Of a DNA stretch of 64,000 bases, positions 1 to 64,000 are shown piece after piece. Every line of letters begins with the position of its first letter. Within the stretch, counting starts at the first letter, position 1. The stretch is from Pseudofrankia sp. DC12 (GTDB lineage Bacteria > Actinomycetota > Actinomycetes > Frankiales > Frankiaceae). The notes below the pieces were generated by a model. The model searched no databases. It worked only from the letters and a program-made list of their open reading frames with translations, and was not told where the DNA came from. The translations under genes and the position numbers were made by a program. The stretch is taken from the NCBI RefSeq assembly GCF_000966285.1, contig NZ_KQ031391.1:4946383-5010382 (forward strand). The letters are read 5' to 3'.

Positions 1-236
1 GGCGGTGTTGGAACCTGATCGGTGCCGGGCGGTCTCAGGCCGGTGCTCTGCTGAGCCGGTTGCCAATGTCCGCCCGCGCCACAGCTGCCGGATAGCGGAT
101 TCTGCCCGCCGGTGGCCTGCTGACCGGGCAGGCTCTGCTGCCTGTGAGGGTGTGCTGCCACGCGGGTTTGCTGCCGTGCGCGTTCTGCGGTGCGAGTTGC
201 TGGCGAGCGGGGAGGGCCGGCCCTGGCCGAGCGGAC

Positions 237-271
237 CGATACAGCGTATCGCTAGCCGATACGGTGTATCA
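237..271. promoter_or_regulatory. Paired TetR-type operators
   Basis: Two similar hyphenated palindromes lie side by side. The first (237-251) has perfect 6-bp arms CGATAC/GTATCG around AGC. The second (257-271) has CGATAC/GTATCA around GGT. Their centres are 20 bp apart, about two helical turns, so two dimers could bind the same DNA face. The pair precedes the TetR gene, which suggests autoregulation; that link is inferred from position. No clear -35/-10 pair was recognised here. Confidence 0.6.
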
Positions 272-380
272 ACTGTGGCTCGCCGGGTGGGCCGGTGGGC
301 CATCCGGCGGGTGGCCCGAGCTGGGCCACGCGGACCGACGGAAGCCGGACGCCGGCGAGCCGGCTCCGTATCCTTGGAGG

Positions 381-1547
381 ATGCGAGGCCACGCGGACCA
401 GCCCCGCACGCCGCCTGCCGCCACGGCCGGGTCAGACCCGGTCGCCGGCATGGTCGGTTCCCACCCGCTCGACCAGCCTGGACAGCCGAGTGGACCGGTG
501 TCGTTCGGCCGCTCCGCCGACCTGACCGGGCCAGTAGGCGGCCCACCCGACCCGGACCTGCCTACCGCGGCGGGGACCGGCGGGAACAGGGCCGGCCGGC
601 CGCGGGGGACGGGCACCGCCGGCCGGCCGGCGGCCAGCCGGCGCGCGGGCGACGACGCGCGGGCGCTGTTGGACTGGCATGGCCGGCGCCGTCGGCGCGG
701 TGTCCCGTCGGGCTCGCCCACGTCCGCGCCGGGCGCGCTCGACCCCTCCGGCGACGAGGCGCTCGGTTCATTGTGGTTCCGGCCGGAGCCCGCAGGACGG
801 CCGGCGTCGCTGACGCGGGAGGCGATCGTCGCCACGGCGTTGGAGCTCGCCGACGCCGAGGGCATCGACGCGGTCTCGATCCGACGGGTCGCCGGGGTGC
901 TCGGTGCGCGGCCTATGAGTCTGTACTCCCATATCGGCCGCAAGCAGGACCTGATCGACCTCATGGTCAACGAGGCGATCGGCGAATGCCTGGTCCCGGG
1001 CCAGCTGCCGACGGACTGGCGGGATGCGCTTCGCCTCATTTCGATCCATGTCCGGGCCGGAGCCCGCCGTCACCCGTGGATGCTTTCGGTGGCCGCCACC
1101 CGCGCCGCCCTCAGCCCGAACGCACTGCGCAACTTCGAACAGTCCCTCGCGGCCCTCTCCAGCCTGGATATCGACCGAGAGCGCAAGATCGCAATCTTGT
1201 TCGCTGTCGACACCTACACGGTTGGCCAGGTCGTCCGGGAGATTGCCAGCCGACGTCCCGCGTTCGACGAGATTCCCGCGTCGGGTGCCGCTTCGACCGC
1301 TGACCAGGCCGATGTGACGGGGCCGGCGGGGATGAAACCGGCTGGTCACTCGAAGCTGCGCGGGGCCGAGGGCTACCTGCGCCGGCTGGTCGAGACGGGC
1401 GAGTATCCGCACATCGCCGAGTTCGGCATCGACTCGGTGATCCGCGTCCATGAGTTCGAGACCGACGCCGCCGAGCGCCGCTTCTTCGACGGCCTCACCT
1501 GGCTCCTCGACGGCATCGCCGCCACGCTGAGCGCCGACGACTGCTGA
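381..1547 (+). CDS. TetR/AcrR family transcriptional regulator
   Basis: This is a DNA-binding repressor of the TetR family. The helix-turn-helix region begins at the in-frame stretch SLTREAIVATALELADAEG and continues through RRVAGVLGARPMSLYSHI. A TetR C-terminal ligand and dimerisation domain follows to the end. The start is uncertain. The frame is open from 144, but the paired operator at 237-271 makes a start upstream of it unlikely. ATG 381 has GGAGG directly against it, ATG 450 and GTG 498 have no good ribosome site, and TTG 771 would give a compact protein of normal family length. The 130 residues before the HTH are Pro/Gly/Ala-rich and probably disordered if translated. The ligand and targets are unknown. 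Confidence 0.75.
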   Translation: MRGHADQPRTPPAATAGSDPVAGMVGSHPLDQPGQPSGPVSFGRSADLTGPVGGPPDPDLPTAAGTGGNRAGRPRGTGTAGRPAASRRAGDDARALLDWHGRRRRRGVPSGSPTSAPGALDPSGDEALGSLWFRPEPAGRPASLTREAIVATALELADAEGIDAVSIRRVAGVLGARPMSLYSHIGRKQDLIDLMVNEAIGECLVPGQLPTDWRDALRLISIHVRAGARRHPWMLSVAATRAALSPNALRNFEQSLAALSSLDIDRERKIAILFAVDTYTVGQVVREIASRRPAFDEIPASGAASTADQADVTGPAGMKPAGHSKLRGAEGYLRRLVETGEYPHIAEFGIDSVIRVHEFETDAAERRFFDGLTWLLDGIAATLSADDC

Positions 1548-1670
1548 CGTCGCCGACACGGGACGGTGCGCCAAATCCTGCTCGATCTCCGCCTCACCGG
1601 CACGGATCTGGTCTCGCGGCCAGAAGTCGGCCGGTGGCCGGGGCACTCTCTGCCTCGAATCGCCTCTCGG

Positions 1671-1797
1671 TCAGTGCTTGAAGACGTTCAGCTCTGCCGG
1701 CCGCGTCTCCAGCACGTCACCCTTCGCGCCGCCGACGCCGAAGTAGTCGGGGACCTCCTCGGCGACACCGCGCGAGGTCAGATCGTTGGCCGAGCCG
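1671..1797 (-). pseudogene. Possible 3' remnant of an unidentified gene
   Basis: The minus strand carries about 41 codons with a strong coding look: almost every codon ends in G or C, and the frame closes with a TGA at 1671-1673. The C-terminus reads GDVLETRPAELNVFKH. No convincing start or domain precedes it, because the frame runs into the promoter-like region of the next gene. I do not recognise the family. The rest of the 346-bp gap between the TetR and methyltransferase genes shows nothing besides the promoter and operator at 1811-1830. Confidence 0.3.
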
Positions 1798-1810
1798 ACC
1801 CTCTGTCCCA

Positions 1811-1830
1811 TATAATGAGACGACAGTCTC
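1811..1830 (+). promoter_or_regulatory. TATAAT box with adjoining inverted repeat
   Basis: A consensus TATAAT at 1811-1816 is followed at once by the inverted repeat GAGAC-GACA-GTCTC (1817-1830). A weak TTGG element sits at 1786. The repeat resembles TetR-type operators placed over the transcription start. The methyltransferase starts 64 bp downstream, so this is probably its regulated promoter. The controlling repressor is unknown. Confidence 0.5.
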
Positions 1831-1893
1831 GTGATGTAGGATGATTCTCGTCCGGGAGCGGGGTAGTTCGATGGGCACGGGAAGGCGGACGGG

Positions 1894-2703
1894 ATGGTGA
1901 CTCCGGCCAACACCTACACGCACGGCCACCATGAGTCGGTGCTGCGCTCGCACCGCTGGCGGACGGCCGAGAACTCGGCGGCGTACCTGCTGCCGAGGCT
2001 GCGGCCCGGGATGACCCTGCTCGACGTGGGCGCCGGGCCTGGCACGATCACCGTCGACCTGGCCGAGCGTGTCGCGCCGGGGCACGTGACCGCGGTAGAG
2101 GTCAGCGAGTCCGCGCTCGACCTGAGCAGGGCGGAGGCGGCACGCCGCGGCACTCAGAACATCACCTTCGTCGTCGCGGACGTCCACGCGCTGCGGTTTC
2201 CCGATGGTTCTTTCGACGCCGTGCACGCGCACCAGGTCCTCCAGCACGTGGCCGACCCGGTGCTGGCACTGCGTGAGATGCGTCGGGTGAGCCGGCCGGG
2301 CGGGGTCGTCGCCGCCCGCGACGGCAGCTACGGCGACTTCAGCTGGACGCCGCGTCCCCCCGAACTCGACGAATGGCTCGACCTGTACCTGCGCACTGCC
2401 CGTGCCAACGGCGGCGAGCCGGACGCGGGGCGTCACCTCGCCGGCTGGGCCCGGGAGGCCGGCTACGCCGAGGTCACGGCCACGACCAGTGACTGGGTGT
2501 ATGAGTCCGACGCCGACCGGCGTTGGTGGGGCGAGATGTGGGCCGACCGGATTCTGCGCTCGGACATGGCCGGCCAGGCACTGGCGCATGGGCTGGCCGG
2601 CCAGGACGACCTGGAACGGATCTCGCGGGCGTGGCGGGTGTGGGCGGCGACGCCGGGAGCGTCGATCACGATCCCGAATGGCGAGATCCTCGCGATCGCC
2701 TGA
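1894..2703 (+). CDS. Class I SAM-dependent methyltransferase
   Basis: This 269-residue protein is a UbiE/methyltransferase-11 type enzyme that transfers a methyl group from S-adenosylmethionine to an unknown small substrate. Motif I is visible as LLDVGAGPGTITVDLA near residues 46-61, and an acidic motif II and the VVADVHALRFPDGSFDAVHA segment follow. The start is ATG 1894 behind a purine-rich GGAAGGCGGACGGG stretch; GTG 1897 is an alternative. There is no signal peptide or membrane segment, so it is cytoplasmic. It stands alone on its strand behind the TATAAT promoter with operator, so expression may be repressor-controlled. Confidence 0.85.
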   Translation: MVTPANTYTHGHHESVLRSHRWRTAENSAAYLLPRLRPGMTLLDVGAGPGTITVDLAERVAPGHVTAVEVSESALDLSRAEAARRGTQNITFVVADVHALRFPDGSFDAVHAHQVLQHVADPVLALREMRRVSRPGGVVAARDGSYGDFSWTPRPPELDEWLDLYLRTARANGGEPDAGRHLAGWAREAGYAEVTATTSDWVYESDADRRWWGEMWADRILRSDMAGQALAHGLAGQDDLERISRAWRVWAATPGASITIPNGEILAIA

Positions 2704-2893
2704 CCGGCGTCCGAACCTGGCCGCTGCCGGCATGGCGGTTCAGGTGGGCGATGACCTCCCGGCCGCGGCGCACCGCGTAGAGGTTTGCCCTCGTTCCGAT
2801 GAGTCCCGCGCTGCGTCGCGGTCTCAGGGGGTGGCGGCTGACCCATGGCCACCGCTGGTTGGCTCTGAACCGCGACGCTGGCTGGAGGTAGGT

Positions 2894-3016
2894 ATGGCCA
2901 AGCTGATCTCCTCGACGATCTGCTCGCTGGACGGCTACGTCGAGGATGAAGAAAACGAGCCGAGCCGAGGCGCCGCGGAGCCAGACCACTCGGTGCGCAA
3001 ATCCGAGCGCTCGTGA
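2894..3016 (+). pseudogene. Truncated dihydrofolate-reductase/RibD-like stub
   Basis: A good ribosome site (GGAGG at 2884-2888) precedes ATG 2894. The first 19 residues, MAKLISSTICSLDGYVEDE, match the opening of RibD C-terminal/DHFR-like reductases, which usually begin with a K-L-I-x-S-T-x-x-x-L-D-G pattern. The frame then becomes unlike the family and stops after 40 residues, whereas family members are about 180-220. The rest of the domain is not found downstream. This is a decayed 5' remnant that may still be translated as a short peptide. Confidence 0.55.
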
Positions 3017-3144
3017 CTCCGGCTGGGCTCGGCCAGCAGGCGGTCGCCCGGCTGGGCCGCGAGGCGGTCGTGCGGGGGCAGCGCGACGCCGGACCTGACT
3101 GACCGTGACGGGCTCACGGGCCGGCGCGGTCTCAGGCGGCCCGG

Positions 3145-3954
3145 TCAGCCATGGCGTCGCGAGGAGTCGACGCCGGGCATCTGGTCCATCCGTCCGGCCA
3201 TGACGTCCGAGGCGGCCTCCAGGCTCGTCGACGCCGGGAAGCCGGTGCTAGCCGGCGATTCCGTGCGGGCGACCGCCGGCGGTGCCGAGCGGGTCAGCTC
3301 CTCGTCGTAACCGATGCCTGCATCGTCCTGCTGGCCGGGGCCGGGGCGGTACCTGCGGGCCGCGACGGCGGCCGCCGCGCCGCCGCCGACCAGCAGCACC
3401 GTGACCAGGCCGCGGCGGCGCCGCCGGTGCGCCCGGGCCAGCTTCCCCTCGGCCTTCGCGAGCCGGGTCTCCAGCATCCGCCTGGCCTTGTCGGCCCGCT
3501 CCTGGGCCTTCTGCTCGGACCGGATGGCCCGGCCGGACCGGGCCTTCTCGACCCGCGGCTCGGTCGCCCCGCGGGCGTGCTCGGCCGAGAGCTCCGCCGC
3601 GCCGCGCGCCTTCTCGATCCGCCGGGCGGTGCGGCCGGAGACGGCCGCGGCGTTGGACACCATCCTGACCGCCGTACGGGCCGGGACCTTCGTCGTCCTG
3701 CTGGCCTGCCGGCTGGCCGCGTCGACACCGGTGCCCGAGGTGCCGGGCACCTTGCTGGCCAGCGCGCTGCCGGCATCCCGGGTGGCGGCAGCGGCGGTGC
3801 GTCCCGCCTGAGCCGCCCCGTGGCCGGCCTTCACCGTGGCGTCGGCGGCGGCGTGCCCGGCACGGTCGGCGGCGGAGCGCGCCGCACCGGGAATCCCGCT
3901 CACCGGGACCGCCTCGGTGACGTGCGAGAGCCGGTCCTTGATCGTGGTACTCAT
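3145..3954 (-). CDS. Alanine-rich basic protein with one membrane segment
   Basis: I do not recognise a named family for this 269-residue protein. It starts at ATG 3954 behind AGGAAGGG; the frame is open to 4029 but the upstream ATG lacks a site. Residues 20-110 are low-complexity Ala/Thr/Gly with many Lys and Arg. The middle is a charged helix rich in Glu, Arg and Ala that could form a coiled coil. A single hydrophobic segment (LVTVLLVGGGAAAAVAA) follows a cluster of arginines, then a soluble tail. Such Ala/Lys-rich proteins in actinomycetes are often cell-envelope or nucleoid-associated. The topology would place the basic helix in the cytoplasm. Confidence 0.6.
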   Translation of the reverse strand: MSTTIKDRLSHVTEAVPVSGIPGAARSAADRAGHAAADATVKAGHGAAQAGRTAAAATRDAGSALASKVPGTSGTGVDAASRQASRTTKVPARTAVRMVSNAAAVSGRTARRIEKARGAAELSAEHARGATEPRVEKARSGRAIRSEQKAQERADKARRMLETRLAKAEGKLARAHRRRRRGLVTVLLVGGGAAAAVAARRYRPGPGQQDDAGIGYDEELTRSAPPAVARTESPASTGFPASTSLEAASDVMAGRMDQMPGVDSSRRHG

Positions 3955-4204
3955 CGGTGTCCCTTCCTGGCGTGCGCGGGCGTGGGGCCGTGCGGGGCCG
4001 GGGTGGGTGACCCTGCCGCTGGCCTCCAAGATCTGACGACCTTGCCCTACCCTGCGTCGGGGCCAACCAACATTTCCACGCTCCGTAGTGCCGCGCTCTC
4101 CCTCGCCGCGCGCAGGCCGTCGGCGCGCCAGCGGGGGCGAAGGTGACCGGCTCGGGCTCGTACCAGCACTACACCGGGCCGGTGAAGTGTCCGTTCCTTC
4201 CGCG

Positions 4205-5257
4205 TCAGGCCCGCCGGGCGTTGCGGGTGTAGTAACGGGGGAGGTCGAGTGGCCCCTTGAGCCCCGGCGTGGCCGCGCAGACGGCGGGGATCGCGTTGAT
4301 CGCCGTCTGCGCGGTCATCAGCCGGCCATCCTCACCGTCGAAGTTGAGCTCCAGCGTGTAGCTCGGGCTGCCCTCCACCACGATGCGGTACGAGAGATCG
4401 CCAGGACCGTTGGGGGCCGGGAACTGCGGCCCGGCGTCGCGGGCGACCCGGTCGGAGTGCTCGGCGATCGCGATCGGCCGGCCGCCGGACAGGGCCTGGA
4501 GCTGGAAATAGACCACCGAGGCGGTCCCAGCCTCCACAATGCCGAAGCCGGTCTCGACGTCGTGGTCGACGCTGCCGGACTCGAAGACCACGTTCCAGTC
4601 TTCGATCTCGACGTCCAGCACGTCGGCGATGTGCATCAAGGTCGGTCCCCACGCATGCTTGAGGAACCCGCCGGTGATCAGGAGGGGCTCGTTGTCCAGC
4701 GGCTTACCGAACCCGAAGTACTCCCGGCTGGCGAGCTCGGCTGTGTAGCTGCCCCACCAGCCGACCTCCTGCACCCGCACGCAGTCGACCCGGTCGGCGC
4801 AGGCCAGCGCGGCGATGGCAAGGTCAGTGGTGGCCCAGCCCGGGTCGATGCCGGTGAAGAACGCGGTGCTGTTGCCCTTCTCGCAGGCTTCGAGCGCCGG
4901 CTTCCCGAACTCCGGCGGCATCTGTGGCGGGTATGCCCAGGGCAGCACCGAGATCGTCACCGCGTTGGTGCCGCGTTCGAGGAAGCGGCACACATCCTGG
5001 ACGCTCTGCATCTCGCGCCCCACGGTGTCCCCGAAGTAGGACAGGCAGTCGGCGTTCAGCGCGAACAGCTCGTCCCAGTCGTTGGTCGCCCGGACGCCGG
5101 TGTCTGGCATGCCGCATAACGCGCCGGCATCGACTCCGACCTTCCCGGGCGACCATACGTACTGGCCGACCAGCTCCAGGTCGGGGTGGTTCAGGACACC
5201 TTTCAGCCCGGCCACGCCGATACGGCCGGTTCCACAATGCACGACGCGATACGTCAT
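4205..5257 (-). CDS. DapB-like NAD(P)H-dependent oxidoreductase
   Basis: This 350-residue protein has the N-terminal Rossmann fold of the dihydrodipicolinate-reductase/diaminopentanoate-dehydrogenase superfamily. The dinucleotide motif is visible as VVHCGTGRIGVAGL at residues 5-18. It is longer than true DapB (about 250), so lysine biosynthesis is unlikely. Relatives annotated as dihydrodipicolinate-reductase N-terminal domain proteins are common in actinomycete catabolic islands, with mostly unknown substrates. The ATG is preceded by AGGAGGTGGC. A paralogue sits at 50800-51861; the two share the layout of HPDLELVG, the acidic CxY/CxL motif and the G-x-EPGWA-type segment (here IDPGWATTDL). 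Confidence 0.75.
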   Translation of the reverse strand: MTYRVVHCGTGRIGVAGLKGVLNHPDLELVGQYVWSPGKVGVDAGALCGMPDTGVRATNDWDELFALNADCLSYFGDTVGREMQSVQDVCRFLERGTNAVTISVLPWAYPPQMPPEFGKPALEACEKGNSTAFFTGIDPGWATTDLAIAALACADRVDCVRVQEVGWWGSYTAELASREYFGFGKPLDNEPLLITGGFLKHAWGPTLMHIADVLDVEIEDWNVVFESGSVDHDVETGFGIVEAGTASVVYFQLQALSGGRPIAIAEHSDRVARDAGPQFPAPNGPGDLSYRIVVEGSPSYTLELNFDGEDGRLMTAQTAINAIPAVCAATPGLKGPLDLPRYYTRNARRA

Positions 5258-5454
5258 GCCACCTCCTACGCGTGGGGATGACGCCGGCTATGCGGTAGTG
5301 AGCCGCCGGGCCGGCCCGAGGCTCTCGTATGCCGTCCCCGCAGTCAAGGCCCAGGGAGCGTCCAGCCAAGATCGCCATCCGCCGCCGCGGGAACGCCGCG
5401 TCGGCGTCGACGGGCCGCGGGTACCCAGGACTGCCCCTGTCCCTGCCCCGCCGG

Positions 5455-5698
5455 TCACGCGGAAATCGCCTTCGCCCCGACCGCGCTCTTGAGGTCCGCG
5501 AACAGCGCGCTGCACCGCTGCACCTGCGGTTCGAGCCGCAGCAGGTGGGTGTGCTGGGGCCTTCGAGGCGCAGGTGCACCGGGGTCGTCCCCGGATGCGC
5601 CGCCAGCACCAGCCGCAGTTCCTCGACCAGCGGCGTTGTGATCTTGCGAGTCGAGAGTGTGATCATTACGGGTGGGCCATCGAGGCTTCCGGTGACCC
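5455..5698 (-). pseudogene. dnaE: Frameshifted C-terminal fragment of DNA polymerase III alpha
   Basis: Read on the minus strand, this segment gives GPPVMITLSTRKITTPLVEE, then a stretch ending AAHPGTTPVHLRLEGP, in one frame. Continuing in a second frame it gives QHTHLLRLEPQVQRCSALFA and DLKSAVGAKAISA followed by TGA at 5455-5457. Together this resembles the C-terminal tail of actinobacterial DnaE, where a VHL-x-L segment is followed by the FADLK-x-x-x-G ending. One base appears to be missing in a run of four C residues between the two halves. No upstream polymerase domains are present, so this is an isolated decayed fragment. It fills the 488-bp gap between the DapB-like and SDR genes. Confidence 0.7.
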
Positions 5699-5745
5699 CC
5701 CGCCGCCGAGGCCGCGCTGTCCGTCGCCGGAACGCTGGGCCCGAC

Positions 5746-6564
5746 TCACTTCCTGGCGGCCAGGAGCGCGTGGACGTCGATCGCTCCGGTCAGGACTCCC
5801 GGCCCGAACCCGCCATCGACGACGAGGTTCAGCCCGGTGATGTAGCTCGCGGCGTCGCTGTTGAGGAACGCCAATGGCCAGCCCATCTCCTCGGGCCGCG
5901 CCTTGCGGTGCATCGGCCCCTCGAAGGCCCGCATGAAGTCGACACCGGCGACCTTTTCGAAATCAGGCATCATCGGGGTCACCGTCTGCCCTGGACTGAG
6001 GCAGTTCAACCGAACACCAGCATCCACGAAATGAAGGGCACGCGTCATCGTGTATACGATGATCGCCTCCTTCGAGAAGGTGTAGCCGTCACCGACGGTG
6101 TCGAGGTGGCTTTCGCACCAGGACATCGCCCCGCCGAAACCGCCGGTCTCTAAAAGCTCGTTTATCGGGGTCAGGTTCCGCTGGAACTGCAGTCCCGCGA
6201 CCGAGGAAATAACGGCGATCGCGCCACCACCGGGGACCAGTGGCCCCACACCGTCCACTACGGCTCGCATAGCCGCGAAGTTGACTTTCATGACGTCGAG
6301 GGCCGGGTGGGTCATCGGCAACCCGGCGCAGTAGAAGACGGCATGGAAAGGACCCTCCAGCGAGGCAAGCCACGCGTCGATCTCACCTGGATTCCGGAGA
6401 TCACAGCTGGTAAAGCTGGCGAGGTCGGCATCGGGCTTCTTGTAGTCGACTCCGTGAACCTCCCCACCGAGACGCTGGACGATGCGAACGGTCGCCGCGC
6501 CCATACCGGAGGAACAGCCCACCACGAGCGTGCGCTTGCCGTCGTAACGGAACAGGTCTGCCAT
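5746..6564 (-). CDS. Short-chain dehydrogenase, 3-alpha-HSD/carbonyl reductase type
   Basis: This classical SDR of 272 residues uses NAD(P) to oxidise or reduce a hydroxy/keto group. The cofactor motif is VVGCSSGMGAA near the N-terminus, a catalytic Ser is in the ISSVAG strand, and the YTFSK segment supplies the Tyr and Lys. The long insertion before YTFSK and the LSPGQTVTPMM segment resemble 3-alpha-hydroxysteroid dehydrogenase/carbonyl reductases. I chose ATG 6564 (AAGGGG with five-base spacing). A GTG at 6597 has a site too close to it. It lies 87 bp downstream of a TetR gene on the same strand and near a P450 and an aldehyde dehydrogenase, which suggests a hydrophobic ring or terpenoid substrate. 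Confidence 0.85.
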   Translation of the reverse strand: MADLFRYDGKRTLVVGCSSGMGAATVRIVQRLGGEVHGVDYKKPDADLASFTSCDLRNPGEIDAWLASLEGPFHAVFYCAGLPMTHPALDVMKVNFAAMRAVVDGVGPLVPGGGAIAVISSVAGLQFQRNLTPINELLETGGFGGAMSWCESHLDTVGDGYTFSKEAIIVYTMTRALHFVDAGVRLNCLSPGQTVTPMMPDFEKVAGVDFMRAFEGPMHRKARPEEMGWPLAFLNSDAASYITGLNLVVDGGFGPGVLTGAIDVHALLAARK

Positions 6565-6651
6565 CGTGTCCCCTTGCTCGGCTTCCACGTTGCTCACTTC
6601 TCCTTCGCGTCAGGGTGCCTCGTACGCGCGTTTGCCCGGCGACCGGGCAGG

Positions 6652-7275
6652 TCAGTGCTCCCCGAGGGTCGGCGCGACGACCTCACCGAGGATTCGCGTC
6701 AGGTGCAGGATGAGGGCCTCGTCGTCGAGTTCGCTGACGGACTGCTGGGCGACGGCGCTCACGATCGCGGCCACCACGACCGCTCCGCGGACGAGGCCCT
6801 CGGCGCCAGCCTCGCCACCCGCGACCAGCCGGTCAAAGCGGCGGCGCAGCGTCCGCAGCTGTTCGTCCTGCGCCACGAGGCGGACGATGACCGGGTCGAG
6901 GTGGATTCTGGTGAAGGTCCGCCGCCCCTCGACGGCGAGCCCGACCAGGCGGGGAATCAGCACCTCGAGCGCGTCCGCCCGCGACCGGGCGGCTTCGATC
7001 TCCTCCGCCTCGTCGATGGCCGCATAGAACTCGGCGAACGCGCCCGCGCAGGCAGCGGCGACGATGGCGTCCTTGGTCTTGTAGTAATAGTAAACCGCGG
7101 CCTTTGCCACGCCCAGCTTATCGGCGATCATCTGCAGCGACGTTCCGTCGACGCCGTGCTCGGCAATCAGATCGCTGGCGGTCACCAGGATGCGTGACCG
7201 CAAGGATTTCCGGCCGCTGGCGATGGCCGCCTGAGCCTCTCCCACATCCTGAACGCTAGCCGGCCTGCTGGACAT
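6652..7275 (-). CDS. TetR family transcriptional regulator
   Basis: This 207-residue repressor has its helix-turn-helix at about residues 28-70 (RILVTASDLIAEHG, then LQMIADKLGVAKAAVYYYYK) and a divergent ligand-binding C-terminus. The ATG at 7275 lacks a ribosome site and lies four bases from a perfect palindrome, so the message may be leaderless and self-repressed. The divergent neighbour is the P450 gene at 7402 and the codirectional neighbour is the SDR. The regulator probably controls both flanks of this catabolic group. Confidence 0.85.
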   Translation of the reverse strand: MSSRPASVQDVGEAQAAIASGRKSLRSRILVTASDLIAEHGVDGTSLQMIADKLGVAKAAVYYYYKTKDAIVAAACAGAFAEFYAAIDEAEEIEAARSRADALEVLIPRLVGLAVEGRRTFTRIHLDPVIVRLVAQDEQLRTLRRRFDRLVAGGEAGAEGLVRGAVVVAAIVSAVAQQSVSELDDEALILHLTRILGEVVAPTLGEH

Positions 7276-7279
7276 TTGC

Positions 7280-7293
7280 TAGCCGTACGGCTA
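7280..7293. promoter_or_regulatory. 14-bp perfect palindrome between divergent TetR and P450 genes
   Basis: The sequence TAGCCGTACGGCTA is fully self-complementary. It lies four bases upstream of the TetR start and 109 bp upstream of the P450 start, where a repressor could block both promoters. The length and symmetry fit a TetR dimer site. Assignment to the adjacent TetR is by proximity only. Confidence 0.6.
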
Positions 7294-7401
7294 AAAATTC
7301 CCTGTGCGCTCGGCCCGGACTGGTCAGGTGAACAGGGATGATCAGGTGGACGGCAGTCTCCAGGTCGTGGCGACAGGTTGGTTCGCACGAGAGGAGGACG
7401 C

Positions 7402-8619
7402 GTGGCGAGGGTAGACAGCAGACCGGGGCTACATGACCCGAGGCTCTATGACAGCGGGTATCCATACGAGCTCTTCCGCCGCTTACGGGACGAGGCCCCG
7501 GTCTCCCATCACGAGCATCCGGGCTATGCGGGCGGGTACTGGGCCGTGGCCCGGCATGCCGATGTGCAGGCCGTGTCGCGGGACTCGGCGACTTGGTCCA
7601 ACGCGCCGAGCCCGTTCATCCACACGGCTCCCGGCCGGCCGGCCGAGCCGGAGCTGTCCTTTCTCCTGGACCTCGACGGCACGGACCACACGGAGATGCG
7701 GCGGCTGGTCAGCAGAGCCTTCACGCCGCGACGCGTCGGCGAGCTGGAAGACCGGCTCCGCCAGCGGATGGAGTCGATCACCGATTCACTCCGGGGGCGC
7801 ACCGGCGCCGATCTGGTGGGCGACCTCGCGATGTGGCTCCCGCTGCACGTGATCGGCGACCTCATCGGGATTCCGGAGTCCGACCGGATGATGGTCTTCG
7901 AGTGGTCGGAGCGGCTCGCGGGATTCGACCCGGCGGTGACCCCCGCCGAGTCGGCCCGCGCGATCGAGGAGCTCTTCGAGTACGCCGAGCACCTCGGCGG
8001 CCTGCGACGGGATGCTCCCCAGGACGACCTGCTGTCGATCCTCGCGACGGCCGAAGTCCGCGGCGGGCGGTTGACCTACCACCAGCTCGGCTACTTCTTC
8101 CTGCTGCTGTCCAGCGGCGGCGCCGACACGACAAGGAACCTCGTCGTGTCCGGCACCGCGGCGCTGCTACAGCACCAGCACGAGTTTGAACGGCTTCGCG
8201 ACAGCGCCAGCCTCCTGCCCTCGGCGATCGAGGAGCTGCTTCGGTTCACGTCGCCGTTGATGTACTTCTGCCGGCAGGCGCGCGTCGATACCAGCATCGG
8301 CGGTGTGGCAATCCCGGCGGGCGACCGGGTGATGCTGTGCTATCCGTCGGCGAACCGTGATGAGCGGACCTTCGACGCTCCAGACGACCTCGACATCACC
8401 CGGTCACCCAACGACCACATCGCGTTCGGCGGCGGCGGCCCTCACTTCTGTCTCGGCGCGAACCTCGCCCGTGTCGAAGCCCGAGTGATCTTTGACGTGA
8501 TCCTCGCCCGCTTTGAGGGTCTTGAGCTGGCGGCCGATCCGGCGACGCTGCGCCGCAATCATCACAACATGGTCCAGGGGTTCCTCGAGATGCCGGTCAC
8601 GTGGTCGGCGATCCGTTAG
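7402..8619 (+). CDS. Cytochrome P450
   Basis: This soluble bacterial P450 of 405 residues is a haem monooxygenase that needs ferredoxin and reductase partners, which are not adjacent. The I-helix oxygen-binding motif appears as SGGADTTRN, the K-helix E-x-x-R as EELLRF, and the haem loop as FGGGGPHFCLGANLAR with the ligand Cys. I chose GTG 7402 behind GAGGAGGA over the TTG at 7378. The aldehyde dehydrogenase begins 80 bp downstream on the same strand, so hydroxylation followed by oxidation of an alcohol or aldehyde intermediate is plausible. The substrate is unknown. Confidence 0.93.
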   Translation: MARVDSRPGLHDPRLYDSGYPYELFRRLRDEAPVSHHEHPGYAGGYWAVARHADVQAVSRDSATWSNAPSPFIHTAPGRPAEPELSFLLDLDGTDHTEMRRLVSRAFTPRRVGELEDRLRQRMESITDSLRGRTGADLVGDLAMWLPLHVIGDLIGIPESDRMMVFEWSERLAGFDPAVTPAESARAIEELFEYAEHLGGLRRDAPQDDLLSILATAEVRGGRLTYHQLGYFFLLLSSGGADTTRNLVVSGTAALLQHQHEFERLRDSASLLPSAIEELLRFTSPLMYFCRQARVDTSIGGVAIPAGDRVMLCYPSANRDERTFDAPDDLDITRSPNDHIAFGGGGPHFCLGANLARVEARVIFDVILARFEGLELAADPATLRRNHHNMVQGFLEMPVTWSAIR

Positions 8620-8699
8620 CCCGGCGGGACGCGAGTACCGGCGCCCGCCACTCCGGCGGCACCCCGAACGTTTTGCGCAACAGCCTCGAGGAGACAGGC

Positions 8700-10172
8700 A
8701 TGGCCACGCCCGCAGTTCATCCCGAACACCGCATGCTCATCGACGGCGGGCTCGTCGAGGCCGACGACGGGCGGAGATTCGCGAACATCAACCCGGCGAC
8801 GGAAGAGGAGATCGGCCAAGTCGGCGACGCGTCCGCGGCCGAGATGCGGCGCGCCATCGCCGCGGCCCGGCGTTCCTTCGACACGTCCGACTGGTCGACG
8901 AACCGCGCGCTGCGCAAGCGCTGTCTCGAGCAGCTTCAGTCCGCGCTCGAGGACGAACGCGAACAACTGCGGGAGCAGCTGATTCTCGAGGTCGGCTGTC
9001 CACGGATGACTACCCACGGACCGCAGGTCGACTGGCCGGTCGACGCGGCGCTGCGCTACGCGGCCAAGCTCCTCGACGAGTTCCCGTGGGAGATCGAGCT
9101 GCCCGACGGGAAGGACCACCATGGCAGGCCGAACCGCCGACGCATCTGGAAGGAGCCCGTTGGTGTCGTCGGCGCCATCGTCCCGTGGAACTACCCGTTC
9201 GAATTGACCATCAACAAGATCGGCCCGGCGTTGGCCGCGGGCAACACCGTGGTGCTCAAACCCGCTCCCGACACGCCGTGGAACGCCACGCTGCTGGGCC
9301 GGATCATCGCCGAACGGACGGATTTCCCCGCCGGGGTCGTGAACGTCGTCACGTCGTCCGACCACCTCGTAGGTGAGGAGCTCACCCTCTCGCCACAGGT
9401 CGACATGATCTCCTTCACCGGCTCGACCCAGGTCGGCAGGCGCATCGCGGAGAAGGGCGCGGCGACGATGAAGCGCATCTTCCTGGAGCTCGGGGGAAAG
9501 TCAGCCACGATCTTGCTCGATGACGCGGACTTCGACACCGCGCTGCTGTCCGGGTTGTCTGTCTGCTACCACGCGGGGCAGGCCTGCGCGGCGGGCACCC
9601 GGATGCTCGTGCCCCGGCACCGCCACGACGAAGCCGCGGCGAAGCTGCGCGGATTGTTCGCGGGGGTGCGCTACGGGGACCCGCAGCGCGCGGACGTCCT
9701 CATGGGCCCGTTGATCTCGGCCCGGCAGCGCGACCGGGTGCTCGGATACATCGAGAAGGGCACGGCCGAGGGAGCCACCCTCGCGGTCGGCGGCAGCTGG
9801 CCGGCCGGCCAGCCGAAGGGCTGGTATGTCGAGCCGACGCTGTTCGTGGACGTCGACAACGACATGACCGTCGCCCGGGAGGAGATCTTCGGGCCGGTGC
9901 TCTGCCTGCTCGCCTACGAAGGCGACGACGAGGCCGTCCGGATCGCCAACGACAGCGTCTATGGCCTGGCCGGCAACGTGTTCGGCTCGCGGGACCGCGC
10001 CATCGCCGTCGCCCGCCGTCTCCGCGGCGGGATGATCAGCGTTAACGGCGGCGCGGCCCACGGCCCGGACATGCCCTTCGGTGGCTACAAACACAGCGGC
10101 CTCGGACGCCAGAACGGCATCGAGGGCTTCGCACAGCACCTGGAGACCAAGTCCGTCGCCTGGCCGGAGTGA
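8700..10172 (+). CDS. NAD(P)-dependent aldehyde dehydrogenase
   Basis: This 490-residue ALDH-superfamily enzyme oxidises an aldehyde to a carboxylate. The Asn-containing VPWNYPF segment, the cofactor region GNTVVLKPAPDTPWN, the general-base motif ELGGKSA and the catalytic Cys in GQACAAGTRM are all present. The C-terminal motif EEIFGPVLCLL is intact. Length is normal. The start is ATG 8700 behind GAGGAGACA. It follows the P450 and probably acts in the same route. The protein has no export signal. Confidence 0.92.
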   Translation: MATPAVHPEHRMLIDGGLVEADDGRRFANINPATEEEIGQVGDASAAEMRRAIAAARRSFDTSDWSTNRALRKRCLEQLQSALEDEREQLREQLILEVGCPRMTTHGPQVDWPVDAALRYAAKLLDEFPWEIELPDGKDHHGRPNRRRIWKEPVGVVGAIVPWNYPFELTINKIGPALAAGNTVVLKPAPDTPWNATLLGRIIAERTDFPAGVVNVVTSSDHLVGEELTLSPQVDMISFTGSTQVGRRIAEKGAATMKRIFLELGGKSATILLDDADFDTALLSGLSVCYHAGQACAAGTRMLVPRHRHDEAAAKLRGLFAGVRYGDPQRADVLMGPLISARQRDRVLGYIEKGTAEGATLAVGGSWPAGQPKGWYVEPTLFVDVDNDMTVAREEIFGPVLCLLAYEGDDEAVRIANDSVYGLAGNVFGSRDRAIAVARRLRGGMISVNGGAAHGPDMPFGGYKHSGLGRQNGIEGFAQHLETKSVAWPE

Positions 10173-10348
10173 GCGGCCTCGACCGTCCCACCGGACCCCC
10201 GAGACCGACGCCGTCATGCCGTCGCGGCCGGCTCGCCGAGGCCCGCGGCGGGCCGGCGGCTCCGCGGCCACTGCTTCGGCCGGGAGCTGATGTTCCATCC
10301 CGGCGTGATGACGCCGCTGGTTCCGGGGCCAGCACCAACAGGGTTCCA

Positions 10349-10372
10349 GCGGGCAGGGCCGGCCCTGCCCGC
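10349..10372. promoter_or_regulatory. 24-bp perfect palindrome ahead of a solute-binding-protein gene
   Basis: The 24 bases 10349-10372 read identically on both strands (arms GCGGGCAGGGCC / GGCCCTGCCCGC, no spacer). They end just before the GGGAGGAG ribosome site of the gene at 10390. In RNA this could form a hairpin next to the site and limit translation, or in DNA bind a dimeric regulator. Which applies cannot be told from sequence. Confidence 0.45.
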
Positions 10373-10389
10373 GCGGGAGGAGACAGCTG

Positions 10390-11502
10390 ATGTCCTATGA
10401 GAGCCGTGCCGAGCCGATCAAGCTCGGTTACCTCTTCGATTTCTTGCATCCGGATGACTATCCGCAGGAACGGCGGGACAACCTGCGGCAGTCCTTCGAG
10501 CTTGTGTTCAGCGAGGGCCTCAAACAGGGAATCATCGACCGGCCGGTGGAGATCATTCTCCGGGAGGTCGAGGGGCTGCCCAAGGGATCAGTCAAGGCGG
10601 TGATCGACGCCTACGGCGAACTGGTCGACGAAGGCTGCCTCGCCGTCTTTGGGCCGGTCATCAGCGACAACTGCGTTCCCACCCGGGAGGCGATCGAGCA
10701 ACGGTTCCACGTCCCGGCGATCAGCGTCGCGGGCTCCGAGGACTGGCTGGGCGAGTGGACGTTCGCGCTCCCGCAGGGGTCCATGACCGACGAGCCGATC
10801 TTCTGGGCGCAGCTGCTGGCCCAGGGCGGGCATGCGGAGGTGGGCTGCCTTGTCGAGCAGTCGCTCATCGGCGATTCCTACATCAGGAACTTTCGCCGGG
10901 CGTGTGTCGCTCAGAGCATCCGGATCGTCGCCGAGGAGCGGATCGCCCAGACAGCGCAGGACGTCGGAGCCGCAGTCCGCAAGGTGTACCAGGCGAAGCC
11001 GACGGCGCTCGTGCACTGCGGCTTCGGCTTCGGCGTGGTTCAGGTCAACCCGGCACTGGAGGCGCTGGGCTGGGACCCGCCGCGGTTCATGGGCACGGCG
11101 TTTCAGACCGCCTGGGTCAGCCCCGTACTGTGGAACGCGATCCTTGGCTGGACCGGCCTCGACCAGTACGACGAAGGAAACCTCGTCGGCCAGCGTTTCC
11201 TCGACCAGTTCGAAGGGGCCTACGGGCGGCGTCCGCAGTACTGCGTGCCTGTTGTCAACCACGACCTGGCCACGGTGCTGCTGCACGCATTCGCCGACGC
11301 CCATCCGTTGAGCCCGCGGGGAGTGAAGGAAGCGCTCGAGCGGGTCAAGATGCTGCCCGCCGCGTCCGGTGCGCCTGGCACCCGGCTGTCGTTCGGGAAA
11401 TGGACCCGCCGAGGCTGGATGGGTGCGGGGTACCTCGTGGCGCGGCGGCTGGACCCGGACGGCGTGAGCTCCCATCTCGTGAGCCGTTTCGGACAGGAGT
11501 GA
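10390..11502 (+). CDS. Periplasmic-binding-protein-fold receptor lacking a signal peptide
   Basis: The 370 residues form a type I periplasmic-binding fold like branched-chain amino acid and amide receptors (LivK/AmiC type). The first strand is IKLGYLFDFLHPDD near residue 10, and SVKAVIDAYGELVDEGCLAVFGP matches the ligand-cleft region. There is no signal peptide or lipobox, and the ATG with GGGAGGAG leaves no room for one. No transporter genes are adjacent. A cytoplasmic ligand sensor or anti-regulator similar in principle to AmiC is possible. It follows the P450-ALDH pair on the same strand after 217 bp. Confidence 0.8.
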   Translation: MSYESRAEPIKLGYLFDFLHPDDYPQERRDNLRQSFELVFSEGLKQGIIDRPVEIILREVEGLPKGSVKAVIDAYGELVDEGCLAVFGPVISDNCVPTREAIEQRFHVPAISVAGSEDWLGEWTFALPQGSMTDEPIFWAQLLAQGGHAEVGCLVEQSLIGDSYIRNFRRACVAQSIRIVAEERIAQTAQDVGAAVRKVYQAKPTALVHCGFGFGVVQVNPALEALGWDPPRFMGTAFQTAWVSPVLWNAILGWTGLDQYDEGNLVGQRFLDQFEGAYGRRPQYCVPVVNHDLATVLLHAFADAHPLSPRGVKEALERVKMLPAASGAPGTRLSFGKWTRRGWMGAGYLVARRLDPDGVSSHLVSRFGQE

Positions 11503-11524
11503 GCTGCGAGCCGGGACATCCTGG

Positions 11525-11552
11525 CGGCCGGTGGCGGGCCTCCCACCGGCCG
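11525..11552. terminator. Hairpin between convergent genes
   Basis: A stem of ten base pairs (arms at 11525-11534 and 11543-11552, core GGCCGGTGG/CCACCGGCC) with an eight-base loop lies between the convergent gene ends at 11502 and 11575. No T tract follows. It probably ends transcription from one or both sides. Confidence 0.5.
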
Positions 11553-11574
11553 GCTCGACGCCGCCGGCTCGCCG

Positions 11575-12390
11575 TTACACCGGACGCGGCACCCGGCCGC
11601 CAGCCTGGCTCACGGCAGCTGGATCGAGCCGCACGGGGGCGTGGCCGCGGGCCGCGTTCACCACCGCGTCAACCGCCAGGGCGACGAGGTCCGGGGCGTC
11701 CTTGTGCACAAAGTGCCCGGCGTTGTCGGCGATGATCTGGGTGGCTGCTGTCCGGGCGGCCCATTCCCGTTGGAACGTCTGCCACCTGGCGTCGACCTCG
11801 GCAGGGGACAGCGGCAGCAGGCGGTCCGGATTGGTCATGCGCAGCCGGGTGCCAACCGCCGAGGTAACCACTACGGCGGGCACCCGTGCCGGGGGCGGGG
11901 GAGCCCGATGTTCTGCCGCGCAGGCGACGATGTCGAAGTGGATACTGCCGGCCCCGTGGTCGGCGGCGACGAGTACGGGGTTGGCGCGGTCGAGCAGCGC
12001 GCTTGGCTCCGTCGGGTCGACCAGCACCAGCCCGGCTGTCTCTTCGGGCCAGCGTGCTAGGTATGCCTCGACTATCAGTCCGCCGATCGCATGGCCTACC
12101 AGCACCCGTGGTGAGGGGACGGCTGCCTCGCTCAGAAGGGTTCGCAGCTGAGCGGCGGCCCAGCTCGCCGGTCGCGGCGTCTCGGCCAGGCGGGGCGGGA
12201 GAGGGCCGCTGCCCCCCTGCGCCGGGCGCCCATAGGCGACCCGCGTCGTCGTGACCCTCGCCGCGGCCAGGGCTCCATCCCACTCGCTCGGGCCGGCGGC
12301 GAGGCCAGACACGAACACCACCGGTGGTACGCCACCTCCAGTGATATCGACGGCCAGCTTGTAGCCACCCACGTCGACCAGTTCCGCCAT
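11575..12390 (-). CDS. Alpha/beta hydrolase-fold protein with Ala at the nucleophile position
   Basis: This 271-residue protein has a clear alpha/beta hydrolase fold: the oxyanion strand VVFVSGLAAG, the nucleophile elbow, an acidic strand LVLVDPTEPS and a C-terminal DNAGHFVH with the catalytic His. The elbow reads VLVGHAIGG (Ala101, codon GCG) where active enzymes have G-H-S-x-G. The catalytic Ser is therefore missing, although the His and acid remain. It may be a non-catalytic binding protein or use another residue. The ATG is preceded by GTAGGAGGCAGC. It is divergent from the large signalling gene at 12650, with 259 bp between them that contain short repeats and no other gene. Confidence 0.85.
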   Translation of the reverse strand: MAELVDVGGYKLAVDITGGGVPPVVFVSGLAAGPSEWDGALAAARVTTTRVAYGRPAQGGSGPLPPRLAETPRPASWAAAQLRTLLSEAAVPSPRVLVGHAIGGLIVEAYLARWPEETAGLVLVDPTEPSALLDRANPVLVAADHGAGSIHFDIVACAAEHRAPPPPARVPAVVVTSAVGTRLRMTNPDRLLPLSPAEVDARWQTFQREWAARTAATQIIADNAGHFVHKDAPDLVALAVDAVVNAARGHAPVRLDPAAVSQAGGRVPRPV

Positions 12391-12456
12391 GCTGCCTCCT
12401 ACAGTACGAGATCACTAAATTACGGCCCGTGATGGCTGATGGCCGGGCATTTCCGC

Positions 12457-12490
12457 ACCGCGAGCGCCACCGCGAGCGCCAGCGCGAGCC
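12457..12490. repeat. 12-bp tandem repeat, about 2.8 copies
   Basis: The unit ACCGCGAGCGCC occurs twice exactly (12457-12468 and 12469-12480) and then partly, with changes, to 12490. It lies in the gap between the divergent hydrolase and signalling genes. It may only reflect GC-rich slippage; no function is apparent. Confidence 0.5.
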
Positions 12491-12649
12491 CATAGTTCCC
12501 CAGACGGGGGGGTGCGTGCCGAGGCCGGGGCGCGCTCGCTCAGTGGAGCACCGTCGCCGCGTGGTTGTGGGTCAGCGGCCCGTTCGGGGCCGCCGAGGCA
12601 GGGCAGATTGACACGTATGCAGCTCGTGACGTGAAGTGAGGGTCGACAT

Positions 12650-15600
12650 ATGGGGTCCCCGAGGATGACACCGGGCCCGGATCCGCCGGTGGCGATGCGG
12701 GTGGCGGTGCTGCATGAGACGCAGCGGTCTCGGGTCACTCGGCTGGTGTTCCCGGCCGGGAGTGTGATCCGGAAGGAGCCGCTGGGGCCCGGGGCGCAGC
12801 AGCGGCTGCGCCATGAGGTGGAAATCCTCGGCCGGCTGTCCGGGGTCGAGGGGCTCGTGCAGCTGGTGGCTGGAGCGCCGCCGTACCCGGGGTCGATGCT
12901 GCTGGCCGATGTCGGCGGAACGGCGCTGTCCGCGCGGGCCACCCCACTGGACCCGGCTGAGCTGATCAAGCTGGCCGAGCTGCTCGCGCGGGCGATCGGG
13001 GGGATGCACGGCCGGGGTGTGGTGCATCGGAACATCAACCCGTCGAACATTGTCGTGAGCGAGGACCAGGGCGCGCCATACCTGACTGATTTCGCACTCG
13101 CCACCACCTTCATGACCGTTCAGCCTGGCTTCATGCATCCCAGCGAGATTGTCGGGACGGTGCCGTACCTGGCGCCGGAGCAGACCGGCCGGACCGGTCG
13201 CCCGGTGGACCAGCGGGCCGATCTGTACGCGCTGGGGGCGACTCTGTACGAGCTGGCGACCGGCGCGCCGCCGTTCGGCACCGAGGACCCGCTGCGGATG
13301 ATTCATGATCATCTGGCGCGGGTGCCGGCGCTGCCGGCGGCGGTGAACCCGGCGGTGCCGGGCGGCCTGTCGGCGATCATCATGCACCTGCTGGAGAAGG
13401 AGCCGGACGACCGCTATCAGAGCGCCGAGGGGCTGGTGCACGATCTCACCTTGGTAGGCCGTGGCCTCGTCGTGGTGCATCCGGGCGAGCATGACTTCCC
13501 CGTACGACCGCTCGCGCCGTCCCGGCTGGCTGGGCGTGAGGAGGAGATCGGCGAGCTGGGCGCGGCGTTCGCCGCGGCAGTAGAGGGCCGCTGCCGCGGG
13601 CTGCTCGTGGGCGGGGCTCCGGGGGTGGGCAAGACGGCGCTGGTCAATGAGCTGCGGCCGATCGTGGCTGGTGTCGACGGTTGGTTCGTTGCGGGCAAGT
13701 TCGACCAGTATCGGCGTGACCGGGAGTTTGACGGAGTCTGGCAGACGTTCCGCACGCTGGGCCGGCTGTTGTTGGCCGAGCCGGAGGCCGACCTGGTCGA
13801 CGTGCGGGAGCGGATACTGCGGGCGCTGGGACCCAACGCCGGGCTGATCGCCGCCCTGGTGCCGGAGCTGGCGGCGCTGGTGAGGGTCCCTCCCCGGGCC
13901 GGGGATCCGATGACCGCGCAGGCGCGAGTGCAGCGGACCGGGGTGGCGATCCTGCGTGCGGTCGCTTCTCGGAAGCGGCCGGTGGTGGTGTTCGTCGACG
14001 ATCTGCAGTGGGCCGGGCGGACACCGCTGGGCTTCGTCGACCTGATCCTCGGTGGCGAGGAAGAAGTCGAGGGGCTGCTTCTGGTCGGCGCCTACCGGGA
14101 GAGCGACGTGGATGCCGCTCATCCGCTGGCGCCGATGCTCGCCCGCTGGCAACGTCAGCCGGCCGGCCTTTACCACCTGCGGCTGGCCGACTTGACGCCG
14201 GATGGCCAGGCGGCCATGGTGGCCGACCTGCTGCGCCTGGCCCCGAAGCCCGCCGCCGAGCTGGCGCGGCTGATCGCGCCGTCCACCGGCGGCAATCCGT
14301 ACGACACGGTGGAGCTGCTCAACTCGCTGCGCCATGACGGAGTCCTGATCCTCGGCGAGCGCGGGTGGCGATGGGACCAGGCCACGCTGCGCGGCCGGCT
14401 GGGGCGCGTGGACGTGACCGAACTGGTCGCCGCGCGCCTGGCCACGTTGCCGCCGGCCACCAGGGAGGTGCTGACGGTGATGGCGTGTCTGGCGGGACGG
14501 GTGGAACTGGGCCTGCTGGAAGCCGCGACCGGGCTGGCGGCGGACGAGGTCGAGCGGCGGCTCACGCCCGCGTTCGCCGCCGGCCTGCTGGTCCTGGAGT
14601 CCGACGGCCGGCCCGGCGTGCGGTACCAGCACGACCGGGCGCGGGAGTCCGTCCTGCGCTGCCTCGGCTCGCAGGCACTGGGCGCCACGCGGTTGCGGCT
14701 GGCCCGGCGCCTCGCGCAGCGGCCCGAGTTCTTCGCCGTGGCGGCGGAGCAGTACCTGTTCGTGGCCGATGCCGTGCACGGCGCCGCCGAACGGCAGCTG
14801 ATGGCAAGGCTCTTCCGCCAGGCCGCCGGCGAAGCCCGGCTGCTGAGCAACTACCCGCTCGTGGAGCGGCTCCTGACCGCGGCGGTGGCGCTCGTCGACC
14901 CAGCCGACACCGACGAGCTGGTCACCCTCCAGACCGGCCGTCACGCCGCCTTGTACAGCCTTGGCCGGCTGGAGGAGGCCAACCAGGTCTACCAGACCAT
15001 CTGCCGGCTGTGTACCCACCCGGCCGGGCGCACGGCCGCCACCGTGGTGCAGGTCAGCAGCCTCACCAACCAAGGGCCTGCCGGCGAGGCGATGCGGCTC
15101 GGCCTCGACCAGCTGCGGCAGCTCGGCTTCGCCGTCCCGGACCGCGGCCGCCTTGACCCCGAGATCGACCGCGGGCTCGACACGCTTTACCAGTGGATTG
15201 ACCAGACCAGCGAAGCCGACGATCTGCGGCGACCGAAGATCACCGACTGTTCGCGGCTCGACGCCATGAAGCTCATCGACCGGCTCACGCAAGCGGCGTA
15301 CCTCTGTGACCAGCCGATGATGACCTGGCTGACGCTGCAGGCGGTGGAGATGTGGGCACGCTGCGGCCCGGATCCGGCCATGGTCGGCCCAGCCAGCCAT
15401 GCCGCGGATGTGACCATCGCCCGCAGGCACGACTATCACACCGGGTATCGCATCGCGCGGCGGATCCTCGCTGTCGCTCGGGCCCGCGGTTATGAGCCTG
15501 AGGTGTGGCAGGCGCAGTTTGTGTACCTGATCAGCATCGGCCACTGGTTCGACCCGCTCGAGGACAGCCTGCCCGCGGCACGCCGCGCGCTGGAGGGCCT

Positions 15601-17584
15601 GATCCAGGGGGGTGAGCTGCAGTACGCATGCTGGAACCACTACGTGCTGCTGAGCTGCCTGCTGGACAGCGCGCCGTCGCTTGACAGCTTCGCCGCCGAG
15701 GTCGACGAGGCACTCGCACTGGCTACCCGCACCGGTAACGGCCGAGCCGAGGACACGTACCGGCAGTACCGCCAACTGGCGAGGGCACTGCGCGGCGAGA
15801 GCACCGAATCGCCGGCCGACGAGGCGGCTCAGCTGGACATGCTGGCCGCCAACCCGATCGCCGTCGTTGACCTGCACATCAGCCGGGCGCTCGCCGCGGC
15901 CATCCTCGACCACCAAGGTGAGCTGGCCCGGCACACGGCGGCCATGATGCCGTTGCTGCCGATCACCGAGGCCCAGTACAGGGTGGTGGTGGCACGCCTG
16001 CTGCGGGCACTGGCGTTGGCAGGGCAGGCCCGCACGGCACAACCGGGCCAACGCGGCGCCATGCTGGCCGAGCTGGACTTGTTGGTCGAGTGGCTGGCCT
16101 CGCGTGCCGTCGACGCGCCCGTCAACTTCCTGCACCTGCTACGTCTGGCGGAGGCCGAGCGGGCCTGGGCCGCCGGCGACTTCCGCGAAGCGGCGCACGC
16201 CTTCGACGTGGCACAGCGGGAGGCATACGCCCAGGTACGCCCGTGGCACCAGGCGCTCATCCTGGAACGCGCCGCGCGGTTCTACTCGGCCCACAGCATG
16301 GAGCGAGCCGGCCATGTGCTGCTTGCCGAGGCCCGCGGCCAGTACCTGGCCTGGGGGGCCACCGCCAAGGTCAGCCAGCTCGACTGGGCTCACCCGACGC
16401 TCCGGGCCGAGCCCGCCGGGATGAATCCGTTCGTGCGGCCGCCGGCGGGGTCCGCCGCCCGCGTCCCCGCCGTCACCACGGGCACCCTCGACCTGCTCGG
16501 CGTCGTCGCCGCCTCCCAGGTCCTCAGCTCCGAAACCAGCATCGACGGCCTGCGGGCCAGAGTCGCGGGAATCCTGTCCGCGATGACCGGCGCCACCAGC
16601 GTCCACCTCCTGCTCCGCGACCGCGATCAGCGCACGTGGTCGGTACCGGTGGACGACCACGGCACCGTCACGCTCGACGAGGCCGCCCGGCGGCGCCTGC
16701 TCCCACCCTCGGCCATCCGGTACGCCGAACGCACCCACGAACCGGTCGTCGTCGCCGACGCCACCCGCGACGACCGGTTCAGCCGCGACCCCTACCTCAC
16801 CGACCTGGACCGCTGCTCCCTGCTGGCCATCCCCATCATGATCCGAGGCGAGCTGCGCGCGATGCTGCTCCTGGAGAACCGGATGATCCGCGGCGCGTTC
16901 ACCACCGAACGCCTCGAGGGAATCATGCTCATCGCCGGGCAGCTGGCCGTCTCGCTCGACAATGCCCTGGTCTACGCCTCGCTGGAACACAAGGTCGCCG
17001 AACGAACTCGGCAACTCGCGGCCGCCAACCAGCAGCTCGCCGCTGCCAACGAGCGGCTCGGGCAGCTCTCGATCACCGACCCGCTGACCGGCCTGGCCAA
17101 CCGGCGCCGGCTCGACGAGGTCCTCGACGCCGAATGGCACAGAGCCCTCCGCAACGCCGCACCCCTCGCGCTGGCAATCGTCGACATCGACCACTTCAAG
17201 CTCTACAACGACCACTTCGGCCACACTGCCGGCGACCGATGCCTTCAGCGGGTCGCCACCTGCCTGGCCGGCAACGCCCGCGGCACCGCCCTGACCGCCC
17301 GCTACGGGGGCGAGGAGTTCGCCGTCGTGATGCCCGGCGCCGACATCGCCACCGCCACCCGCATCGCCCGGCGAATCCGCGCCGCGGTTGAGGAGGCCGC
17401 TGAACCCAGCCCGATGGTTCCCTACCAGATTGTCACCGTGAGTATCGGCGCCACGTCGGTCGTTCCTGCTCCCGAGGACAGGCTGAAATCACTCGTCGAC
17501 CTCGCCGACGCCGCGCTGTACCACGCCAAAAACAGGGGACGGAACCGGGTGGAAGCTGAGCTCCCGGGCACCGCATCGGAATAG
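12650..17584 (+). CDS. Pseudokinase-AAA ATPase-GAF-diguanylate cyclase multidomain protein
   Basis: This 1644-residue cytoplasmic protein combines several signalling modules. Residues 1-275 are a Ser/Thr-kinase-like domain with no recognisable glycine loop. The catalytic loop reads HRNINPSNI (Asn128 where the catalytic Asp belongs) and the metal loop reads DFA (147-149). APE is intact. Residues 290-560 form an AAA_16-type ATPase with Walker A GGAPGVGKT (321-329) and Walker B VVVFVDDLQW (445-454). A long helical, TPR-like region spans about 660-1270. A GAF domain lies at about 1290-1450. A Leu/Ala/Gln coiled coil leads to a GGDEF domain with active motif GGEEF from residue 1553. The usual RxxD inhibitory site reads RGTA. 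The layout recalls PknK/HstK-type proteins, with a cyclase as output. The ATG follows GTGAGGG. Confidence 0.9.
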   Translation: MGSPRMTPGPDPPVAMRVAVLHETQRSRVTRLVFPAGSVIRKEPLGPGAQQRLRHEVEILGRLSGVEGLVQLVAGAPPYPGSMLLADVGGTALSARATPLDPAELIKLAELLARAIGGMHGRGVVHRNINPSNIVVSEDQGAPYLTDFALATTFMTVQPGFMHPSEIVGTVPYLAPEQTGRTGRPVDQRADLYALGATLYELATGAPPFGTEDPLRMIHDHLARVPALPAAVNPAVPGGLSAIIMHLLEKEPDDRYQSAEGLVHDLTLVGRGLVVVHPGEHDFPVRPLAPSRLAGREEEIGELGAAFAAAVEGRCRGLLVGGAPGVGKTALVNELRPIVAGVDGWFVAGKFDQYRRDREFDGVWQTFRTLGRLLLAEPEADLVDVRERILRALGPNAGLIAALVPELAALVRVPPRAGDPMTAQARVQRTGVAILRAVASRKRPVVVFVDDLQWAGRTPLGFVDLILGGEEEVEGLLLVGAYRESDVDAAHPLAPMLARWQRQPAGLYHLRLADLTPDGQAAMVADLLRLAPKPAAELARLIAPSTGGNPYDTVELLNSLRHDGVLILGERGWRWDQATLRGRLGRVDVTELVAARLATLPPATREVLTVMACLAGRVELGLLEAATGLAADEVERRLTPAFAAGLLVLESDGRPGVRYQHDRARESVLRCLGSQALGATRLRLARRLAQRPEFFAVAAEQYLFVADAVHGAAERQLMARLFRQAAGEARLLSNYPLVERLLTAAVALVDPADTDELVTLQTGRHAALYSLGRLEEANQVYQTICRLCTHPAGRTAATVVQVSSLTNQGPAGEAMRLGLDQLRQLGFAVPDRGRLDPEIDRGLDTLYQWIDQTSEADDLRRPKITDCSRLDAMKLIDRLTQAAYLCDQPMMTWLTLQAVEMWARCGPDPAMVGPASHAADVTIARRHDYHTGYRIARRILAVARARGYEPEVWQAQFVYLISIGHWFDPLEDSLPAARRALEGLIQGGELQYACWNHYVLLSCLLDSAPSLDSFAAEVDEALALATRTGNGRAEDTYRQYRQLARALRGESTESPADEAAQLDMLAANPIAVVDLHISRALAAAILDHQGELARHTAAMMPLLPITEAQYRVVVARLLRALALAGQARTAQPGQRGAMLAELDLLVEWLASRAVDAPVNFLHLLRLAEAERAWAAGDFREAAHAFDVAQREAYAQVRPWHQALILERAARFYSAHSMERAGHVLLAEARGQYLAWGATAKVSQLDWAHPTLRAEPAGMNPFVRPPAGSAARVPAVTTGTLDLLGVVAASQVLSSETSIDGLRARVAGILSAMTGATSVHLLLRDRDQRTWSVPVDDHGTVTLDEAARRRLLPPSAIRYAERTHEPVVVADATRDDRFSRDPYLTDLDRCSLLAIPIMIRGELRAMLLLENRMIRGAFTTERLEGIMLIAGQLAVSLDNALVYASLEHKVAERTRQLAAANQQLAAANERLGQLSITDPLTGLANRRRLDEVLDAEWHRALRNAAPLALAIVDIDHFKLYNDHFGHTAGDRCLQRVATCLAGNARGTALTARYGGEEFAVVMPGADIATATRIARRIRAAVEEAAEPSPMVPYQIVTVSIGATSVVPAPEDRLKSLVDLADAALYHAKNRGRNRVEAELPGTASE

Positions 17585-17661
17585 CGCGCCTAGCCCCCCG
17601 CCAGCGGCGATCTCGCCGGGGCCGCGAGAGGAGAGCGATTATCGCCGCACGGCTTTGTTTC

Positions 17662-18729
17662 TCATGACGAGCGAAGTCCGAGAACCGGTGTAAGCCTCGG
17701 GGGTGCCGTGCTGTGGCGGATGACGAGCTGGGGTGTCATCGAGGTCTGCATAGCACGGTTCCGATGGCCTTCCACTCGCTCGATGAGCATCTTCGCGGCG
17801 GCGGCCCCCATTTCCTGGCCGGCCTGGTCGACGCTGGTCAGCTGTACGGGGGCAAGGGCCGCGATGGCGGTGTTGTTGTAGCCGACAAGGGACAGTTCCT
17901 CGGGGACGCGTACGCCCAGTTGGTGTGCCGCGCGGTAGACGCCGAGGGCGGCCACGTCCGCGCCTGCCATGATGGCCGTAGGAGGTTCTGCGCTGGTAAG
18001 CAGCTGCCTGCCTGCCTTGTAGCCGCCGTCGTCTGAGTAGGCAGTGCGACAGACGCGGGCGTGCTCCTGCAGATCGTGGCCGCGCATCGCCTCCAGATAG
18101 CCGTTTGTAAGCACAACCTCCGGAGTGCGCTTCCACAGGCTCACCTTGGTCCCTGCTGCCGCTACCAGCGCGATGTCGCGGTGGCCGAGGGACACGAGGT
18201 GATCCACCACGAGTCTCGCGCCGACAGCGTCCGCATCCACGACCGAGTCATGAACCTCGGCGGTGTCGTGGTGGCCGATGACGACCGTAGGAGTGGCGGC
18301 GGCCATGGTGAGCACTTCGCTGCGCGGGGTTCCGGGCGCGATCAGGATCAGGCCGTCCATCCGGCGGTCGACCATGGAGCGGATCGTCTTGGCCTGGTCA
18401 TCAGCACCGAATCCGGCCGCCCCGAGCAGGACGGTGTAGTCACTGTCGCGTAATTGGTCGTGGACTCCGTCAAGGATGTCGGCGAAGAAGGGGTTGCGGA
18501 TGTTGTCCAGCAGCACGCCGATCGTATAGGTGCGTCCACGCATGCCGCGCGCGGCGGCGTGGGGTCGGTAGTCCAGTTCGGCCATCGCCGCACGAACCCG
18601 CTCCTGCATCGCGGGGCTCACCCCGTAGGCGTTGCGCAGCACTTTGGAGACCGCGGGGGTCGAGACGCCGGCGTGCCGGGCAACATCTGCGATCGTGACG
18701 CGTTTCGTTCGTTTCGGCGACGAGTCCAT
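17662..18729 (-). CDS. LacI family transcriptional regulator
   Basis: This 355-residue sugar-responsive repressor has the LacI HTH at residues 11-60 (VTIADVARHAGVSTPAVSKV) with the hinge, then a periplasmic-binding-like effector domain (TYTIGVLLDNIRNPFFADIL onward). The length is normal. It is divergent from the sugar ABC operon that begins at 19110, so it probably represses that operon and itself in the absence of an inducing sugar, likely a rhamnoside or rhamnose given the GH78 gene. Candidate operators with an AACG core occur at 18757, 19038 and 26722. Confidence 0.9.
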   Translation of the reverse strand: MDSSPKRTKRVTIADVARHAGVSTPAVSKVLRNAYGVSPAMQERVRAAMAELDYRPHAAARGMRGRTYTIGVLLDNIRNPFFADILDGVHDQLRDSDYTVLLGAAGFGADDQAKTIRSMVDRRMDGLILIAPGTPRSEVLTMAAATPTVVIGHHDTAEVHDSVVDADAVGARLVVDHLVSLGHRDIALVAAAGTKVSLWKRTPEVVLTNGYLEAMRGHDLQEHARVCRTAYSDDGGYKAGRQLLTSAEPPTAIMAGADVAALGVYRAAHQLGVRVPEELSLVGYNNTAIAALAPVQLTSVDQAGQEMGAAAAKMLIERVEGHRNRAMQTSMTPQLVIRHSTAPPRLTPVLGLRSS

Positions 18730-18756
18730 GCCTGGTGTACTCCTGAGTCATGCCTA

Positions 18757-18768
18757 TAGAACGATCTA
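18757..18768. promoter_or_regulatory. Candidate LacI operator upstream of lacI-type gene
   Basis: TAGAACGATCTA has 4-bp symmetric arms (TAGA/TCTA) around a central CG, the typical geometry of LacI-family sites. It lies 28 bp upstream of the LacI gene start. An inverted copy of its GAACGATC core occurs at 18813-18820. The remainder of the 380-bp gap to 19109 holds a TTGACA at 18992-18997 without a good -10 element, and the second candidate site at 19038. Confidence 0.5.
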
Positions 18769-19037
18769 CATGGTGTCACGCGAAAGAGCTAGGCCGATCA
18801 TAGGCGCGGTCTGATCGTTCGCACGGGGCGCTGCCGTCGCGGCTCCGAGACCGTGGGCCCGCCGCGGGGCGTGCGCCCTGGCCGGCGCAGGTCCCGGAGG
18901 TGCTGGTCGACCTGGCGGTCCGTGTGCCCGGGCTCGCCGGTCGTCGGTGCTCCAGCCAGCTGGCGCCGGCCCCGGCCGCGGCCATTGGGTCTTGACACGG
19001 CCGTGGGCGAAGGGCAGCCTTGTGCCACTTCCGCATG

Positions 19038-19049
19038 GAGAACGTTATA
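19038..19049. promoter_or_regulatory. Candidate LacI operator upstream of sugar ABC operon
   Basis: GAGAACGTTATA has a central CG with the inner ACGT symmetric and four of six arm positions matching. It overlaps a TTATAC that could be a -10 element (19045-19050), with TTGTGC at 19020-19025 as a weak -35. It is about 60 bp upstream of the binding-protein start, where bound repressor would block the promoter. Confidence 0.4.
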
Positions 19050-19109
19050 CGCAGCCGGTGCGACCCGGGTCGCCGCCTCACTCTGCCTGAACGACAACAG
19101 GGAGCAACT

Positions 19110-20426
19110 GTGACCATCAACCCTCTCCGCGCCCGACGGGCGCGGATCACTGGACTCGCGGCGAGCGCCACCGCCGTCGCGCTTCTGGCAGCGGCGTGTG
19201 GAGGCACGGGCTCGGGCTCGTCCTCGGCGCCGAAGCAGTTCAGCTACCTGACGAACGTCGAGAACACCACCATCAAGACGGGCCTGGGCACCCTGGCGAA
19301 TGGTGCATGCAAGGCGCAGAACCAGGCATTACCTCTGAAGGTGGACACTGTTCCGCAGACCAGCTTGGACCAGAAGCTCCAGCTGCTCGCCGGGCAGAAC
19401 GCCCTGCCGGTCCAGTTCGCCGCGGGCAACGCCCCCGCGCTGACGGATCAGCTCTACAAGGCCGGCAAGATCGCCGACCTCGAGACGCAGCTGACGGCTC
19501 TCGGCGTCTACGACCAGATCGAGCCGGCGGCGATCTCCACGATCAAGGCCCTGTACGGGGGCAAGATGGAGGTCTTGCCCTACGAGTACAACATCGAGGG
19601 CATTTTCTACAACAAGAAGATCTTCAGCGATCACGGCCTGTCGGTGCCCACGACGTGGGACGCGCTGGTGTCGGACGCGGCCACGCTGCAGTCGGCCGGG
19701 GTGCAGCCGTTCTCGGCCTCCGGCCAGCAGGGCTGGCCCATCACCCGGCTAATCAGCGGCTACCTGTACCGCAGCCTGGGGCCGGACGCGATGAAGGACA
19801 TCGCCGACGGCAAGGCCAAGCTGACCGACCCCCAGTACGTCGAGGCCGCGACGAAGGTGGCCGAACTCGGCAAGAACGGCTACTTCGGCAAGGGCGTCGG
19901 GTCGATCGACTACGACACCGCGTTCAACCAGTTCCTTAGTGGCAAGGCGGCCATGCTCTACATGGGCAGCTGGGCGCTGACGAACATCGGCGACCCCAAG
20001 CAGGACCAGGTGGGCGCCGAGAACATCGGCTTCATGCCCTTCCCCGCCGTCTCCGGTGGTAAGGGATCGATTGACCAGTACCCCTCCAACGTCGGCCTGG
20101 CGATGACCCTGGGCGCCAAGACCTTCGACAGCAAGGTTGGCGACTGGGTCAAGTGCATCGCCCAGAACTATGGCAGCGTCGCGCTCAAGGACCAGGGCTC
20201 CATCTCGGGATTCAAGGTCAACACCGCCGTTCAGGACCCGAACGCGATCACCACGCAGGTGAGGAAGACCATCGGCGAGTCGACGCAGAACGTCCTGTGG
20301 TTCGAGGCTCTGTTCAGCACCAAGGCCACCAACGTCAGCCAGACGAACGCGGCCTCGCTGGTCACGGGGACCATGAGCCCGTCGCAGTTCATGCAGGCTG
20401 TTCAGAGCGCCCTGTCAGGTAGCTGA
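19110..20426 (+). CDS. Sugar ABC transporter substrate-binding lipoprotein (family 1)
   Basis: This 438-residue extracellular solute-binding protein captures a sugar or oligosaccharide and delivers it to the two permeases downstream. The N-terminus is a lipoprotein signal: basic start, hydrophobic core and lipobox LLAAACGG, with the Cys to be lipidated. The GTG start at 19110 follows GGGAGC. The open frame extends upstream to 19020 but lacks a site there. The body shows family-1 features such as YNIEGIFYNKKIF and the WALTNIGDPK helix. It is the first gene of an operon with two permeases and an alpha-L-rhamnosidase, so a rhamnosylated glycan is the likely ligand. Confidence 0.92.
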   Translation: MTINPLRARRARITGLAASATAVALLAAACGGTGSGSSSAPKQFSYLTNVENTTIKTGLGTLANGACKAQNQALPLKVDTVPQTSLDQKLQLLAGQNALPVQFAAGNAPALTDQLYKAGKIADLETQLTALGVYDQIEPAAISTIKALYGGKMEVLPYEYNIEGIFYNKKIFSDHGLSVPTTWDALVSDAATLQSAGVQPFSASGQQGWPITRLISGYLYRSLGPDAMKDIADGKAKLTDPQYVEAATKVAELGKNGYFGKGVGSIDYDTAFNQFLSGKAAMLYMGSWALTNIGDPKQDQVGAENIGFMPFPAVSGGKGSIDQYPSNVGLAMTLGAKTFDSKVGDWVKCIAQNYGSVALKDQGSISGFKVNTAVQDPNAITTQVRKTIGESTQNVLWFEALFSTKATNVSQTNAASLVTGTMSPSQFMQAVQSALSGS

Positions 20427-20442
20427 GCCCCCAGCCGTGCAC

Positions 20443-20478
20443 GGCTCAGGAGCCGCCCGCCGCGGCGGCTCCTGAGCC
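20443..20478 (+). terminator. Strong hairpin between binding-protein and permease genes
   Basis: A perfect 15-bp stem (arms 20443-20457 and 20464-20478, GGCTCAGGAGCCGCC and its complement) closes a six-base loop. It lies 16 bp after the binding-protein stop and 62 bp before the first permease start. Such intra-operon hairpins usually act as partial terminators or protect the 3' end, so that more binding protein than permease is made. Confidence 0.7.
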
Positions 20479-20539
20479 ACCCCCTGACAAATCTCGATCT
20501 GACGGTCTGCCTGCATCCCATACGAAGTGGACAGCGCTT

Positions 20540-21424
20540 ATGCACCGCGTATTAGGTGACCGCAGGGCCATTTTGACCCTGATAGGTCCCGCCCTGCTCG
20601 TCTATTCCCTCGTCATGTTGGTCCCGATGGTGTGGTCCTTGGGGTACTCGTTCACCAAAGGCAACACCATCGACGGCTTCAGCGGCAACGGCCTGCACAA
20701 CTTCCAGCGCCTGTTCAGCGACGCGGCCGCCCACAAGGCACTCTGGTTCAGCCTCAAGTACGGCGTCGCCGTGACCATCGGGCAGGTGCTCGTCGGCTAC
20801 CTGCTCGCTCTGCTGTACATTTTCTTCCTCAAGCGCGCTTCCGCGGTCATCCGCACGTTGGTGTTCTTCCCGGTCATCATGCCCACCGTGGCGGTCGGCC
20901 TGCTCTTCCAGAAGTTCTTCCAGGTCGCCCCGCAGATCGGTCCGATGAACTCGCTGCTGTCCACGGTGGGCGTGGGCTCGGTCGACTGGTTCGGCAGCCC
21001 CGGCAAGGCATTCTGGGTCCTGGTCATCATGGACATCTGGCGCTCCATGGGCTTCTACGCCGTCCTGCTGTTCGCTGGCCTGGTCGACATCCCCGACGAG
21101 GTGCTGGAGTCGGCCCGTCTTGACGGGGCCTCAGGCCTCCGGCTGGTGCGTCACATCGTGCTGCCGCTGTCGTTCCCGGTCCTGATGTCGGCCCTGATCT
21201 TCAGCATCAACGGGACGTTGAAGGTCTTCGACTCCATCGTCGCGCTGACCAACGGCGGCCCCGGCAATGCCACCACGCCGCTGACCCTCTACATGTTCCA
21301 GACGTCGTTCACCTACAGCGACTACGGCTACGGAAGCACGATCGCCCTGCTGCTGACAGTTGTGTGCCTGCTGGTGACCCTGGTCATCTTCCGTGTTTCG
21401 CGGCGCGACCTCACGAAGGGCTGA
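20540..21424 (+). CDS. Sugar ABC transporter permease, MalF type
   Basis: This 294-residue integral membrane protein has about six hydrophobic segments. The cytoplasmic EAA loop that contacts the ATPase is visible as the region SARLDGASGLRLVRHIVLP. It forms the translocation channel with the second permease, which starts 5 bases after this gene ends. The length and gene order (binding protein, MalF type, MalG type) are typical of CUT1 carbohydrate importers. The ATG at 20540 lacks a strong ribosome site. Confidence 0.92.
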   Translation: MHRVLGDRRAILTLIGPALLVYSLVMLVPMVWSLGYSFTKGNTIDGFSGNGLHNFQRLFSDAAAHKALWFSLKYGVAVTIGQVLVGYLLALLYIFFLKRASAVIRTLVFFPVIMPTVAVGLLFQKFFQVAPQIGPMNSLLSTVGVGSVDWFGSPGKAFWVLVIMDIWRSMGFYAVLLFAGLVDIPDEVLESARLDGASGLRLVRHIVLPLSFPVLMSALIFSINGTLKVFDSIVALTNGGPGNATTPLTLYMFQTSFTYSDYGYGSTIALLLTVVCLLVTLVIFRVSRRDLTKG

Positions 21425-21428
21425 CACC

Positions 21429-22334
21429 ATGGCGCTCGACTCGCCCCCGATGATGAAGGCCGCGGGCAGTGCCCGCCGGGCCGGCAGCAGCCGCGTCCTG
21501 TGGCGACGCCGTCACCCCGGACGGATCTGGGTGAAGGCAGTCATCGGCCTGTTGCTGGTCGTCGAGGTCTACCCCTTGCTGTGGATGTTCCTGACCTCGC
21601 TGAAGTCCAACAGCGACTACCTGAACAACTCCACCTGGAGCCTGCCGACGAGCTGGCAGTGGGGGAACTACAGTGAGGCCTGGACGACCGGGCACATCGG
21701 GCTGTACGTCAGGAACAGCCTGCTCGCCACCGCTCCGGCCCTGCTCCTGATCATCGCGCTGGGCACCGCCGCTGGGTTCGCCCTGCAGATCATGGTGTGG
21801 AAGGGGCGCGGCGTAACGCTGCTGATCTTCCTCGCGGGCATCATGGTGCCTTCCCAGATGATCCTGCTGCCGCTGTTCACCGTCTACTTCCGGGCCGGCC
21901 TGTCGGGCACTCTGTGGCCGCTGATCCTGACCTATACCGGCACTGGCCTGCCGCTGACCGTGTTCATGATGGCCACCTACTACAGGGCCGTTCCACGGGA
22001 GTTGTTCGAGGCGGCTACGATCGACGGCGCTGGGATTCTCCGCTCGTTCTGGAGCATCAGCGTCCCCATGGTCCGCAACGCCATCCTGACCGTCGGCCTG
22101 GTGCAGTTCTTCTTTATCTGGAACGACCTCCTGATCGCGCTGACGTTCACTAACAACCAGGACCTCCGCACCATCCAGGTCGGCCTGCTCAACTTCACCG
22201 GGGACTTCGGCGCCACCCAGTACGGCCCGCTGTTCGCGGCCATCTGCATCAACGTCATCGGCACGCTCGTGATCTATCTGTTCCTCAACCAGAAGGTCAT
22301 GAAGGGCCTGACCGGAGGAGCAGTCAAGGGCTGA
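21429..22334 (+). CDS. Sugar ABC transporter permease, MalG type
   Basis: This 301-residue partner permease has six predicted hydrophobic segments and an EAA loop (ELFEAATIDGAGILRSFWSI). The start is ATG 21429 behind GAAGGG within the end of the upstream permease, so the two are translationally coupled. The conserved C-terminal segment with FFFIWNDLLIALTF is typical of the MalG class. It works with the upstream permease and a shared ATPase, probably the one at 25173. Confidence 0.92.
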   Translation: MALDSPPMMKAAGSARRAGSSRVLWRRRHPGRIWVKAVIGLLLVVEVYPLLWMFLTSLKSNSDYLNNSTWSLPTSWQWGNYSEAWTTGHIGLYVRNSLLATAPALLLIIALGTAAGFALQIMVWKGRGVTLLIFLAGIMVPSQMILLPLFTVYFRAGLSGTLWPLILTYTGTGLPLTVFMMATYYRAVPRELFEAATIDGAGILRSFWSISVPMVRNAILTVGLVQFFFIWNDLLIALTFTNNQDLRTIQVGLLNFTGDFGATQYGPLFAAICINVIGTLVIYLFLNQKVMKGLTGGAVKG

Positions 22335-22397
22335 CGCCCGCCCATCCCCGTCGGTGCCGCAGGTTGGGGCACCGCGCCGTCACGGAAGGTCTGATGC

Positions 22398-25058
22398 ATG
22401 CTCCGCCAGCCTGGCCCGGTGTCGTTCGAGCACCTTCGGGACGGCATCGGCGTCGGGGTCGCCGAACCGCGTCTGTCATGGGTGCTTCCGGCCGGCGCCG
22501 GGGTCCAGGCCGGGTATGAGATTGAGCTGGACCGATGCGGCCACGTGCAGCGCACTGGCCGCATCGACAGCTCCGACCAGGTTCTGGTTCCCTGGCCTGG
22601 CGTACCGCTCGCGTCCCGTGAGCGTGTCACCGTGCGGGTCCGGGTCTGGGCCGGGGAACGACCTGATGAGCCGTCCGACTGGAGCCCGCCGGGAGCCGTC
22701 GAGGCTGGCCTGCTGGCGGCGTCGGACTGGCTCGCCGTCCCCGTCCGCGCGGACTCGCTCGAAATCCCTGACAGCGACCGGCGTCCGGTCCGGGTACGTA
22801 GGGACTTCACCCTCGCCCGGCGCGTCGCGCGCGCCCGTCTGTACATCACCGCCCACGGCCTGTTCGAAGCGGAGATCAATGGAAAGCGGGTCGGTGACGA
22901 CGTCCTGGCTCCCGGGTGGACCGTCTACCACGCGCGGCTGCGCTACCGCACCTACGACATCACCGACCAGCTGTCCGAGGGTGCCAACACCATCGGCGCG
23001 TGGCTCGGCGATGGCTGGTACCGGGGCCGTCTCGGCTTCAACGGCGGGACCCGCAACATCTACGGCGCTGACCTGTCCCTGATCGCTCAGCTCGAGGTCA
23101 CCCACGACGACGGCACCCGCACCGTCATCGCGACGGACTCCTCATGGGTCGCCGCGCCCGGGCCGGTCATGGCCAGCGGCCTGTACGAGGGCGAGGTCTT
23201 CGACGCTCGCCTGGACAACCCGAACTGGGCGACGCCATTCGCCGAACGCACGGCCGGCTGGGCGCCGGTCGCCGTCGGCACCCGCGACCCCCGCACCCTC
23301 GTCGCGCCGCAAGGCCCGCCGGTGCGGTGCACCCAGGAGGTCAGCCCGGTCGCGATCACCCGCCGACCGGACGGCCGCTACCTGCTCGACTTTGGCCAGA
23401 ACCTCGTCGGGCGGCTGCGTATCACCGTCGACGGCCCGGCCGGGACCGCCATCACCCTGCGGCATGCGGAAGTTCTGCAGGACGGAGAACTGGCCACCCG
23501 GCCGCTGCGGGAAGCCCGCGCGACCGACACGTACATTACGGCGGGCGACGGGCCGCGCAGCTGGCAGCCGCGGTTCACCCTGCACGGTTTCCGCTACGCA
23601 GAGGTCACTGGCTGGCCGGGCGAGCTGAACACCGACGCCGTGACCGCGCTGGTCCACCACACCGACATGCGCCGCACCGGTTGGTTTGAGTGCAGTGACG
23701 ACCTGATCAACCGGCTCCACGAGAACGTCGTCTGGAGTATGCGCGGCAACTTCGTGGACATCCCCACCGACTGCCCGGCCCGCGACGAACGGCTCGGCTG
23801 GACGGGCGACCTGCAGATCTTCGCCCCCACCGCGAGCTTCCTGTATGACTGCGCCGGGATGCTCGACTCCTGGCTCACCGACGTCGCCATCGAACAGCGG
23901 CCGGACGGCGCTGTCCCCTGGTATGTCCCCGTGATCCCCGGCGGCCCGCTGTGGACTCCGATCCGTCCCGGTGCCGCCTGGGGCGACGTCGTGACCGTGG
24001 CTCCCTGGGTGCTCTACGAGCGTTTCGGCGACCGTGAGCTGTTGCGCCGGCAGTTCCCCGCGGGCCAGGCCTGGGTCGACCTCGTGGCACGGCTCGCCGG
24101 ACCCAGCCTGCTGTGGGACACCGGGTTCCAGTTGGGGGACTGGCTCGACCCCTCCGCTCCGCCCGACGACCCGGCGGCCTCGCGGACCGACCGCTACCTC
24201 GTCGCCACCGCCTACTTCGCGTGGTCGGCCCGGCTCCTGGCCTGGTCGGCGGCGGAGCTTGGCGACTCCGGCGCCGCGGCGCGGTACGCCACCTTGGCCG
24301 ACGACGTCGCGCGGGCCTTCCGCCGCCGCTACGTGCTGCCGTCCGGCCGCCTGACGAGCGACAGCCCCACCGCCTACTGCTTGGCCCTCGCCTTTGGCCT
24401 GCTCGTCGACCCCGCGCAGCGCCAGTCCGCCGGCGACCGGCTCGCCGCCCTGGTCCTGGCGGAAGACGCCCGCGTCGCCACCGGGTTCGTCGGCACCCCA
24501 CTCATCTGCGATGCCCTGACGGATACAGGACACCTGGACGTCGCCTACCGGCTGCTGAAGCAGACCGAGTGCCCCTCCTGGCTCTACCCTGTGACCCGGG
24601 GAGCGACCACGATCTGGGAACGCTGGGACAGCCTGCGCCCCGACGGCAGCCTCAACCCCGGCGGCATGACGTCGTTCAACCACTATGCCTTCGGTGCCGT
24701 GGCTGACTGGCTGCACCGCGTCGTCGGAGGCATCGCCCCAGCAGCGCCCGGCTACCGCACCATTGCCTACAGGCCGCGTCCCGGCGGCGGAATCACGTGG
24801 GCGAACACCCGCCACGAGACTCCGTACGGGACGGCGGCGCTGTCCTGGGAGCTGACCGGGGACGGAATGACCGCCCGCGTCACGGTGCCCGAGGGATGCG
24901 CCGGGATGGTGGAGCTCCCCGGGCGTGAGCGGCTCACCCTGGGGCCCGGGAAGCACACCGTCGAAACCCCTGGCCGCGGTCATGCCGCACTGTCGGGTAA
25001 CCACGCTCACGCCGAGCAGCGGTCCGGCCGGGACACACCGGACCGCTGCTCGGCCTGA
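22398..25058 (+). CDS. Alpha-L-rhamnosidase, GH78
   Basis: This 886-residue glycoside hydrolase releases terminal alpha-L-rhamnose. An N-terminal beta-sandwich is followed by the WYRGRLGF region of the Bac_rhamnosid N domain and then the (alpha/alpha)6 barrel. Catalytic-region motifs are present: PTDCPARDERLGWTGDLQ, which carries the conserved acidic residues, and ATTIWERWD with the proposed base Glu. There is no signal peptide, so it acts inside the cell on imported rhamnosides. It is the last gene of the sugar operon, 63 bp after the permease. Its last 16 codons lie in a perfect hairpin. Confidence 0.92.
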   Translation: MLRQPGPVSFEHLRDGIGVGVAEPRLSWVLPAGAGVQAGYEIELDRCGHVQRTGRIDSSDQVLVPWPGVPLASRERVTVRVRVWAGERPDEPSDWSPPGAVEAGLLAASDWLAVPVRADSLEIPDSDRRPVRVRRDFTLARRVARARLYITAHGLFEAEINGKRVGDDVLAPGWTVYHARLRYRTYDITDQLSEGANTIGAWLGDGWYRGRLGFNGGTRNIYGADLSLIAQLEVTHDDGTRTVIATDSSWVAAPGPVMASGLYEGEVFDARLDNPNWATPFAERTAGWAPVAVGTRDPRTLVAPQGPPVRCTQEVSPVAITRRPDGRYLLDFGQNLVGRLRITVDGPAGTAITLRHAEVLQDGELATRPLREARATDTYITAGDGPRSWQPRFTLHGFRYAEVTGWPGELNTDAVTALVHHTDMRRTGWFECSDDLINRLHENVVWSMRGNFVDIPTDCPARDERLGWTGDLQIFAPTASFLYDCAGMLDSWLTDVAIEQRPDGAVPWYVPVIPGGPLWTPIRPGAAWGDVVTVAPWVLYERFGDRELLRRQFPAGQAWVDLVARLAGPSLLWDTGFQLGDWLDPSAPPDDPAASRTDRYLVATAYFAWSARLLAWSAAELGDSGAAARYATLADDVARAFRRRYVLPSGRLTSDSPTAYCLALAFGLLVDPAQRQSAGDRLAALVLAEDARVATGFVGTPLICDALTDTGHLDVAYRLLKQTECPSWLYPVTRGATTIWERWDSLRPDGSLNPGGMTSFNHYAFGAVADWLHRVVGGIAPAAPGYRTIAYRPRPGGGITWANTRHETPYGTAALSWELTGDGMTARVTVPEGCAGMVELPGRERLTLGPGKHTVETPGRGHAALSGNHAHAEQRSGRDTPDRCSA
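25011..25054 (+). terminator. Hairpin formed by the last codons of the rhamnosidase gene
   Basis: A perfect 17-bp stem (25011-25027 with 25038-25054) and a ten-base loop end just before the TGA at 25056. The terminator is therefore read as the C-terminal tail of the enzyme, which is divergent-looking (QRSGRDTPDRCSA). It probably ends the sugar operon. Confidence 0.65.
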
Positions 25059-25121
25059 CATCCGTTTGCCGTCGATCGGTCTTACCCGTCTTACCCTGGC
25101 CGGTATCCGGCTTCTACGGAA

Positions 25122-25165
25122 TCACGGCGCGTCCCACGGAATGAGTTCCGTGGGACGCGCCGTGA
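25122..25165. terminator. 20-bp perfect stem, bidirectional terminator
   Basis: Arms 25122-25141 and 25146-25165 pair perfectly around the loop TGAG. The element sits between the converging rhamnosidase and ABC ATPase genes, eight bases from the ATPase stop codon. No T run follows on either strand, as is usual in GC-rich actinomycetes. It should stop transcription from both sides. Confidence 0.8.
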
Positions 25166-25172
25166 AGCTGGT

Positions 25173-26288
25173 TCAGCCGGGCAGGCGCAGACCGGTCTTG
25201 ACGGAGAACACGTGGAGCTCGCCTTCGCGAATGCTCATCCGGACCTTCTCGCCCCGCTGCGGGACGCCGCGGGGGCTGACTCGCGCTACCACGTCGGCGT
25301 TCTTGCCCTCTTCCGCGGGCGAGGCCAGCACAGGGGAGACGATGCTTCCGTGGAGGTAGGCGTCGGGGCCGAGCTCCTCGACAAGATTGATCAAGGCCTC
25401 GAAGGCCGGGCCGCCGCCGTTCACCTCCAACGCCTCAGGCCGGAACCCGACTGTCACCGTCGTGGCGCCCTCGGCGGCCGCTGCCTGCGCGGTCTCGCGC
25501 GGTAGCGGGATGACGGCATCGCCGAGCTGGACACCGTCGTTGCGCAGCGGCACCTCGGCGATGTTCATCGCGGGTGACCCGATGAAGCTGGCCACGAAGG
25601 CGTTGGCCGGCCGCTCGTAGAGGGCGAGCGGAGCATCGACCTGTTGCAGCTTGCCGGCCTTGAGAACGGCCACCCGATCACCCATTGTCATCGCCTCGAC
25701 CTGGTCGTGGGTGACGTAGACGGTGGTGATCCCCAGCCGGCGCTGCAGGGAAGCGATCTGGGTGCGGGTGGAAACGCGCAGCTTGGCGTCCAGGTTGGAC
25801 AGCGGCTCGTCCATCAGGAACACCTGCGGTTCCCGGACGATGGCTCGTCCCATCGCGACCCGTTGCCGCTGCCCGCCCGAAAGCGCTCTCGGCTTCCGCT
25901 CCAGATAGGGCTCGAGGTCCAGCAGCTTCGCGGCTTCGCTGATCCGCCGGTGGCGCTCGTCTTTCCCGACGCCGGCAATCTTCAGCGCGAAACCCATGTT
26001 GTCGGCGACGGTCATATGCGGGTAGAGCGCGTAGTTCTGGAAGACCATGGCGATGTCCCGGTCCTTCGGAGCGGCATCGGTGACCTCGCGGTCGCCGATC
26101 CAGATCTCCCCGGAATCCACCTCCTCGAGCCCAGCGAGCATGCGTAACGAAGTGGACTTGCCGCAGCCCGACGGGCCGACAAGGACGAGGAACTCCCCGT
26201 CCGCGATCTGAAGGTCGAGCGTGTCCACCGCCAGGCTTGTGCTACCCGGGTAGCTTCTACTGACCTTGGCGAAGTTGACAGTTGCCAT
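25173..26288 (-). CDS. Multiple-sugar ABC transporter ATPase, UgpC/MsmK type
   Basis: This 371-residue ATPase energises CUT1 sugar importers. Walker A is GPSGCGKST, the signature is LSGGQRQR, Walker B is VFLMDEPLSNLD and the switch His is in YVTHDQVEAMT. A C-terminal regulatory OB-like domain of about 130 residues (VTVGFRPEALEV) follows, as in MalK and MsmK. The start is ATG 26288 behind GAGAGGGAC; the open frame continues to 26513 but lacks a start with a site. In actinomycetes one such ATPase often serves many importers, and it may power the permeases at 20540 and 21429. A promoter with an internal inverted repeat lies at 26383-26411. Confidence 0.92.
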   Translation of the reverse strand: MATVNFAKVSRSYPGSTSLAVDTLDLQIADGEFLVLVGPSGCGKSTSLRMLAGLEEVDSGEIWIGDREVTDAAPKDRDIAMVFQNYALYPHMTVADNMGFALKIAGVGKDERHRRISEAAKLLDLEPYLERKPRALSGGQRQRVAMGRAIVREPQVFLMDEPLSNLDAKLRVSTRTQIASLQRRLGITTVYVTHDQVEAMTMGDRVAVLKAGKLQQVDAPLALYERPANAFVASFIGSPAMNIAEVPLRNDGVQLGDAVIPLPRETAQAAAAEGATTVTVGFRPEALEVNGGGPAFEALINLVEELGPDAYLHGSIVSPVLASPAEEGKNADVVARVSPRGVPQRGEKVRMSIREGELHVFSVKTGLRLPG

Positions 26289-26382
26289 CGCAGGCGTCCC
26301 TCTCACCGGCAGGAACGTGCCGGACGATCCGAGTGATGTCCGGCGCTGGATTGGTGCAGGCCGGACGAGACGATACGAAGGA

Positions 26383-26411
26383 ATGTAAGCTGTCGAGCTT
26401 AACCTGGTCAA
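26383..26411 (-). promoter_or_regulatory. Promoter with inverted repeat in its spacer
   Basis: On the minus strand TTGACC (26406-26411) and TTACAT (26383-26388) are 17 bp apart. The inverted repeat TAAGCT-GTCG-AGCTTA (26386-26401) fills the spacer and overlaps the -10 element, so a bound repressor would block polymerase. The ATPase start lies 95 bp downstream. Confidence 0.55.
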
Positions 26412-26721
26412 TACTTCGGTGAAATTTTCGAGCCGTCGCCGGCGCCGAAACGGGGCCGTAGGGAATAGGTGACGGCCGCGTGACCGCGTCCGGCGCACGG
26501 AGGGCAGGAACACGGGACGCGGATCGCCGGCGGCTGGTCGGCCGGGCCCGGCGCGAGCGGCCTCGCGGCCCGCCCGTGCTGGCTGGCGAGCTGCTTGCCG
26601 CCGTCAGGGGCCGGCGACGAGGGTGCGGAATCCAGGGACGCCCGACCCGGCCCAGCGGACCTTCTCGCCTTGTCAGGCGGGCGCACCGGGAGACGAGGGC
26701 GGCCCGCCGGGCGGAGCAAAT

Positions 26722-26733
26722 TGAAACGATTCA
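26722..26733. promoter_or_regulatory. Candidate LacI-type operator in a 585-bp gap
   Basis: TGAAACGATTCA has symmetric TGAA/TTCA arms around a central CG and shares the AACGA core with the site at 18757. It lies 434 bp upstream of the ABC ATPase start and 140 bp beyond the stop of the ferric-reductase-like gene. Apart from this and the promoter at 26383-26411, the gap 26289-26873 shows no credible gene. Confidence 0.4.
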
Positions 26734-26873
26734 TAGTATGGCTTTCCACGCTAGGCGGCCTGGGGGGTCGCGTCAAGGGGGGATGCCTTCCTGGCCGGAC
26801 CACGTGTGCCTGGGCCCGCACTCCACACCACACCCCACCGGCGCAGCGGTGGGCCGAGCGGGGCCGAGCCTCG

Positions 26874-28322
26874 TCAGCGCCAGTCGAAGTACTCACGGTG
26901 GAACCGGCCGGCGGGGACGCCGCCGGCCCGCAGGCCTTCGGTCATCGCTTCGACGAGCGGCTCGGGGCCGCAGAGGAACACCGACAGGTCCCGTGGCGGG
27001 GCAGTGGCGAGGCGGAGCACGGTCGCCGGGGTGAGCCGGCCGTCGACGGCACTGCGGACGACGTGTACCCGGACGCCGGCGTGCCGGGCCGCGATTGCCG
27101 TGATCTCCTCGGCGTACGGCACCGGGTCCTCGGCCGAGGTGTAGAAGAAGTCGACCTCGCCGTGGACGGGCTGCTCTTCGAGCGTGCGCAGCCACGACAG
27201 GAACGGTGTCACCCCGACGCCGCCGGCCACCCAGACCTGGTGCGCGGTGCCCTTGCGGTGGGTGAATCGGCCGTGCGGCCCGGCGATCACCGCGGGCATC
27301 CCCGGCTCGACGAGGTCGGCGAGACCGCCAGTCCAGTCCCCGAGCGCCTTGACCGTGAACCGGACGACGTGCTCGCCGGGGGCGCTCGCGATGGTGAACG
27401 GGTGCCGGTGCCAGCCGTCGCGAGCCTCGAGGAAGAGCATCGCGAACTGGCCAGGGACGAAGTCGAGCCGGCTGCCGAGCGGCCGCAGCTCGATCTCGAC
27501 GAGCCCGTCGCCGACGGTCGTCACCCGGTCGACCTGGTAGTCGTGCAGCGGCAGGTACCGGCGGGCGAAGAGCTCGCGGTGGACGTAGAACGCCAGCCCG
27601 GCGCCGGCGATGGCTACGTAGGACCAGCGCAGCGCCGGCGAGCCGAACGTCGTCGCGTCGAGGAGGCCGTGGAGGAACCCGGCCGCGACGAACAGGCCGG
27701 TGAGCCGGTGGAAGCTGCGCCAGCGCTCGTAGCCGCCGAGGATGCGGCGGACGAGGGCGACGCCGGGCAGTCGGGTCGCGCGTTCGGTTACCCGGTGCAG
27801 GACAGGCGGCAGCACCGATCGCCACCGCGGCAGCACCGACCACACGACGAGTGCGAGCAGGCCGATCGTCGCGACCGCCGCGAGGGCCGGGCCTGGCCCG
27901 CTCGGTGCCGGGTTGGTGGCCAGGGCCACGTGTGGCACCAGGAGGACCAGGCCGGCGATCGCGGCCCTGCGGTGATAGATCGCGGCCCGGTCGATGCCGT
28001 CGAACCAACGCTCGACCCACGGCAGGGTGCTCACCAGAACCAGGCCGACAGAGAGCAGGAGTATCGTCTCGGCGCCCGCGAGCTGGCCGAGGAAGGTGAC
28101 CGTCGCGACGCCGGCGGGCCGTGCGGCGACCCAGAGCGCCGCGTACGCCGTGACGAGCAGGACGACGGTCAGCGGCCCCGCCTGCCGGTACCAGGGCGGC
28201 ACGAGACCGGAGGTCACGAGGGTCCGGCGGTGCGGCACGGGCTGCGCCCGGTCGCGCGCCCGGCGGTCCGCCGGGCCGTGCGCCGCGTCGGGCCCCGTGA
28301 CCCCTTGTGGGATGTCGGTCAT
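26874..28322 (-). CDS. Ferric-reductase-like membrane flavoprotein
   Basis: This 482-residue protein has about six N-terminal membrane helices (residues 40-250) like the ferric-reductase transmembrane domain. It then has a ferredoxin-NADP-reductase-type FAD/NAD module with the flavin motif RHPFTIAS, the pyridine nucleotide motif GGVGVTPFLSWL and a C-terminal FLCGPEPLVEAM. It should move electrons from NAD(P)H through FAD across or within the membrane. Haem-binding His residues are likely (for example PHVALAT, SFHRLTG and FLHGLLDA). The ATG overlaps the TGA of the upstream hydrolase gene by one base; a GTG one codon earlier is possible. It is the last gene of the minus-strand array. Confidence 0.85.
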   Translation of the reverse strand: MTDIPQGVTGPDAAHGPADRRARDRAQPVPHRRTLVTSGLVPPWYRQAGPLTVVLLVTAYAALWVAARPAGVATVTFLGQLAGAETILLLSVGLVLVSTLPWVERWFDGIDRAAIYHRRAAIAGLVLLVPHVALATNPAPSGPGPALAAVATIGLLALVVWSVLPRWRSVLPPVLHRVTERATRLPGVALVRRILGGYERWRSFHRLTGLFVAAGFLHGLLDATTFGSPALRWSYVAIAGAGLAFYVHRELFARRYLPLHDYQVDRVTTVGDGLVEIELRPLGSRLDFVPGQFAMLFLEARDGWHRHPFTIASAPGEHVVRFTVKALGDWTGGLADLVEPGMPAVIAGPHGRFTHRKGTAHQVWVAGGVGVTPFLSWLRTLEEQPVHGEVDFFYTSAEDPVPYAEEITAIAARHAGVRVHVVRSAVDGRLTPATVLRLATAPPRDLSVFLCGPEPLVEAMTEGLRAGGVPAGRFHREYFDWR

Positions 28323-29092
28323 CACGCACCCGTAGGTTTCAGAACACGGCTGAGGAGATCCAGCAGCGCGGCCCAGTGCCGCGCGGCGGCGCCGGTGTCG
28401 TGGACCACGGTATCGGCCTGGGTGTAGCCGTGCTGTGCGCCGGCGTAGACCTCCGTGCGGTGGCGGACGCCGGCCGCGGCGAGTGCCTTGTCGAGGCGTT
28501 CGACCTCTTCGGGAAGCAGCGAGGGATCCTCGCCGGCGTGGCCGAAGTACAGTTCTGCCGTGATCCGGTCGGCGAGCAGATGCGGGCTGTCGGGGGCGTC
28601 GGTGGCCAGGCGCGCACCGTGGAAACCGGCTGCGGCCGCGACGCGCTCGGGGTAGGTCCCCGCCGTGCGCAGGGCGAGGCCGGCGCCCAGGCAGTAGCCG
28701 GCGACGCCGGCTGGTCCACCTGTGGTTTCCGGGCGCGCGGCTAGCCAGGCCAGGTAGCTGTCGGCGTCGCGCATCGCGCGGTCCGGGGTCAGCTCCGCCG
28801 CGATCGGGCGGATCTGCTCGAACAAGGCCGGGCGATGGGCCGAGTCGATGAAGTCGGGGAGAGCGACGACCGGGGCCTGCCCGTGGCGGTAGAAGAGGTT
28901 GGGGACCAGCACGGTGTAGCCCGCGCCAGCGAGATGGTCGGCCATCCCCATCAGCCCGGGGCGCAGGCCGAAGGCGTCCATGTAGAGCAGTACCGCCGGG
29001 TGGGCGGCATTGTCGGCGGGGTGAACCAGGTAGGCGTCGGCGGCGCCGTCCTGGGTCGGAACTTCAACGGTCGTGCCGCGGACAACGATCAT
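28322..29092 (-). CDS. Dienelactone hydrolase family protein
   Basis: This 256-residue alpha/beta hydrolase has the Cys nucleophile typical of dienelactone hydrolases (GYCLGAG). The acidic residue and the His near the C-terminus (GAQHGYTQ) complete the triad. Relatives hydrolyse dienelactone to maleylacetate in modified ortho cleavage or act on other esters. It overlaps the ferric-reductase-like gene, and a 54-bp gap separates it from the hydrolase upstream. The neighbourhood of aromatic ring-cleavage genes fits a catabolic role; the substrate is not determined. Confidence 0.88.
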   Translation of the reverse strand: MIVVRGTTVEVPTQDGAADAYLVHPADNAAHPAVLLYMDAFGLRPGLMGMADHLAGAGYTVLVPNLFYRHGQAPVVALPDFIDSAHRPALFEQIRPIAAELTPDRAMRDADSYLAWLAARPETTGGPAGVAGYCLGAGLALRTAGTYPERVAAAAGFHGARLATDAPDSPHLLADRITAELYFGHAGEDPSLLPEEVERLDKALAAAGVRHRTEVYAGAQHGYTQADTVVHDTGAAARHWAALLDLLSRVLKPTGA

Positions 29093-29146
29093 TTGCGGTG
29101 ATCTTCCTTCTGCTGCTTGGCTGGTACGGCGCGGCCGGGCGCGGCG

Positions 29147-30082
29147 TCAGGCGCCGGCCGGGCGGGTGTGACCCACGATGAAGTCGAGCGTGCGGTTGAA
29201 CACTTCCTCGACGCCGGCGTCAGGCAGCCCGACCCACAGGTGATTGCCGCCCTTGATCAGGAGCAGGTCCGGTGTGGTGCCCGCCTCGCGCAGTGCCTCG
29301 GCGAGGCGGACGGACTGGCCGCTGGGAACGAGGGCGTCCTCCGTGCCGTGCAGGATGAGGAAGGGGGGCGCGTCGGGGGTGACATGCGAGACGGGGCTGG
29401 CGTCCCGGGCGAATGCGGGGTCGTCGCCCGCCGGGGCACCGAGTAGGCGCGCTTCGAACGTATGGGGATCGTGGGCGTCGTAGACGCCGTCGGGGTGGTC
29501 GGCGGCAAGCGCGTTCAGATCGCTGGACGCGTACCAGGTGACGCAGCCGGTGATGGTCGCGGTGTCCTCGGCGCCGCGGAGGGTGAGCGCGATCAAGGCG
29601 GCCAGGTGGCCCCCGGCCGCTTCACCCCACAGCACGGTGCGGCTGGTGTCGAGCCCGATCTCCTTGGCGCGGGTGTGCAGCCAGGCGAGGGCAGCGGCCA
29701 GGTCGTCGCGCTGGGCGGGGTACGTGGCCTCGCCGCTGAGCCGGTACGAGGGGGAGGCGACGGCGAGGCCGGCCTGGGCCAGCCGCGCGAAGGGGTCGGG
29801 CTGCCAGGCCCTGAAACGGGGGCCGAAGGTGTCGCGCCGGCCCATGCGCCAGGCTCCGCCGTGGACGAAGACGACGAGCGGGGGCGGCGCGCCGTCCGGG
29901 GTGCCGTCGGGCAGCCACAGGTCGAGCTCCAGCGGGCGCTGGCCTTCCGGCAAAGCGTAGATGGCGCCGCGCAGCTGCCGTACGCCTGGGACGGGGTATG
30001 CCGCCGGGGGCAGCGGCAGGGCCGCCGGATCGGGCGGGGCAAGGAGCGCGAAGGGAAAGCGCGATGGGTCGATCGGGGCCAT
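29147..30082 (-). CDS. HSL/BD-FAE-type alpha/beta hydrolase with Ala in place of catalytic Ser
   Basis: This 311-residue protein has the HGGAW oxyanion motif (residues 74-78), the DYR-like [15 protein letters not shown] segment, the late ILHGTEDALVP strand with its Asp and the GNHLWVG His motif. The nucleophile elbow reads LWGEAAGG (Ala155, codon GCG) instead of G-E-S-A-G. A paralogue with intact Ser lies at 40852-41793 and is otherwise alike across the elbow. The start is ATG 30082 (MAPIDPSRF) after a GAGGACGAG stretch; the frame is open further but with no site. It lies 34 bp downstream of the amidohydrolase. Loss of Ser suggests a non-hydrolytic role or an enzyme that has lost function. 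Confidence 0.85.
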   Translation of the reverse strand: MAPIDPSRFPFALLAPPDPAALPLPPAAYPVPGVRQLRGAIYALPEGQRPLELDLWLPDGTPDGAPPPLVVFVHGGAWRMGRRDTFGPRFRAWQPDPFARLAQAGLAVASPSYRLSGEATYPAQRDDLAAALAWLHTRAKEIGLDTSRTVLWGEAAGGHLAALIALTLRGAEDTATITGCVTWYASSDLNALAADHPDGVYDAHDPHTFEARLLGAPAGDDPAFARDASPVSHVTPDAPPFLILHGTEDALVPSGQSVRLAEALREAGTTPDLLLIKGGNHLWVGLPDAGVEEVFNRTLDFIVGHTRPAGA

Positions 30083-30116
30083 GACTCGTCCTCGGGGAGG
30101 TTGCGGTGGGGTGGGA

Positions 30117-31085
30117 TCAGCGTGCGAGCTTGGGCAGCAGGCGGTGGGCATTGGCGGTGGTCAAGGACCGCCAGCTGGCGCCCTTGACCGGCGCCTCGGC
30201 GGCATCGAAGGAGGCGGCGTGGGCCTGGGCGGCCGGCGCCGGGGTCCAGCAGTAGTCGCTGCCGTACAGCAGCCGCTCCGGGTCGGCCAGGCCCAGCAGC
30301 GCCGGGATCTGGCGGGGGAAGGGGGTGCCTGCCGTGTCGTAGTACAGGCGGCGCAACTGGGCGGCGGCGTCGGGGGCGGCGGTCTCCTGACCGGCCATGA
30401 ACAGCTGCATGAAGGCGTTGATGCGGTCCGCGAGCACGGGAAGTGCCCCGCCGCAGTGCGGGACGACGACCTTCAGCTCAGGCTGGCGCTCGAGGGTGCC
30501 GGCGAACAGCAGGTCGGTGACGCTTCGGGCGGTGTCGAAGATGAACTCGATCATAGGGCTGGGGCGTCCGAGCGCGGACTTCTCCCAGCACGCCGGGGAC
30601 GTGGGGTGCAGGAGCACAACCGCGCCGCGGCGGCCGAGTTCGGCGAAGACCGGCTCCAGCTTCGGGTCACCGAGGTAGATGCCGTGGGCGTTCGTCTCCA
30701 GGACCACGCCGTCGGCGCTGAGCGTGTCGAAGGCGTACGCGATCTCGCTCAGCGCCCCGTCGACATCGGGCAGTGGCAGGGTCGCGAACAGGCCGAAGCG
30801 GCCTGGGTGCTCCTCCACAACCTGGGCCGCGAACTCGTTGACTTCCCGGGCGAGCTCGCGGGCGGCGGCGTCGTCGCCGAAATGCACGCCTGGCGACGAG
30901 AGGGACAGCAGCGCGGTGTCGATGCCGCAACGGTCCATCAGTTCCAGGTGCTCCTCGGCCGACCAGCCGGGCCAGGCCGGCAGGCCGTCGGGTCGCCCGT
31001 GGCCGGCAGCACTCGCCTGGGTGACGTAGGAATCGGTGACGAAGTGGGCGTGGACGTCGACCAGACCCGGCTCATCAGCGGACAC
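30117..31085 (-). CDS. Amidohydrolase-2 / ACMSD-like metal-dependent decarboxylase
   Basis: This 322-residue TIM-barrel enzyme belongs to the family of aminocarboxymuconate-semialdehyde decarboxylase and gamma-resorcylate decarboxylase. The metal ligands are visible: VDVHAHF at the N-terminus, HPTSP near the middle, VPHCGG and YGSDYCW with the Asp. It may decarboxylate or hydrolyse an aromatic or ring-cleavage intermediate. The start is GTG 31085 behind AGGAGGAG. It lies between a cupin and a hydrolase in the minus-strand catabolic array. Confidence 0.88.
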   Translation of the reverse strand: MSADEPGLVDVHAHFVTDSYVTQASAAGHGRPDGLPAWPGWSAEEHLELMDRCGIDTALLSLSSPGVHFGDDAAARELAREVNEFAAQVVEEHPGRFGLFATLPLPDVDGALSEIAYAFDTLSADGVVLETNAHGIYLGDPKLEPVFAELGRRGAVVLLHPTSPACWEKSALGRPSPMIEFIFDTARSVTDLLFAGTLERQPELKVVVPHCGGALPVLADRINAFMQLFMAGQETAAPDAAAQLRRLYYDTAGTPFPRQIPALLGLADPERLLYGSDYCWTPAPAAQAHAASFDAAEAPVKGASWRSLTTANAHRLLPKLAR

Positions 31086-31208
31086 GGTGACACTCCTCCT
31101 CGGCGGAATAATCAAGAGACGGTGCCGGTCATGTCAGGCCGGGGTGGGCGGTCAAAACGGTCCACGAGGGATCAGCCACCGTTTCGGCCCGTCGCGGTGT
31201 AACGCCGC

Positions 31209-31757
31209 TCAGCGCTGTGCGCCGGTGGGGTCCCATTCCGGATGGAATTCGATGCCGAATTCCACGCCGGCGGCCTGGTAGTCCTCGGCGACAGGCGGAA
31301 TCGGCCCGACCGGGAGATCCTTCTGCCCGGTCGGCACGCCCATGGCGTGTACGAACCGCTCGAACCCGCCGGTGTTGATCCCGGCCATCCGTGCGGTACC
31401 GGACACGATTTGGTAGGTGTGCAGCGTCCCGGCCGGGATGAACAGGAAGTCGTCCCGTTCGAGCGTCGTGGCCATGCTGAGGCCATTGCGGTCGTCGGCC
31501 CACACCCGCACGGCACCGTTCAGAACCCAGATGGTGTGGTGCGCGTCGGGGTGCAGATGAGCCGGGATCACGTCGCCACGCGGGCCCTCGACGATCTGGA
31601 GGCCAAACTGGCCGCCGGTTTCCTTGCCGCTCAGCATGACCGTGGCGATCTGATCCACAACGATCGAGTGCTCCCCCTCCCCGGACCGCAGTACGAACGG
31701 CGCGGGCCGCCCCGGAAGCGCGGTCCAGTCCTTATGGGTGCGGATTTCCTTGGTCAT
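31209..31757 (-). CDS. Cupin-domain protein, quercetin-dioxygenase-like
   Basis: This 182-residue single-domain cupin has metal-binding motif 1 as PAHLHPDAHHTIWVLNG and motif 2 as FIPAGTLHTYQ. It could be a metal-dependent dioxygenase, isomerase or binding protein for a phenolic compound. The ATG is preceded by AAGGAGCATGCA. The 221-bp gap to the maleylpyruvate isomerase gene upstream shows no clear promoter. The position among aromatic catabolism genes supports a role there, but family members are diverse. Confidence 0.8.
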   Translation of the reverse strand: MTKEIRTHKDWTALPGRPAPFVLRSGEGEHSIVVDQIATVMLSGKETGGQFGLQIVEGPRGDVIPAHLHPDAHHTIWVLNGAVRVWADDRNGLSMATTLERDDFLFIPAGTLHTYQIVSGTARMAGINTGGFERFVHAMGVPTGQKDLPVGPIPPVAEDYQAAGVEFGIEFHPEWDPTGAQR

Positions 31758-31978
31758 TGCATGCTCCTTGTCGTGACTTGATGCGGAACCAGACGGAGGG
31801 TGGGGCGAACGGGGACCGGCGGGTCAGGCGCTAGGAGTTCTCAGCCGTCCTGTTGCCGGGCCATCGACCTCAACCTCAATGAAGCCGGACTCGCCAAGGA
31901 CGGTTCGATGGCCCACGATGGCGGGCCAGCTTGCGTCACATTCGGCGGTGCGCCGGCGTAGGGATGTGGGGCAGTGCC

Positions 31979-32704
31979 TTATAGCCAGGCCGGTAGTGGC
32001 GGCAACGATATTGGAAGATCATTGAAGGCGGGTCTGCCGGTCAGCCAGCCGGCGGTGGTGGCTGCCGGCACGCGGACCGCAGGGTGCGGTCCGGCGTGCT
32101 GCCCGGCGCCGCCCAGCGCCCAGGCACGTTCGCGGTCGGTTGGTGCCAGGACGAGGCAGGGGCAGCCGGGTTTCGCGGAGAGTGTGGTGGTGACGTCATC
32201 GAGGAGCAGGTCGATGATATCGGCGGGGATGTCGTGGACGGTCGCGCCGGTGTCGATGTCAACGGCGTGCAGCCACACCTCGCGGATGCGTAGCCATGGC
32301 ACCTCGGCGGCGGGAATGACCCGGCCGAGCGCGCTGCGGATCTGCCTGTGCCATTGCTCGTCGCTGAGCTGGGCGAGGCTGTGGTCCAGGGCTTGGGCGG
32401 TGCTGGCGGCGTCCTGGCGCAGGATGGGTGCGGCCTCGGCCGCGGTCCGGGCGATCTCGTCGGCACGTTGCCCAGCGCTGGAGTACATCCGGGATTCGAC
32501 GCCGGTTCGGGCCCAGTCCACCAGCCGGCCGAGGGCTTCGGCGTTGCGGGCGACGTGCGCGATGACATGTCCGCGGGTCCAGCCGGGCAGGAGGCTGGGT
32601 GTACGGAACTCGTCGTCGGTTAGCTTGGCGACCTGACTGAGCAGATGGGTGGTGCCCTCTCGGAGCCAGGGCAGGGTGACGGAGATATCGTGCCGGCCGG
32701 TCAT
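31979..32704 (-). CDS. Mycothiol-dependent maleylpyruvate isomerase
   Basis: This 241-residue enzyme isomerises maleylpyruvate to fumarylpyruvate with mycothiol as cofactor, the second ring-fission step of the gentisate pathway. The DinB-like four-helix N-domain has GWTRGHVIAHVARNAEAL (His46, His50), and the second metal motif is REVWLH (Glu142, His146), matching the His and E-x3-H zinc ligands known for this family. The gene overlaps the AMP ligase upstream by four bases (ATGA). Mycothiol dependence supports an actinobacterial host. Other DinB/MDMPI-fold thiol transferases share the fold, but the gentisate genes upstream favour this call. Confidence 0.88.
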   Translation of the reverse strand: MTGRHDISVTLPWLREGTTHLLSQVAKLTDDEFRTPSLLPGWTRGHVIAHVARNAEALGRLVDWARTGVESRMYSSAGQRADEIARTAAEAAPILRQDAASTAQALDHSLAQLSDEQWHRQIRSALGRVIPAAEVPWLRIREVWLHAVDIDTGATVHDIPADIIDLLLDDVTTTLSAKPGCPCLVLAPTDRERAWALGGAGQHAGPHPAVRVPAATTAGWLTGRPAFNDLPISLPPLPAWL

Positions 32705-34404
32705 GCCATAGCGCCCGTCGCGATCCGTTGGGCGATGTCGGCGCGGAGAGCCTTCTTATCAATCTTGCCGACGTTGGTGATGGGAAGTCGGCCAACGAGG
32801 ACGAGCCGGTCGGGGAGTTTGAACCGGGCGACTCCGGCCTTTTCCATCGTCTCGCGAACGTCCTGCAGTGTGGTGGTCGTGCCGGGACGCGGCACGACGT
32901 AGACACAGACCCGCTCGCCGAGGACCGGGTCGGGCATGGCCACGGCAGCGACCTGGCTGACGGCCGGCAGCAGGTAGACGAGGTTCTCCACCTCTTCCGC
33001 GGAGATCTTCTCACCGCCCCTGTTGATCATATCCTTGTCGCGGCCCTCGACGACGAGGTTCCCGTCGGGTGTCCACCGGCAGATGTCGCCGGAGCGGTAC
33101 CAGCCATCCGCGGTGAAGGCGCGGGCGTTCTGCTCGGCGGCGCGGTAGTAGCCGCGGGGGGTGTATGGCCCGCGGGTGAGCAGCGAGCCAGACTGCCCGA
33201 GGCGTACCTCGCGGTCGAGCTCGTCGACGAGCCGGACCTCGTCGGCCGGCGACAGCGGACGGCCCTGGGTGGTGCAGATGACCTCGTCGGGGTCCTCGAG
33301 CCGGGTGAAGTTGAGCAGCCCTTCGGCCATGCCGAACACCTGTTGGAGGGTCGTCCCGAGGATGGGTTTCACGGCGCGGGCGAGCTCGTCGGCCAGCCGG
33401 GCCCCGCCGACCTGCAGGACGCGCAGGCTGGCCAGCTGCCCGGCGCCGTGCTCGTTGGCGTAGTCCAGCCAGCGGCCGACGACAGCTGGGACGACGGCGG
33501 TATGCGTGACGCCGTACGCGGCGATCGTCGCGAAGGCGCGGGCGGGCTCCGGCGACGTGACGGTGACGACGCGGCCGCCCCTGAGCAGGGTGCCGAGAAT
33601 GCCGGGACAGGCAAGGGTGAAGTTGTGCCCGGCCGGCAGATTCACGAGGTATGTGGTGTTGGCGTCGATCCCGCTGATCCTGGCGCTGGCTTGGGCGTTG
33701 TAGGCGTAGTCGTTGTGGGTACGGGCGATGAGCTTGGGAAGCCCGGTGGTACCACCGGACAGCAGGAACACGGCGATGTCGGGCGCGTCCGGTGCGGTGG
33801 CGTCCATCTGGGACCGGGCCGCGTCCGGTGATTCGGAAGGTGCGCACAGCGCCCGCAGGTCGACACTTCCGGGCGCGATGTGGTCACCAGCGACGAGCAC
33901 ATGCCACGCGGCGCCGGTGACCGCGGTGACCGGCCCGGCGAGGGCATCCGCGAGTTGCTGGTGGTCGAAGCCGCGAAGCTGGTCCGGTACGGCCATCGCG
34001 ACGGCTTCGGCATGGGTGGCGAGGTAGGTCAGCTCGGCACGGCGGTGTCCGGGCAGAGCCATGACGGGCACGACGCCGGCGCGCAGACAGGCGATCGTGA
34101 GTACGACGAACTCCCAGCCGTTGCCAAGCTGCACGACGATCCGGTCGCCGCGACAGATGCCCAGGTCGTGCAGGCGCACGGCGACCGCGTCTGCGCGGTC
34201 GAGCAGGTCAGCGTAGGTGAGCTGCACACCGCGTCCGCCGTCCGCGCCGGGGTCCACGACGGCTGGCGCCTGCGGTGCCCGGTCGGCCACGGAGCGCAGG
34301 AGCGCGCCGAGCGGTGTGCCCGGCCAGTAGCCTTCGGCGATGAACCGCCGCGCCTCGGCCGGGGGCCACGGGACGATGTGGTCAGAGATCGGGCTGGGCA
34401 TCAT
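32701..34404 (-). CDS. Aryl-AMP ligase, probable salicylate/2,3-dihydroxybenzoate-activating enzyme
   Basis: This 567-residue adenylate-forming enzyme activates an aromatic acid with ATP. The phosphate loop is LLSGGTTGLPKLIARTHNDY, close to EntE/DhbE-type aryl-AMP ligases, and the C-terminal hinge GRDKDMINRGGEKISAEEVE and catalytic Lys segment GKIDKKALR are present. The N-terminus (IVPWPPAEARRFIAEGYW) also matches aryl-acid ligases. Among the several ATGs I chose 34404, six bases after AGGG. It overlaps the gene upstream by 23 bases and the isomerase downstream by four. In this cluster it would make salicylyl-AMP for CoA ester formation, as in the Streptomyces sdg pathway. Confidence 0.88.
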   Translation of the reverse strand: MMPSPISDHIVPWPPAEARRFIAEGYWPGTPLGALLRSVADRAPQAPAVVDPGADGGRGVQLTYADLLDRADAVAVRLHDLGICRGDRIVVQLGNGWEFVVLTIACLRAGVVPVMALPGHRRAELTYLATHAEAVAMAVPDQLRGFDHQQLADALAGPVTAVTGAAWHVLVAGDHIAPGSVDLRALCAPSESPDAARSQMDATAPDAPDIAVFLLSGGTTGLPKLIARTHNDYAYNAQASARISGIDANTTYLVNLPAGHNFTLACPGILGTLLRGGRVVTVTSPEPARAFATIAAYGVTHTAVVPAVVGRWLDYANEHGAGQLASLRVLQVGGARLADELARAVKPILGTTLQQVFGMAEGLLNFTRLEDPDEVICTTQGRPLSPADEVRLVDELDREVRLGQSGSLLTRGPYTPRGYYRAAEQNARAFTADGWYRSGDICRWTPDGNLVVEGRDKDMINRGGEKISAEEVENLVYLLPAVSQVAAVAMPDPVLGERVCVYVVPRPGTTTTLQDVRETMEKAGVARFKLPDRLVLVGRLPITNVGKIDKKALRADIAQRIATGAMA

Positions 34405-36475
34405 CAACATCCCTGGTGATGACCACGGCGTCGAGCGCTACGAGGCCGTCTGTTGTCAGCCGGATCGGGTTGACCTCGATCTCGTCGAGCGCCGGGTTGG
34501 CGGTGAGCAGATCACCGAGTGCGGCGAGGATTCGGCCGAGCTCGCTGGTGTCAAGGGCCGGGCCGCCGCGCCATCCGAAGAGGGCCTCTCGTGCGGCCAG
34601 GTCGCAGGGCATGGCAGCGGCGTGGGCAGGGTCGATGGGAGCGAGGCGGATTGCCACGTCGGCCACGGCCTCCGCGGTTGTGCCGCCCAGGCCGACGAGC
34701 ACGATTGGCCCGAAGACCGGGTCGCGGCGCGCGCCGGCAATGAGGTCGATGCCGCTCGGCGCCATGGATTCGACGAGATACCTGTGCGCCCCGATCGCGT
34801 CGAGCCGGTCGAGCGCTCGGTCGAGGTCCGCGGCGCTGTGGATGTCGAGGTGCACGCCCCCGGCCTCGCTCTTGTGCAGGATTGCCCCGTCAAGCACCTT
34901 CACCGCCACCGGGGCTCCCAGCTCGGCAAGCGCCGCGTGCGCGGCGGCCCTGTCGGTGCAGGCGCGGCGCCGCGGCGTGCGAATGCCGAGCTGGTCGAGC
35001 AGGTGCTTGGCCTGGTCCTCGTCGTGTGCGCCGGTGACGCCGTGGACCACAGGACCGGCGGGTCTGGTCGTGCCGATGCCGCTGGCCGTGGCCGCGCGGG
35101 CGTGGGCGTCGGAGGTCAGCGCGGCGACGGCGGCCGCCACGCCGCGCGGGCTGCTGGCGACCGCGACCCCGGCAGCGAGGAGGGCACGCCGGTCGTGGTC
35201 GACGGCCGCACCGACGCCGCCGAGGCCCAGCACCAGGGGTACCTCCGGGCGGCGGCCGGTGCTGGCCGCGGCGACGAGGTCGACCGCGTCGGGCTCGTGC
35301 AGGGCGTAGGCGGCGATGACGTCGACACCCGGATCGTCGCTCACGGCCGTGAGAACCTCGCTGAGGACCTCGCTGGGCCGGCCAGTGTCGACGGGGTTGC
35401 GCTGGAAGGTCAGCGGCGGTAACAGCTGGGCGAGCCGGTCCTGGGTGGCCGCCGTCAGATCGGGGATGCGGGTTCGCCGGCCTTTGAGGTCGTCCAACAG
35501 CAGCAGCCCGGGGCCGGCCTGAGCGGTGACCAGGCCGACCCCGGGATCGATAGTGGGCCGCGCGCGCGTGACGGCGAGTGCGCCGACCGCGTCGACCAGC
35601 TCGCGCTCGTCGGACACCAGGACGGCGCCGGCCTGTGCGAGTGCCGCCCGGGTGGTCTGCCAGGACGTGGCCAGGGCGCCGGTGTGCGAGGCGGCGAAGG
35701 CACCGATGTCGTACCGGCCGACGACGAGCGCGACGACGGGCCGGGACCGGGCGAGTCGACGGACACTGTCGACGAGACGCGGCCCGTCGTGGACGGACTC
35801 GACGTGCAGTGCGACGGCCCGGGTCGCCGGGTTGCCGGCGAGGTGGTCGAGGACGTCGGGGGCCGACACGTCGACGGCGTTGCCGAGCCCGACAGCGAGG
35901 CTGATCCCGTGTCCGGCCTCGGTGAGCATGAACGCCAGAGCATGGTTGACGCCGCCGCTGGCCGCCACGATCGCGACCGACCCGGCCGGGACGGTTCCGG
36001 CGCCGGGCACGAAGCTGGCGGTGAGGCTCCTGTGCGGGGCGAGAAATCCGCTCGTGTTGGGGCCCAGAAGCCGGATGCCGGTCTCCGCGACGATACGGGC
36101 CAGGTCGTGCTGGTACCCGACGCCGGGACCGCCGGCTTCGGCGAACCCACCCCCGCAGATCACAGCGGCGCCGGCGCCGGCGCCGGCGGCTTCGGCGAGG
36201 ACCGGCGCGCAGGCCGCGGCCGGGACGCAGATCGTCACCAGATCGATCGGCCCGTCCTGCGCCGCGTCGGTGACCGTCCGGTACATCGTGTCGTCGCGCG
36301 GATTGACCAGTGCCAGGCGCCGCCCGGTGGCGGCGAACGGCGCGAGGGAGCGTGCCAGCGCGGCACCGAGCTTGCCGGGGCCGCGAGACGCTCCGACGAC
36401 CGCGATGCCCCGCGGGTCGAACAGTGCGGTCAGGCGTTCGTCTGCCGTCAGCGCGGCGGGCGCAGTGCGGCTCAT
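34382..36475 (-). CDS. NDP-forming acyl-CoA synthetase (ACS), fused alpha-beta type
   Basis: This 697-residue protein has an N-terminal CoA-binding Rossmann domain (LFDPRGIAVVGASRGPGKLG), a succinyl-CoA-ligase-like middle domain and a C-terminal ATP-grasp domain (AELGAPVAVKVLDGAILHKS). Family members interconvert acyl-CoA and acid plus NTP through a phospho-His; an active-site His may lie in the middle domain. The ATG overlaps the TGA of the hydroxylase gene (ATGA), and the next gene begins within its last codons. It might form or recycle the CoA thioester of salicylate or gentisate; it is not a usual partner in described gentisate clusters. Confidence 0.85.
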   Translation of the reverse strand: MSRTAPAALTADERLTALFDPRGIAVVGASRGPGKLGAALARSLAPFAATGRRLALVNPRDDTMYRTVTDAAQDGPIDLVTICVPAAACAPVLAEAAGAGAGAAVICGGGFAEAGGPGVGYQHDLARIVAETGIRLLGPNTSGFLAPHRSLTASFVPGAGTVPAGSVAIVAASGGVNHALAFMLTEAGHGISLAVGLGNAVDVSAPDVLDHLAGNPATRAVALHVESVHDGPRLVDSVRRLARSRPVVALVVGRYDIGAFAASHTGALATSWQTTRAALAQAGAVLVSDERELVDAVGALAVTRARPTIDPGVGLVTAQAGPGLLLLDDLKGRRTRIPDLTAATQDRLAQLLPPLTFQRNPVDTGRPSEVLSEVLTAVSDDPGVDVIAAYALHEPDAVDLVAAASTGRRPEVPLVLGLGGVGAAVDHDRRALLAAGVAVASSPRGVAAAVAALTSDAHARAATASGIGTTRPAGPVVHGVTGAHDEDQAKHLLDQLGIRTPRRRACTDRAAAHAALAELGAPVAVKVLDGAILHKSEAGGVHLDIHSAADLDRALDRLDAIGAHRYLVESMAPSGIDLIAGARRDPVFGPIVLVGLGGTTAEAVADVAIRLAPIDPAHAAAMPCDLAAREALFGWRGGPALDTSELGRILAALGDLLTANPALDEIEVNPIRLTTDGLVALDAVVITRDVDDAQPDL

Positions 36476-38034
36476 GCGGCGACGCCGACGAGGTCGGCAC
36501 GGCCGGACAGCACCGCGGTCACGGCGTGGTCCTGGTCGAGCGTCGGTTCGATGAGCAGCGCGGGCAGGCCGAGCTCCATCCGGGCGTGCTCGCACAGCAA
36601 GGTACGCGTGAGCGGGGTTCCCCCGTGGACCGCGACGAGGACCGGGGCCGCGTCGACGATGAGGCTCACCAGCCGGCGGGCCGCGTCAGCGAGTCCGGCC
36701 TCGTCGTCGGGGGCGGTGAGCAGGGCGCCCCACGGGGCGGGGCGCGGGTGCGTCGACAGCGGAAGGCCATCGACGGTGCATGGCGTGCCGTCCGGTTCGG
36801 TGGTGACGCGCAGAACCCGTTCCGACGCGGCCCAGCCGGCGTGGAAGACCGGGGTCTGCAGGGGCTCGGCGCCGTGCAGCGCGGTCCACGCCTCATGGCT
36901 GGCGGCGACAAAGGCGGGGGCGCGGCGCGCAAGTCGTGCGTCGGTGATGCTGCGGGTGAGGAAATGGTAGGCGAACTGCCACGGTTCGAACGCGTCGTGG
37001 TAACGGCCGAAGTGTTCCCACCAGGAGAGGCTGGGCCGCGCGGAGTCCTGGATCTGGCGGACGGGTGGCTGCGCGGCCACCTCGTACGCGGCGAGGGCGG
37101 CGGGGAGGTCATCGGGGTGCTCGCCCAGGCTGGCGGCGAGCGCGATCGCGTCCTCCATCGCCATCTTCGTGCCCGAGCCGACGGAGAAGTGCGCGGTGTG
37201 CGCGGCGTCGCCGAGCAGTACCACGGGCCGCGGGCTCAGGGTGTGCCAGCGGCGGGTGCGGCGGGTGCGGAAGTTGGCCCAGCGGGAGTTGTTGGTGAGC
37301 AGCCGCCTGCCGTCGATCTGGTCCGCGAACAGCTTCTCCAGGTATGCCTTCGACTTCATATCGCTGGCGCCGGGCGTCTGGGTCACGTCGAACTCGTCGA
37401 GGCCGGCGCGGCGCCAGGACGCCTCGTCCGTCTCGACGATGAAGGTGGAGACGCGGTCGGAGATCGGGTAGCCGTGTACGGCGAAGATGCCATCCGGGCC
37501 GCGTTCGTGCACGAAGGTGAGGCCGCCGAACAGGTAGTCGGTGCCGAACCAGATGAACTTCGCGGTGGCAGTGTCGACCTCGACGCCCAGGTCGGTGCCG
37601 AGCTGGCCCCGGACGGTGGAGTTGGTGCCGTCGGCGGCCACGAGGAGGTCATAGCCGCCGAGGCCGGTCAGCGACACCGGCGTGGTGAACCGCAGCCGGG
37701 CGCCGGCCTGTTCGGCGCGTTGCTGCAGGAGGAACAGGAGGGCCTGCCGGGCGATCGCGGCCATTCCGTTACCACCGCAGCGGATCCGCTCGCCCTTGAC
37801 CCGGACTTCGATGTCCTCCCAGTGGCGTCCGTGCGTGCTCAGCGCCTCGCGCAGCACCGGGTCTGCCTGGTCGATGCCGGCCAGGGTGCGGTCCGAGAAC
37901 ACGACTCCGAAGCCGAAGGTGTCCTCGGCGCGGTTGCGCTCGAACACGGTGACCTCGGCCGACGGGAGGGCCCGCCGGACCAGGGTGGCGAAGAACAGCC
38001 CGCCGGGGCCTCCTCCGGCAACGGCGATGCGCAT
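36472..38034 (-). CDS. Flavin monooxygenase, probable salicylyl-CoA 5-hydroxylase
   Basis: This 520-residue FAD monooxygenase has an N-terminal Rossmann motif (RIAVAGGGPGGLFFATLVRR), a DG-type motif (YDLLVAADGTNSTVR) and the FAD/ribityl motif (PVVLLGDAAHTAHFSVGSGT). It resembles the monooxygenase half of 2-aminobenzoyl-CoA and salicylyl-CoA hydroxylases. The last 100 residues (LVSLIVDAAPVLVAVHGGTP through LSGRADLVGVAA) resemble only the end of the old-yellow-enzyme-like barrel that follows in long bifunctional relatives of about 770 residues. The C-domain is therefore much shortened. The start is ATG 38034, overlapping the upstream gene by ATGA. Expected reaction: salicylyl-CoA to gentisyl-CoA using NAD(P)H and O2. 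Confidence 0.82.
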   Translation of the reverse strand: MRIAVAGGGPGGLFFATLVRRALPSAEVTVFERNRAEDTFGFGVVFSDRTLAGIDQADPVLREALSTHGRHWEDIEVRVKGERIRCGGNGMAAIARQALLFLLQQRAEQAGARLRFTTPVSLTGLGGYDLLVAADGTNSTVRGQLGTDLGVEVDTATAKFIWFGTDYLFGGLTFVHERGPDGIFAVHGYPISDRVSTFIVETDEASWRRAGLDEFDVTQTPGASDMKSKAYLEKLFADQIDGRRLLTNNSRWANFRTRRTRRWHTLSPRPVVLLGDAAHTAHFSVGSGTKMAMEDAIALAASLGEHPDDLPAALAAYEVAAQPPVRQIQDSARPSLSWWEHFGRYHDAFEPWQFAYHFLTRSITDARLARRAPAFVAASHEAWTALHGAEPLQTPVFHAGWAASERVLRVTTEPDGTPCTVDGLPLSTHPRPAPWGALLTAPDDEAGLADAARRLVSLIVDAAPVLVAVHGGTPLTRTLLCEHARMELGLPALLIEPTLDQDHAVTAVLSGRADLVGVAA

Positions 38035-38846
38035 CAGGCTTCCTCGACGAACGTGTTGCGCAGCTCGCCGATACCCTCGATCCGCGTCACCATCCGTGAA
38101 CCAGCTGACAGGTAACGCGGTGGCTTGCGGGCGTGCCCGACGCCGCCCGGGGTGCCGGTGGCGATGAGGTCTCCCGGCTCCAGCGTGATGATCTGTGAGA
38201 TGTACGCGACGAGGTCGGCCGGTCCGAAGACGAGATCCGCGGTGTGGGCCTTCTGGACCTGCTCGCCGTCGACGTCGCAGGAGATCTCGCCTGGCTCTGT
38301 GTCGGTGACCAGCCACGGCCCGACGGGCGTACTGCGTTCGAAGGTCTTGCCCTGCAGCCATTGCGTCGTGCGGTACTGGAAGTCGCGGGCGGTGACGTCG
38401 TTGACCACGGTGTAGCCGGCGATGGCGGCGGCGGCCTGCCCGGGTGTGGCGTGCCGGACCTCGGCGCCGATGACGACGCCGAGCTCAGCCTCCCAGTCGA
38501 CCTCCCGCGAACCGGCCGGCAGCACGACGGGGTCGAAGGCGCCGACGAGCGCCCGCCCGAACTTCGCGAACAGCGTCGGGTGGGTGGGCAGCTGGCGGCC
38601 CATCTCCAGGATGTGGGTGCGGTAGTTGAGCCCGACGCACAGCACCTTGCGTGGGGCAGGCACGACGGGTGCGTAGTCAAGCGTGTCGAGCGCGTGGCGC
38701 GGGCCAGCCGCCTGTTCGGCAGCCGTCTTCCAGCCGGGCCGCGCGAGCAGCTCGCCGACGTCGGCGGCGCCCACCTCCACGGCGCCGTCGTCGTCCACGC
38801 GCGCCGCGGCGGTACCAGTGCTTACCCGAATGGTCGCGAGCCGCAT
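38034..38846 (-). CDS. Fumarylacetoacetate hydrolase family, probable fumarylpyruvate hydrolase
   Basis: This 270-residue FAH-fold enzyme would split fumarylpyruvate into fumarate and pyruvate, the last step of the gentisate pathway. The conserved KVLCVGLNYRTH strand, the metal-binding pattern DWEAELGVVIG (Glu-x-Glu), DVTARDFQ and the GTPGGVGHARKPP loop are all visible. It overlaps the dioxygenase stop (TAATG) and the hydroxylase start (ATGA), so translation is coupled on both sides. Confidence 0.9.
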   Translation of the reverse strand: MRLATIRVSTGTAAARVDDDGAVEVGAADVGELLARPGWKTAAEQAAGPRHALDTLDYAPVVPAPRKVLCVGLNYRTHILEMGRQLPTHPTLFAKFGRALVGAFDPVVLPAGSREVDWEAELGVVIGAEVRHATPGQAAAAIAGYTVVNDVTARDFQYRTTQWLQGKTFERSTPVGPWLVTDTEPGEISCDVDGEQVQKAHTADLVFGPADLVAYISQIITLEPGDLIATGTPGGVGHARKPPRYLSAGSRMVTRIEGIGELRNTFVEEA

Positions 38847-39931
38847 TACGCCATCTCCTCACGCTCGGTGTGGGCTAGGCCAAGGGCCTCGAATACCGGC
38901 TCGTCCGAGTAGCGGAACGCGTCCAAGCCGGGTTCTGACATCAGTCCCAGTGGTGCCCAGGACGGCACGGCGAAAAGGTCACCGGTTCCCACCTCGAAGC
39001 GTTCGTCTCCGATCCGGACGACGCCTGAGCCCGCGAAGATCTGGTACACGGACGACCCGGTGGAGCGGGTGACGGCGGTGCGGGTGCCGGGGCGCAGCCG
39101 GTGCATCTCGCAGCGCATGGTGGTCAGACAATCTCGGGCCGTGGCCGGATTGGTGAACCGGACCACGGCGTGGCCCGGCTCGACGACGCCGGGGTGGCCC
39201 TCGAGCTCCAGGTCGAGCTGTGCGGTCAGCGCGGCGTCGGTGTGCTCCCATCGATAGGCCATCAACGGGGACGCTTTCGGCGTCGGCGCACCGACCGGGG
39301 TGAGCCCCGGGTGACCCCAGAGCCGCTCGTTGCGGGACGAGGCGGGTGTGGCCTGGGTGCCCAGCTCGTCCGGGCCGAACTCGAAGAACCCCGCATCGAT
39401 CTGCCGCACCAGCGGAATGTCCAGCCCATCGACCCAGGCCATCGCCCGGTCGGTGGTGTTGTGGTGCTCGTGGAAGTGCATGCCCGGTGTCAGGAGGAGG
39501 TCGCCGCGCCGCATCGCGACCGGGTCGCCTTCGACGTTGGTCCACACCCCCTCGCCGTCGATCACGAACCGGAACGCGGTCTGGCTGTGCCGGTGGGCCG
39601 GGGCCTTCTCGCGTGGGCCGAGGTACTGGACCGCCGCCCACAGCGTCGGCGTGGCGTACGGCGCACCGGCCAGGCCGGGGTTGGCCAGCGCGATCGCGCG
39701 GCGCTCCCCGCCGCGGCCGACCGGCACGAGAACGCCGGCGCGCTCGGCCAGGCCCAGCAGCGTGGGCCAACGCCACACCATGGGCACGGCCTCCGGCCGC
39801 GGGATGGCTGGCATCAGGTCGCCGATGTGGGTCCACAGCGGCGACATGTGCGCTGCGGCGAAGCGCTTGTAGAGCTGGTCGAGCTCGGCCTGATCCCGAG
39901 CGGAGACGCTCGGGGACAGCGCTGAAGTCAT
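38846..39931 (-). CDS. Gentisate 1,2-dioxygenase
   Basis: This 361-residue bicupin cleaves gentisate to maleylpyruvate using Fe(II) and O2. The first cupin carries the metal motif APAHRHSQTAFRFVIDGEG, and HFHEHHNTTD follows. The second cupin near VYQIFAGSGVVRIGDERFEV is less ligand-rich, as usual. The N-terminal helix with MSPLWTHIGDLMP and PVPMVWRW-like segments is typical of the family. I chose ATG 39931; a TTG at 40000 would add 23 residues. It is the first gene of the tightly coupled salicylate/gentisate run and has a promoter at 40027-40055. Confidence 0.92.
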   Translation of the reverse strand: MTSALSPSVSARDQAELDQLYKRFAAAHMSPLWTHIGDLMPAIPRPEAVPMVWRWPTLLGLAERAGVLVPVGRGGERRAIALANPGLAGAPYATPTLWAAVQYLGPREKAPAHRHSQTAFRFVIDGEGVWTNVEGDPVAMRRGDLLLTPGMHFHEHHNTTDRAMAWVDGLDIPLVRQIDAGFFEFGPDELGTQATPASSRNERLWGHPGLTPVGAPTPKASPLMAYRWEHTDAALTAQLDLELEGHPGVVEPGHAVVRFTNPATARDCLTTMRCEMHRLRPGTRTAVTRSTGSSVYQIFAGSGVVRIGDERFEVGTGDLFAVPSWAPLGLMSEPGLDAFRYSDEPVFEALGLAHTEREEMA

Positions 39932-40026
39932 GATCACCCGCTTCGGGTCAGACGGGTCGCCGCGCGTGCGGCACGCGTCGAGAGCTGAGTTCTGGGTCAA
40001 GTCTATGACGACCGTCTAGAATTTGA

Positions 40027-40055
40027 AACATATCGGGCCTAGATCGGGTGATCAA
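40027..40055 (-). promoter_or_regulatory. Promoter of the gentisate operon, inside the end of the PaaX gene
   Basis: On the minus strand TTGATC (40050-40055) and TATGTT (40027-40032) are separated by exactly 17 bp. The -35 covers the stop codon of the PaaX-like gene. Just downstream, at 40002-40020, TCTA and TAGA half-sites flank GACG-AC-CGTC, a possible operator over the transcription start. The dioxygenase ATG is about 90 bases downstream of the expected start. Confidence 0.55.
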
Positions 40056-40855
40056 GGGCTGGTGGCGGTCAGTTCGTCGACGAACGCGTCGGCCGCCGGT
40101 CGCAGGAACCCGTGCGCCTCGAGGAAGATCTCGTCGGCCAGGCGCCCATGCCAGCCTTCGGGCAGCAGCTCGGGGGGCAGGTCGGGGTCGCGGAACGGGA
40201 AGAGGCGGTAGTCGTGGATCAGCCGGGTGCGCTCCACCAGCGCCGCAGCGCCCGTCAGCCGGCCGGCGCGGTAGTCGGCCAGCCGTGGACGGTAGACGTC
40301 GAGCAGGTCGGCGTAGTCGCGGTCCAGCTGCTTGAGGTCCCACGCTCGGGAGGCGATGTCACGATCGGAGCGCAGCCCGGTGGAGCGGGACCGGAACACG
40401 TCGAGCTGGATCGTGGGCTCGCCGACAAACTCCGCCTTGACCTGCTCGACCCGGTTGTGCGGGCTGAGCCAGACGCCGGGAGAAAGTGGCCCGAAGCCCC
40501 ACCACGCAAGCTTCTTGCGCAGCTGGTCGCGTAGCGTCCGTTCGGTCTCAGGCACCGTGTAGAGCACCATGTGCCACTGGCCGTCCCACGGGGCCCGCAC
40601 CCGGTCGAAGATCCGCGCGCGGCCCTCGTCGAACAGCTTCCAGGCCGCCGGGGTGAGTGCGTAGATCGTCTCGCGGCCTTCGCGCCGGCTCTCCAGCCAG
40701 CCCTCCTTGCGCAGCCGGGTCACCACCACCCGGACCGTGGCCTCGGGGACGTCGAAGCAGCCCATCAGGGCGACGAGGCCGCGCAGGCGGACCTCGCCGC
40801 CCCGATAGCGCAGATAGTCTCCGAACAGGTCGAACACCAGCGACCTCGGCTTCAC
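40052..40855 (-). CDS. PaaX family transcriptional regulator
   Basis: This 267-residue protein matches PaaX, the aryl-CoA-responsive repressor family. The N-terminal winged helix has [20 protein letters not shown] and a recognition region [16 protein letters not shown]. The central [32 protein letters not shown]-type segment and the C-terminal PaaX domain ([17 protein letters not shown]) follow. PaaX regulators respond to CoA thioesters, so salicylyl-CoA or gentisyl-CoA is a logical effector here. It overlaps the upstream hydrolase by ATGA and lies directly upstream of the gentisate operon promoter. Confidence 0.9.
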
Positions 40856-41793
40856 GAAGGCTCCATGACTGCCTGGCTGGGCGCCTGACGGAACTGCTCG
40901 ACGAGGAACTCGATCGTGCGGTCCAGGGCCGCCGCGCCGGCATGCGGAGCGCCCACCCAGATGTGGTTCGCCCCGTCGAAGGTCTGCGACTGCGCCTTGG
41001 CTCCAGCGGCCTCCAGCGCCGCATGCAGGCGCTCGCTCTGCACGTGCGGGACCAGGCTGTCGGCCGTGCCGTGCAACAGCAGGAACGGTGGCGCGTCCCC
41101 ACTGACATGAGTGACCGGACTGGCCTCCGCCGCCAGCTCCGGAACGCTCGCGGGAGGCGCGCCGAGGAGGCGGGCCTCCCGGCTGGTGGCGTCCAGGGGG
41201 TCGGCCCCGACGTCGTGGGCCAGGCCGGCCAGGTCGCTGGGGCAGTACCAGGTGACGACGGCCGCGACCGTGCTCGGCGGCCCCGTCACGCCGACGTCGC
41301 CCTCAAGGACCGGATGGCCACCGGTCAGGCCCAGGAGCGCCGCGAGGTGCGCCCCCGCGGACTCACCCCAGGCGGCGATCCGCTCGGGGTCGACGCCTAT
41401 CTCCCCGGCCCTGCTGCGCAGCCAGCGGACCGCCGCCTTGGCATCGTGGAGCTGCGCCGGCCAGGTTGCCTCCCCGGAGAGCCGGTAGTCGACGCTGGCC
41501 ACGGCGATCCCCGCCGTAGCCATCCGCTCGAACGGGCTCGGGCTGATCCCGGCGTGGTCATATCCGATGAACTGCCGGCTGCCCAGGGCCCAGCCGCCGC
41601 CGTGGAAGAACAGGGTGAGCGGCGCGGGGCCCTGTGGCGGTAAGTAGAGATCGAGCTCCAGGGGCCGGCTGCCCATCGTGCTCGCGTACGGAACGCCGCT
41701 GAGGATTCGGGTACCGCCGGCGCCCAGCCGGGCGGGGGGCAGCGCGGTGTGATGGGCCGGCCCTGGAAAGGGAAACGTTGGCATAACGGCCAC
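40852..41793 (-). CDS. HSL/BD-FAE-type alpha/beta hydrolase
   Basis: This 313-residue hydrolase has the HGGGW oxyanion motif, the nucleophile elbow AWGESAGAH with intact Ser, the [11 protein letters not shown] acid strand and the NHIWVGAPH His segment. It is a paralogue of the Ser-less protein at 29147-30082. A role in releasing gentisate from its CoA ester or in freeing salicylate from an ester is possible but unproven. The GTG at 41793 follows AAGG; ATG 41784 is an alternative. It is cotranscribed with the PaaX gene (4-base overlap). Confidence 0.88.
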
Positions 41794-42005
41794 TCGAACC
41801 TTCCGACTAGACAGGTGACCGGGCGAATTCTGTTACGTCCTTCAGTCGGCCGTCAACTGAGTGCAACATGCGATCCGCTCGTGGCCGGAGTGGCCGGATG
41901 ACTCCCGGAGCTTGGTCGTCGTGGCCCCGCCAGATCCAGAAGTGCCTTCGCTGGATCACGAGCCGCCAGCGGGGCGTGGGTAGACTTACCCTGGGGTGTT
42001 GTGTC

Positions 42006-43679
42006 ATGGTCCGACTACGCAGCGTCCTTGGCGTCACGTCGGCCCCGTGGCGTTCGACCGGCGCGGGTTGGACGCCACGGTTGTTGCGGTACGCCGTCGC
42101 GATCTGCGTGTTGCTCGTCGGGCTGGCCGTCGCATTCGCGGTACTTCTGGAGCCGCGGCACGGCTTGATCGGCACGAACCTGGTCGACGCCATCGCCCAA
42201 GGCGCGGCCCTGGCCGCCTGTTTGTGGACCGCTCGTCGGGTTTGCGGTGCCGAGCGCCGATGGCGGGTGCTGATCGGTATCCAGGCCGGCGGTGGATTGC
42301 TCGGCAGCCTGCTGTTTGTGCTGATGTTGCAGGCTGGGGCCGATGTCAGCGGTCACATAGGCCGCGGCTATGCGTTCTTCCTTGTCAACTACGCGGTGGC
42401 GCTGGCCGGGCTGTTGTCTCTGCCCACGGAGTCGATGGGCGGCCATAGCGGTGCCTACCGCTGGTATGCGATCACTCTGCTGGACTGTGCGCTGGTAGTT
42501 GGCTCGCTCGCCCTTCTGGAGTGGGGGACGGCGCTCGGCGCTTTGGTACGCGCGGATGTTCCCAACCTGACCCAGTTCGTGCTGGCTTTGGCCTATCCGG
42601 TGGGCGGCCTGGTCCTAGCCACGGCGGTCGTGCTGATCGCGAGCTTCCGGCGGCCCCGGTCTCCCGCGGCGCTTGGTTTCCTCGGCCTGGGCCTGCTAGC
42701 CAGCGGGATCACCAGCAACATCTTCGTCTACAGCGTCGCGCACGGCAGGACCGAGTTGCCACCGTGGCTTCTGATCGGCTTCATCATTGCATTCTTGCTG
42801 ATGTTCCTCGCCGTGCTCGTCCCAGTCCCGGCCGCCTCGCGGCCGGACCGCCTCGTTTCGCCCAGCGCGCGGGCGATGTGGATGCACGCCATGCTGCCCT
42901 ACGGGGTCCTCTGCGCGGCGGGGGCGCTGGCTGTTGGCAAGCTGCTCGGCGGCGTTGGACTGGACCGGTTCGAGACTTATGGCATGGTCGGGCTGCTGCT
43001 GGTGGCTTTGGTCCGGCAAATAGTCACGTTGCGGGAGAACACCCAGCTGCTCGCCGCGGTGCGGAAGCGGGAGCGGCAGTTGCACCACCAGGCTTTCCAC
43101 GACCCGCTGACCGGTCTGGCGAACCGGGCGATGTTCACCCGACAGCTGGGGCGGGCGCTCGAACACGACCGTGGTGACCTCGACAATGTCGACGGTCCGC
43201 GGCCGTTGTCCGTGCTGTTCCTGGATCTCGATGAGTTCAAGCAGGTGAACGACACCTTCGGTCACGCCGTCGGAGACGAGCTTCTGAAGATCAGCGCGAA
43301 ACGGTTGCGGGCCGGGACGCGCCCGACGGACACCGTCGCTCGGCTCGGTGGCGACGAGTTCGCCATCATCCTCGCCGGCTGCGGCCCCGTGGATCCCCGC
43401 ATGGTCGGCGAACGGCTCGCGGCGGCGATCCAGGCGCCCTGCCCGCTGGCCGGGCGGCCATACGCCCCTCGGGCTAGCCTCGGCCTGGTCACCCTTGACC
43501 CCGCCAACCTGCCTGCCAGTCCTGACATCCTGCTCCACCAGGCAGACCTGGCGATGTACGCGGCGAAGCGGGAACGGGCGGGCAGGCTGGTCGTCTACCG
43601 GCCCGAGCTGGCCTTACCGACCGCCACTGCGCCGACACCATCATCTCCTGGGTCTCCCGGCGGTGCCAGCCGACGCTGA
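42006..43679 (+). CDS. Membrane diguanylate cyclase (GGDEF)
   Basis: This 557-residue protein has an N-terminal membrane domain with about eight hydrophobic segments (roughly residues 25-340), then a linker helix (RENTQLLAAVRKRERQLHHQ) and a GGDEF domain starting at FHDPLTGLANR. The active site is LGGDEF at about residue 447. The inhibitory RxxD site is present (RPTD, just before). It should make cyclic di-GMP from two GTP at the inner membrane in response to an unknown signal. There is no EAL domain. The start is ATG 42006; in-frame codons upstream lack good sites. A paralogue with the same layout is at 48767-50434. Confidence 0.9.
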   Translation: MVRLRSVLGVTSAPWRSTGAGWTPRLLRYAVAICVLLVGLAVAFAVLLEPRHGLIGTNLVDAIAQGAALAACLWTARRVCGAERRWRVLIGIQAGGGLLGSLLFVLMLQAGADVSGHIGRGYAFFLVNYAVALAGLLSLPTESMGGHSGAYRWYAITLLDCALVVGSLALLEWGTALGALVRADVPNLTQFVLALAYPVGGLVLATAVVLIASFRRPRSPAALGFLGLGLLASGITSNIFVYSVAHGRTELPPWLLIGFIIAFLLMFLAVLVPVPAASRPDRLVSPSARAMWMHAMLPYGVLCAAGALAVGKLLGGVGLDRFETYGMVGLLLVALVRQIVTLRENTQLLAAVRKRERQLHHQAFHDPLTGLANRAMFTRQLGRALEHDRGDLDNVDGPRPLSVLFLDLDEFKQVNDTFGHAVGDELLKISAKRLRAGTRPTDTVARLGGDEFAIILAGCGPVDPRMVGERLAAAIQAPCPLAGRPYAPRASLGLVTLDPANLPASPDILLHQADLAMYAAKRERAGRLVVYRPELALPTATAPTPSSPGSPGGASRR

Positions 43680-43697
43680 CCGGGCAACGTCGGCTGG
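43666..43697 (+). terminator. Hairpin spanning the stop codon of the GGDEF gene
   Basis: Perfect 10-bp arms CCAGCCGACG (43666-43675) and CGTCGGCTGG (43688-43697) enclose a 12-base loop that contains the TGA. It probably terminates this transcript. Nothing gene-like was found in the rest of the 289-bp gap to 43968. Confidence 0.6.
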
Positions 43698-43968
43698 ACG
43701 GCCCGCCCAGGACTGTTGCCGTGTCAGCGTCACCTTGAAGAGGCAAGTGGTGGGGCCGCGTCATTGCGCCGTCCTGGAAGGTGCGGGGCTCGTCCAGAGG
43801 AACCAGGCGTCGCCCGAGCGCACGAGCACTTCGGCGCGTCGCCGATCGGCTCCGTCGGACCCCACGGGGCCGGCGTATCTGAGAAGGGCTCCTTGACTTC
43901 GTGCGAGGAGGCGAACTAGCGTGCCCGCACCCGAGAGTAATCTGATTACTGTTCTGCTGAGGTGGACG

Positions 43969-45519
43969 ATGAGTGGGCAAAACGTGACGCGAGCAGGGCG
44001 GCGCTGGGCCGTCTCGCTGGCGGCCTTATCGCTGGCCGTCGTGGCCGCCGGCTGCTCGAGCAGCGGCGCGGCGGGCACATCGACGTCGGCGACGACGTCT
44101 CGGTCCGTTGCGCGGACTCCGACTGTGACCGGCCCGGTGACCGGCGGGAAGGGGCAGCCGGCGCTGCTCGACCTGACGCTCAAGCCGGCAACGTACGGCT
44201 ATTCGGTTGACGAGTACTTCCTCCAGGGCACCGCGACCGCCTACCAGCCTGTCGGCCCCCTTGGCGTCGACGGCAAGTGGCAGGTGAAGGAGAGCACCAC
44301 CGCGCCGTACAAGACGCGCATGGTTATGTGGAAGCCGCAGAATCCGGCCGATTTCGACGGGACGGTGTTCGTCGAGTGGCTGAACGTGAGCGCGGGCTTC
44401 GATGTGCCTTTCGACTGGTTCACGGACCACAACTACGTCCTCGATGAGCATGCCGCCTGGATCGGCGTTTCCGCGCAGGCCGCCGGCATCGTGGGCGGCC
44501 CGAGCATCATGTCTTCGGCGGCCGCGCCGCCCGGCGGACTCAAGACAACCGATCCAGTGCGGTATGCATCGCTGAGTCATCCCGGTGACGGGTACTCGTA
44601 TGACATTTTCTCTCAGGCCGGTCTTGCTGTGCGCGGGGACGGCAAGGGTGTGAACCCGCTCGCGGGCTACCAGGTGAAGCGGGTGATCGCCGACGGGGAG
44701 TCGCAGTCGGCCTTCCGGCTCACCTCGTATGTCGATGCGGTGCAGCCGCTCGCGAAGGTGTATGACGGGTTTTTCATCCACAGCCGCGGCGGTGACGCGG
44801 CGTCACTCGCGATCAACGGGGAAAGCCGCGGCGACCGGACTATCCCGAACGGAGTGAAGATCCGCGATGATGTCGACGTGCCGGTCATGATGGTCCAGAC
44901 CGAAAGTGACGTCCGCTGGCTGGGATACGCCTCCGCCACACAGCCGGATTCGGACAACTTCCGGCTGTGGGAGATCGCGGGCGGGTCGCACGTCGACGCG
45001 TACAACGGGCTGGGCGACGACGGGGACGGGGCAGCGGAAGCCGCGCTGCTCGGCCCGACGAAGTTGACACACGGGCCACTCGCCTGCGCGTCCACTATCA
45101 ATGCCGGCGTGCAGCAGCCCGTGGTGGTGGCCGCGCTCGCCGGCCTCGAGAAGTGGGTACGGGACGGCACGCCCCCGCCGAGCGCGGCACGCCTTGAGCT
45201 CACCGGCTCAGGCGACAACATCAACATCGCGAGAGATGCACACGGGATCGCCGTCGGCGGGGTCCGCACGCCGCTCGTCGACGTACCTGTCGTGCGCAAC
45301 ACCGGCGAAGTGAACACTGGCGCCTCGCCCTTCTGCGCCGCGTTCGGGACGTCCTCTGCCTTCGACGCCACTACGCTGGCACAGCTATACCCTCATGGCG
45401 GCAGCGACTACGTCGCGGCCTTCGCCAAGGACGCGGACCAGACTGTGAAGGCCGGCTTCTGGCTGGCGTCCTCGGCCCGCAACTGGAAGGCCGCGGCCGC
45501 GGCGGTGGCGTTCAACTGA
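43969..45519 (+). CDS. Exported lipoprotein with alpha/beta-hydrolase domain (Abhydrolase_10 type)
   Basis: This 516-residue protein begins with a lipoprotein signal whose lipobox is VVAAGCSS (Cys29), so it is anchored outside the membrane. The body matches the alpha/beta-hydrolase-domain family of about 500 residues. The motif VIADGESQSAFRL near residue 245 holds the likely nucleophile Ser in G-E-S-Q-S, and DGFFIHSRGG follows. The start is ATG 43969 behind GAGGTGG. Natural substrates of the family are poorly known. It is one of three paralogues here (47180 and 52112) and lies downstream of a membrane GGDEF gene. Confidence 0.82.
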   Translation: MSGQNVTRAGRRWAVSLAALSLAVVAAGCSSSGAAGTSTSATTSRSVARTPTVTGPVTGGKGQPALLDLTLKPATYGYSVDEYFLQGTATAYQPVGPLGVDGKWQVKESTTAPYKTRMVMWKPQNPADFDGTVFVEWLNVSAGFDVPFDWFTDHNYVLDEHAAWIGVSAQAAGIVGGPSIMSSAAAPPGGLKTTDPVRYASLSHPGDGYSYDIFSQAGLAVRGDGKGVNPLAGYQVKRVIADGESQSAFRLTSYVDAVQPLAKVYDGFFIHSRGGDAASLAINGESRGDRTIPNGVKIRDDVDVPVMMVQTESDVRWLGYASATQPDSDNFRLWEIAGGSHVDAYNGLGDDGDGAAEAALLGPTKLTHGPLACASTINAGVQQPVVVAALAGLEKWVRDGTPPPSAARLELTGSGDNINIARDAHGIAVGGVRTPLVDVPVVRNTGEVNTGASPFCAAFGTSSAFDATTLAQLYPHGGSDYVAAFAKDADQTVKAGFWLASSARNWKAAAAAVAFN

Positions 45520-45664
45520 CCGCACGAACGATCGACCCGCTCCAGATACCGCGTGCCGAATGCCGCGGCCCCGGGAAGCCATCGGCGCGGCCCAACCGCG
45601 CTCGTTGTACAAACGCGCCGCCGTGGCGGCCATCGCTCGTGGCGAGAGCGTGCGGTAGGACCTG

Positions 45665-45685
45665 TCCTGGTGGCAGCCACCAGGA
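45665..45685. promoter_or_regulatory. 21-bp hyphenated palindrome upstream of SDR-TetR operon
   Basis: TCCTGGTGGC and GCCACCAGGA are perfect 10-bp arms around a single A. The site abuts the AGGAGAGGG ribosome site of the SDR gene. As DNA it suits a TetR dimer, and the TetR encoded at the end of this operon is the obvious candidate. No T run suggests a terminator. Confidence 0.6.
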
Positions 45686-45700
45686 TGAGGAGAGGGCGAG

Positions 45701-46561
45701 ATGAAGGGGGACACCGTGGGCGAGGAAACGAGAGTTGTAGTCATCACCGGCCTGGGCGGCATGGGAACCGCCGTCGCCCGGCGCCTGGGCTGCGGCTCAG
45801 TGGTCGTGCTCGCCGATGTCAGCTCGACCGTCGTTGGCACGGTTGGGCGCGAGCTACGAGCGGAGGGCTACGAGATCGTCGAGCAGCCGACCGACGTCTC
45901 AGATGCCGAAGCCGTCGCCGCGTTGGCGGACACCGCGAGCCGGCTCGGTCGCGTCGGGGTAGTCGTTCACACCGCGGGGCTGTCTCCCGCCCAAGCTCCG
46001 GTCAACGCGATCTTGCGTGTCGACCTCCTCGGCACGGCGTTGATGCTCGACGCGTTCGCCCCTGTCATCGCACCGGGCGGTGCGGGGGTCTTCATCGCAT
46101 CCATGGCCGGCGCGTTGGCCGCGCAGGATCCCGATTTCGAGCGGCGCTTGGCGACGACACCGACCGAGTCGCTCCTCGATCTGCCGGAGCTGACAGCCAT
46201 CGTCAACCAGGGGCACGCATACGGGATCGCGAAGCGGGCGAATCAAGTCCGTGTACGAGCAGCATCCCTTGTGTGGGGTCGCCGCCGCGCGAGAGTCAAC
46301 ACGATCTCGCCCGGGATCATCTCGACGCCGATGGGCGCAGCCGAACTCGAGAGCGCGAGTGGCGACATGATGCGCGGCATGATTGCGGCGAGCCCGATGG
46401 GAAGGGTCGGAACTCCGCACGACATCGCGGCCGCGGTGGAGTTCTTGGCTGGACCCCACTCGACGTTCGTCACCGGCACTGACCTGCTGGTCGACGGCGG
46501 GGCCGTTGCCGCGCTCACAGCTGGCCCGACGAGCCACGCGCACGATGAAGAATCGAGGTGA
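45701..46561 (+). CDS. Short-chain dehydrogenase/reductase
   Basis: This 286-residue SDR has the nucleotide motif VVITGLGGMGTAVA, a Ser in FIASMAG and the YGIAK catalytic Tyr-Lys pair, with the late ISPGIISTPMG segment and C-terminal LLVDGGA. The substrate is unknown. The ATG follows AGGAGAGGG; GTG 45716 is an alternative. The TetR gene overlaps its last 17 bases in another frame, so the two are one operon with a palindromic site in front. Confidence 0.88.
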   Translation: MKGDTVGEETRVVVITGLGGMGTAVARRLGCGSVVVLADVSSTVVGTVGRELRAEGYEIVEQPTDVSDAEAVAALADTASRLGRVGVVVHTAGLSPAQAPVNAILRVDLLGTALMLDAFAPVIAPGGAGVFIASMAGALAAQDPDFERRLATTPTESLLDLPELTAIVNQGHAYGIAKRANQVRVRAASLVWGRRRARVNTISPGIISTPMGAAELESASGDMMRGMIAASPMGRVGTPHDIAAAVEFLAGPHSTFVTGTDLLVDGGAVAALTAGPTSHAHDEESR

Positions 46562-47159
46562 GGACACCCCGCCGCCAGCCTCACGGAAAGCGGACGGCCA
46601 GCAGACCGCCGGCGGATCCGGCTCGGCGGCACAGCGCGTCCTCCTGGTCGTGACCGAAATGATCACGGCCGGCGGGACCGAGGTGGTGCAGCTGGCCGAG
46701 GTCGCGCAGCAGGCTCGCGTGTCGCTCACGACGATCTACAAGCACTTCGCATCGCGCGACGAGCTCATTCTTGCCGCGGTCGAGTCCTGGATGGACGAGC
46801 AGGTGTACCGGCCGCTGGCTGAATCCCAGCCGGATCTGCCGCTCTTCGACGCGCTGACGCAGCAGTTCCGTCACATCTTCGAGCCGTGGCAGCGGAACCC
46901 GCGCATGGCCGAAGCGTTCATGCGTGCGCGGTTCGGCCCAGGCGGAGACCGTCTCCAGATCCAAGGATTCACCGCCGTCAAGCCCGTTACGCTTGGTCTC
47001 CTCCGCGACGTTGATCCTGGGCGTGCCGAAGATATCCGGCTGATCCTCAACCATGTCGTGTACGCTATAATCATTCGGTTCGCGGCCGGCGAGCTGGCCG
47101 TCTGCGATATTATGCCGGTCATCGACAGGACACTCCGCCGCTTGGCGGACGGCGCCTGA
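46545..47159 (+). CDS. TetR family transcriptional regulator
   Basis: This 204-residue repressor has a typical TetR HTH (VVQLAEVAQQARVSLTTIYKHF) at about residues 45-70 and a KstR2-like or unclassified C-terminal domain. ATG 46545 lies inside the end of the SDR gene, so it is translated by coupling. It probably binds the palindrome at 45665-45685 and perhaps controls the exported hydrolase that starts 21 bp after its stop. Confidence 0.85.
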   Translation: MKNRGEDTPPPASRKADGQQTAGGSGSAAQRVLLVVTEMITAGGTEVVQLAEVAQQARVSLTTIYKHFASRDELILAAVESWMDEQVYRPLAESQPDLPLFDALTQQFRHIFEPWQRNPRMAEAFMRARFGPGGDRLQIQGFTAVKPVTLGLLRDVDPGRAEDIRLILNHVVYAIIIRFAAGELAVCDIMPVIDRTLRRLADGA

Positions 47160-47179
47160 AATCTCTTCCAGGAGAATTT

Positions 47180-48703
47180 GTGATAAAACGTCGCGTGCTT
47201 CTGCCCCTGGGCGTGGCACTTGCTGTACTAGCGCCTATTCCGGCTTTGGCTGGAGATGGCGACGGCACTGAAGGTGTCCATGGCCGCTCGGGTATCGTCA
47301 GCGTCAACGTGACCCGGGTGGAATCCCTGGGAGCGTTCGGTGGTGCTCAGTACGAACGGCTGGCCGGTACCGTTTCTGGCACTGTGTCAGGCCGTGAGCC
47401 GGTGGCCGGGCTCGACTCCGTCATCGGTGCCGACGGCACCTTCAGCTACACATCCGGCTTCGAGCTCATCCGCCCGGTCCGGCCGAGCGGGCGCAGCGAG
47501 GTCGTGGTGGAGGCGGAGAACAGAGGAATGCCGGTGATGTTCGGCAACCTCAACTCCTTCGGCACACCGGCGGGCCCGCCGCAGGATGTGTCGTATCCGG
47601 CCGGGCTGGGAAACGGTTTCCTGTTTCAGGGGGGGCGTTCCTACGCTCGCGTGCAGTGGCAGACCGGCATCTCTCCCGGAGTTCCCGCCACGGCTCAGGG
47701 TGTGGGCCAGGTCATCGTCCGTGACTTCGGCCGGCTCCTGCGTGACGGCCGGCTCGGCGACACGCCGTCCGTCCTTGGCGCCTACCGGTACCGGATTCTG
47801 GTCGGGTGGAGCCAGGCCGCCTGGTTTGTCACCAGCCTCGTAGCCGAAGGATTCAATGATGCTGACGGCCAGGTCTTCCAGGGCGCGTTCGCCCAGGACG
47901 GTGTGGGTAACCAGCTGGCACTGAATGCCGTCGCCGCGTCGGACGGCGGGCCGCAGCAGGCCTACCTCAGGCCCGACGGGGTGCCGCTTACCCCGCGGCA
48001 GGTGCTGCGCCGGCCGAAGACTGACCCAGCCTTCGTCGACGTGGCCGCCTACACCGACTACTACCGGCTCCGGGCCAGCATCTCCCGGCAGGCAGACGCA
48101 GCGAACGGCTATTACCGGTACGACTGGCCCGCGGCCCACGCCCCGGTGCTGGTTCCGGCCGCGGCGGCCTTCGTATTCCAGCAGTCCGGTTGCAACAACG
48201 GCCAGGTGATACCGCTGAACGCGATCGACAGCCGCCCGTACGGGAGGGCGTTGCTCGTGGCGCTGGAGCGCCGCCTCGGCATCAACGGACCGCGGGTGGC
48301 GATGCCAGCGGAGCGGATGTTCACGGCTGGCGCGCAGCCCGCCGACCCAGCCCTTCTCAACGGGCTGCCTCGCGACCCGGTGTCGGTGCCGCAGGTTGAC
48401 ACCGACGGTTTCCCGCTCGGGGGAGTGCACTTCCCCGCCGCCGGCCTGCCGCTCGGCTCACCGGTCCCGCCAGCCCTGACACCGGTGTCCACCGCGAGCA
48501 TCACGGCCATCTGCGGCAACTTCGGTGGCTGGCATCCCTTCACCGCCAGTCAGCTCGCGCAGCGCTATGGCTCACTCGACCAGTACCGGGCCAGCTACGA
48601 CGCCCAGATCACCCGGCTGGTCAACGGCGGGCTGCTGCTCGACGGCGACCGGCAGACACTGCTCGACCAGGCGGCAGCCGACTGGTCGAACGCCCCGGCG
48701 TAG
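47180..48703 (+). CDS. Secreted alpha/beta-hydrolase-domain protein (Abhydrolase_10 type)
   Basis: This 507-residue protein has a Sec signal peptide with a basic start, a hydrophobic core (LLPLGVALAVLAPIPALA) and no lipobox, so it should be released or cell-wall associated. The family motif ILVGWSQAAWFVTS contains the candidate nucleophile Ser. The layout is like the lipoproteins at 43969 and 52112, but the nucleophile context (GWSQA rather than GESQS) differs. The GTG start follows AGGAG. It is 21 bp after the TetR gene and likely cotranscribed with the SDR and regulator. Confidence 0.82.
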   Translation: MIKRRVLLPLGVALAVLAPIPALAGDGDGTEGVHGRSGIVSVNVTRVESLGAFGGAQYERLAGTVSGTVSGREPVAGLDSVIGADGTFSYTSGFELIRPVRPSGRSEVVVEAENRGMPVMFGNLNSFGTPAGPPQDVSYPAGLGNGFLFQGGRSYARVQWQTGISPGVPATAQGVGQVIVRDFGRLLRDGRLGDTPSVLGAYRYRILVGWSQAAWFVTSLVAEGFNDADGQVFQGAFAQDGVGNQLALNAVAASDGGPQQAYLRPDGVPLTPRQVLRRPKTDPAFVDVAAYTDYYRLRASISRQADAANGYYRYDWPAAHAPVLVPAAAAFVFQQSGCNNGQVIPLNAIDSRPYGRALLVALERRLGINGPRVAMPAERMFTAGAQPADPALLNGLPRDPVSVPQVDTDGFPLGGVHFPAAGLPLGSPVPPALTPVSTASITAICGNFGGWHPFTASQLAQRYGSLDQYRASYDAQITRLVNGGLLLDGDRQTLLDQAAADWSNAPA

Positions 48704-48715
48704 CCCCGGCACCGA

Positions 48716-48754
48716 GGATCGCAAGGCCGCCGGCCCGCGACGGCCTTGCGATCC
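48716..48754. terminator. Bidirectional hairpin between convergent genes
   Basis: A perfect 14-bp stem (48716-48729 with 48741-48754) encloses an eleven-base loop. It lies between the stop codons of the secreted hydrolase (48703) and the minus-strand GGDEF gene (48767). Confidence 0.75.
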
Positions 48755-48766
48755 GCTGAAGCCCGG

Positions 48767-50434
48767 TTAACTCGTAGGCGGGCCGAGCAGATCGGCCCGA
48801 TAGATGACCAGATTGCCGCTGTGTTCTCGTTTGGCCGCGTACATGGCCTGGTCCGCCTGGTGGAGCAGGACGTCGGGGGTCGCTGGGGTGTTGCCGTCAA
48901 GGGTGACCAGGCCGAGGCTGGCACGGGGGGCATAGAGGTGCCCGGCCAGGAGGCACGGGGTCCGGACGGCGGTGGCGAGCCGTTCGCCGATGTGGTGCGG
49001 ATCGTCGGGCCCGCCGCCGTCAAGGATGACAGCGAACTCGTCGCCACCTAGACGGGCGACGGTGTCGACCGCGCGGGTCTCCGCCCGCAGCCGGTCAGCG
49101 CTGATCTTGAGGAGCTCGTCGCCGGCGGCGTGGCCGAAGGTGTCGTTTACCTGTTTGAAGTTGTCCAGGTCCATGAACAGGACGGACACTCTCACCTCAG
49201 CGGCGTCGGTGTGGGCCTGGGCGGTGGGGACTCGGCTGGGGACGCCGTCGGTGCGGCATGAGAGTGCACGCATCAGACGGCGGGTGAACAGCGTGCGGTT
49301 GGCCAGTCCGGTGAGCGGGTCATGGAACGCCTGGTGGTGCAGCTGCTGTTCGCGGATGCGGATCTCGGCGAGCAGCCGGGTGTTCTCGGCCACGGTGAGC
49401 ATCTGCCGTATCAGGGCCAGCACCACGAGGGCCACCATGCCGTGAGCCTCGAACCGGTCGAGCGGCGCGCCGATGGCCAGCTTGGCAAAGACTACAAATC
49501 CGACGGCGGTGAGGATGGTGTAGGGCAGCGCTGCGTGGACCCACATCGTGCGCGGGCTGGGTGCTGCATACCGGTCGGAGCGCGGACGGGACGGGACCGG
49601 TACCAGCGCGGCGAAGAATATCAGCAGGAACGACAAGGCGAACCCGAGCAGCCGCCAGGACGGAAGAGACTCCCGGCCCGAGGCAGCGATGTAGACGCCG
49701 ACGTCGAAGTTGAGGCCATTGATCAGCAGGCCGGCGGCGAGCAGGGCCAGCGTCGCCGGGGACCGCGGCCGGCGGAAGCAAGCGATCAATACGACGGTGG
49801 AGGCGAGGACCAGGCCGGCGGCGAGGTGGATCAGGTCGAGCCGGAGCGGTGAGGTTACGAGCGCGCCCTTCCGGATGGGTGCGGCGAGCACCGTCTCCCA
49901 CTGCAGCAGGATGATCGCCCCGACGATCAGCAGGCAGTCCAGCACGGTGATCGCACGCCACCGATACTGCCCGCCCCGCCGCCTGGCGCCGTCCCGGTTC
50001 TCTAACGGGTCGGTGGGCAACGACAGCAGCCCTGCCAGAGCCATCCCGTAGAAGACGACGAGCGCGAGGTCGGACCAGACAGAGGTGTCACCGGTGGGGA
50101 CGTGCCCCGCCAGCAACGACGGTGTGATGGCGAGGCTGCCGAACAGCGCGCTGAGGGCCGTGAGGCCAATGAGCGCCCGCCAGCGGCGTTCCGCCCCGCG
50201 CAGGCGTCGAGCGGACCAGAAGCAGGCGGTGGCGGCAGCAGCCTGGGCCACGATATCGACGAAATTCGTGGCGATTCGGGCGGGCTTCAGATCCAGCAGC
50301 ACCGCGAAGGCGACGTCCAGTCCAAAGAGGCCCGAGGCCATCAAGGCGTAAAGGAAGATCAGCGGCGTACTGTCCGCGCCGGGTGGACGCCACGGGATCT
50401 GTGCGCCGTCGACGACACTGCGGAGTCCGGACAT
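48767..50434 (-). CDS. Membrane diguanylate cyclase (GGDEF)
   Basis: This 555-residue protein parallels the one at 42006. About eight hydrophobic segments come first, then the linker ENTRLLAEIRIREQQLHHQ and a GGDEF domain (FHDPLTGLANR, then LGGDEFAVIL). The RxxD inhibitory site is present as RAVD. It should synthesise cyclic di-GMP under product control. Shared segments with the paralogue include ACFRRPRSPATL and the C-terminal LYAPRASLGLVTLD. It converges on the secreted hydrolase gene. The start codon is ATG 50434. Confidence 0.9.
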   Translation of the reverse strand: MSGLRSVVDGAQIPWRPPGADSTPLIFLYALMASGLFGLDVAFAVLLDLKPARIATNFVDIVAQAAAATACFWSARRLRGAERRWRALIGLTALSALFGSLAITPSLLAGHVPTGDTSVWSDLALVVFYGMALAGLLSLPTDPLENRDGARRRGGQYRWRAITVLDCLLIVGAIILLQWETVLAAPIRKGALVTSPLRLDLIHLAAGLVLASTVVLIACFRRPRSPATLALLAAGLLINGLNFDVGVYIAASGRESLPSWRLLGFALSFLLIFFAALVPVPSRPRSDRYAAPSPRTMWVHAALPYTILTAVGFVVFAKLAIGAPLDRFEAHGMVALVVLALIRQMLTVAENTRLLAEIRIREQQLHHQAFHDPLTGLANRTLFTRRLMRALSCRTDGVPSRVPTAQAHTDAAEVRVSVLFMDLDNFKQVNDTFGHAAGDELLKISADRLRAETRAVDTVARLGGDEFAVILDGGGPDDPHHIGERLATAVRTPCLLAGHLYAPRASLGLVTLDGNTPATPDVLLHQADQAMYAAKREHSGNLVIYRADLLGPPTS

Positions 50435-50707
50435 CGCTCACCCCTGAGTAAGCGTACCGCAGTCATTCGGTAGCGGATAGCGATGGCCTGGTGAGGTGGT
50501 CGGCTGCCCTCCCGTCGCGGTACTCAGGCATTTGGTCTGCGGGGAGAACACACACCGCTGCCCCAGGCGCCAGGCCCGCGCCCTAAAAATCACCTATGAG
50601 CGACAAGTAGGGTTCGCGGCGTTCGCCCAGGTTCCCCAACGATCGGGGGCGTTGCCGGCGGCGTCGCGGCAGCTGCCGGGCGGGGCTGGACGACCTGGCG
50701 CCTGGGG

Positions 50708-50769
50708 TTCGGCCTGGTCGCGAGCGCGGCACGTTCGGCCTGGCCGCGAGCGCGGCACGTTCGGCCTGG
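50708..50769. repeat. 26-bp tandem repeat in an intergenic region
   Basis: A 26-bp unit beginning TTCGGCCTGG occurs at 50708-50733 and 50734-50759 with one mismatch, then a partial third copy to about 50769. It lies in the 365-bp gap 50435-50799 between the GGDEF start and the stop of the DapB-like gene. Nothing else was recognised in that gap. Confidence 0.6.
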
Positions 50770-50799
50770 TGAGGTGTGCCTGGCTTCCAGCTCCAGCGG

Positions 50800-51861
50800 T
50801 CAGCGCCCACCCGCGGGGCGGGCCAGCACGTGCCGGCCGCTGATTATCGGAAGATCGAGGAAAGTGCGGATCCCCGGCGCCGCGGCGCAGACTGGCGCGA
50901 TCGCGTGCACGGCGTGCATCGCGGCGCCCAGACAGCCCTGGTCGTTCTGGTCCTCGCCGTGGACGGCGATCCTAGCTTCGAGGACCATTGATGGCCGTCC
51001 TTCGACCGTCACCTTCCAGCCCCGTCCTGTCGGCCAGTCCGGCGCCTGGTCCGGGGCAAGGCGCGTGATGTGCTCCACCGTGAGTGCGCGGCGGCCGTCG
51101 ACGATGGCCGAATAGGAGAAGCGCTTGGCCGACACGGTCCCGGCCTCGACGCGGCCAGCCTTGATTTCGAAGGATTCCTCGGCGACGAGCACCTGCTGGT
51201 CGAACACGAACTCGTCGATCGTGGCACCGAAAGCGTCGGCCAGAAGCATGAGCGACGCGCCGAACGGGTGAAACTGGCCAAACCGGTTGACCACCAGGTC
51301 GCCCGGCGGCTTCCCGAAGCCCATGATCTCGAAGAGCATATGTGGGCTGTCGTAGGTCGCGTAGTCCAGGAGCTCCTGGATGAGTAGCGAATCGATCCGC
51401 TCGAACAGGCCCGACATGGTGAGCGGCAGCACCTCGGCGGCCCAGCCCGGCTCGATGCCGGTGGCATGAAACGAGGTATTGCCTTCGGCGCACGCGGTCT
51501 CCAGCCGCTGCACGACCTCGTCGCCGAGGTACTTCGGGTAGATGAGGGACGTCACCGCCGTGGAGACCACGTTTTTTCCGGAAGCCAGCAGCATGCAGAT
51601 GTCGTCGAGCGCAGCCGTCGGATTCCACTCGCCTTGCGACATGTAGAGGACGCAGTCCGCCTCGAGGCCGACGATGTCGGCCGGGTTCCTGGTCGCGGTC
51701 ACCCCGACCTCGCCGATCCCGCAGATCTCGCCGACGTCCAGGCCCGCCTTGGCATCGCTGTAGACGAACGCCCCGACCAGCTCCAGGTCCGGGTGTTCGC
51801 AGACGGCGCGCACCGCGTCCCGGCCGACGGTCCCAGTACCCCACTGCGCGATGCGTAACAC
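50800..51861 (-). CDS. DapB-like NAD(P)H-dependent oxidoreductase
   Basis: This 353-residue protein has the dinucleotide motif IAQWGTGTVGRDAVRA at the N-terminus and the superfamily layout of its paralogue at 4205-5257, with shared HPDLELVGAFVYS-like and IEPGWAAEVLPL segments. The start is GTG 51861 behind GGAGGTGGGC. It is unlikely to serve lysine synthesis given its length and context. It neighbours an exported hydrolase and an acyl-CoA synthetase on the same strand. Confidence 0.75.
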   Translation of the reverse strand: MLRIAQWGTGTVGRDAVRAVCEHPDLELVGAFVYSDAKAGLDVGEICGIGEVGVTATRNPADIVGLEADCVLYMSQGEWNPTAALDDICMLLASGKNVVSTAVTSLIYPKYLGDEVVQRLETACAEGNTSFHATGIEPGWAAEVLPLTMSGLFERIDSLLIQELLDYATYDSPHMLFEIMGFGKPPGDLVVNRFGQFHPFGASLMLLADAFGATIDEFVFDQQVLVAEESFEIKAGRVEAGTVSAKRFSYSAIVDGRRALTVEHITRLAPDQAPDWPTGRGWKVTVEGRPSMVLEARIAVHGEDQNDQGCLGAAMHAVHAIAPVCAAAPGIRTFLDLPIISGRHVLARPAGGR

Positions 51862-52111
51862 GCCCACCTCCAGTTGCCAGGCCGCGCACCGATGGCGCGC
51901 GGCGAACGGTTCAACGGCTACGGAACATGCTGGCACTCACGACTGCGGAGCGCTGGCACGCCGTGCTTTCGGGGCCCCGGCGGGGAGGCGGATCACCTGT
52001 TGCGACCCGCCTCCCGCCCGAGCCGGAGGTTGACGACGGCCCCGCCCCCCTCCAGTGTGCCGCGGGGACCAGCCCGCGGTCTTCTCCAGAGTCTGCCGGC
52101 GAGGCGGCGGG

Positions 52112-53683
52112 TCATCCTCCGGCGATGCTCGCGGGCTTCGCGAACGCCAGGAGTGCGGCGCGGTCCTCGGGCAGCACGTAGCCCGCCTTGATGGTCTTGT
52201 CGGCGTCGGCCTTGTAGCGCTCCAGATAGGCCGCGGGGGACGGGTAGAGCTCGGCGAGCCGGTCAGCCGACAGCGGCTTGGTCGAGCCGACCAGTAGGCA
52301 GATCGCCGAGGTCTTCGGACCGGGTACACCGGACAGGGCCGCGATCGGCACGTCGATCGGGGGCGTGCGGATCCCCCCGAGGGCGATGCCGTCGGCATCC
52401 CGGCTGATCTGTGGTGTCGCGGCTGACTGCACGGTGATGCGCGGCGCGATGACCGGGGCCTTGCCCGTTGCGATCCACGTCGTGAGCGCGCGCAGCGCGG
52501 ACTTGGCGACGAGGTGCATGGGGCCGTCGTTGATCGGCAGGCCGCAGTCGAACGACGCGGCGGCCGGGCCGACGAGATGGGCATCGGCGTGGGCGGTGCC
52601 GGCGACCTCCCAGAGCCGGAATCGGTCTGTGTCCGGTTGGCGTGCCGCGTACGAGTTGAGAACGCTCGTGACATCGGACTCGGTCTGGACGTCGAGCACG
52701 GGCGTGTCCTGGTCCGTGCGGAGGATCGTAGGCGTGCCGCCGAGCGCGGCGGCGATGTCCGCGGGCTTGCCGGGTCCCACGATCGGCAGCCCGACCGCGC
52801 CGCGGCTGTGCACGAAGAAGCCGTCGAACTCGCGGGTGAGTGGCTGCACGCCGTTGTAGTAGGTGACCATCGCGAACGCCGACTGCGATTCACCCGCCGC
52901 GATCAGCCGTTGCGGTCGCAGCCCGTGCAGGCCCGCGCCCGCTCGAATCGCGCGGGCGACCTGGGTGTACATGTCGAAGGAGAAGCCGTCGCCAGGATGC
53001 TCAAGTCGCAGGGCGCCGTACCGGGCCGGGTCGATCGCCGCGAGGCCCTTGCCGGCGATGTCGGCACCGATGTTGGTCGGCACCCGCACCGGGCCGCCCG
53101 TGACGCCGATCATTTGCGCCGACACGCCGACCCAGACATCACCCCGGCGGACGATCTCTTCCTGGAGGCTTACCCATTCGGGATCGGCGTCCGACCCGCC
53201 GCTGACGTTCAGCCATTCGACAACGACGTTGCCGCTGAACGCCGCCGCCTTCGCCGGCTGGCGGACCACGATCCGGGTCCGGTAGGACGCGCTCGAATCT
53301 GTGGTGAAGGCCCACCGCCCGTCGTGGGTGAGGGGGTCAGCCGCCCGGTACGACGACGCGGTCCCGGTGGCGAGGTACTCGTGCTGCACATAGCCGTCGC
53401 GCTTCAGGTCTGGCGGCGCGGCCTCGCCCATGAAGGCCTTGTTGCCGTCGGCGATCTCTTTCGAGAGGTCGGCGGCCGGCCCGCTCGGGCGGGCGGGCGC
53501 GGTCGTCCTGGCGGCCCCGGACGGCGGAGGCCCGCCGCTACCGCTACTCGAACAGGCCGCGAGCCCCGCCGTCGCGACACAGACCACGGCGATCAAGAGG
53601 AGCAGCCGCGAGGTCGCCACCCGGCGGCGGAGCGTCGCCGGCTCGGCCGGCCGGCCGGGCCGGTCCTCTTCAGACATGGTCAT
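52112..53683 (-). CDS. Exported lipoprotein with alpha/beta-hydrolase domain (Abhydrolase_10 type)
   Basis: This 523-residue protein begins with basic residues, a hydrophobic stretch and lipobox GLAACSSS (Cys44), so it is a membrane-anchored extracellular lipoprotein. The family motif is LIAAGESQSAFAMVTYYNG with the candidate nucleophile, followed by FDGFFVHSRG. It is most like the protein at 43969. The start is ATG 53683 behind GGAG. A 347-bp gap upstream (53684-54030) holds no gene or clear promoter that I can identify. Confidence 0.82.
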   Translation of the reverse strand: MTMSEEDRPGRPAEPATLRRRVATSRLLLLIAVVCVATAGLAACSSSGSGGPPPSGAARTTAPARPSGPAADLSKEIADGNKAFMGEAAPPDLKRDGYVQHEYLATGTASSYRAADPLTHDGRWAFTTDSSASYRTRIVVRQPAKAAAFSGNVVVEWLNVSGGSDADPEWVSLQEEIVRRGDVWVGVSAQMIGVTGGPVRVPTNIGADIAGKGLAAIDPARYGALRLEHPGDGFSFDMYTQVARAIRAGAGLHGLRPQRLIAAGESQSAFAMVTYYNGVQPLTREFDGFFVHSRGAVGLPIVGPGKPADIAAALGGTPTILRTDQDTPVLDVQTESDVTSVLNSYAARQPDTDRFRLWEVAGTAHADAHLVGPAAASFDCGLPINDGPMHLVAKSALRALTTWIATGKAPVIAPRITVQSAATPQISRDADGIALGGIRTPPIDVPIAALSGVPGPKTSAICLLVGSTKPLSADRLAELYPSPAAYLERYKADADKTIKAGYVLPEDRAALLAFAKPASIAGG

Positions 53684-54030
53684 TTGACTCCAACCACCTT
53701 TCCGTCCCTGGTACATCCGGCGTACTCCGCTCGCGGGCACTCGAGCGATCCGCGCGGACACCGCCCCTGCTCGAGGACATCCGCCACGACTGGCACGTCG
53801 TCACCGGATGCTGAGCTGGCGCTCCACCGTAGATGATCTTGATGGTTCTTTGAGGCCGACTCTAGGGCCACAAGGGTTGAAAGTAAACGAAACTGCCCAT
53901 ATCGACGCGCGTCGTCGGAGATCGGGCCGGTCGTGGCCGTGACCTCCGAGGACCGGGGCCGCAAGCGGTCGCATGACGACCCTTCGTGCGCGCACCGCAG
54001 CGGGCCTGACCGCGCGGCGGCCGACGCTGG

Positions 54031-55494
54031 TCAGCCGCCGCGGGCTTCGACGAGCCGGCCGCGGCTGACCTTGGTCGCCTCGCTGCGCGGGATCGCGCCG
54101 ACGATCTCGATGGTCTTGGGAACCTTGTAGGCGGCCAGACGGTCCTTGGCGAAGGCCCTGATGTCCTCGAGCGTCGGCGGGTCGCTGTGGTCGGCCGCTT
54201 CGATCACGGCGTGGACCCGTCGGCCCCACTCGGGGTCGCGCAGCCCAATGACCACGACGTCGGCAACCTTCGGGTGGTCGATGAGCGCCATCTCCACCTC
54301 GGCTGGGAAGACGTTGGCCCCACCTGTGACGATCATGTCGACACGGCGGTCGACCAGGTACAGGTAGCCGTCCTCGTCGAGGTAGCCCAGATCGCCGACG
54401 GTCTTGAAACCGTCAGCGGTCCCGCGTGGTGGCGGGACGTCGCCGAGGTAGCGGGCGCCCGCGGAGGGCAACGACGCCGAGCGCAGGTAGATCTCACCGA
54501 CCTCGCCGAGCGGCATGTCGTTGCCGGCGCCATCAAGGACGCGGACCTGCGTGCCACGCAGTGGCCGGCCGACGCTGCCCTGGTGGGCCATCCACTCGTC
54601 GCCGGTGAGCGCGGTGAGGCCGAGCCCTTCGCTCATGCCGTACGACATGAGGATCCGCCCCGCCCCGATCAGCTTCGCCCACCGGTGGACCAGTGACGGG
54701 GGCATGGGTGCCGCGCCCTGGTTGATCCACTCGAGGCTGGACAGATCGCGCGCCTCGACGCCGGGCAGGTCCGCCATGCGCTGGAGCATCGTCGGCGTCG
54801 CGATGAAATGCGAGACGCGATAGCGCTCGATCACGTCGAGAGCGCGGGTGGCGTCGAACTTCTCCAGGACCGTGAGCCGGTCGCCAGCGAGCATGACGTA
54901 GAGCATGGAGAACGCGGTGACGTGGTACATCGGCGCCGGCACCATGATGTGCTGCGGCCTCGGGACTGGCCGCCACCCTTCCATGAGCGGCGAGCCGTAG
55001 TGCGGGTTGAAGGTCGAGGCGGTCCCGGCGAGGATCACTTTCGGCGTGCCGGTCGAGCCGCTGCTGCAGATGCCGTGGCGGTGTGGGGAGACCGCGTCGG
55101 GCAGTTCGGGGACGGCGAGCTCGGCGGTGGCGTCGACCCACGCGTTGTCTTCGGCGCCCAGGTAGACCCTGGGCTGGATCACGTCGCGCACCCGGCCCAG
55201 CTCCCAGTCGGGGAGATCCCACCGCACCGGCACCGGGATCGCGCCGAGCTTCCAGGCGGCGAACACGCTGAGAACGAGACGCGGCGAGTTGTGCAGGCCG
55301 AGCGCGAGAAAGTCGCCCCTGCCGAGCCCGCGTGCCGCAAGGGCGCCGGCGAGCTGGCTCGACCTCCGGTCCAGCCAGCCCCAGGTGAAGGTGGCCGCCG
55401 ACCCGTCCAGAGCGATCTGCCGGTAGACGGCGTCCTCGGGATGGGTGCGGGCCAGCTCACGGATCCGGCGCGCCAGGCTCACCTCAGCGTCCAC
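54031..55494 (-). CDS. AMP-binding acyl-CoA synthetase
   Basis: This 487-residue adenylate-forming enzyme activates a carboxylic acid to its CoA thioester. The phosphate loop is ICSSGSTGTPKVILAG, the motif YGMSEGLG supplies the adenine-binding segment, the hinge is VDRRVDMIVTGGANVFPAEVE, and a C-terminal Lys segment with PKTIEIVGAIPRSEATKVSR follows. It is close in layout to cyclohexanecarboxylate or fatty acyl-CoA ligases. The GTG start follows AAGGAG. The substrate is unknown; the MarR-ALDH pair next to it may belong to the same pathway. Confidence 0.88.
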   Translation of the reverse strand: MDAEVSLARRIRELARTHPEDAVYRQIALDGSAATFTWGWLDRRSSQLAGALAARGLGRGDFLALGLHNSPRLVLSVFAAWKLGAIPVPVRWDLPDWELGRVRDVIQPRVYLGAEDNAWVDATAELAVPELPDAVSPHRHGICSSGSTGTPKVILAGTASTFNPHYGSPLMEGWRPVPRPQHIMVPAPMYHVTAFSMLYVMLAGDRLTVLEKFDATRALDVIERYRVSHFIATPTMLQRMADLPGVEARDLSSLEWINQGAAPMPPSLVHRWAKLIGAGRILMSYGMSEGLGLTALTGDEWMAHQGSVGRPLRGTQVRVLDGAGNDMPLGEVGEIYLRSASLPSAGARYLGDVPPPRGTADGFKTVGDLGYLDEDGYLYLVDRRVDMIVTGGANVFPAEVEMALIDHPKVADVVVIGLRDPEWGRRVHAVIEAADHSDPPTLEDIRAFAKDRLAAYKVPKTIEIVGAIPRSEATKVSRGRLVEARGG

Positions 55495-55574
55495 CAGTCA
55501 CTCCTTCGCGCCAGGGGATCGGCGCGATGCGCCGTCGCCGCTGGCCATGACGAGAAGATGGTCCACCGCTTCGG

Positions 55575-55729
55575 TCAGGCTAGAGACTTTCCGGCCGGCC
55601 GACGGCGCAACAGCAGGCAGAGGATGACGAGCGCCGCCAGGGCGGGGAGCGCGCGCTTGGCAACCGGGCCGCGATCGTGCTGACCAGGTTGGCGGGCGCT
55701 GCCGGCACCGGCTGCCCGGCGGAATCCAT
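55575..55729 (-). pseudogene. Frameshifted small membrane-protein gene
   Basis: From ATG 55729 one frame reads MDSAGQPVPAAPANLVSTIA. A second frame then gives GPVAKRALPALAALVILCLL followed by LRRRPAGKSLA and a TGA at 55575-55577. Together they would make a protein of about 50 residues with one membrane segment and a basic tail. A single-base shift near the middle breaks the frame. It lies upstream of the acyl-CoA synthetase on the same strand. This is a weak call based on the hydrophobic segment and codon bias. Confidence 0.35.
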
Positions 55730-55740
55730 TGCCTCATCAA

Positions 55741-55754
55741 TATAGACACTCTAT
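55741..55754. promoter_or_regulatory. Operator-like repeat over the MarR start codon
   Basis: ATAGA-CAC-TCTAT is a perfect 5-bp inverted repeat at 55742-55754, which overlaps a TATAGA (55741-55746) that could be a -10 element. The ATG at 55753 would then be at or next to the transcription start, suggesting a leaderless, self-repressed message. Confidence 0.45.
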
Positions 55755-56235
55755 GCTCATCGCCGTGAGCCCGCACACGAACGAGGTCCCCGATGGCCTG
55801 CACGAGGCCGGGGAGGCGCTGCACCACCTGCTGACCGCCGCGGTGCGCCAGCAGCCCAGGGAGATCAGCCTGACCGCGGCCTCGACGCTGGCCACGATCG
55901 AGCGCACTGGCCCGCGCCGCATCACCGACCTGGCTGTGACCGAGCGCATCACCCAGCCGTCGATGACCGCGTTGGTCACCACCCTGGTGCGGGCTGGCCT
56001 CGCCGAGCGCCGCCAGGACCCGCAGGACCAGCGCGTGGTGCTCGTGGCGTTGACTCCGCCGGGCGCCCAGTACCTGGTGGCCCGCCGGCTCGGCGGGGCG
56101 GAGGCGTTCGTTCGGCTTATCGAGAAGCTGAAACCCGACGAGGTGGCCGCTTTGCGGGCGGCCGCTCCGGCGCTGCGGCGCCTGCACGAGCTGGGCGAGG
56201 AACTGCGGACCGGGACCACCGGTCCCGACTGGTAG
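55753..56235 (+). CDS. MarR family transcriptional regulator
   Basis: This 160-residue winged-helix regulator has the MarR DNA-binding region (ITDLAVTERITQPSMTALVTTL) followed by the wing with QDPQDQRVVLVALTPPG. The start is uncertain: ATG 55753 or GTG 55765, with no ribosome site at either, and an upstream ATG at 55729. The repeat over the start suggests autorepression. The aldehyde dehydrogenase 84 bp downstream is the likely target. Many MarR regulators respond to phenolic compounds. Confidence 0.85.
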   Translation: MLIAVSPHTNEVPDGLHEAGEALHHLLTAAVRQQPREISLTAASTLATIERTGPRRITDLAVTERITQPSMTALVTTLVRAGLAERRQDPQDQRVVLVALTPPGAQYLVARRLGGAEAFVRLIEKLKPDEVAALRAAAPALRRLHELGEELRTGTTGPDW

Positions 56236-56318
56236 GCCGGTGGTGACGGGGCTCAGCTGGCCGGCTCCCGTCCGGGCCAGTGAGCGGTCATCTCGTTGGC
56301 CGAGTAGGAAGGACAGCA

Positions 56319-57764
56319 ATGGCGGAGCTTGCGGAGTACAGGAACCTCATCGGCGGCGAGCTGCGCCCGGCCGCGTCCGGGCGGCTCCTCGACGCGGTGA
56401 ATCCTGCCACGGGTGAGGTGTTCGCGCGGATCCCTGCCGGTGACCGGACAGACGTGGACGCCGCTGTCGCCGCGGCGCGTGCCGCGTTCCCGGCCTGGTC
56501 GGCGCTGACGGCGGACCAGCGCGCCGGCTACTTACGGAAGGTCGCCGCTCTCTTCAGAGAGCATGGCGCGGATCTGGGACGCCTGGAGACCCTGGACAAC
56601 GGTCGGATCGTCCGGGAGAATCTCCCGCGCAACGGTCCCGGCATGACGCACATGTGGACGCTGGCGGCCGGCCAGACCCTCGAGGCAGTCACCGGCCAGA
56701 CGGTCGTGCTCGGCCCGAACAGCCTCGGCCTGACCAGGCGCGAGCCCTACGGCGTCATCGCGGCGGTCATTCCCTGGAACGCGCCGATCTCGATGCTGTC
56801 CGCCAAGGCCGCCTTCGCGCTCGCCGCCGGCAACACTGTGGTCGTCAAATCCGCTGAGCAGGCGAGTGTGTCGGTGCTGCGCCTCGGCGAGCTGCTCGTC
56901 GGCGTGCTCCCTCCGGGCGTCCTCAACATCGTCTCCGGACTCGGTGCCGAGGCCGGCGACGCCCTTGTCCGCCACCGGGGCGTCAACAAGATCACTATGA
57001 CCGGGTCGACCGAGACCGGCCGCCTGATCCAGCGCGCCGCCGCCGACGCGCTCACTCCGTCCATCTTCGAGCTCGGCGGCAAGTCCCCCAACATCGTCTT
57101 CGCCGACGCGGATCTGGACGCCGCCGCCGTGGGTGTCACGCGTACCTCGGTCTTCACCGGCAACGCGGGGCAGGTCTGCGTGGCCGGCTCGCGCATCCTC
57201 GTGCAGCGCCCGGTGCTCGACGAGATGCTTGGGCGCATCCGGGCGATCGCCGAGAAGGTCGTGCTCGGCGACCCGCTTGAGACGACGACCACCATGGGGC
57301 CGCTCGTCTCCCAGGCGCAGTACGACCGCGTCGTGGGCTTTCTCGAGACCGGTGCCAAGGAGGCGGAGCTTGTATTCGGCGGCCGGCACGGCGCCGAGGT
57401 CGTCCCCAGCCTGCCGGGCGGCTACTGGGTCGAGCCCACGCTTTTCCGCACCGACGACAACTCCCTGAGTATCTGCCAGGAGGAGATTTTCGGCCCGGTC
57501 GCGGTAATTATCCCATTCGATACCGACGAGGAGGCCCTCGCGATCGCCAACGACACGCGGTACGGCCTGGCGGCGGGGGTGTGGACCCGTGATCTGGCGC
57601 GCGCGCACCGGTTCTTCCGTGACCTCGAATCGGGCAACGTGTGGGTGAACATCTACCGTCAGACGGGCCAGGAGCTGCCGTTCGGCGGCATCAAGGACAG
57701 CGGGTACGGCCACGACCGCATCCTGGAGTTCACCCGCGAGAAATCGGCCGTCATCGCGACCTGA
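56319..57764 (+). CDS. NAD(P)-dependent aldehyde dehydrogenase
   Basis: This 481-residue ALDH has IPWNAPISM with the catalytic Asn, the GNTVVVKSAEQASVS cofactor region, the ELGGKSPNIV general base and the nucleophile Cys in GQVCVAGSRI. The length is normal. The start is ATG 56319 behind AGGAAGG; the open frame to 56280 has no site. It follows the MarR gene and probably forms a regulated unit with it. It differs clearly from the ALDH at 8700. Confidence 0.92.
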   Translation: MAELAEYRNLIGGELRPAASGRLLDAVNPATGEVFARIPAGDRTDVDAAVAAARAAFPAWSALTADQRAGYLRKVAALFREHGADLGRLETLDNGRIVRENLPRNGPGMTHMWTLAAGQTLEAVTGQTVVLGPNSLGLTRREPYGVIAAVIPWNAPISMLSAKAAFALAAGNTVVVKSAEQASVSVLRLGELLVGVLPPGVLNIVSGLGAEAGDALVRHRGVNKITMTGSTETGRLIQRAAADALTPSIFELGGKSPNIVFADADLDAAAVGVTRTSVFTGNAGQVCVAGSRILVQRPVLDEMLGRIRAIAEKVVLGDPLETTTTMGPLVSQAQYDRVVGFLETGAKEAELVFGGRHGAEVVPSLPGGYWVEPTLFRTDDNSLSICQEEIFGPVAVIIPFDTDEEALAIANDTRYGLAAGVWTRDLARAHRFFRDLESGNVWVNIYRQTGQELPFGGIKDSGYGHDRILEFTREKSAVIAT

Positions 57765-57918
57765 CGGCCAGGCCACGCACCGTGGCGGCGCCGGCCGAAA
57801 GGAAGAATTCCGGCTATCCGGACATCCAGCAAGAACCGTCTGTGTTTCCGTGCCCCCGCTCCCGGGACTAAAGATTTTTCCGGCGCGAAGATCCGCGCTC
57901 CCTGGGTGGAAAGTTCGC

Positions 57919-57969
57919 TTGTGGACATGCCGGCCGGGCCGCGCTAATGTACATAGATCAGACTATGTA
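57919..57969 (+). promoter_or_regulatory. Promoter and strong inverted repeat upstream of StrR-like gene
   Basis: TACATAG and CTATGTA (57950-57956 and 57963-57969) form perfect 7-bp arms around ATCAGA. The symmetry extends to AATGT and AACATT with a one-base bulge. A TTGTGG (57919-57924) and GCTAAT (57943-57948), 18 bp apart, could be the promoter, with the repeat at the start point. The regulated gene begins about 55 bp downstream. The rest of the 260-bp gap from 57765 shows nothing gene-like. Confidence 0.6.
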
Positions 57970-58024
57970 ACATTCGCCGGCCCGGAGCCGGTCTTGAAAT
58001 ACGTTTTCTCGCATGGGGGAGTCC

Positions 58025-58981
58025 ATGTCGGATGTAGTCAGCTTGCGCGAGATTCCGGCGCCGGTCGTGGAGCCCCTGGGCGCGGTGGTGCGCCTTGAGG
58101 TCGGAGTGTTACGTCCCGGTCCCAGGGTGCGTATGGGGCGTATCAACCGTGACCATGTCGAGGCGCTGGCCCACACTGGCGGGGACTGGCCGCCCATCCT
58201 GGTCCGGCGCGAGGACCACACGATCGTCGACGGGTTCTACCGGTACCTCGCGGCGCGTCAGCTGGGCTACGGCGAGATGGACTGCGTCTACTTCGACGGC
58301 CGGTCCGAGGAGGCCTTCCTCGAGGCGGTGCGCCGCAACCTGCGGCACGGGCTCCCGCTGTCCCTGCGCGAGCGGGAGGCGGCGGCCCACCAGGCGCTGG
58401 CCTTCCACCCGGACTGGTCGGACCGGCGGCTCGGCGAGGCCTGCGGCCTGGCGCCGGGCACGGTTGGCCGGCTGCGCGACGCCAACGGGTGTGCACCTGA
58501 GCAAAACGGCCAGCTGAACGTACGGCTGGGCCGCGACGGGAAACGGTATCCCGTCGACCCGGACGCGTCCCGGGAGCGCATCATCCGGCTGCTGCGCGAG
58601 GAGCCGGACCGGTCGCTGCGCAGCGTCGCCCAGGCGACGGGAACCTCGCCCTCGACGGTGCGCGCCGTGAAGATGGGACTCGCCCGCCCCGCCGCGGCGC
58701 CCCCGCCGGTGGCGCTGGTGAAGAGCCCCGCGGTGGCTGTCCCGCCGCGGTCACGGACCGGCGACCCGGCCGCGTTCCCCGCCGCCGAGGTCGCGACGTT
58801 CACGCGCTGGTTCGAGCGCACCGACGTCACCGACGAGTGGCGGGAGCTGGTCCCCAGCGTTCCCGCGGCGAAGGTCCGCGAGGTTCTCGACGAGGCCCGG
58901 CGGCGCGCGCGGTCCTGGCTGGAGTTCGCCTCGGCGCTGGAGGCGGAAATGCATCCGGGCGAGGTGCGCGTGGGCGCCTGA
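58025..58981 (+). CDS. StrR-like ParB-fold transcriptional regulator
   Basis: This 318-residue protein has a ParB/sulfiredoxin N-terminal fold (INRDHVEALAHTGGDWPPIL, then IVDGFYRYLAARQLGY) followed by a helix-turn-helix (DRRLGEACGLAPGTVGRLRD) and a second one (SLRSVAQATGTSPSTVRAVK). The layout matches StrR-type activators found beside secondary-metabolite clusters rather than chromosome-partitioning ParB, whose ParA partner is absent. The start is ATG 58025 behind GGGGGAG; ATG 58013 lacks a site. It precedes the Liv-type transporter and probably controls it or a distant target. Confidence 0.8.
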   Translation: MSDVVSLREIPAPVVEPLGAVVRLEVGVLRPGPRVRMGRINRDHVEALAHTGGDWPPILVRREDHTIVDGFYRYLAARQLGYGEMDCVYFDGRSEEAFLEAVRRNLRHGLPLSLREREAAAHQALAFHPDWSDRRLGEACGLAPGTVGRLRDANGCAPEQNGQLNVRLGRDGKRYPVDPDASRERIIRLLREEPDRSLRSVAQATGTSPSTVRAVKMGLARPAAAPPPVALVKSPAVAVPPRSRTGDPAAFPAAEVATFTRWFERTDVTDEWRELVPSVPAAKVREVLDEARRRARSWLEFASALEAEMHPGEVRVGA

Positions 58982-59117
58982 CGCTCGCCGAGAGTCGCGG
59001 TCCGGTCGGGGGGAGAGACGTCGCGCCATTTCCGCGGCCGGCGGCGCGGCCAGGCTGCCCTGAACCCGGAACCAAATCCGTGGGGCCTCCGTCCGGTGGC
59101 GATGCGAGAAGGTGGAG

Positions 59118-59324
59118 ATGGGTGCTGGAACGGCGGGCCGCCGCGTGGGCGCGTCGGCGGGCCGCAAGGAGGATCGGCGGCTGCTGACCGGGCACGGCCA
59201 CTATGTGGCCGGCGTCGCCGTGCCAGGAATGCCGCGCGGCGCGTTCCTGCGCAGCGGCGTCGCCCGCGCCACCATTCTGAGCGAGGATGCCTGCGACCTG
59301 ATCGTGGGTGCTGGCCGCGCCTGA
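59118..59324 (+). pseudogene. Truncated xanthine-dehydrogenase/CO-dehydrogenase large-subunit N-terminus
   Basis: The 68 residues read RVGASAGRKEDRRLLTGHGH followed by YVAGVAVPGMPRGAFLRSGV. This matches the start of the molybdenum hydroxylase large subunit, where a GR-x-ED-x-RLLTG-x-G-x-Y-x-x-D pattern is nearly universal. The frame then stops, while intact subunits have about 780 residues. A ribosome site (GAAGGTGGAG) precedes ATG 59118. It is a decayed 5' fragment without the medium and small subunits. Confidence 0.65.
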
Positions 59325-59518
59325 CACCGCGCACGCCCCGGCGCAGGCCTGCGCCGGGCCGGCGCCGGCCCTCCCGGACTGGTGCGGCCGATCCGGGCGG
59401 GCCGCGCGACCAGCACGGCCGCCAGATACTTGACCGACCATCCCGCCACGACGGCTCTGCTCGGCGAAGCTGCCGCTCAACTCCCGGTGGCGGCCCATTC
59501 CGTTCGAGGGAGAGTGCA

Positions 59519-62278
59519 TTGCGGGATTTCCTTCCGTTTGTCGTGGCGGGACTCGCCACCGGGTCGGTCTATGGCCTGTCCGGGCTGGGCCTGGTGCTCA
59601 CCTACAAGACGTCCGGTGTTTTCAACTTCGGCTACGGCGCCGTGGCCGCCCTGGCCGCCCTGATCTTCTACGCCTTACGCGTCGAGCACGGCGTTCCCTG
59701 GCCCGTCGCGGCCGCGGTGGTCCTGGTTGTGTTCGCCCCCGCCGCCGGCGCCGCGCTCGAACTGATGGCCCGTTCGCTGCACGCGGCGGGCGAGCAGTCG
59801 AAGGTGGTCGCCACCGTCGGCCTCATCCTCATCGTCCAGGCGGTCTCGTCGCTGCGGTACCCGGCCAACGCGCCGACGTTCCCGCATTTCCTGCCCCAGG
59901 CGACGGTCCGGCTGGCCGGGGTGAACATCACCTGGGAACAGATCATCGTCTTCGCGTTCTCGGCGGCGTCCTCCGGGATGCTCTACTGGTTCTTCCGGTC
60001 GGTACGCGCCGGCGTCGTCATGCGCGGGCTCGTCGACAGCCCGGACCTCGTGGCGATGAACGGGATCAGCCCGCTGCTGGTGCGCCGTTCGGCCTGGCTG
60101 ATCGGGACGGTGTTCGCCTCGCTCGCCGGTCTCATGCTCGCCCCCGGCCTGCCCATGGACGGTGTGTCGCTGACGACGGTCGTGTTCGCCGCGTTCGGGG
60201 CGGCGGCGCTCGGCTTCTTCACGAACCTGCCGCTGACCTTCGTCGGCGGGCTGCTGATCGGCGTCGTCGGCGCGCTGATCGACAAGTACACCGGCACCGT
60301 CGCCTGGGTCGGCGGAATCCCCGCGAGCCTGCCGTTCATCCTTCTGTTCGCCGTGCTGGTGGTCACCCCGCGGGCCCGGCTCGCCAGCCGCCGGCTGGCG
60401 CCCCCGGCATCGGTGCGCCGTCCCTACCGGGCGCCGGCACCGGCGCGGCTGGGAGCCGGCACGGTCGCGGTGGCGCTGCTGGCGATTGTGCCAGTCATCC
60501 AGGCCGGTTACCTGGTCCTGTGGTCGGCCGCGCTGGTGGGCATCATCCTGTTCCTCTCGCTAGGCCTGCTGGTCCGCAACTCGGGGCAGATCTCCCTGTG
60601 CCATGTCGCGTTCGCGGCGGTCGGTGCGGCGGCCTTCGGCCACTTCGCGGCGCTGGGGATTCCGTGGCTCGCGGCGCTGCTGCTCGCCTCGCTGGCGGCC
60701 GTGCCGGTGGGCGCGCTGATCGCTGTGCCAGCGGTCCGGGTCTCCGGGGTGTTCCTGGCCTTGGCCACCCTTGGCTTCGGCATCCTCGTCCAAGGCGTGT
60801 TCTACACCCGGAGCTTCATGTTCGGCGCCACCTCGGTGGGCCTCGCCGAGCCTCGCCCGAACGTCTCGCTCGGCGCGTGGAACCTCGCGACGGACACCGG
60901 CTTCTACTACCTGCTGCTGCTGATCACAGTCCTGGTCGTCCTCGCTGTGACCGCGCTGACCGGCGGTCGGCTTGGCCGGCTGCTGCGGGCGATGGCCGAC
61001 TCGCAGCTCGCGCTGGAGTCGCGGGGTGCGTCGTCAGGCGTGTCCAAGGTGATCGTCTTCTGCATCGCCGCGGCCATGGCGTCGGGCGCGGGCGCGCTCA
61101 TCGGCATGACCTACCAGTTCGCCGTTGGCTCCTACTTCCCGCCGTTCGACTCGCTGACGATGGTGGTGCTGGTCGTCGTCGTCACCGGCGGGGACCCGTG
61201 GTACGCGGTGGTCGCGGCGGTGGCCCGCTCGATCGTCCCGGGGTATGCGCACGGCAGCACCGTCAACAGCGTGCTCACGCTGCTCTTCGGGCTCGCCGCG
61301 GTCACGGTGGCCTTCGGCAGCCGGCTCGGCGGCCTGCCTGCTCCCGTGCGGGCGCTGCTCGACAGGACGGCGTGGCACCGGCGGCGCCCCGCGGCGGCTG
61401 GGACCGCGCCGGCCGCGGCCCAGCAACCGGCGCGGCGGCTCGCGGCGGCCGGGCCCGGCCTCGAGACGCGGGATCTTTCCGTTGCCTTCGGCGGCGTCAA
61501 GGCGGTCAACGGGGTTAGCCTCACCGTCCCGATGGGGGCGATCACGGGCCTGATCGGGCCGAACGGTGCGGGCAAGAGCACGACCTTCAACGCCTGCGGC
61601 GGGCTGAACCGGCCCAGCTCCGGCCAGGTCCGCTTGCACGGCCTCGACGTCAGCCGCTTCAGCCCGCCGCGGCGGGCCCGGCGTGGACTCGGCCGGACCT
61701 TCCAACGACCCGAGCTCTTCAACGGGCTGACGGTCCGCCAGAACGTGGCGATGGGCCGCGAGGCGTCGCTGGCGGGCGGCAGCCCCCTGACTCAGGCGGC
61801 CGGGTCCCCGGCGGCGAACCGGCTCGTCGCGGCCGCGACCGACGAGGCGCTCGCGCTGACCGGGATCACGACCCTCGCCGACCGGCAGGTCGGCCTGCTC
61901 ACGATCGGGCAGCGGCGCCTCGTCGAACTGGCCACCGTGTTCGCCGGCCCGTTCGACCTGCTGCTGCTCGACGAGCCGTCCTCGGGTCTCGACGGCCAGG
62001 AGACCGAGCAGTTCGGCCGCCTGCTGCGCGATGCGGCCGCGACCCGGGGCGTCGGCATCCTGCTCGTCGAGCACGACATGGCGCTGGTCCGTGCGGTCTG
62101 CGACCGCGTGTACGTGCTCGACTTCGGCTCGTTGATCTTCGAGGGGACGGTCGAGGAGATGGAACAGTCGGATCTTGTCCGGGCCGCCTATCTGGGGGAG
62201 GCGTCACCGGTAGCCGCCGGCGCGGCGAGCCAGGGCCCGTTGGATGACACGCGTCCGCGCGCCGTGGCGGGGGAGTAG
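59519..62278 (+). CDS. Fused branched-chain amino acid ABC transporter LivH-LivM-LivG
   Basis: This 919-residue protein joins three normally separate subunits. Residues 1-285 are a LivH permease (GLVLTYKTSGVFNFGYGAVA). Residues 300-630 are a LivM permease (LLVRNSGQISLCHVAFAAVG). Residues 645-895 are the LivG ATPase with Walker A GPNGAGKST near 680, the signature-type LTIGQRRLVELA, and Walker B LLLLDEPSSGLD. The start is TTG 59519 behind GAGGGAGA; the open frame upstream to 59096 is non-coding in look. LivF starts five bases after the stop and the binding lipoprotein follows. It should import an amino acid, urea-like or aromatic acid ligand. Confidence 0.9.
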   Translation: MRDFLPFVVAGLATGSVYGLSGLGLVLTYKTSGVFNFGYGAVAALAALIFYALRVEHGVPWPVAAAVVLVVFAPAAGAALELMARSLHAAGEQSKVVATVGLILIVQAVSSLRYPANAPTFPHFLPQATVRLAGVNITWEQIIVFAFSAASSGMLYWFFRSVRAGVVMRGLVDSPDLVAMNGISPLLVRRSAWLIGTVFASLAGLMLAPGLPMDGVSLTTVVFAAFGAAALGFFTNLPLTFVGGLLIGVVGALIDKYTGTVAWVGGIPASLPFILLFAVLVVTPRARLASRRLAPPASVRRPYRAPAPARLGAGTVAVALLAIVPVIQAGYLVLWSAALVGIILFLSLGLLVRNSGQISLCHVAFAAVGAAAFGHFAALGIPWLAALLLASLAAVPVGALIAVPAVRVSGVFLALATLGFGILVQGVFYTRSFMFGATSVGLAEPRPNVSLGAWNLATDTGFYYLLLLITVLVVLAVTALTGGRLGRLLRAMADSQLALESRGASSGVSKVIVFCIAAAMASGAGALIGMTYQFAVGSYFPPFDSLTMVVLVVVVTGGDPWYAVVAAVARSIVPGYAHGSTVNSVLTLLFGLAAVTVAFGSRLGGLPAPVRALLDRTAWHRRRPAAAGTAPAAAQQPARRLAAAGPGLETRDLSVAFGGVKAVNGVSLTVPMGAITGLIGPNGAGKSTTFNACGGLNRPSSGQVRLHGLDVSRFSPPRRARRGLGRTFQRPELFNGLTVRQNVAMGREASLAGGSPLTQAAGSPAANRLVAAATDEALALTGITTLADRQVGLLTIGQRRLVELATVFAGPFDLLLLDEPSSGLDGQETEQFGRLLRDAAATRGVGILLVEHDMALVRAVCDRVYVLDFGSLIFEGTVEEMEQSDLVRAAYLGEASPVAAGAASQGPLDDTRPRAVAGE

Positions 62279-62283
62279 GCGTC

Positions 62284-62988
62284 ATGCTGACTCTCCACTC
62301 CGTCACCGCGGGCTACGGTGGGTCCACGGTGCTGCGCGACGTCGACTTCACGGTCGGCGCGGGCGAGGTCGTCGCGCTCCTCGGTCCCAATGGCGCCGGC
62401 AAGTCCACTCTGCTGCGCCTGGCCACCGGGTTCGTGACGCCAGAGTCTGGCCGGGTCGAGCTCGACGGCGATGACGTCACCGGCCAGGCCCCGCACCAGC
62501 TCGCCCGCCGCGGCGTCTGCCTGCTGCCGGAGAGCCGCGGGGTCTTCCCTTCGCTCACCGTCCTGGACAACCTGCGCATCCAGGCAGGCCAGCGGGCGGT
62601 GCGCGAGACCGTCGCCGAGCTCGGCGAGCTGTTCCCTGCGCTCACCGGGCGGCTGAACCAGACCGCGGGCAGCCTGTCCGGCGGCGAGCAGCAGATGCTC
62701 GCTCTGTTCCGTGCCTACGTGACCCGCCCGAAGGTCGTCCTCGTCGACGAGGCGTCCCTCGGCCTGGCCCCGCTGGTGATCGACAAGATCTACGACAGCC
62801 TGGGCCGCCTCGTCGAGCGGGGCATGTCGGTTGTCATCGTCGAGCAATACGTGCACCGCGTCCTGGAGCTCGCCCGGACCGTGTACGTCCTGCGCCGCGG
62901 CGAGGTCGTCCACGCCGGCGCGGCCGCCGAGATCACGCCGGCCGAGGTCTACGAGAAATATCTCGGCCTCGAGGAGGGGGTGGCCTGA
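62284..62988 (+). CDS. livF: Branched-chain amino acid ABC transporter ATPase LivF
   Basis: This 234-residue ATPase has Walker A GPNGAGKST, the signature SGGEQQMLAL and Walker B VVLVDEASLGLAP with the LivF-specific VIVEQYVHRVLELA segment. It would pair with the LivG half of the fusion protein as a heterodimer. The ATG follows GGGGGAG, and the gene starts five bases after the fusion gene ends. The Walker B Pro after Glu is Ala here (DEA), which is seen in some LivF proteins. Confidence 0.92.
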   Translation: MLTLHSVTAGYGGSTVLRDVDFTVGAGEVVALLGPNGAGKSTLLRLATGFVTPESGRVELDGDDVTGQAPHQLARRGVCLLPESRGVFPSLTVLDNLRIQAGQRAVRETVAELGELFPALTGRLNQTAGSLSGGEQQMLALFRAYVTRPKVVLVDEASLGLAPLVIDKIYDSLGRLVERGMSVVIVEQYVHRVLELARTVYVLRRGEVVHAGAAAEITPAEVYEKYLGLEEGVA

Positions 62989-63064
62989 CCGTGATTGGCT
63001 TGGCGCGCCGTGCGCGCCCGGTGTGTCCACGTCTTTGCGGCGATGCCCGGCCGGCCGCGCACAA

Positions 63065-63093
63065 TTGTTCCCGGACGGCCTGGCGGATATAGT
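63065..63093 (+). promoter_or_regulatory. Promoter for the binding lipoprotein
   Basis: TTGTTC (63065-63070) and TATAGT (63088-63093) are 17 bp apart. The lipoprotein start lies 145 bases downstream, so it may be expressed from its own promoter apart from the permease genes. Confidence 0.45.
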
Positions 63094-63237
63094 CGCCTTA
63101 CGTTTTCCGGGCGTCTGGGTGCTGACAGCCGAGATCAGGCGGCGCCGGCCTTAATCATTGCCGGGCACGTGTCGACCCGTGCCGTCACACTCAGTTTTCT
63201 CTCTGTCCGGAGTGCTGAACACGGGAGTGATGACATC

Positions 63238-64000
63238 ATGTTAGGAAGAACGATTTCCGGCCTCTTGCTCCGGCGATTACCGGCGAAGGTGGCCGCCGCG
63301 GCGGGGCTGGCCGCGCTGGTGGCAGCCTGCTCGTCGGGCGGTGGATCCACCGGCTCCGGGCAGCCGTCGGCCGGAACGGTCAAGGTCGGCGTGATCTGCA
63401 GCTGCTCCGGCGCGTCCGGCAGCGCGTACCAGGCCGGCGAGCGGGCGTTCGAGGCCTGGGCGAAGACGGTGAACGCCTCGGGCGGGATTGATGGGCGCAC
63501 CGTTGATGTGATCAACAAGGACGACGCGAACAACCCCGGCTCCGGTGTCACCGCCGCGCAGGCGCTCATCTCCGCGGACGCGGCCGTCGTCGTCGACCTG
63601 TCCAACACCGACCAGGCCTGGGCGCCCAAGGTTGTGGCGGCCAACATCCCGATCATCCCGAGCGCCCAGAGCTCGCTCCATGGGCCGGACTACTACCCCG
63701 TGGGCCAGACCCACGCGAGCTACATCCCGTCGGAGATCGGGGTCGCCAAGGCGGCCGGCGCGACCAACCTCGGCGACCTTTACTGCGCAGAGGTCGTCGT
63801 CTGCAAGCAGACCGTCGACGGCCTCAAGGCGCAGGGCGCCGGAGCGGGGGTCCCGCTGGTCTACAGCGCGGCGATCTCGCTGACCGGCACCGACTTCACC
63901 GCGCAGTGCCTCGCCGCCAAGCAGGCCGGGGTGCAGGCCCTTTCCGTGGGCTCCAGCCCGGAGGGGACGGCGCGGGTCGCGGCGGACTGCGAGCGGCAGG
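63238..64000 (+). CDS. Branched-chain amino acid-type substrate-binding lipoprotein, partial
   Basis: This LivK-type solute-binding protein continues past the window end; 254 codons are visible. The N-terminus has a lipoprotein signal with lipobox LVAAC (Cys31), then VKVGVICSCSGASGSAYQAG, the first strand and loop of the type I periplasmic-binding fold, and a segment AWAKTVNASGGIDGRTV. The ATG at 63238 follows GGGAGTGATGACATC. It would deliver ligand to the LivHMG fusion and LivF. Confidence 0.9.
   Translation, partial: MLGRTISGLLLRRLPAKVAAAAGLAALVAACSSGGGSTGSGQPSAGTVKVGVICSCSGASGSAYQAGERAFEAWAKTVNASGGIDGRTVDVINKDDANNPGSGVTAAQALISADAAVVVDLSNTDQAWAPKVVAANIPIIPSAQSSLHGPDYYPVGQTHASYIPSEIGVAKAAGATNLGDLYCAEVVVCKQTVDGLKAQGAGAGVPLVYSAAISLTGTDFTAQCLAAKQAGVQALSVGSSPEGTARVAADCERQ

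Follow-up and report, generated by a model that had tools for sequence, protein, structure and literature searches.

What does a protein kinase fold contribute to a signalling protein once the HRD aspartate is gone, and why should it sit at the head of a chain that ends in a GGDEF domain? The question is raised by one gene in a stretch of 64 000 nucleotides from Pseudofrankia sp. DC12 (the window), for which a fusion of kinase, AAA, GAF and GGDEF domains had been proposed. A Pfam scan of the encoded protein of 1644 aa bore out this fusion within a single open frame, returning Pkinase at residues 41-265 (1e-21), AAA_16 at 292-478 (8e-25), GAF at 1305-1436 (7.5e-10) and GGDEF at 1475-1633 (1.9e-45). 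Relatives align over residues 1-1643, at identities of up to 81 %, which leaves no doubt about the reading frame; a frame or start artefact was ruled out, as these matches begin at residue 1 and the frame is intact. A membrane protein was likewise ruled out on hydropathy, the top 19-residue Kyte-Doolittle mean being 1.57, against 3.07 in a membrane GGDEF protein of the same window, and we infer a soluble, one-protein signalling switch. Our preferred reading, to which we assign a probability of roughly 0.58, is a STAND-gated cyclase in which the pseudokinase acts as a nucleotide- or protein-binding regulatory head. The features of the gene are collected in Table 1. It stands alone, and an operon partner was rejected as both flanking genes lie on the opposite strand; a promoter/terminator consensus scan of 12300-12750 found none, which is uninformative since shuffled sequences were also expected to yield none.

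Table 1. Features of the gene and its two neighbours (positions are those of the window)
Feature	Residues	Position	Strand	Basis
Whole gene: pseudokinase-STAND NTPase-helical-repeat sensor-GAF-stalk-GGDEF; ATG at 12650, stop ending at 17584	1-1644	12650-17584	+	ORF list, Pfam, relatives
Kinase-fold domain	about 17-270	12698-13459	+	Pfam, AlphaFold2, Foldseek
Glycine-rich-loop position HETQRSRV, without glycine	22-29	12713-12736	+	Alignment
Catalytic loop HRNINPSN; Asn128 (codon AAC) at HRD Asp; no Lys at HRD+2	126-133	13025-13048	+	Alignment
DFG region TDFALA; D147 kept, A149 replaces Gly	146-151	13085-13102	+	Alignment
STAND nucleotide-binding domain; Walker A GGAPGVGKT at 13610-13636	about 286-480	13505-14089	+	Pfam, alignment, AlphaFold2, structure matches
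Walker B region VVVFVDDLQWA	445-455	13982-14014	+	Alignment
Rest of STAND core and arm; GGNPYD 547-552, YQHDRARE 659-666	about 481-715	14090-14794	+	Alignment, AlphaFold2
Predicted long helical-repeat (TPR-like) sensor	about 716-1262	14795-16435	+	AlphaFold2, structure matches
GAF domain	1305-1436	16562-16957	+	Pfam
Helical stalk, GAF to GGDEF	1437-1472	16958-17065	+	Sequence; WspR stalk alignment
GGDEF domain; GGEEF 1553-1557	1475-1633	17072-17548	+	Pfam, WspR alignment
I-site region NARGTALTARYGGEEF; R1544 kept, A1547 replaces Asp	1542-1557	17273-17320	+	Alignments
Alpha/beta hydrolase gene, upstream neighbour		11575-12390	-	
LacI-type regulator gene, downstream neighbour		17662-18729	-	

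The N-terminal domain is well predicted as a kinase fold: AlphaFold2 gave residues 1-288 a mean pLDDT of 88.6 and a pTM of 0.87, and the best Foldseek matches of this model were PknB structures, PknB-type enzymes being the nearest kinases of known structure. Its motifs comprise K42 (beta3), E56, H126-R127-N128, N133 and D147-F148-A149, with the APE Glu and the F-helix Asp also kept. Asn128 had been placed at the HRD Asp position, and a 64-row alignment (the distinct rows from 73 long frames, window copy included) confirmed this; the original prediction had named a displaced Asp as the observation that would tell against it, and since the loop HRNINPSN is without any Asp, no such displacement has occurred. 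By a sequence definition of pseudokinases (beta3 Lys, HRD Asp or DFG Asp missing) the domain qualifies through N128 in place of the HRD Asp; K42 and D147 are present. HER3, also with Asn at this position and with the Lys, Asn and Asp kept, has been described as binding ATP at about 1 µM and as autophosphorylating weakly (PMC4718504); by that analogy, nucleotide binding by the head of the window protein is plausible, and its catalytic inactivity likely, though not certain. Binding is made uncertain by a glycine loop without glycine.

One or more catalytic motifs are degraded in many relatives, both in the 64-row alignment and in an incomplete census of 50 Frankiaceae kinase domains, from which some G020 and G021 pieces were left out. 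The N128 column of the alignment holds Asp in 53 rows, Asn in 10 (the window copy among them) and Ala in one, and the third DFG residue is Gly in one of the 64. A set of 87 distinct kinase domains from 151 loci, for which full motif coverage was required and which includes three neighbouring canonical kinases (L051, L052 and L076), gave 75 Asp, 11 Asn and one Ala at the HRD position. Among the Frankiaceae copies the HRD Asp is lost in nine and kept in 41, and the DFG Gly is kept in one; the beta3 Lys, the N133 equivalent, the DFG Asp, the APE Glu and the F-helix Asp are found in 50/50 and the alphaC Glu in 49/50, whilst all 50 are without glycine at the glycine-loop positions and without Lys at HRD+2. 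Because these other losses are near-universal, only the HRD loss is extra in the window copy. DFA in place of DFG, proposed as a further loss, is indeed present at residues 147-149 but does not hold as specific to this protein, the Gly being absent from 49 of the 50 copies; as a family-wide trait, it was ruled out as a meaningful loss here. Three family copies have a canonical HRD/DFG Ser/Thr kinase gene ∼3-6 kb away (L051 3066-3548, L052 15880-16584 and L076 19154-19636), possibly a partner or possibly there by chance.

A head that is purely structural or a docking site, binding no nucleotide and leaving nucleotide sensing to the STAND ATPase alone, would fit the missing loop glycines of all 50 Frankiaceae copies, the additional loss of the DFG Asp in L073, L075, L084 and L088, and the description of some members of the CP1 group of kinases as degraded in several motifs (PMC12599244). 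We nevertheless consider it rather unlikely, as the beta3 Lys, the N133 equivalent and the DFG Asp persist in every Frankiaceae copy while the HRD Asp varies, a pattern that suggests selection on the nucleotide/metal pocket. A domain still working as an atypical Ser/Thr kinase, phosphorylating a partner or its own C-terminus and thereby setting cyclase activity, would be in keeping with the retention of K42, E56, N133, D147, the APE Glu and the F-helix Asp in a well-predicted fold, with the weak autophosphorylation of HER3 (PMC4718504) and with the 41 copies that keep the HRD Asp. Such activity is improbable, however, given that the window copy lacks, all at once, the HRD base, the HRD+2 Lys, the DFG Gly and every glycine of the glycine loop. 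It would also be odd, if catalysis were needed, for the HRD position to have switched between Asp and Asn at least seven times on a 63-row tree (L031 left out; L031 and L061 are the same truncated protein) and at least six times on a 66-row tree (domains of ≥ 55 % identity, kinase columns excluded, two short frames left out), numbers that are minimum changes of state and not proven losses, on trees from quick searches with many weak forks. By a rough pairwise estimate (simple count), the kinase domain is constrained and not decaying, with dN/dS values of 0.33 against an 81 %-identical sister and of 0.27 and 0.37 against two others. Values in the other folded domains and the stalk ranged from 0.06 to 0.52, the 0.37 of the GGDEF domain not being below that of the kinase domain, and in the first 17 residues from 0.33 to 1.08, the latter resting on 15 codons.

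Different lineages have lost different catalytic residues, judging from the differing motif states of Fischerella, proteobacterial and actinobacterial proteins: HKD and DFG are both kept in a Fischerella HstK-type protein, the four HstK-type proteins from proteobacteria combine GFG with a retained HxD Asp (HKD three times, HGD once), and the 13 relatives with another output have DFA in 11 cases, GFG in L073 and GFE in L075. Set side by side, L124-L128 and L015-L092 appear as opposite routes of kinase degeneration within one family, the proteobacterial proteins having kept HxD with GFG, and most of the actinobacterial ones the DFG Asp, as DFA or DFE. The sole Frankiaceae copy of the 50 with both HRD and DFG is L149 (G031:C1:6594918-6600488), whose match falls in two pieces inside one open frame of 1710 aa.

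The AAA part that follows the head is predicted to be a STAND switch, MalT/Apaf-1-like, with a helical-repeat sensor. No sequence match of residues 286-1290 to any PDB chain was found at 0.01. The AlphaFold2 model of this region (mean pLDDT 89.6, pTM 0.83) matched the STAND-TPR protein 6mfv (Foldseek 4.7e-11; VIA Z 18.9, rmsd 9.9 over 608 residues), the maltose-system chain 8bob, presumably MalT (Z 19.3, rmsd 4.1 over 374), and Apaf-1 3shf (Z 18.1, rmsd 5.2 over 400), and plant NLR NB-ARC domains also match its core. The repeats matched Rap 8rtc (Z 20.3, rmsd 5.3 over 343); since helical repeats score high easily, such Z values being partly generic, the modelled likeness is one of fold only and points to a helical-repeat sensor, not to peptide binding. 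In the predicted fold, residues of about 480-1280, between AAA and GAF, are the rest of the STAND core and the sensor and not a linker, so that the Walker A and B motifs, NOD-type core and helical-repeat sensor expected of a STAND protein are all present. Across 40 rows, one of them the window copy, the Walker A residues G322, G325, G327 and K328 are invariant, as are D450, G548, N549 and H661-D662; T329, D451 and P550 are nearly so. Walker A (GGAPGVGKT, residues 321-329) and GGEEF are intact, as had been stated; the description of this part as an ATPase sensor had missed its predicted STAND nature and the helical-repeat sensor itself.

For the GGDEF domain the closest PDB match was WspR 3bre (1.5e-43, phmmer), with which the metal, guanine and GGEEF motifs align without loss. 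With the sequence features of a diguanylate cyclase (GG(D/E)EF plus metal and guanine motifs) thus in place, the C-terminal domain should make c-di-GMP. The same alignment shows the Asp of the RxxD I-site, intact in product-inhibited cyclases, replaced by Ala (R1544-x-x-A1547). The prediction of a broken RxxD site was therefore correct, but the further claim of an enzyme not shut off by its product is overstated, as R1544 remains and R1501, counting along the alignment, occupies the position of R198, the second I-site arginine of WspR; with only D1547 lost, product feedback in the window copy may be weakened, not abolished. HRN is shared with the 81 %-identical sister (L045/L016), in which RxxD is intact; the window copy therefore probably acquired its I-site change after HRN. 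RxxD is intact in 28 of the 49 GGDEF members of the 64-row alignment and in 30/53 of the second tree set. A Hypr-type GGDEF with cGAMP as product was rejected because the conserved motifs look canonical, NDHFGHTAGD, with the Asp that corresponds to the Hypr Ser position, being intact. In Hypr enzymes, Ser is reported where canonical GGDEFs have Asp (PMC6456294). That the GGDEF end has a chiefly non-enzymatic role in vivo, serving as a c-di-GMP-independent or scaffold output in a drifting copy of an expanded family, could draw on the at least five to six changes of RxxD state on the family trees and on the few copies split over frames in draft genomes (sequencing error possible), but is very unlikely in view of the lossless alignment of the GGEEF, metal and guanine motifs with WspR, dN/dS well below 1 in all folded domains and the intact frame of the window copy.

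STAND proteins are described as passing, upon inducer binding, from a closed ADP-bound state to open ATP-bound multimers (PMC6468293), and WspR as being regulated through its oligomeric state (PMC2270323). In the STAND-gated cyclase that we favour, for which we infer ligand, multimerization, activity and direction of regulation, contacts with the helical-repeat sensor would, in the resting protein, keep the STAND core closed and ADP-bound. An inducer binding to the sensor would allow ADP to be swapped for ATP, and the opened cores would multimerize, bringing the C-terminal GAF-stalk-GGDEF arms of adjacent chains close enough for two GGDEF domains to form a catalytic pair, as in active WspR-like dimers, and produce c-di-GMP. 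The kinase-fold head, with its nucleotide/metal-pocket residues kept and its catalytic base lost, would most likely be an allosteric or docking element on the STAND core, either nucleotide-occupied or partner-bound, and the loss of the I-site Asp in the window copy should weaken product feedback. The structure was predicted in two pieces (residues 1-288 and 286-1290), with the kinase-STAND contacts and the GAF-GGDEF part outside both models.

Across the order, matches were found in 17 of 35 genomes and three of seven genera, with up to 14 candidates scored per genome. Eight near-full-length copies are present in G032, against one copy at 1e-60 in the window's own genome; G032 has the same genus code as the latter, and its copy L016 and the copy L045, from a Pseudofrankia, are one and the same protein. 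In a sample of the class, 3/79 genomes matched at 1e-100, all from the gene's own family; this is a weak test of absence from the rest of the class, as at most six candidates were scored per genome and Catellatospora, Actinoplanes and others carry relatives. The best 80 matches of a genome_contigs scan include full-length GGDEF-ended relatives from Frankia, Pseudofrankia, Parafrankia, Catellatospora, Actinoplanes/Paractinoplanes and Allorhizocola, together with one from Singulisphaera and two gammaproteobacterial ones. Copies split over separate frames were seen at G020:C229, G020:C249 (L043/L078), G021:C112, G021:C198 and G034:C577 (L031, L044 and L061), which points to copies being gained and lost, or to errors in the draft assemblies.

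A GGDEF output is present in 49 of the 64 aligned rows, a share biased upward because the relatives are the best 80 ranked by similarity to a GGDEF-bearing query. The other outputs are mostly histidine kinases by their Pfam domains (HATPase_c in 12, HisKA_3 in 11 and GAF in all of 13 such relatives). Output type requires at least three changes on the 63-row tree, one of them being the truncated L061 and two therefore real. In the second tree set GGEEF/GGDEF is the ending of 48 of the 49 Frankiaceae rows, the exception being the truncated L031. As the search would also catch copies ending in a histidine kinase, a cyclase end appears to be usual in Frankiaceae, at up to 14 scored candidates per genome. 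The output had been called unusual, which it is beside plasmid relatives, where the 40 listed among 4205 matching records end at or before query residue 1454, ahead of the GGDEF domain, but not within Frankiaceae; a protein with kinase, TPR and GGDEF had, moreover, been in print since 2005. This protein of Clostridium thermocellum (1826 aa, kinase, six TPR and GGDEF; PMC1262709), compared here by its description only, resembles the window protein in its N-terminal kinase, repeats and C-terminal GGDEF in one chain.

The description that fits the window protein best is that of a variant of the CP1/HstK-type kinase-STAND proteins, actinobacterial and ending in a cyclase. Relatives have multiple copies of such proteins, and we therefore regard it as an atypical variant within a known family rather than as a system of a new kind. 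CP1 proteins, to which it is likened by their published description, join a kinase to a COG3899 ATPase and often GAF/PAS, with about 40 % of members motif-degraded, and are described as without transmembrane regions and mainly from cyanobacteria and proteobacteria (PMC12599244). The window protein shares the kinase fold, GAF, degraded motifs and, by hydropathy, the lack of a transmembrane region, and its predicted ATPase (AAA_16 and a predicted STAND fold) may correspond to theirs; it differs in its actinobacterial host and cyclase output, and neither GGDEF nor diguanylate occurs in the main text of that review (PMC12599244). HstK-type proteins (trifunctional serine/threonine-protein kinase/ATP-binding protein/sensor histidine kinase) have the same kinase-ATPase-repeats-GAF order and align, in one case across residues 47-1454 with an identity near 30 %, but are annotated with a histidine-kinase end, whereas the window protein ends in GGDEF and gave no histidine-kinase family in the Pfam scan. 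With MalT and PH0952 it shares the predicted NOD core and helical-repeat sensor; the output of MalT is DNA binding, and the window protein instead has a cyclase output and an N-terminal pseudokinase. WspR, the best PDB match of the GGDEF domain and stalk, carries a receiver domain and an unbroken RxxD, in contrast with the Ala for Asp and the STAND/GAF input found here.

The family thus offers paralogues within one bacterial family that have or lack the HRD base and are otherwise alike, with a measurable enzyme activity as the output at the other end, which makes the role of a dead kinase domain in a multidomain switch directly testable. A STAND hub driving a second-messenger cyclase would, in addition, join two well-studied mechanisms. 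Animal membrane guanylate cyclases also carry a pseudokinase beside a nucleotide cyclase in one chain (PMC4718504), but are membrane receptors with cGMP as product, and no common descent is claimed. A bolder and doubtful extension would make the window protein their bacterial counterpart in working principle: the nucleotide-occupied pseudokinase would set the threshold of the STAND hub, which once triggered would assemble many GGDEF arms into a c-di-GMP factory that works in bursts and resists feedback, and the Frankiaceae would have multiplied copies that each answer a different inducer through the sensor.

With 14 matches to GGDEF, two of which look like fragments of a single broken stretch, and 12 to EAL, the genome of the window probably has a well-developed c-di-GMP signalling system. 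Three of its GGDEF genes, the present one included, lie within about 38 kb, the other two encoding similar membrane-type GGDEF proteins in opposite orientation (41868-43679, +; 48767-50434, -). Elsewhere, L013 and L014 (G000:C1:3973132-3973517) are two adjacent pieces of GGDEF sequence with an internal TGA, probably a decayed gene.
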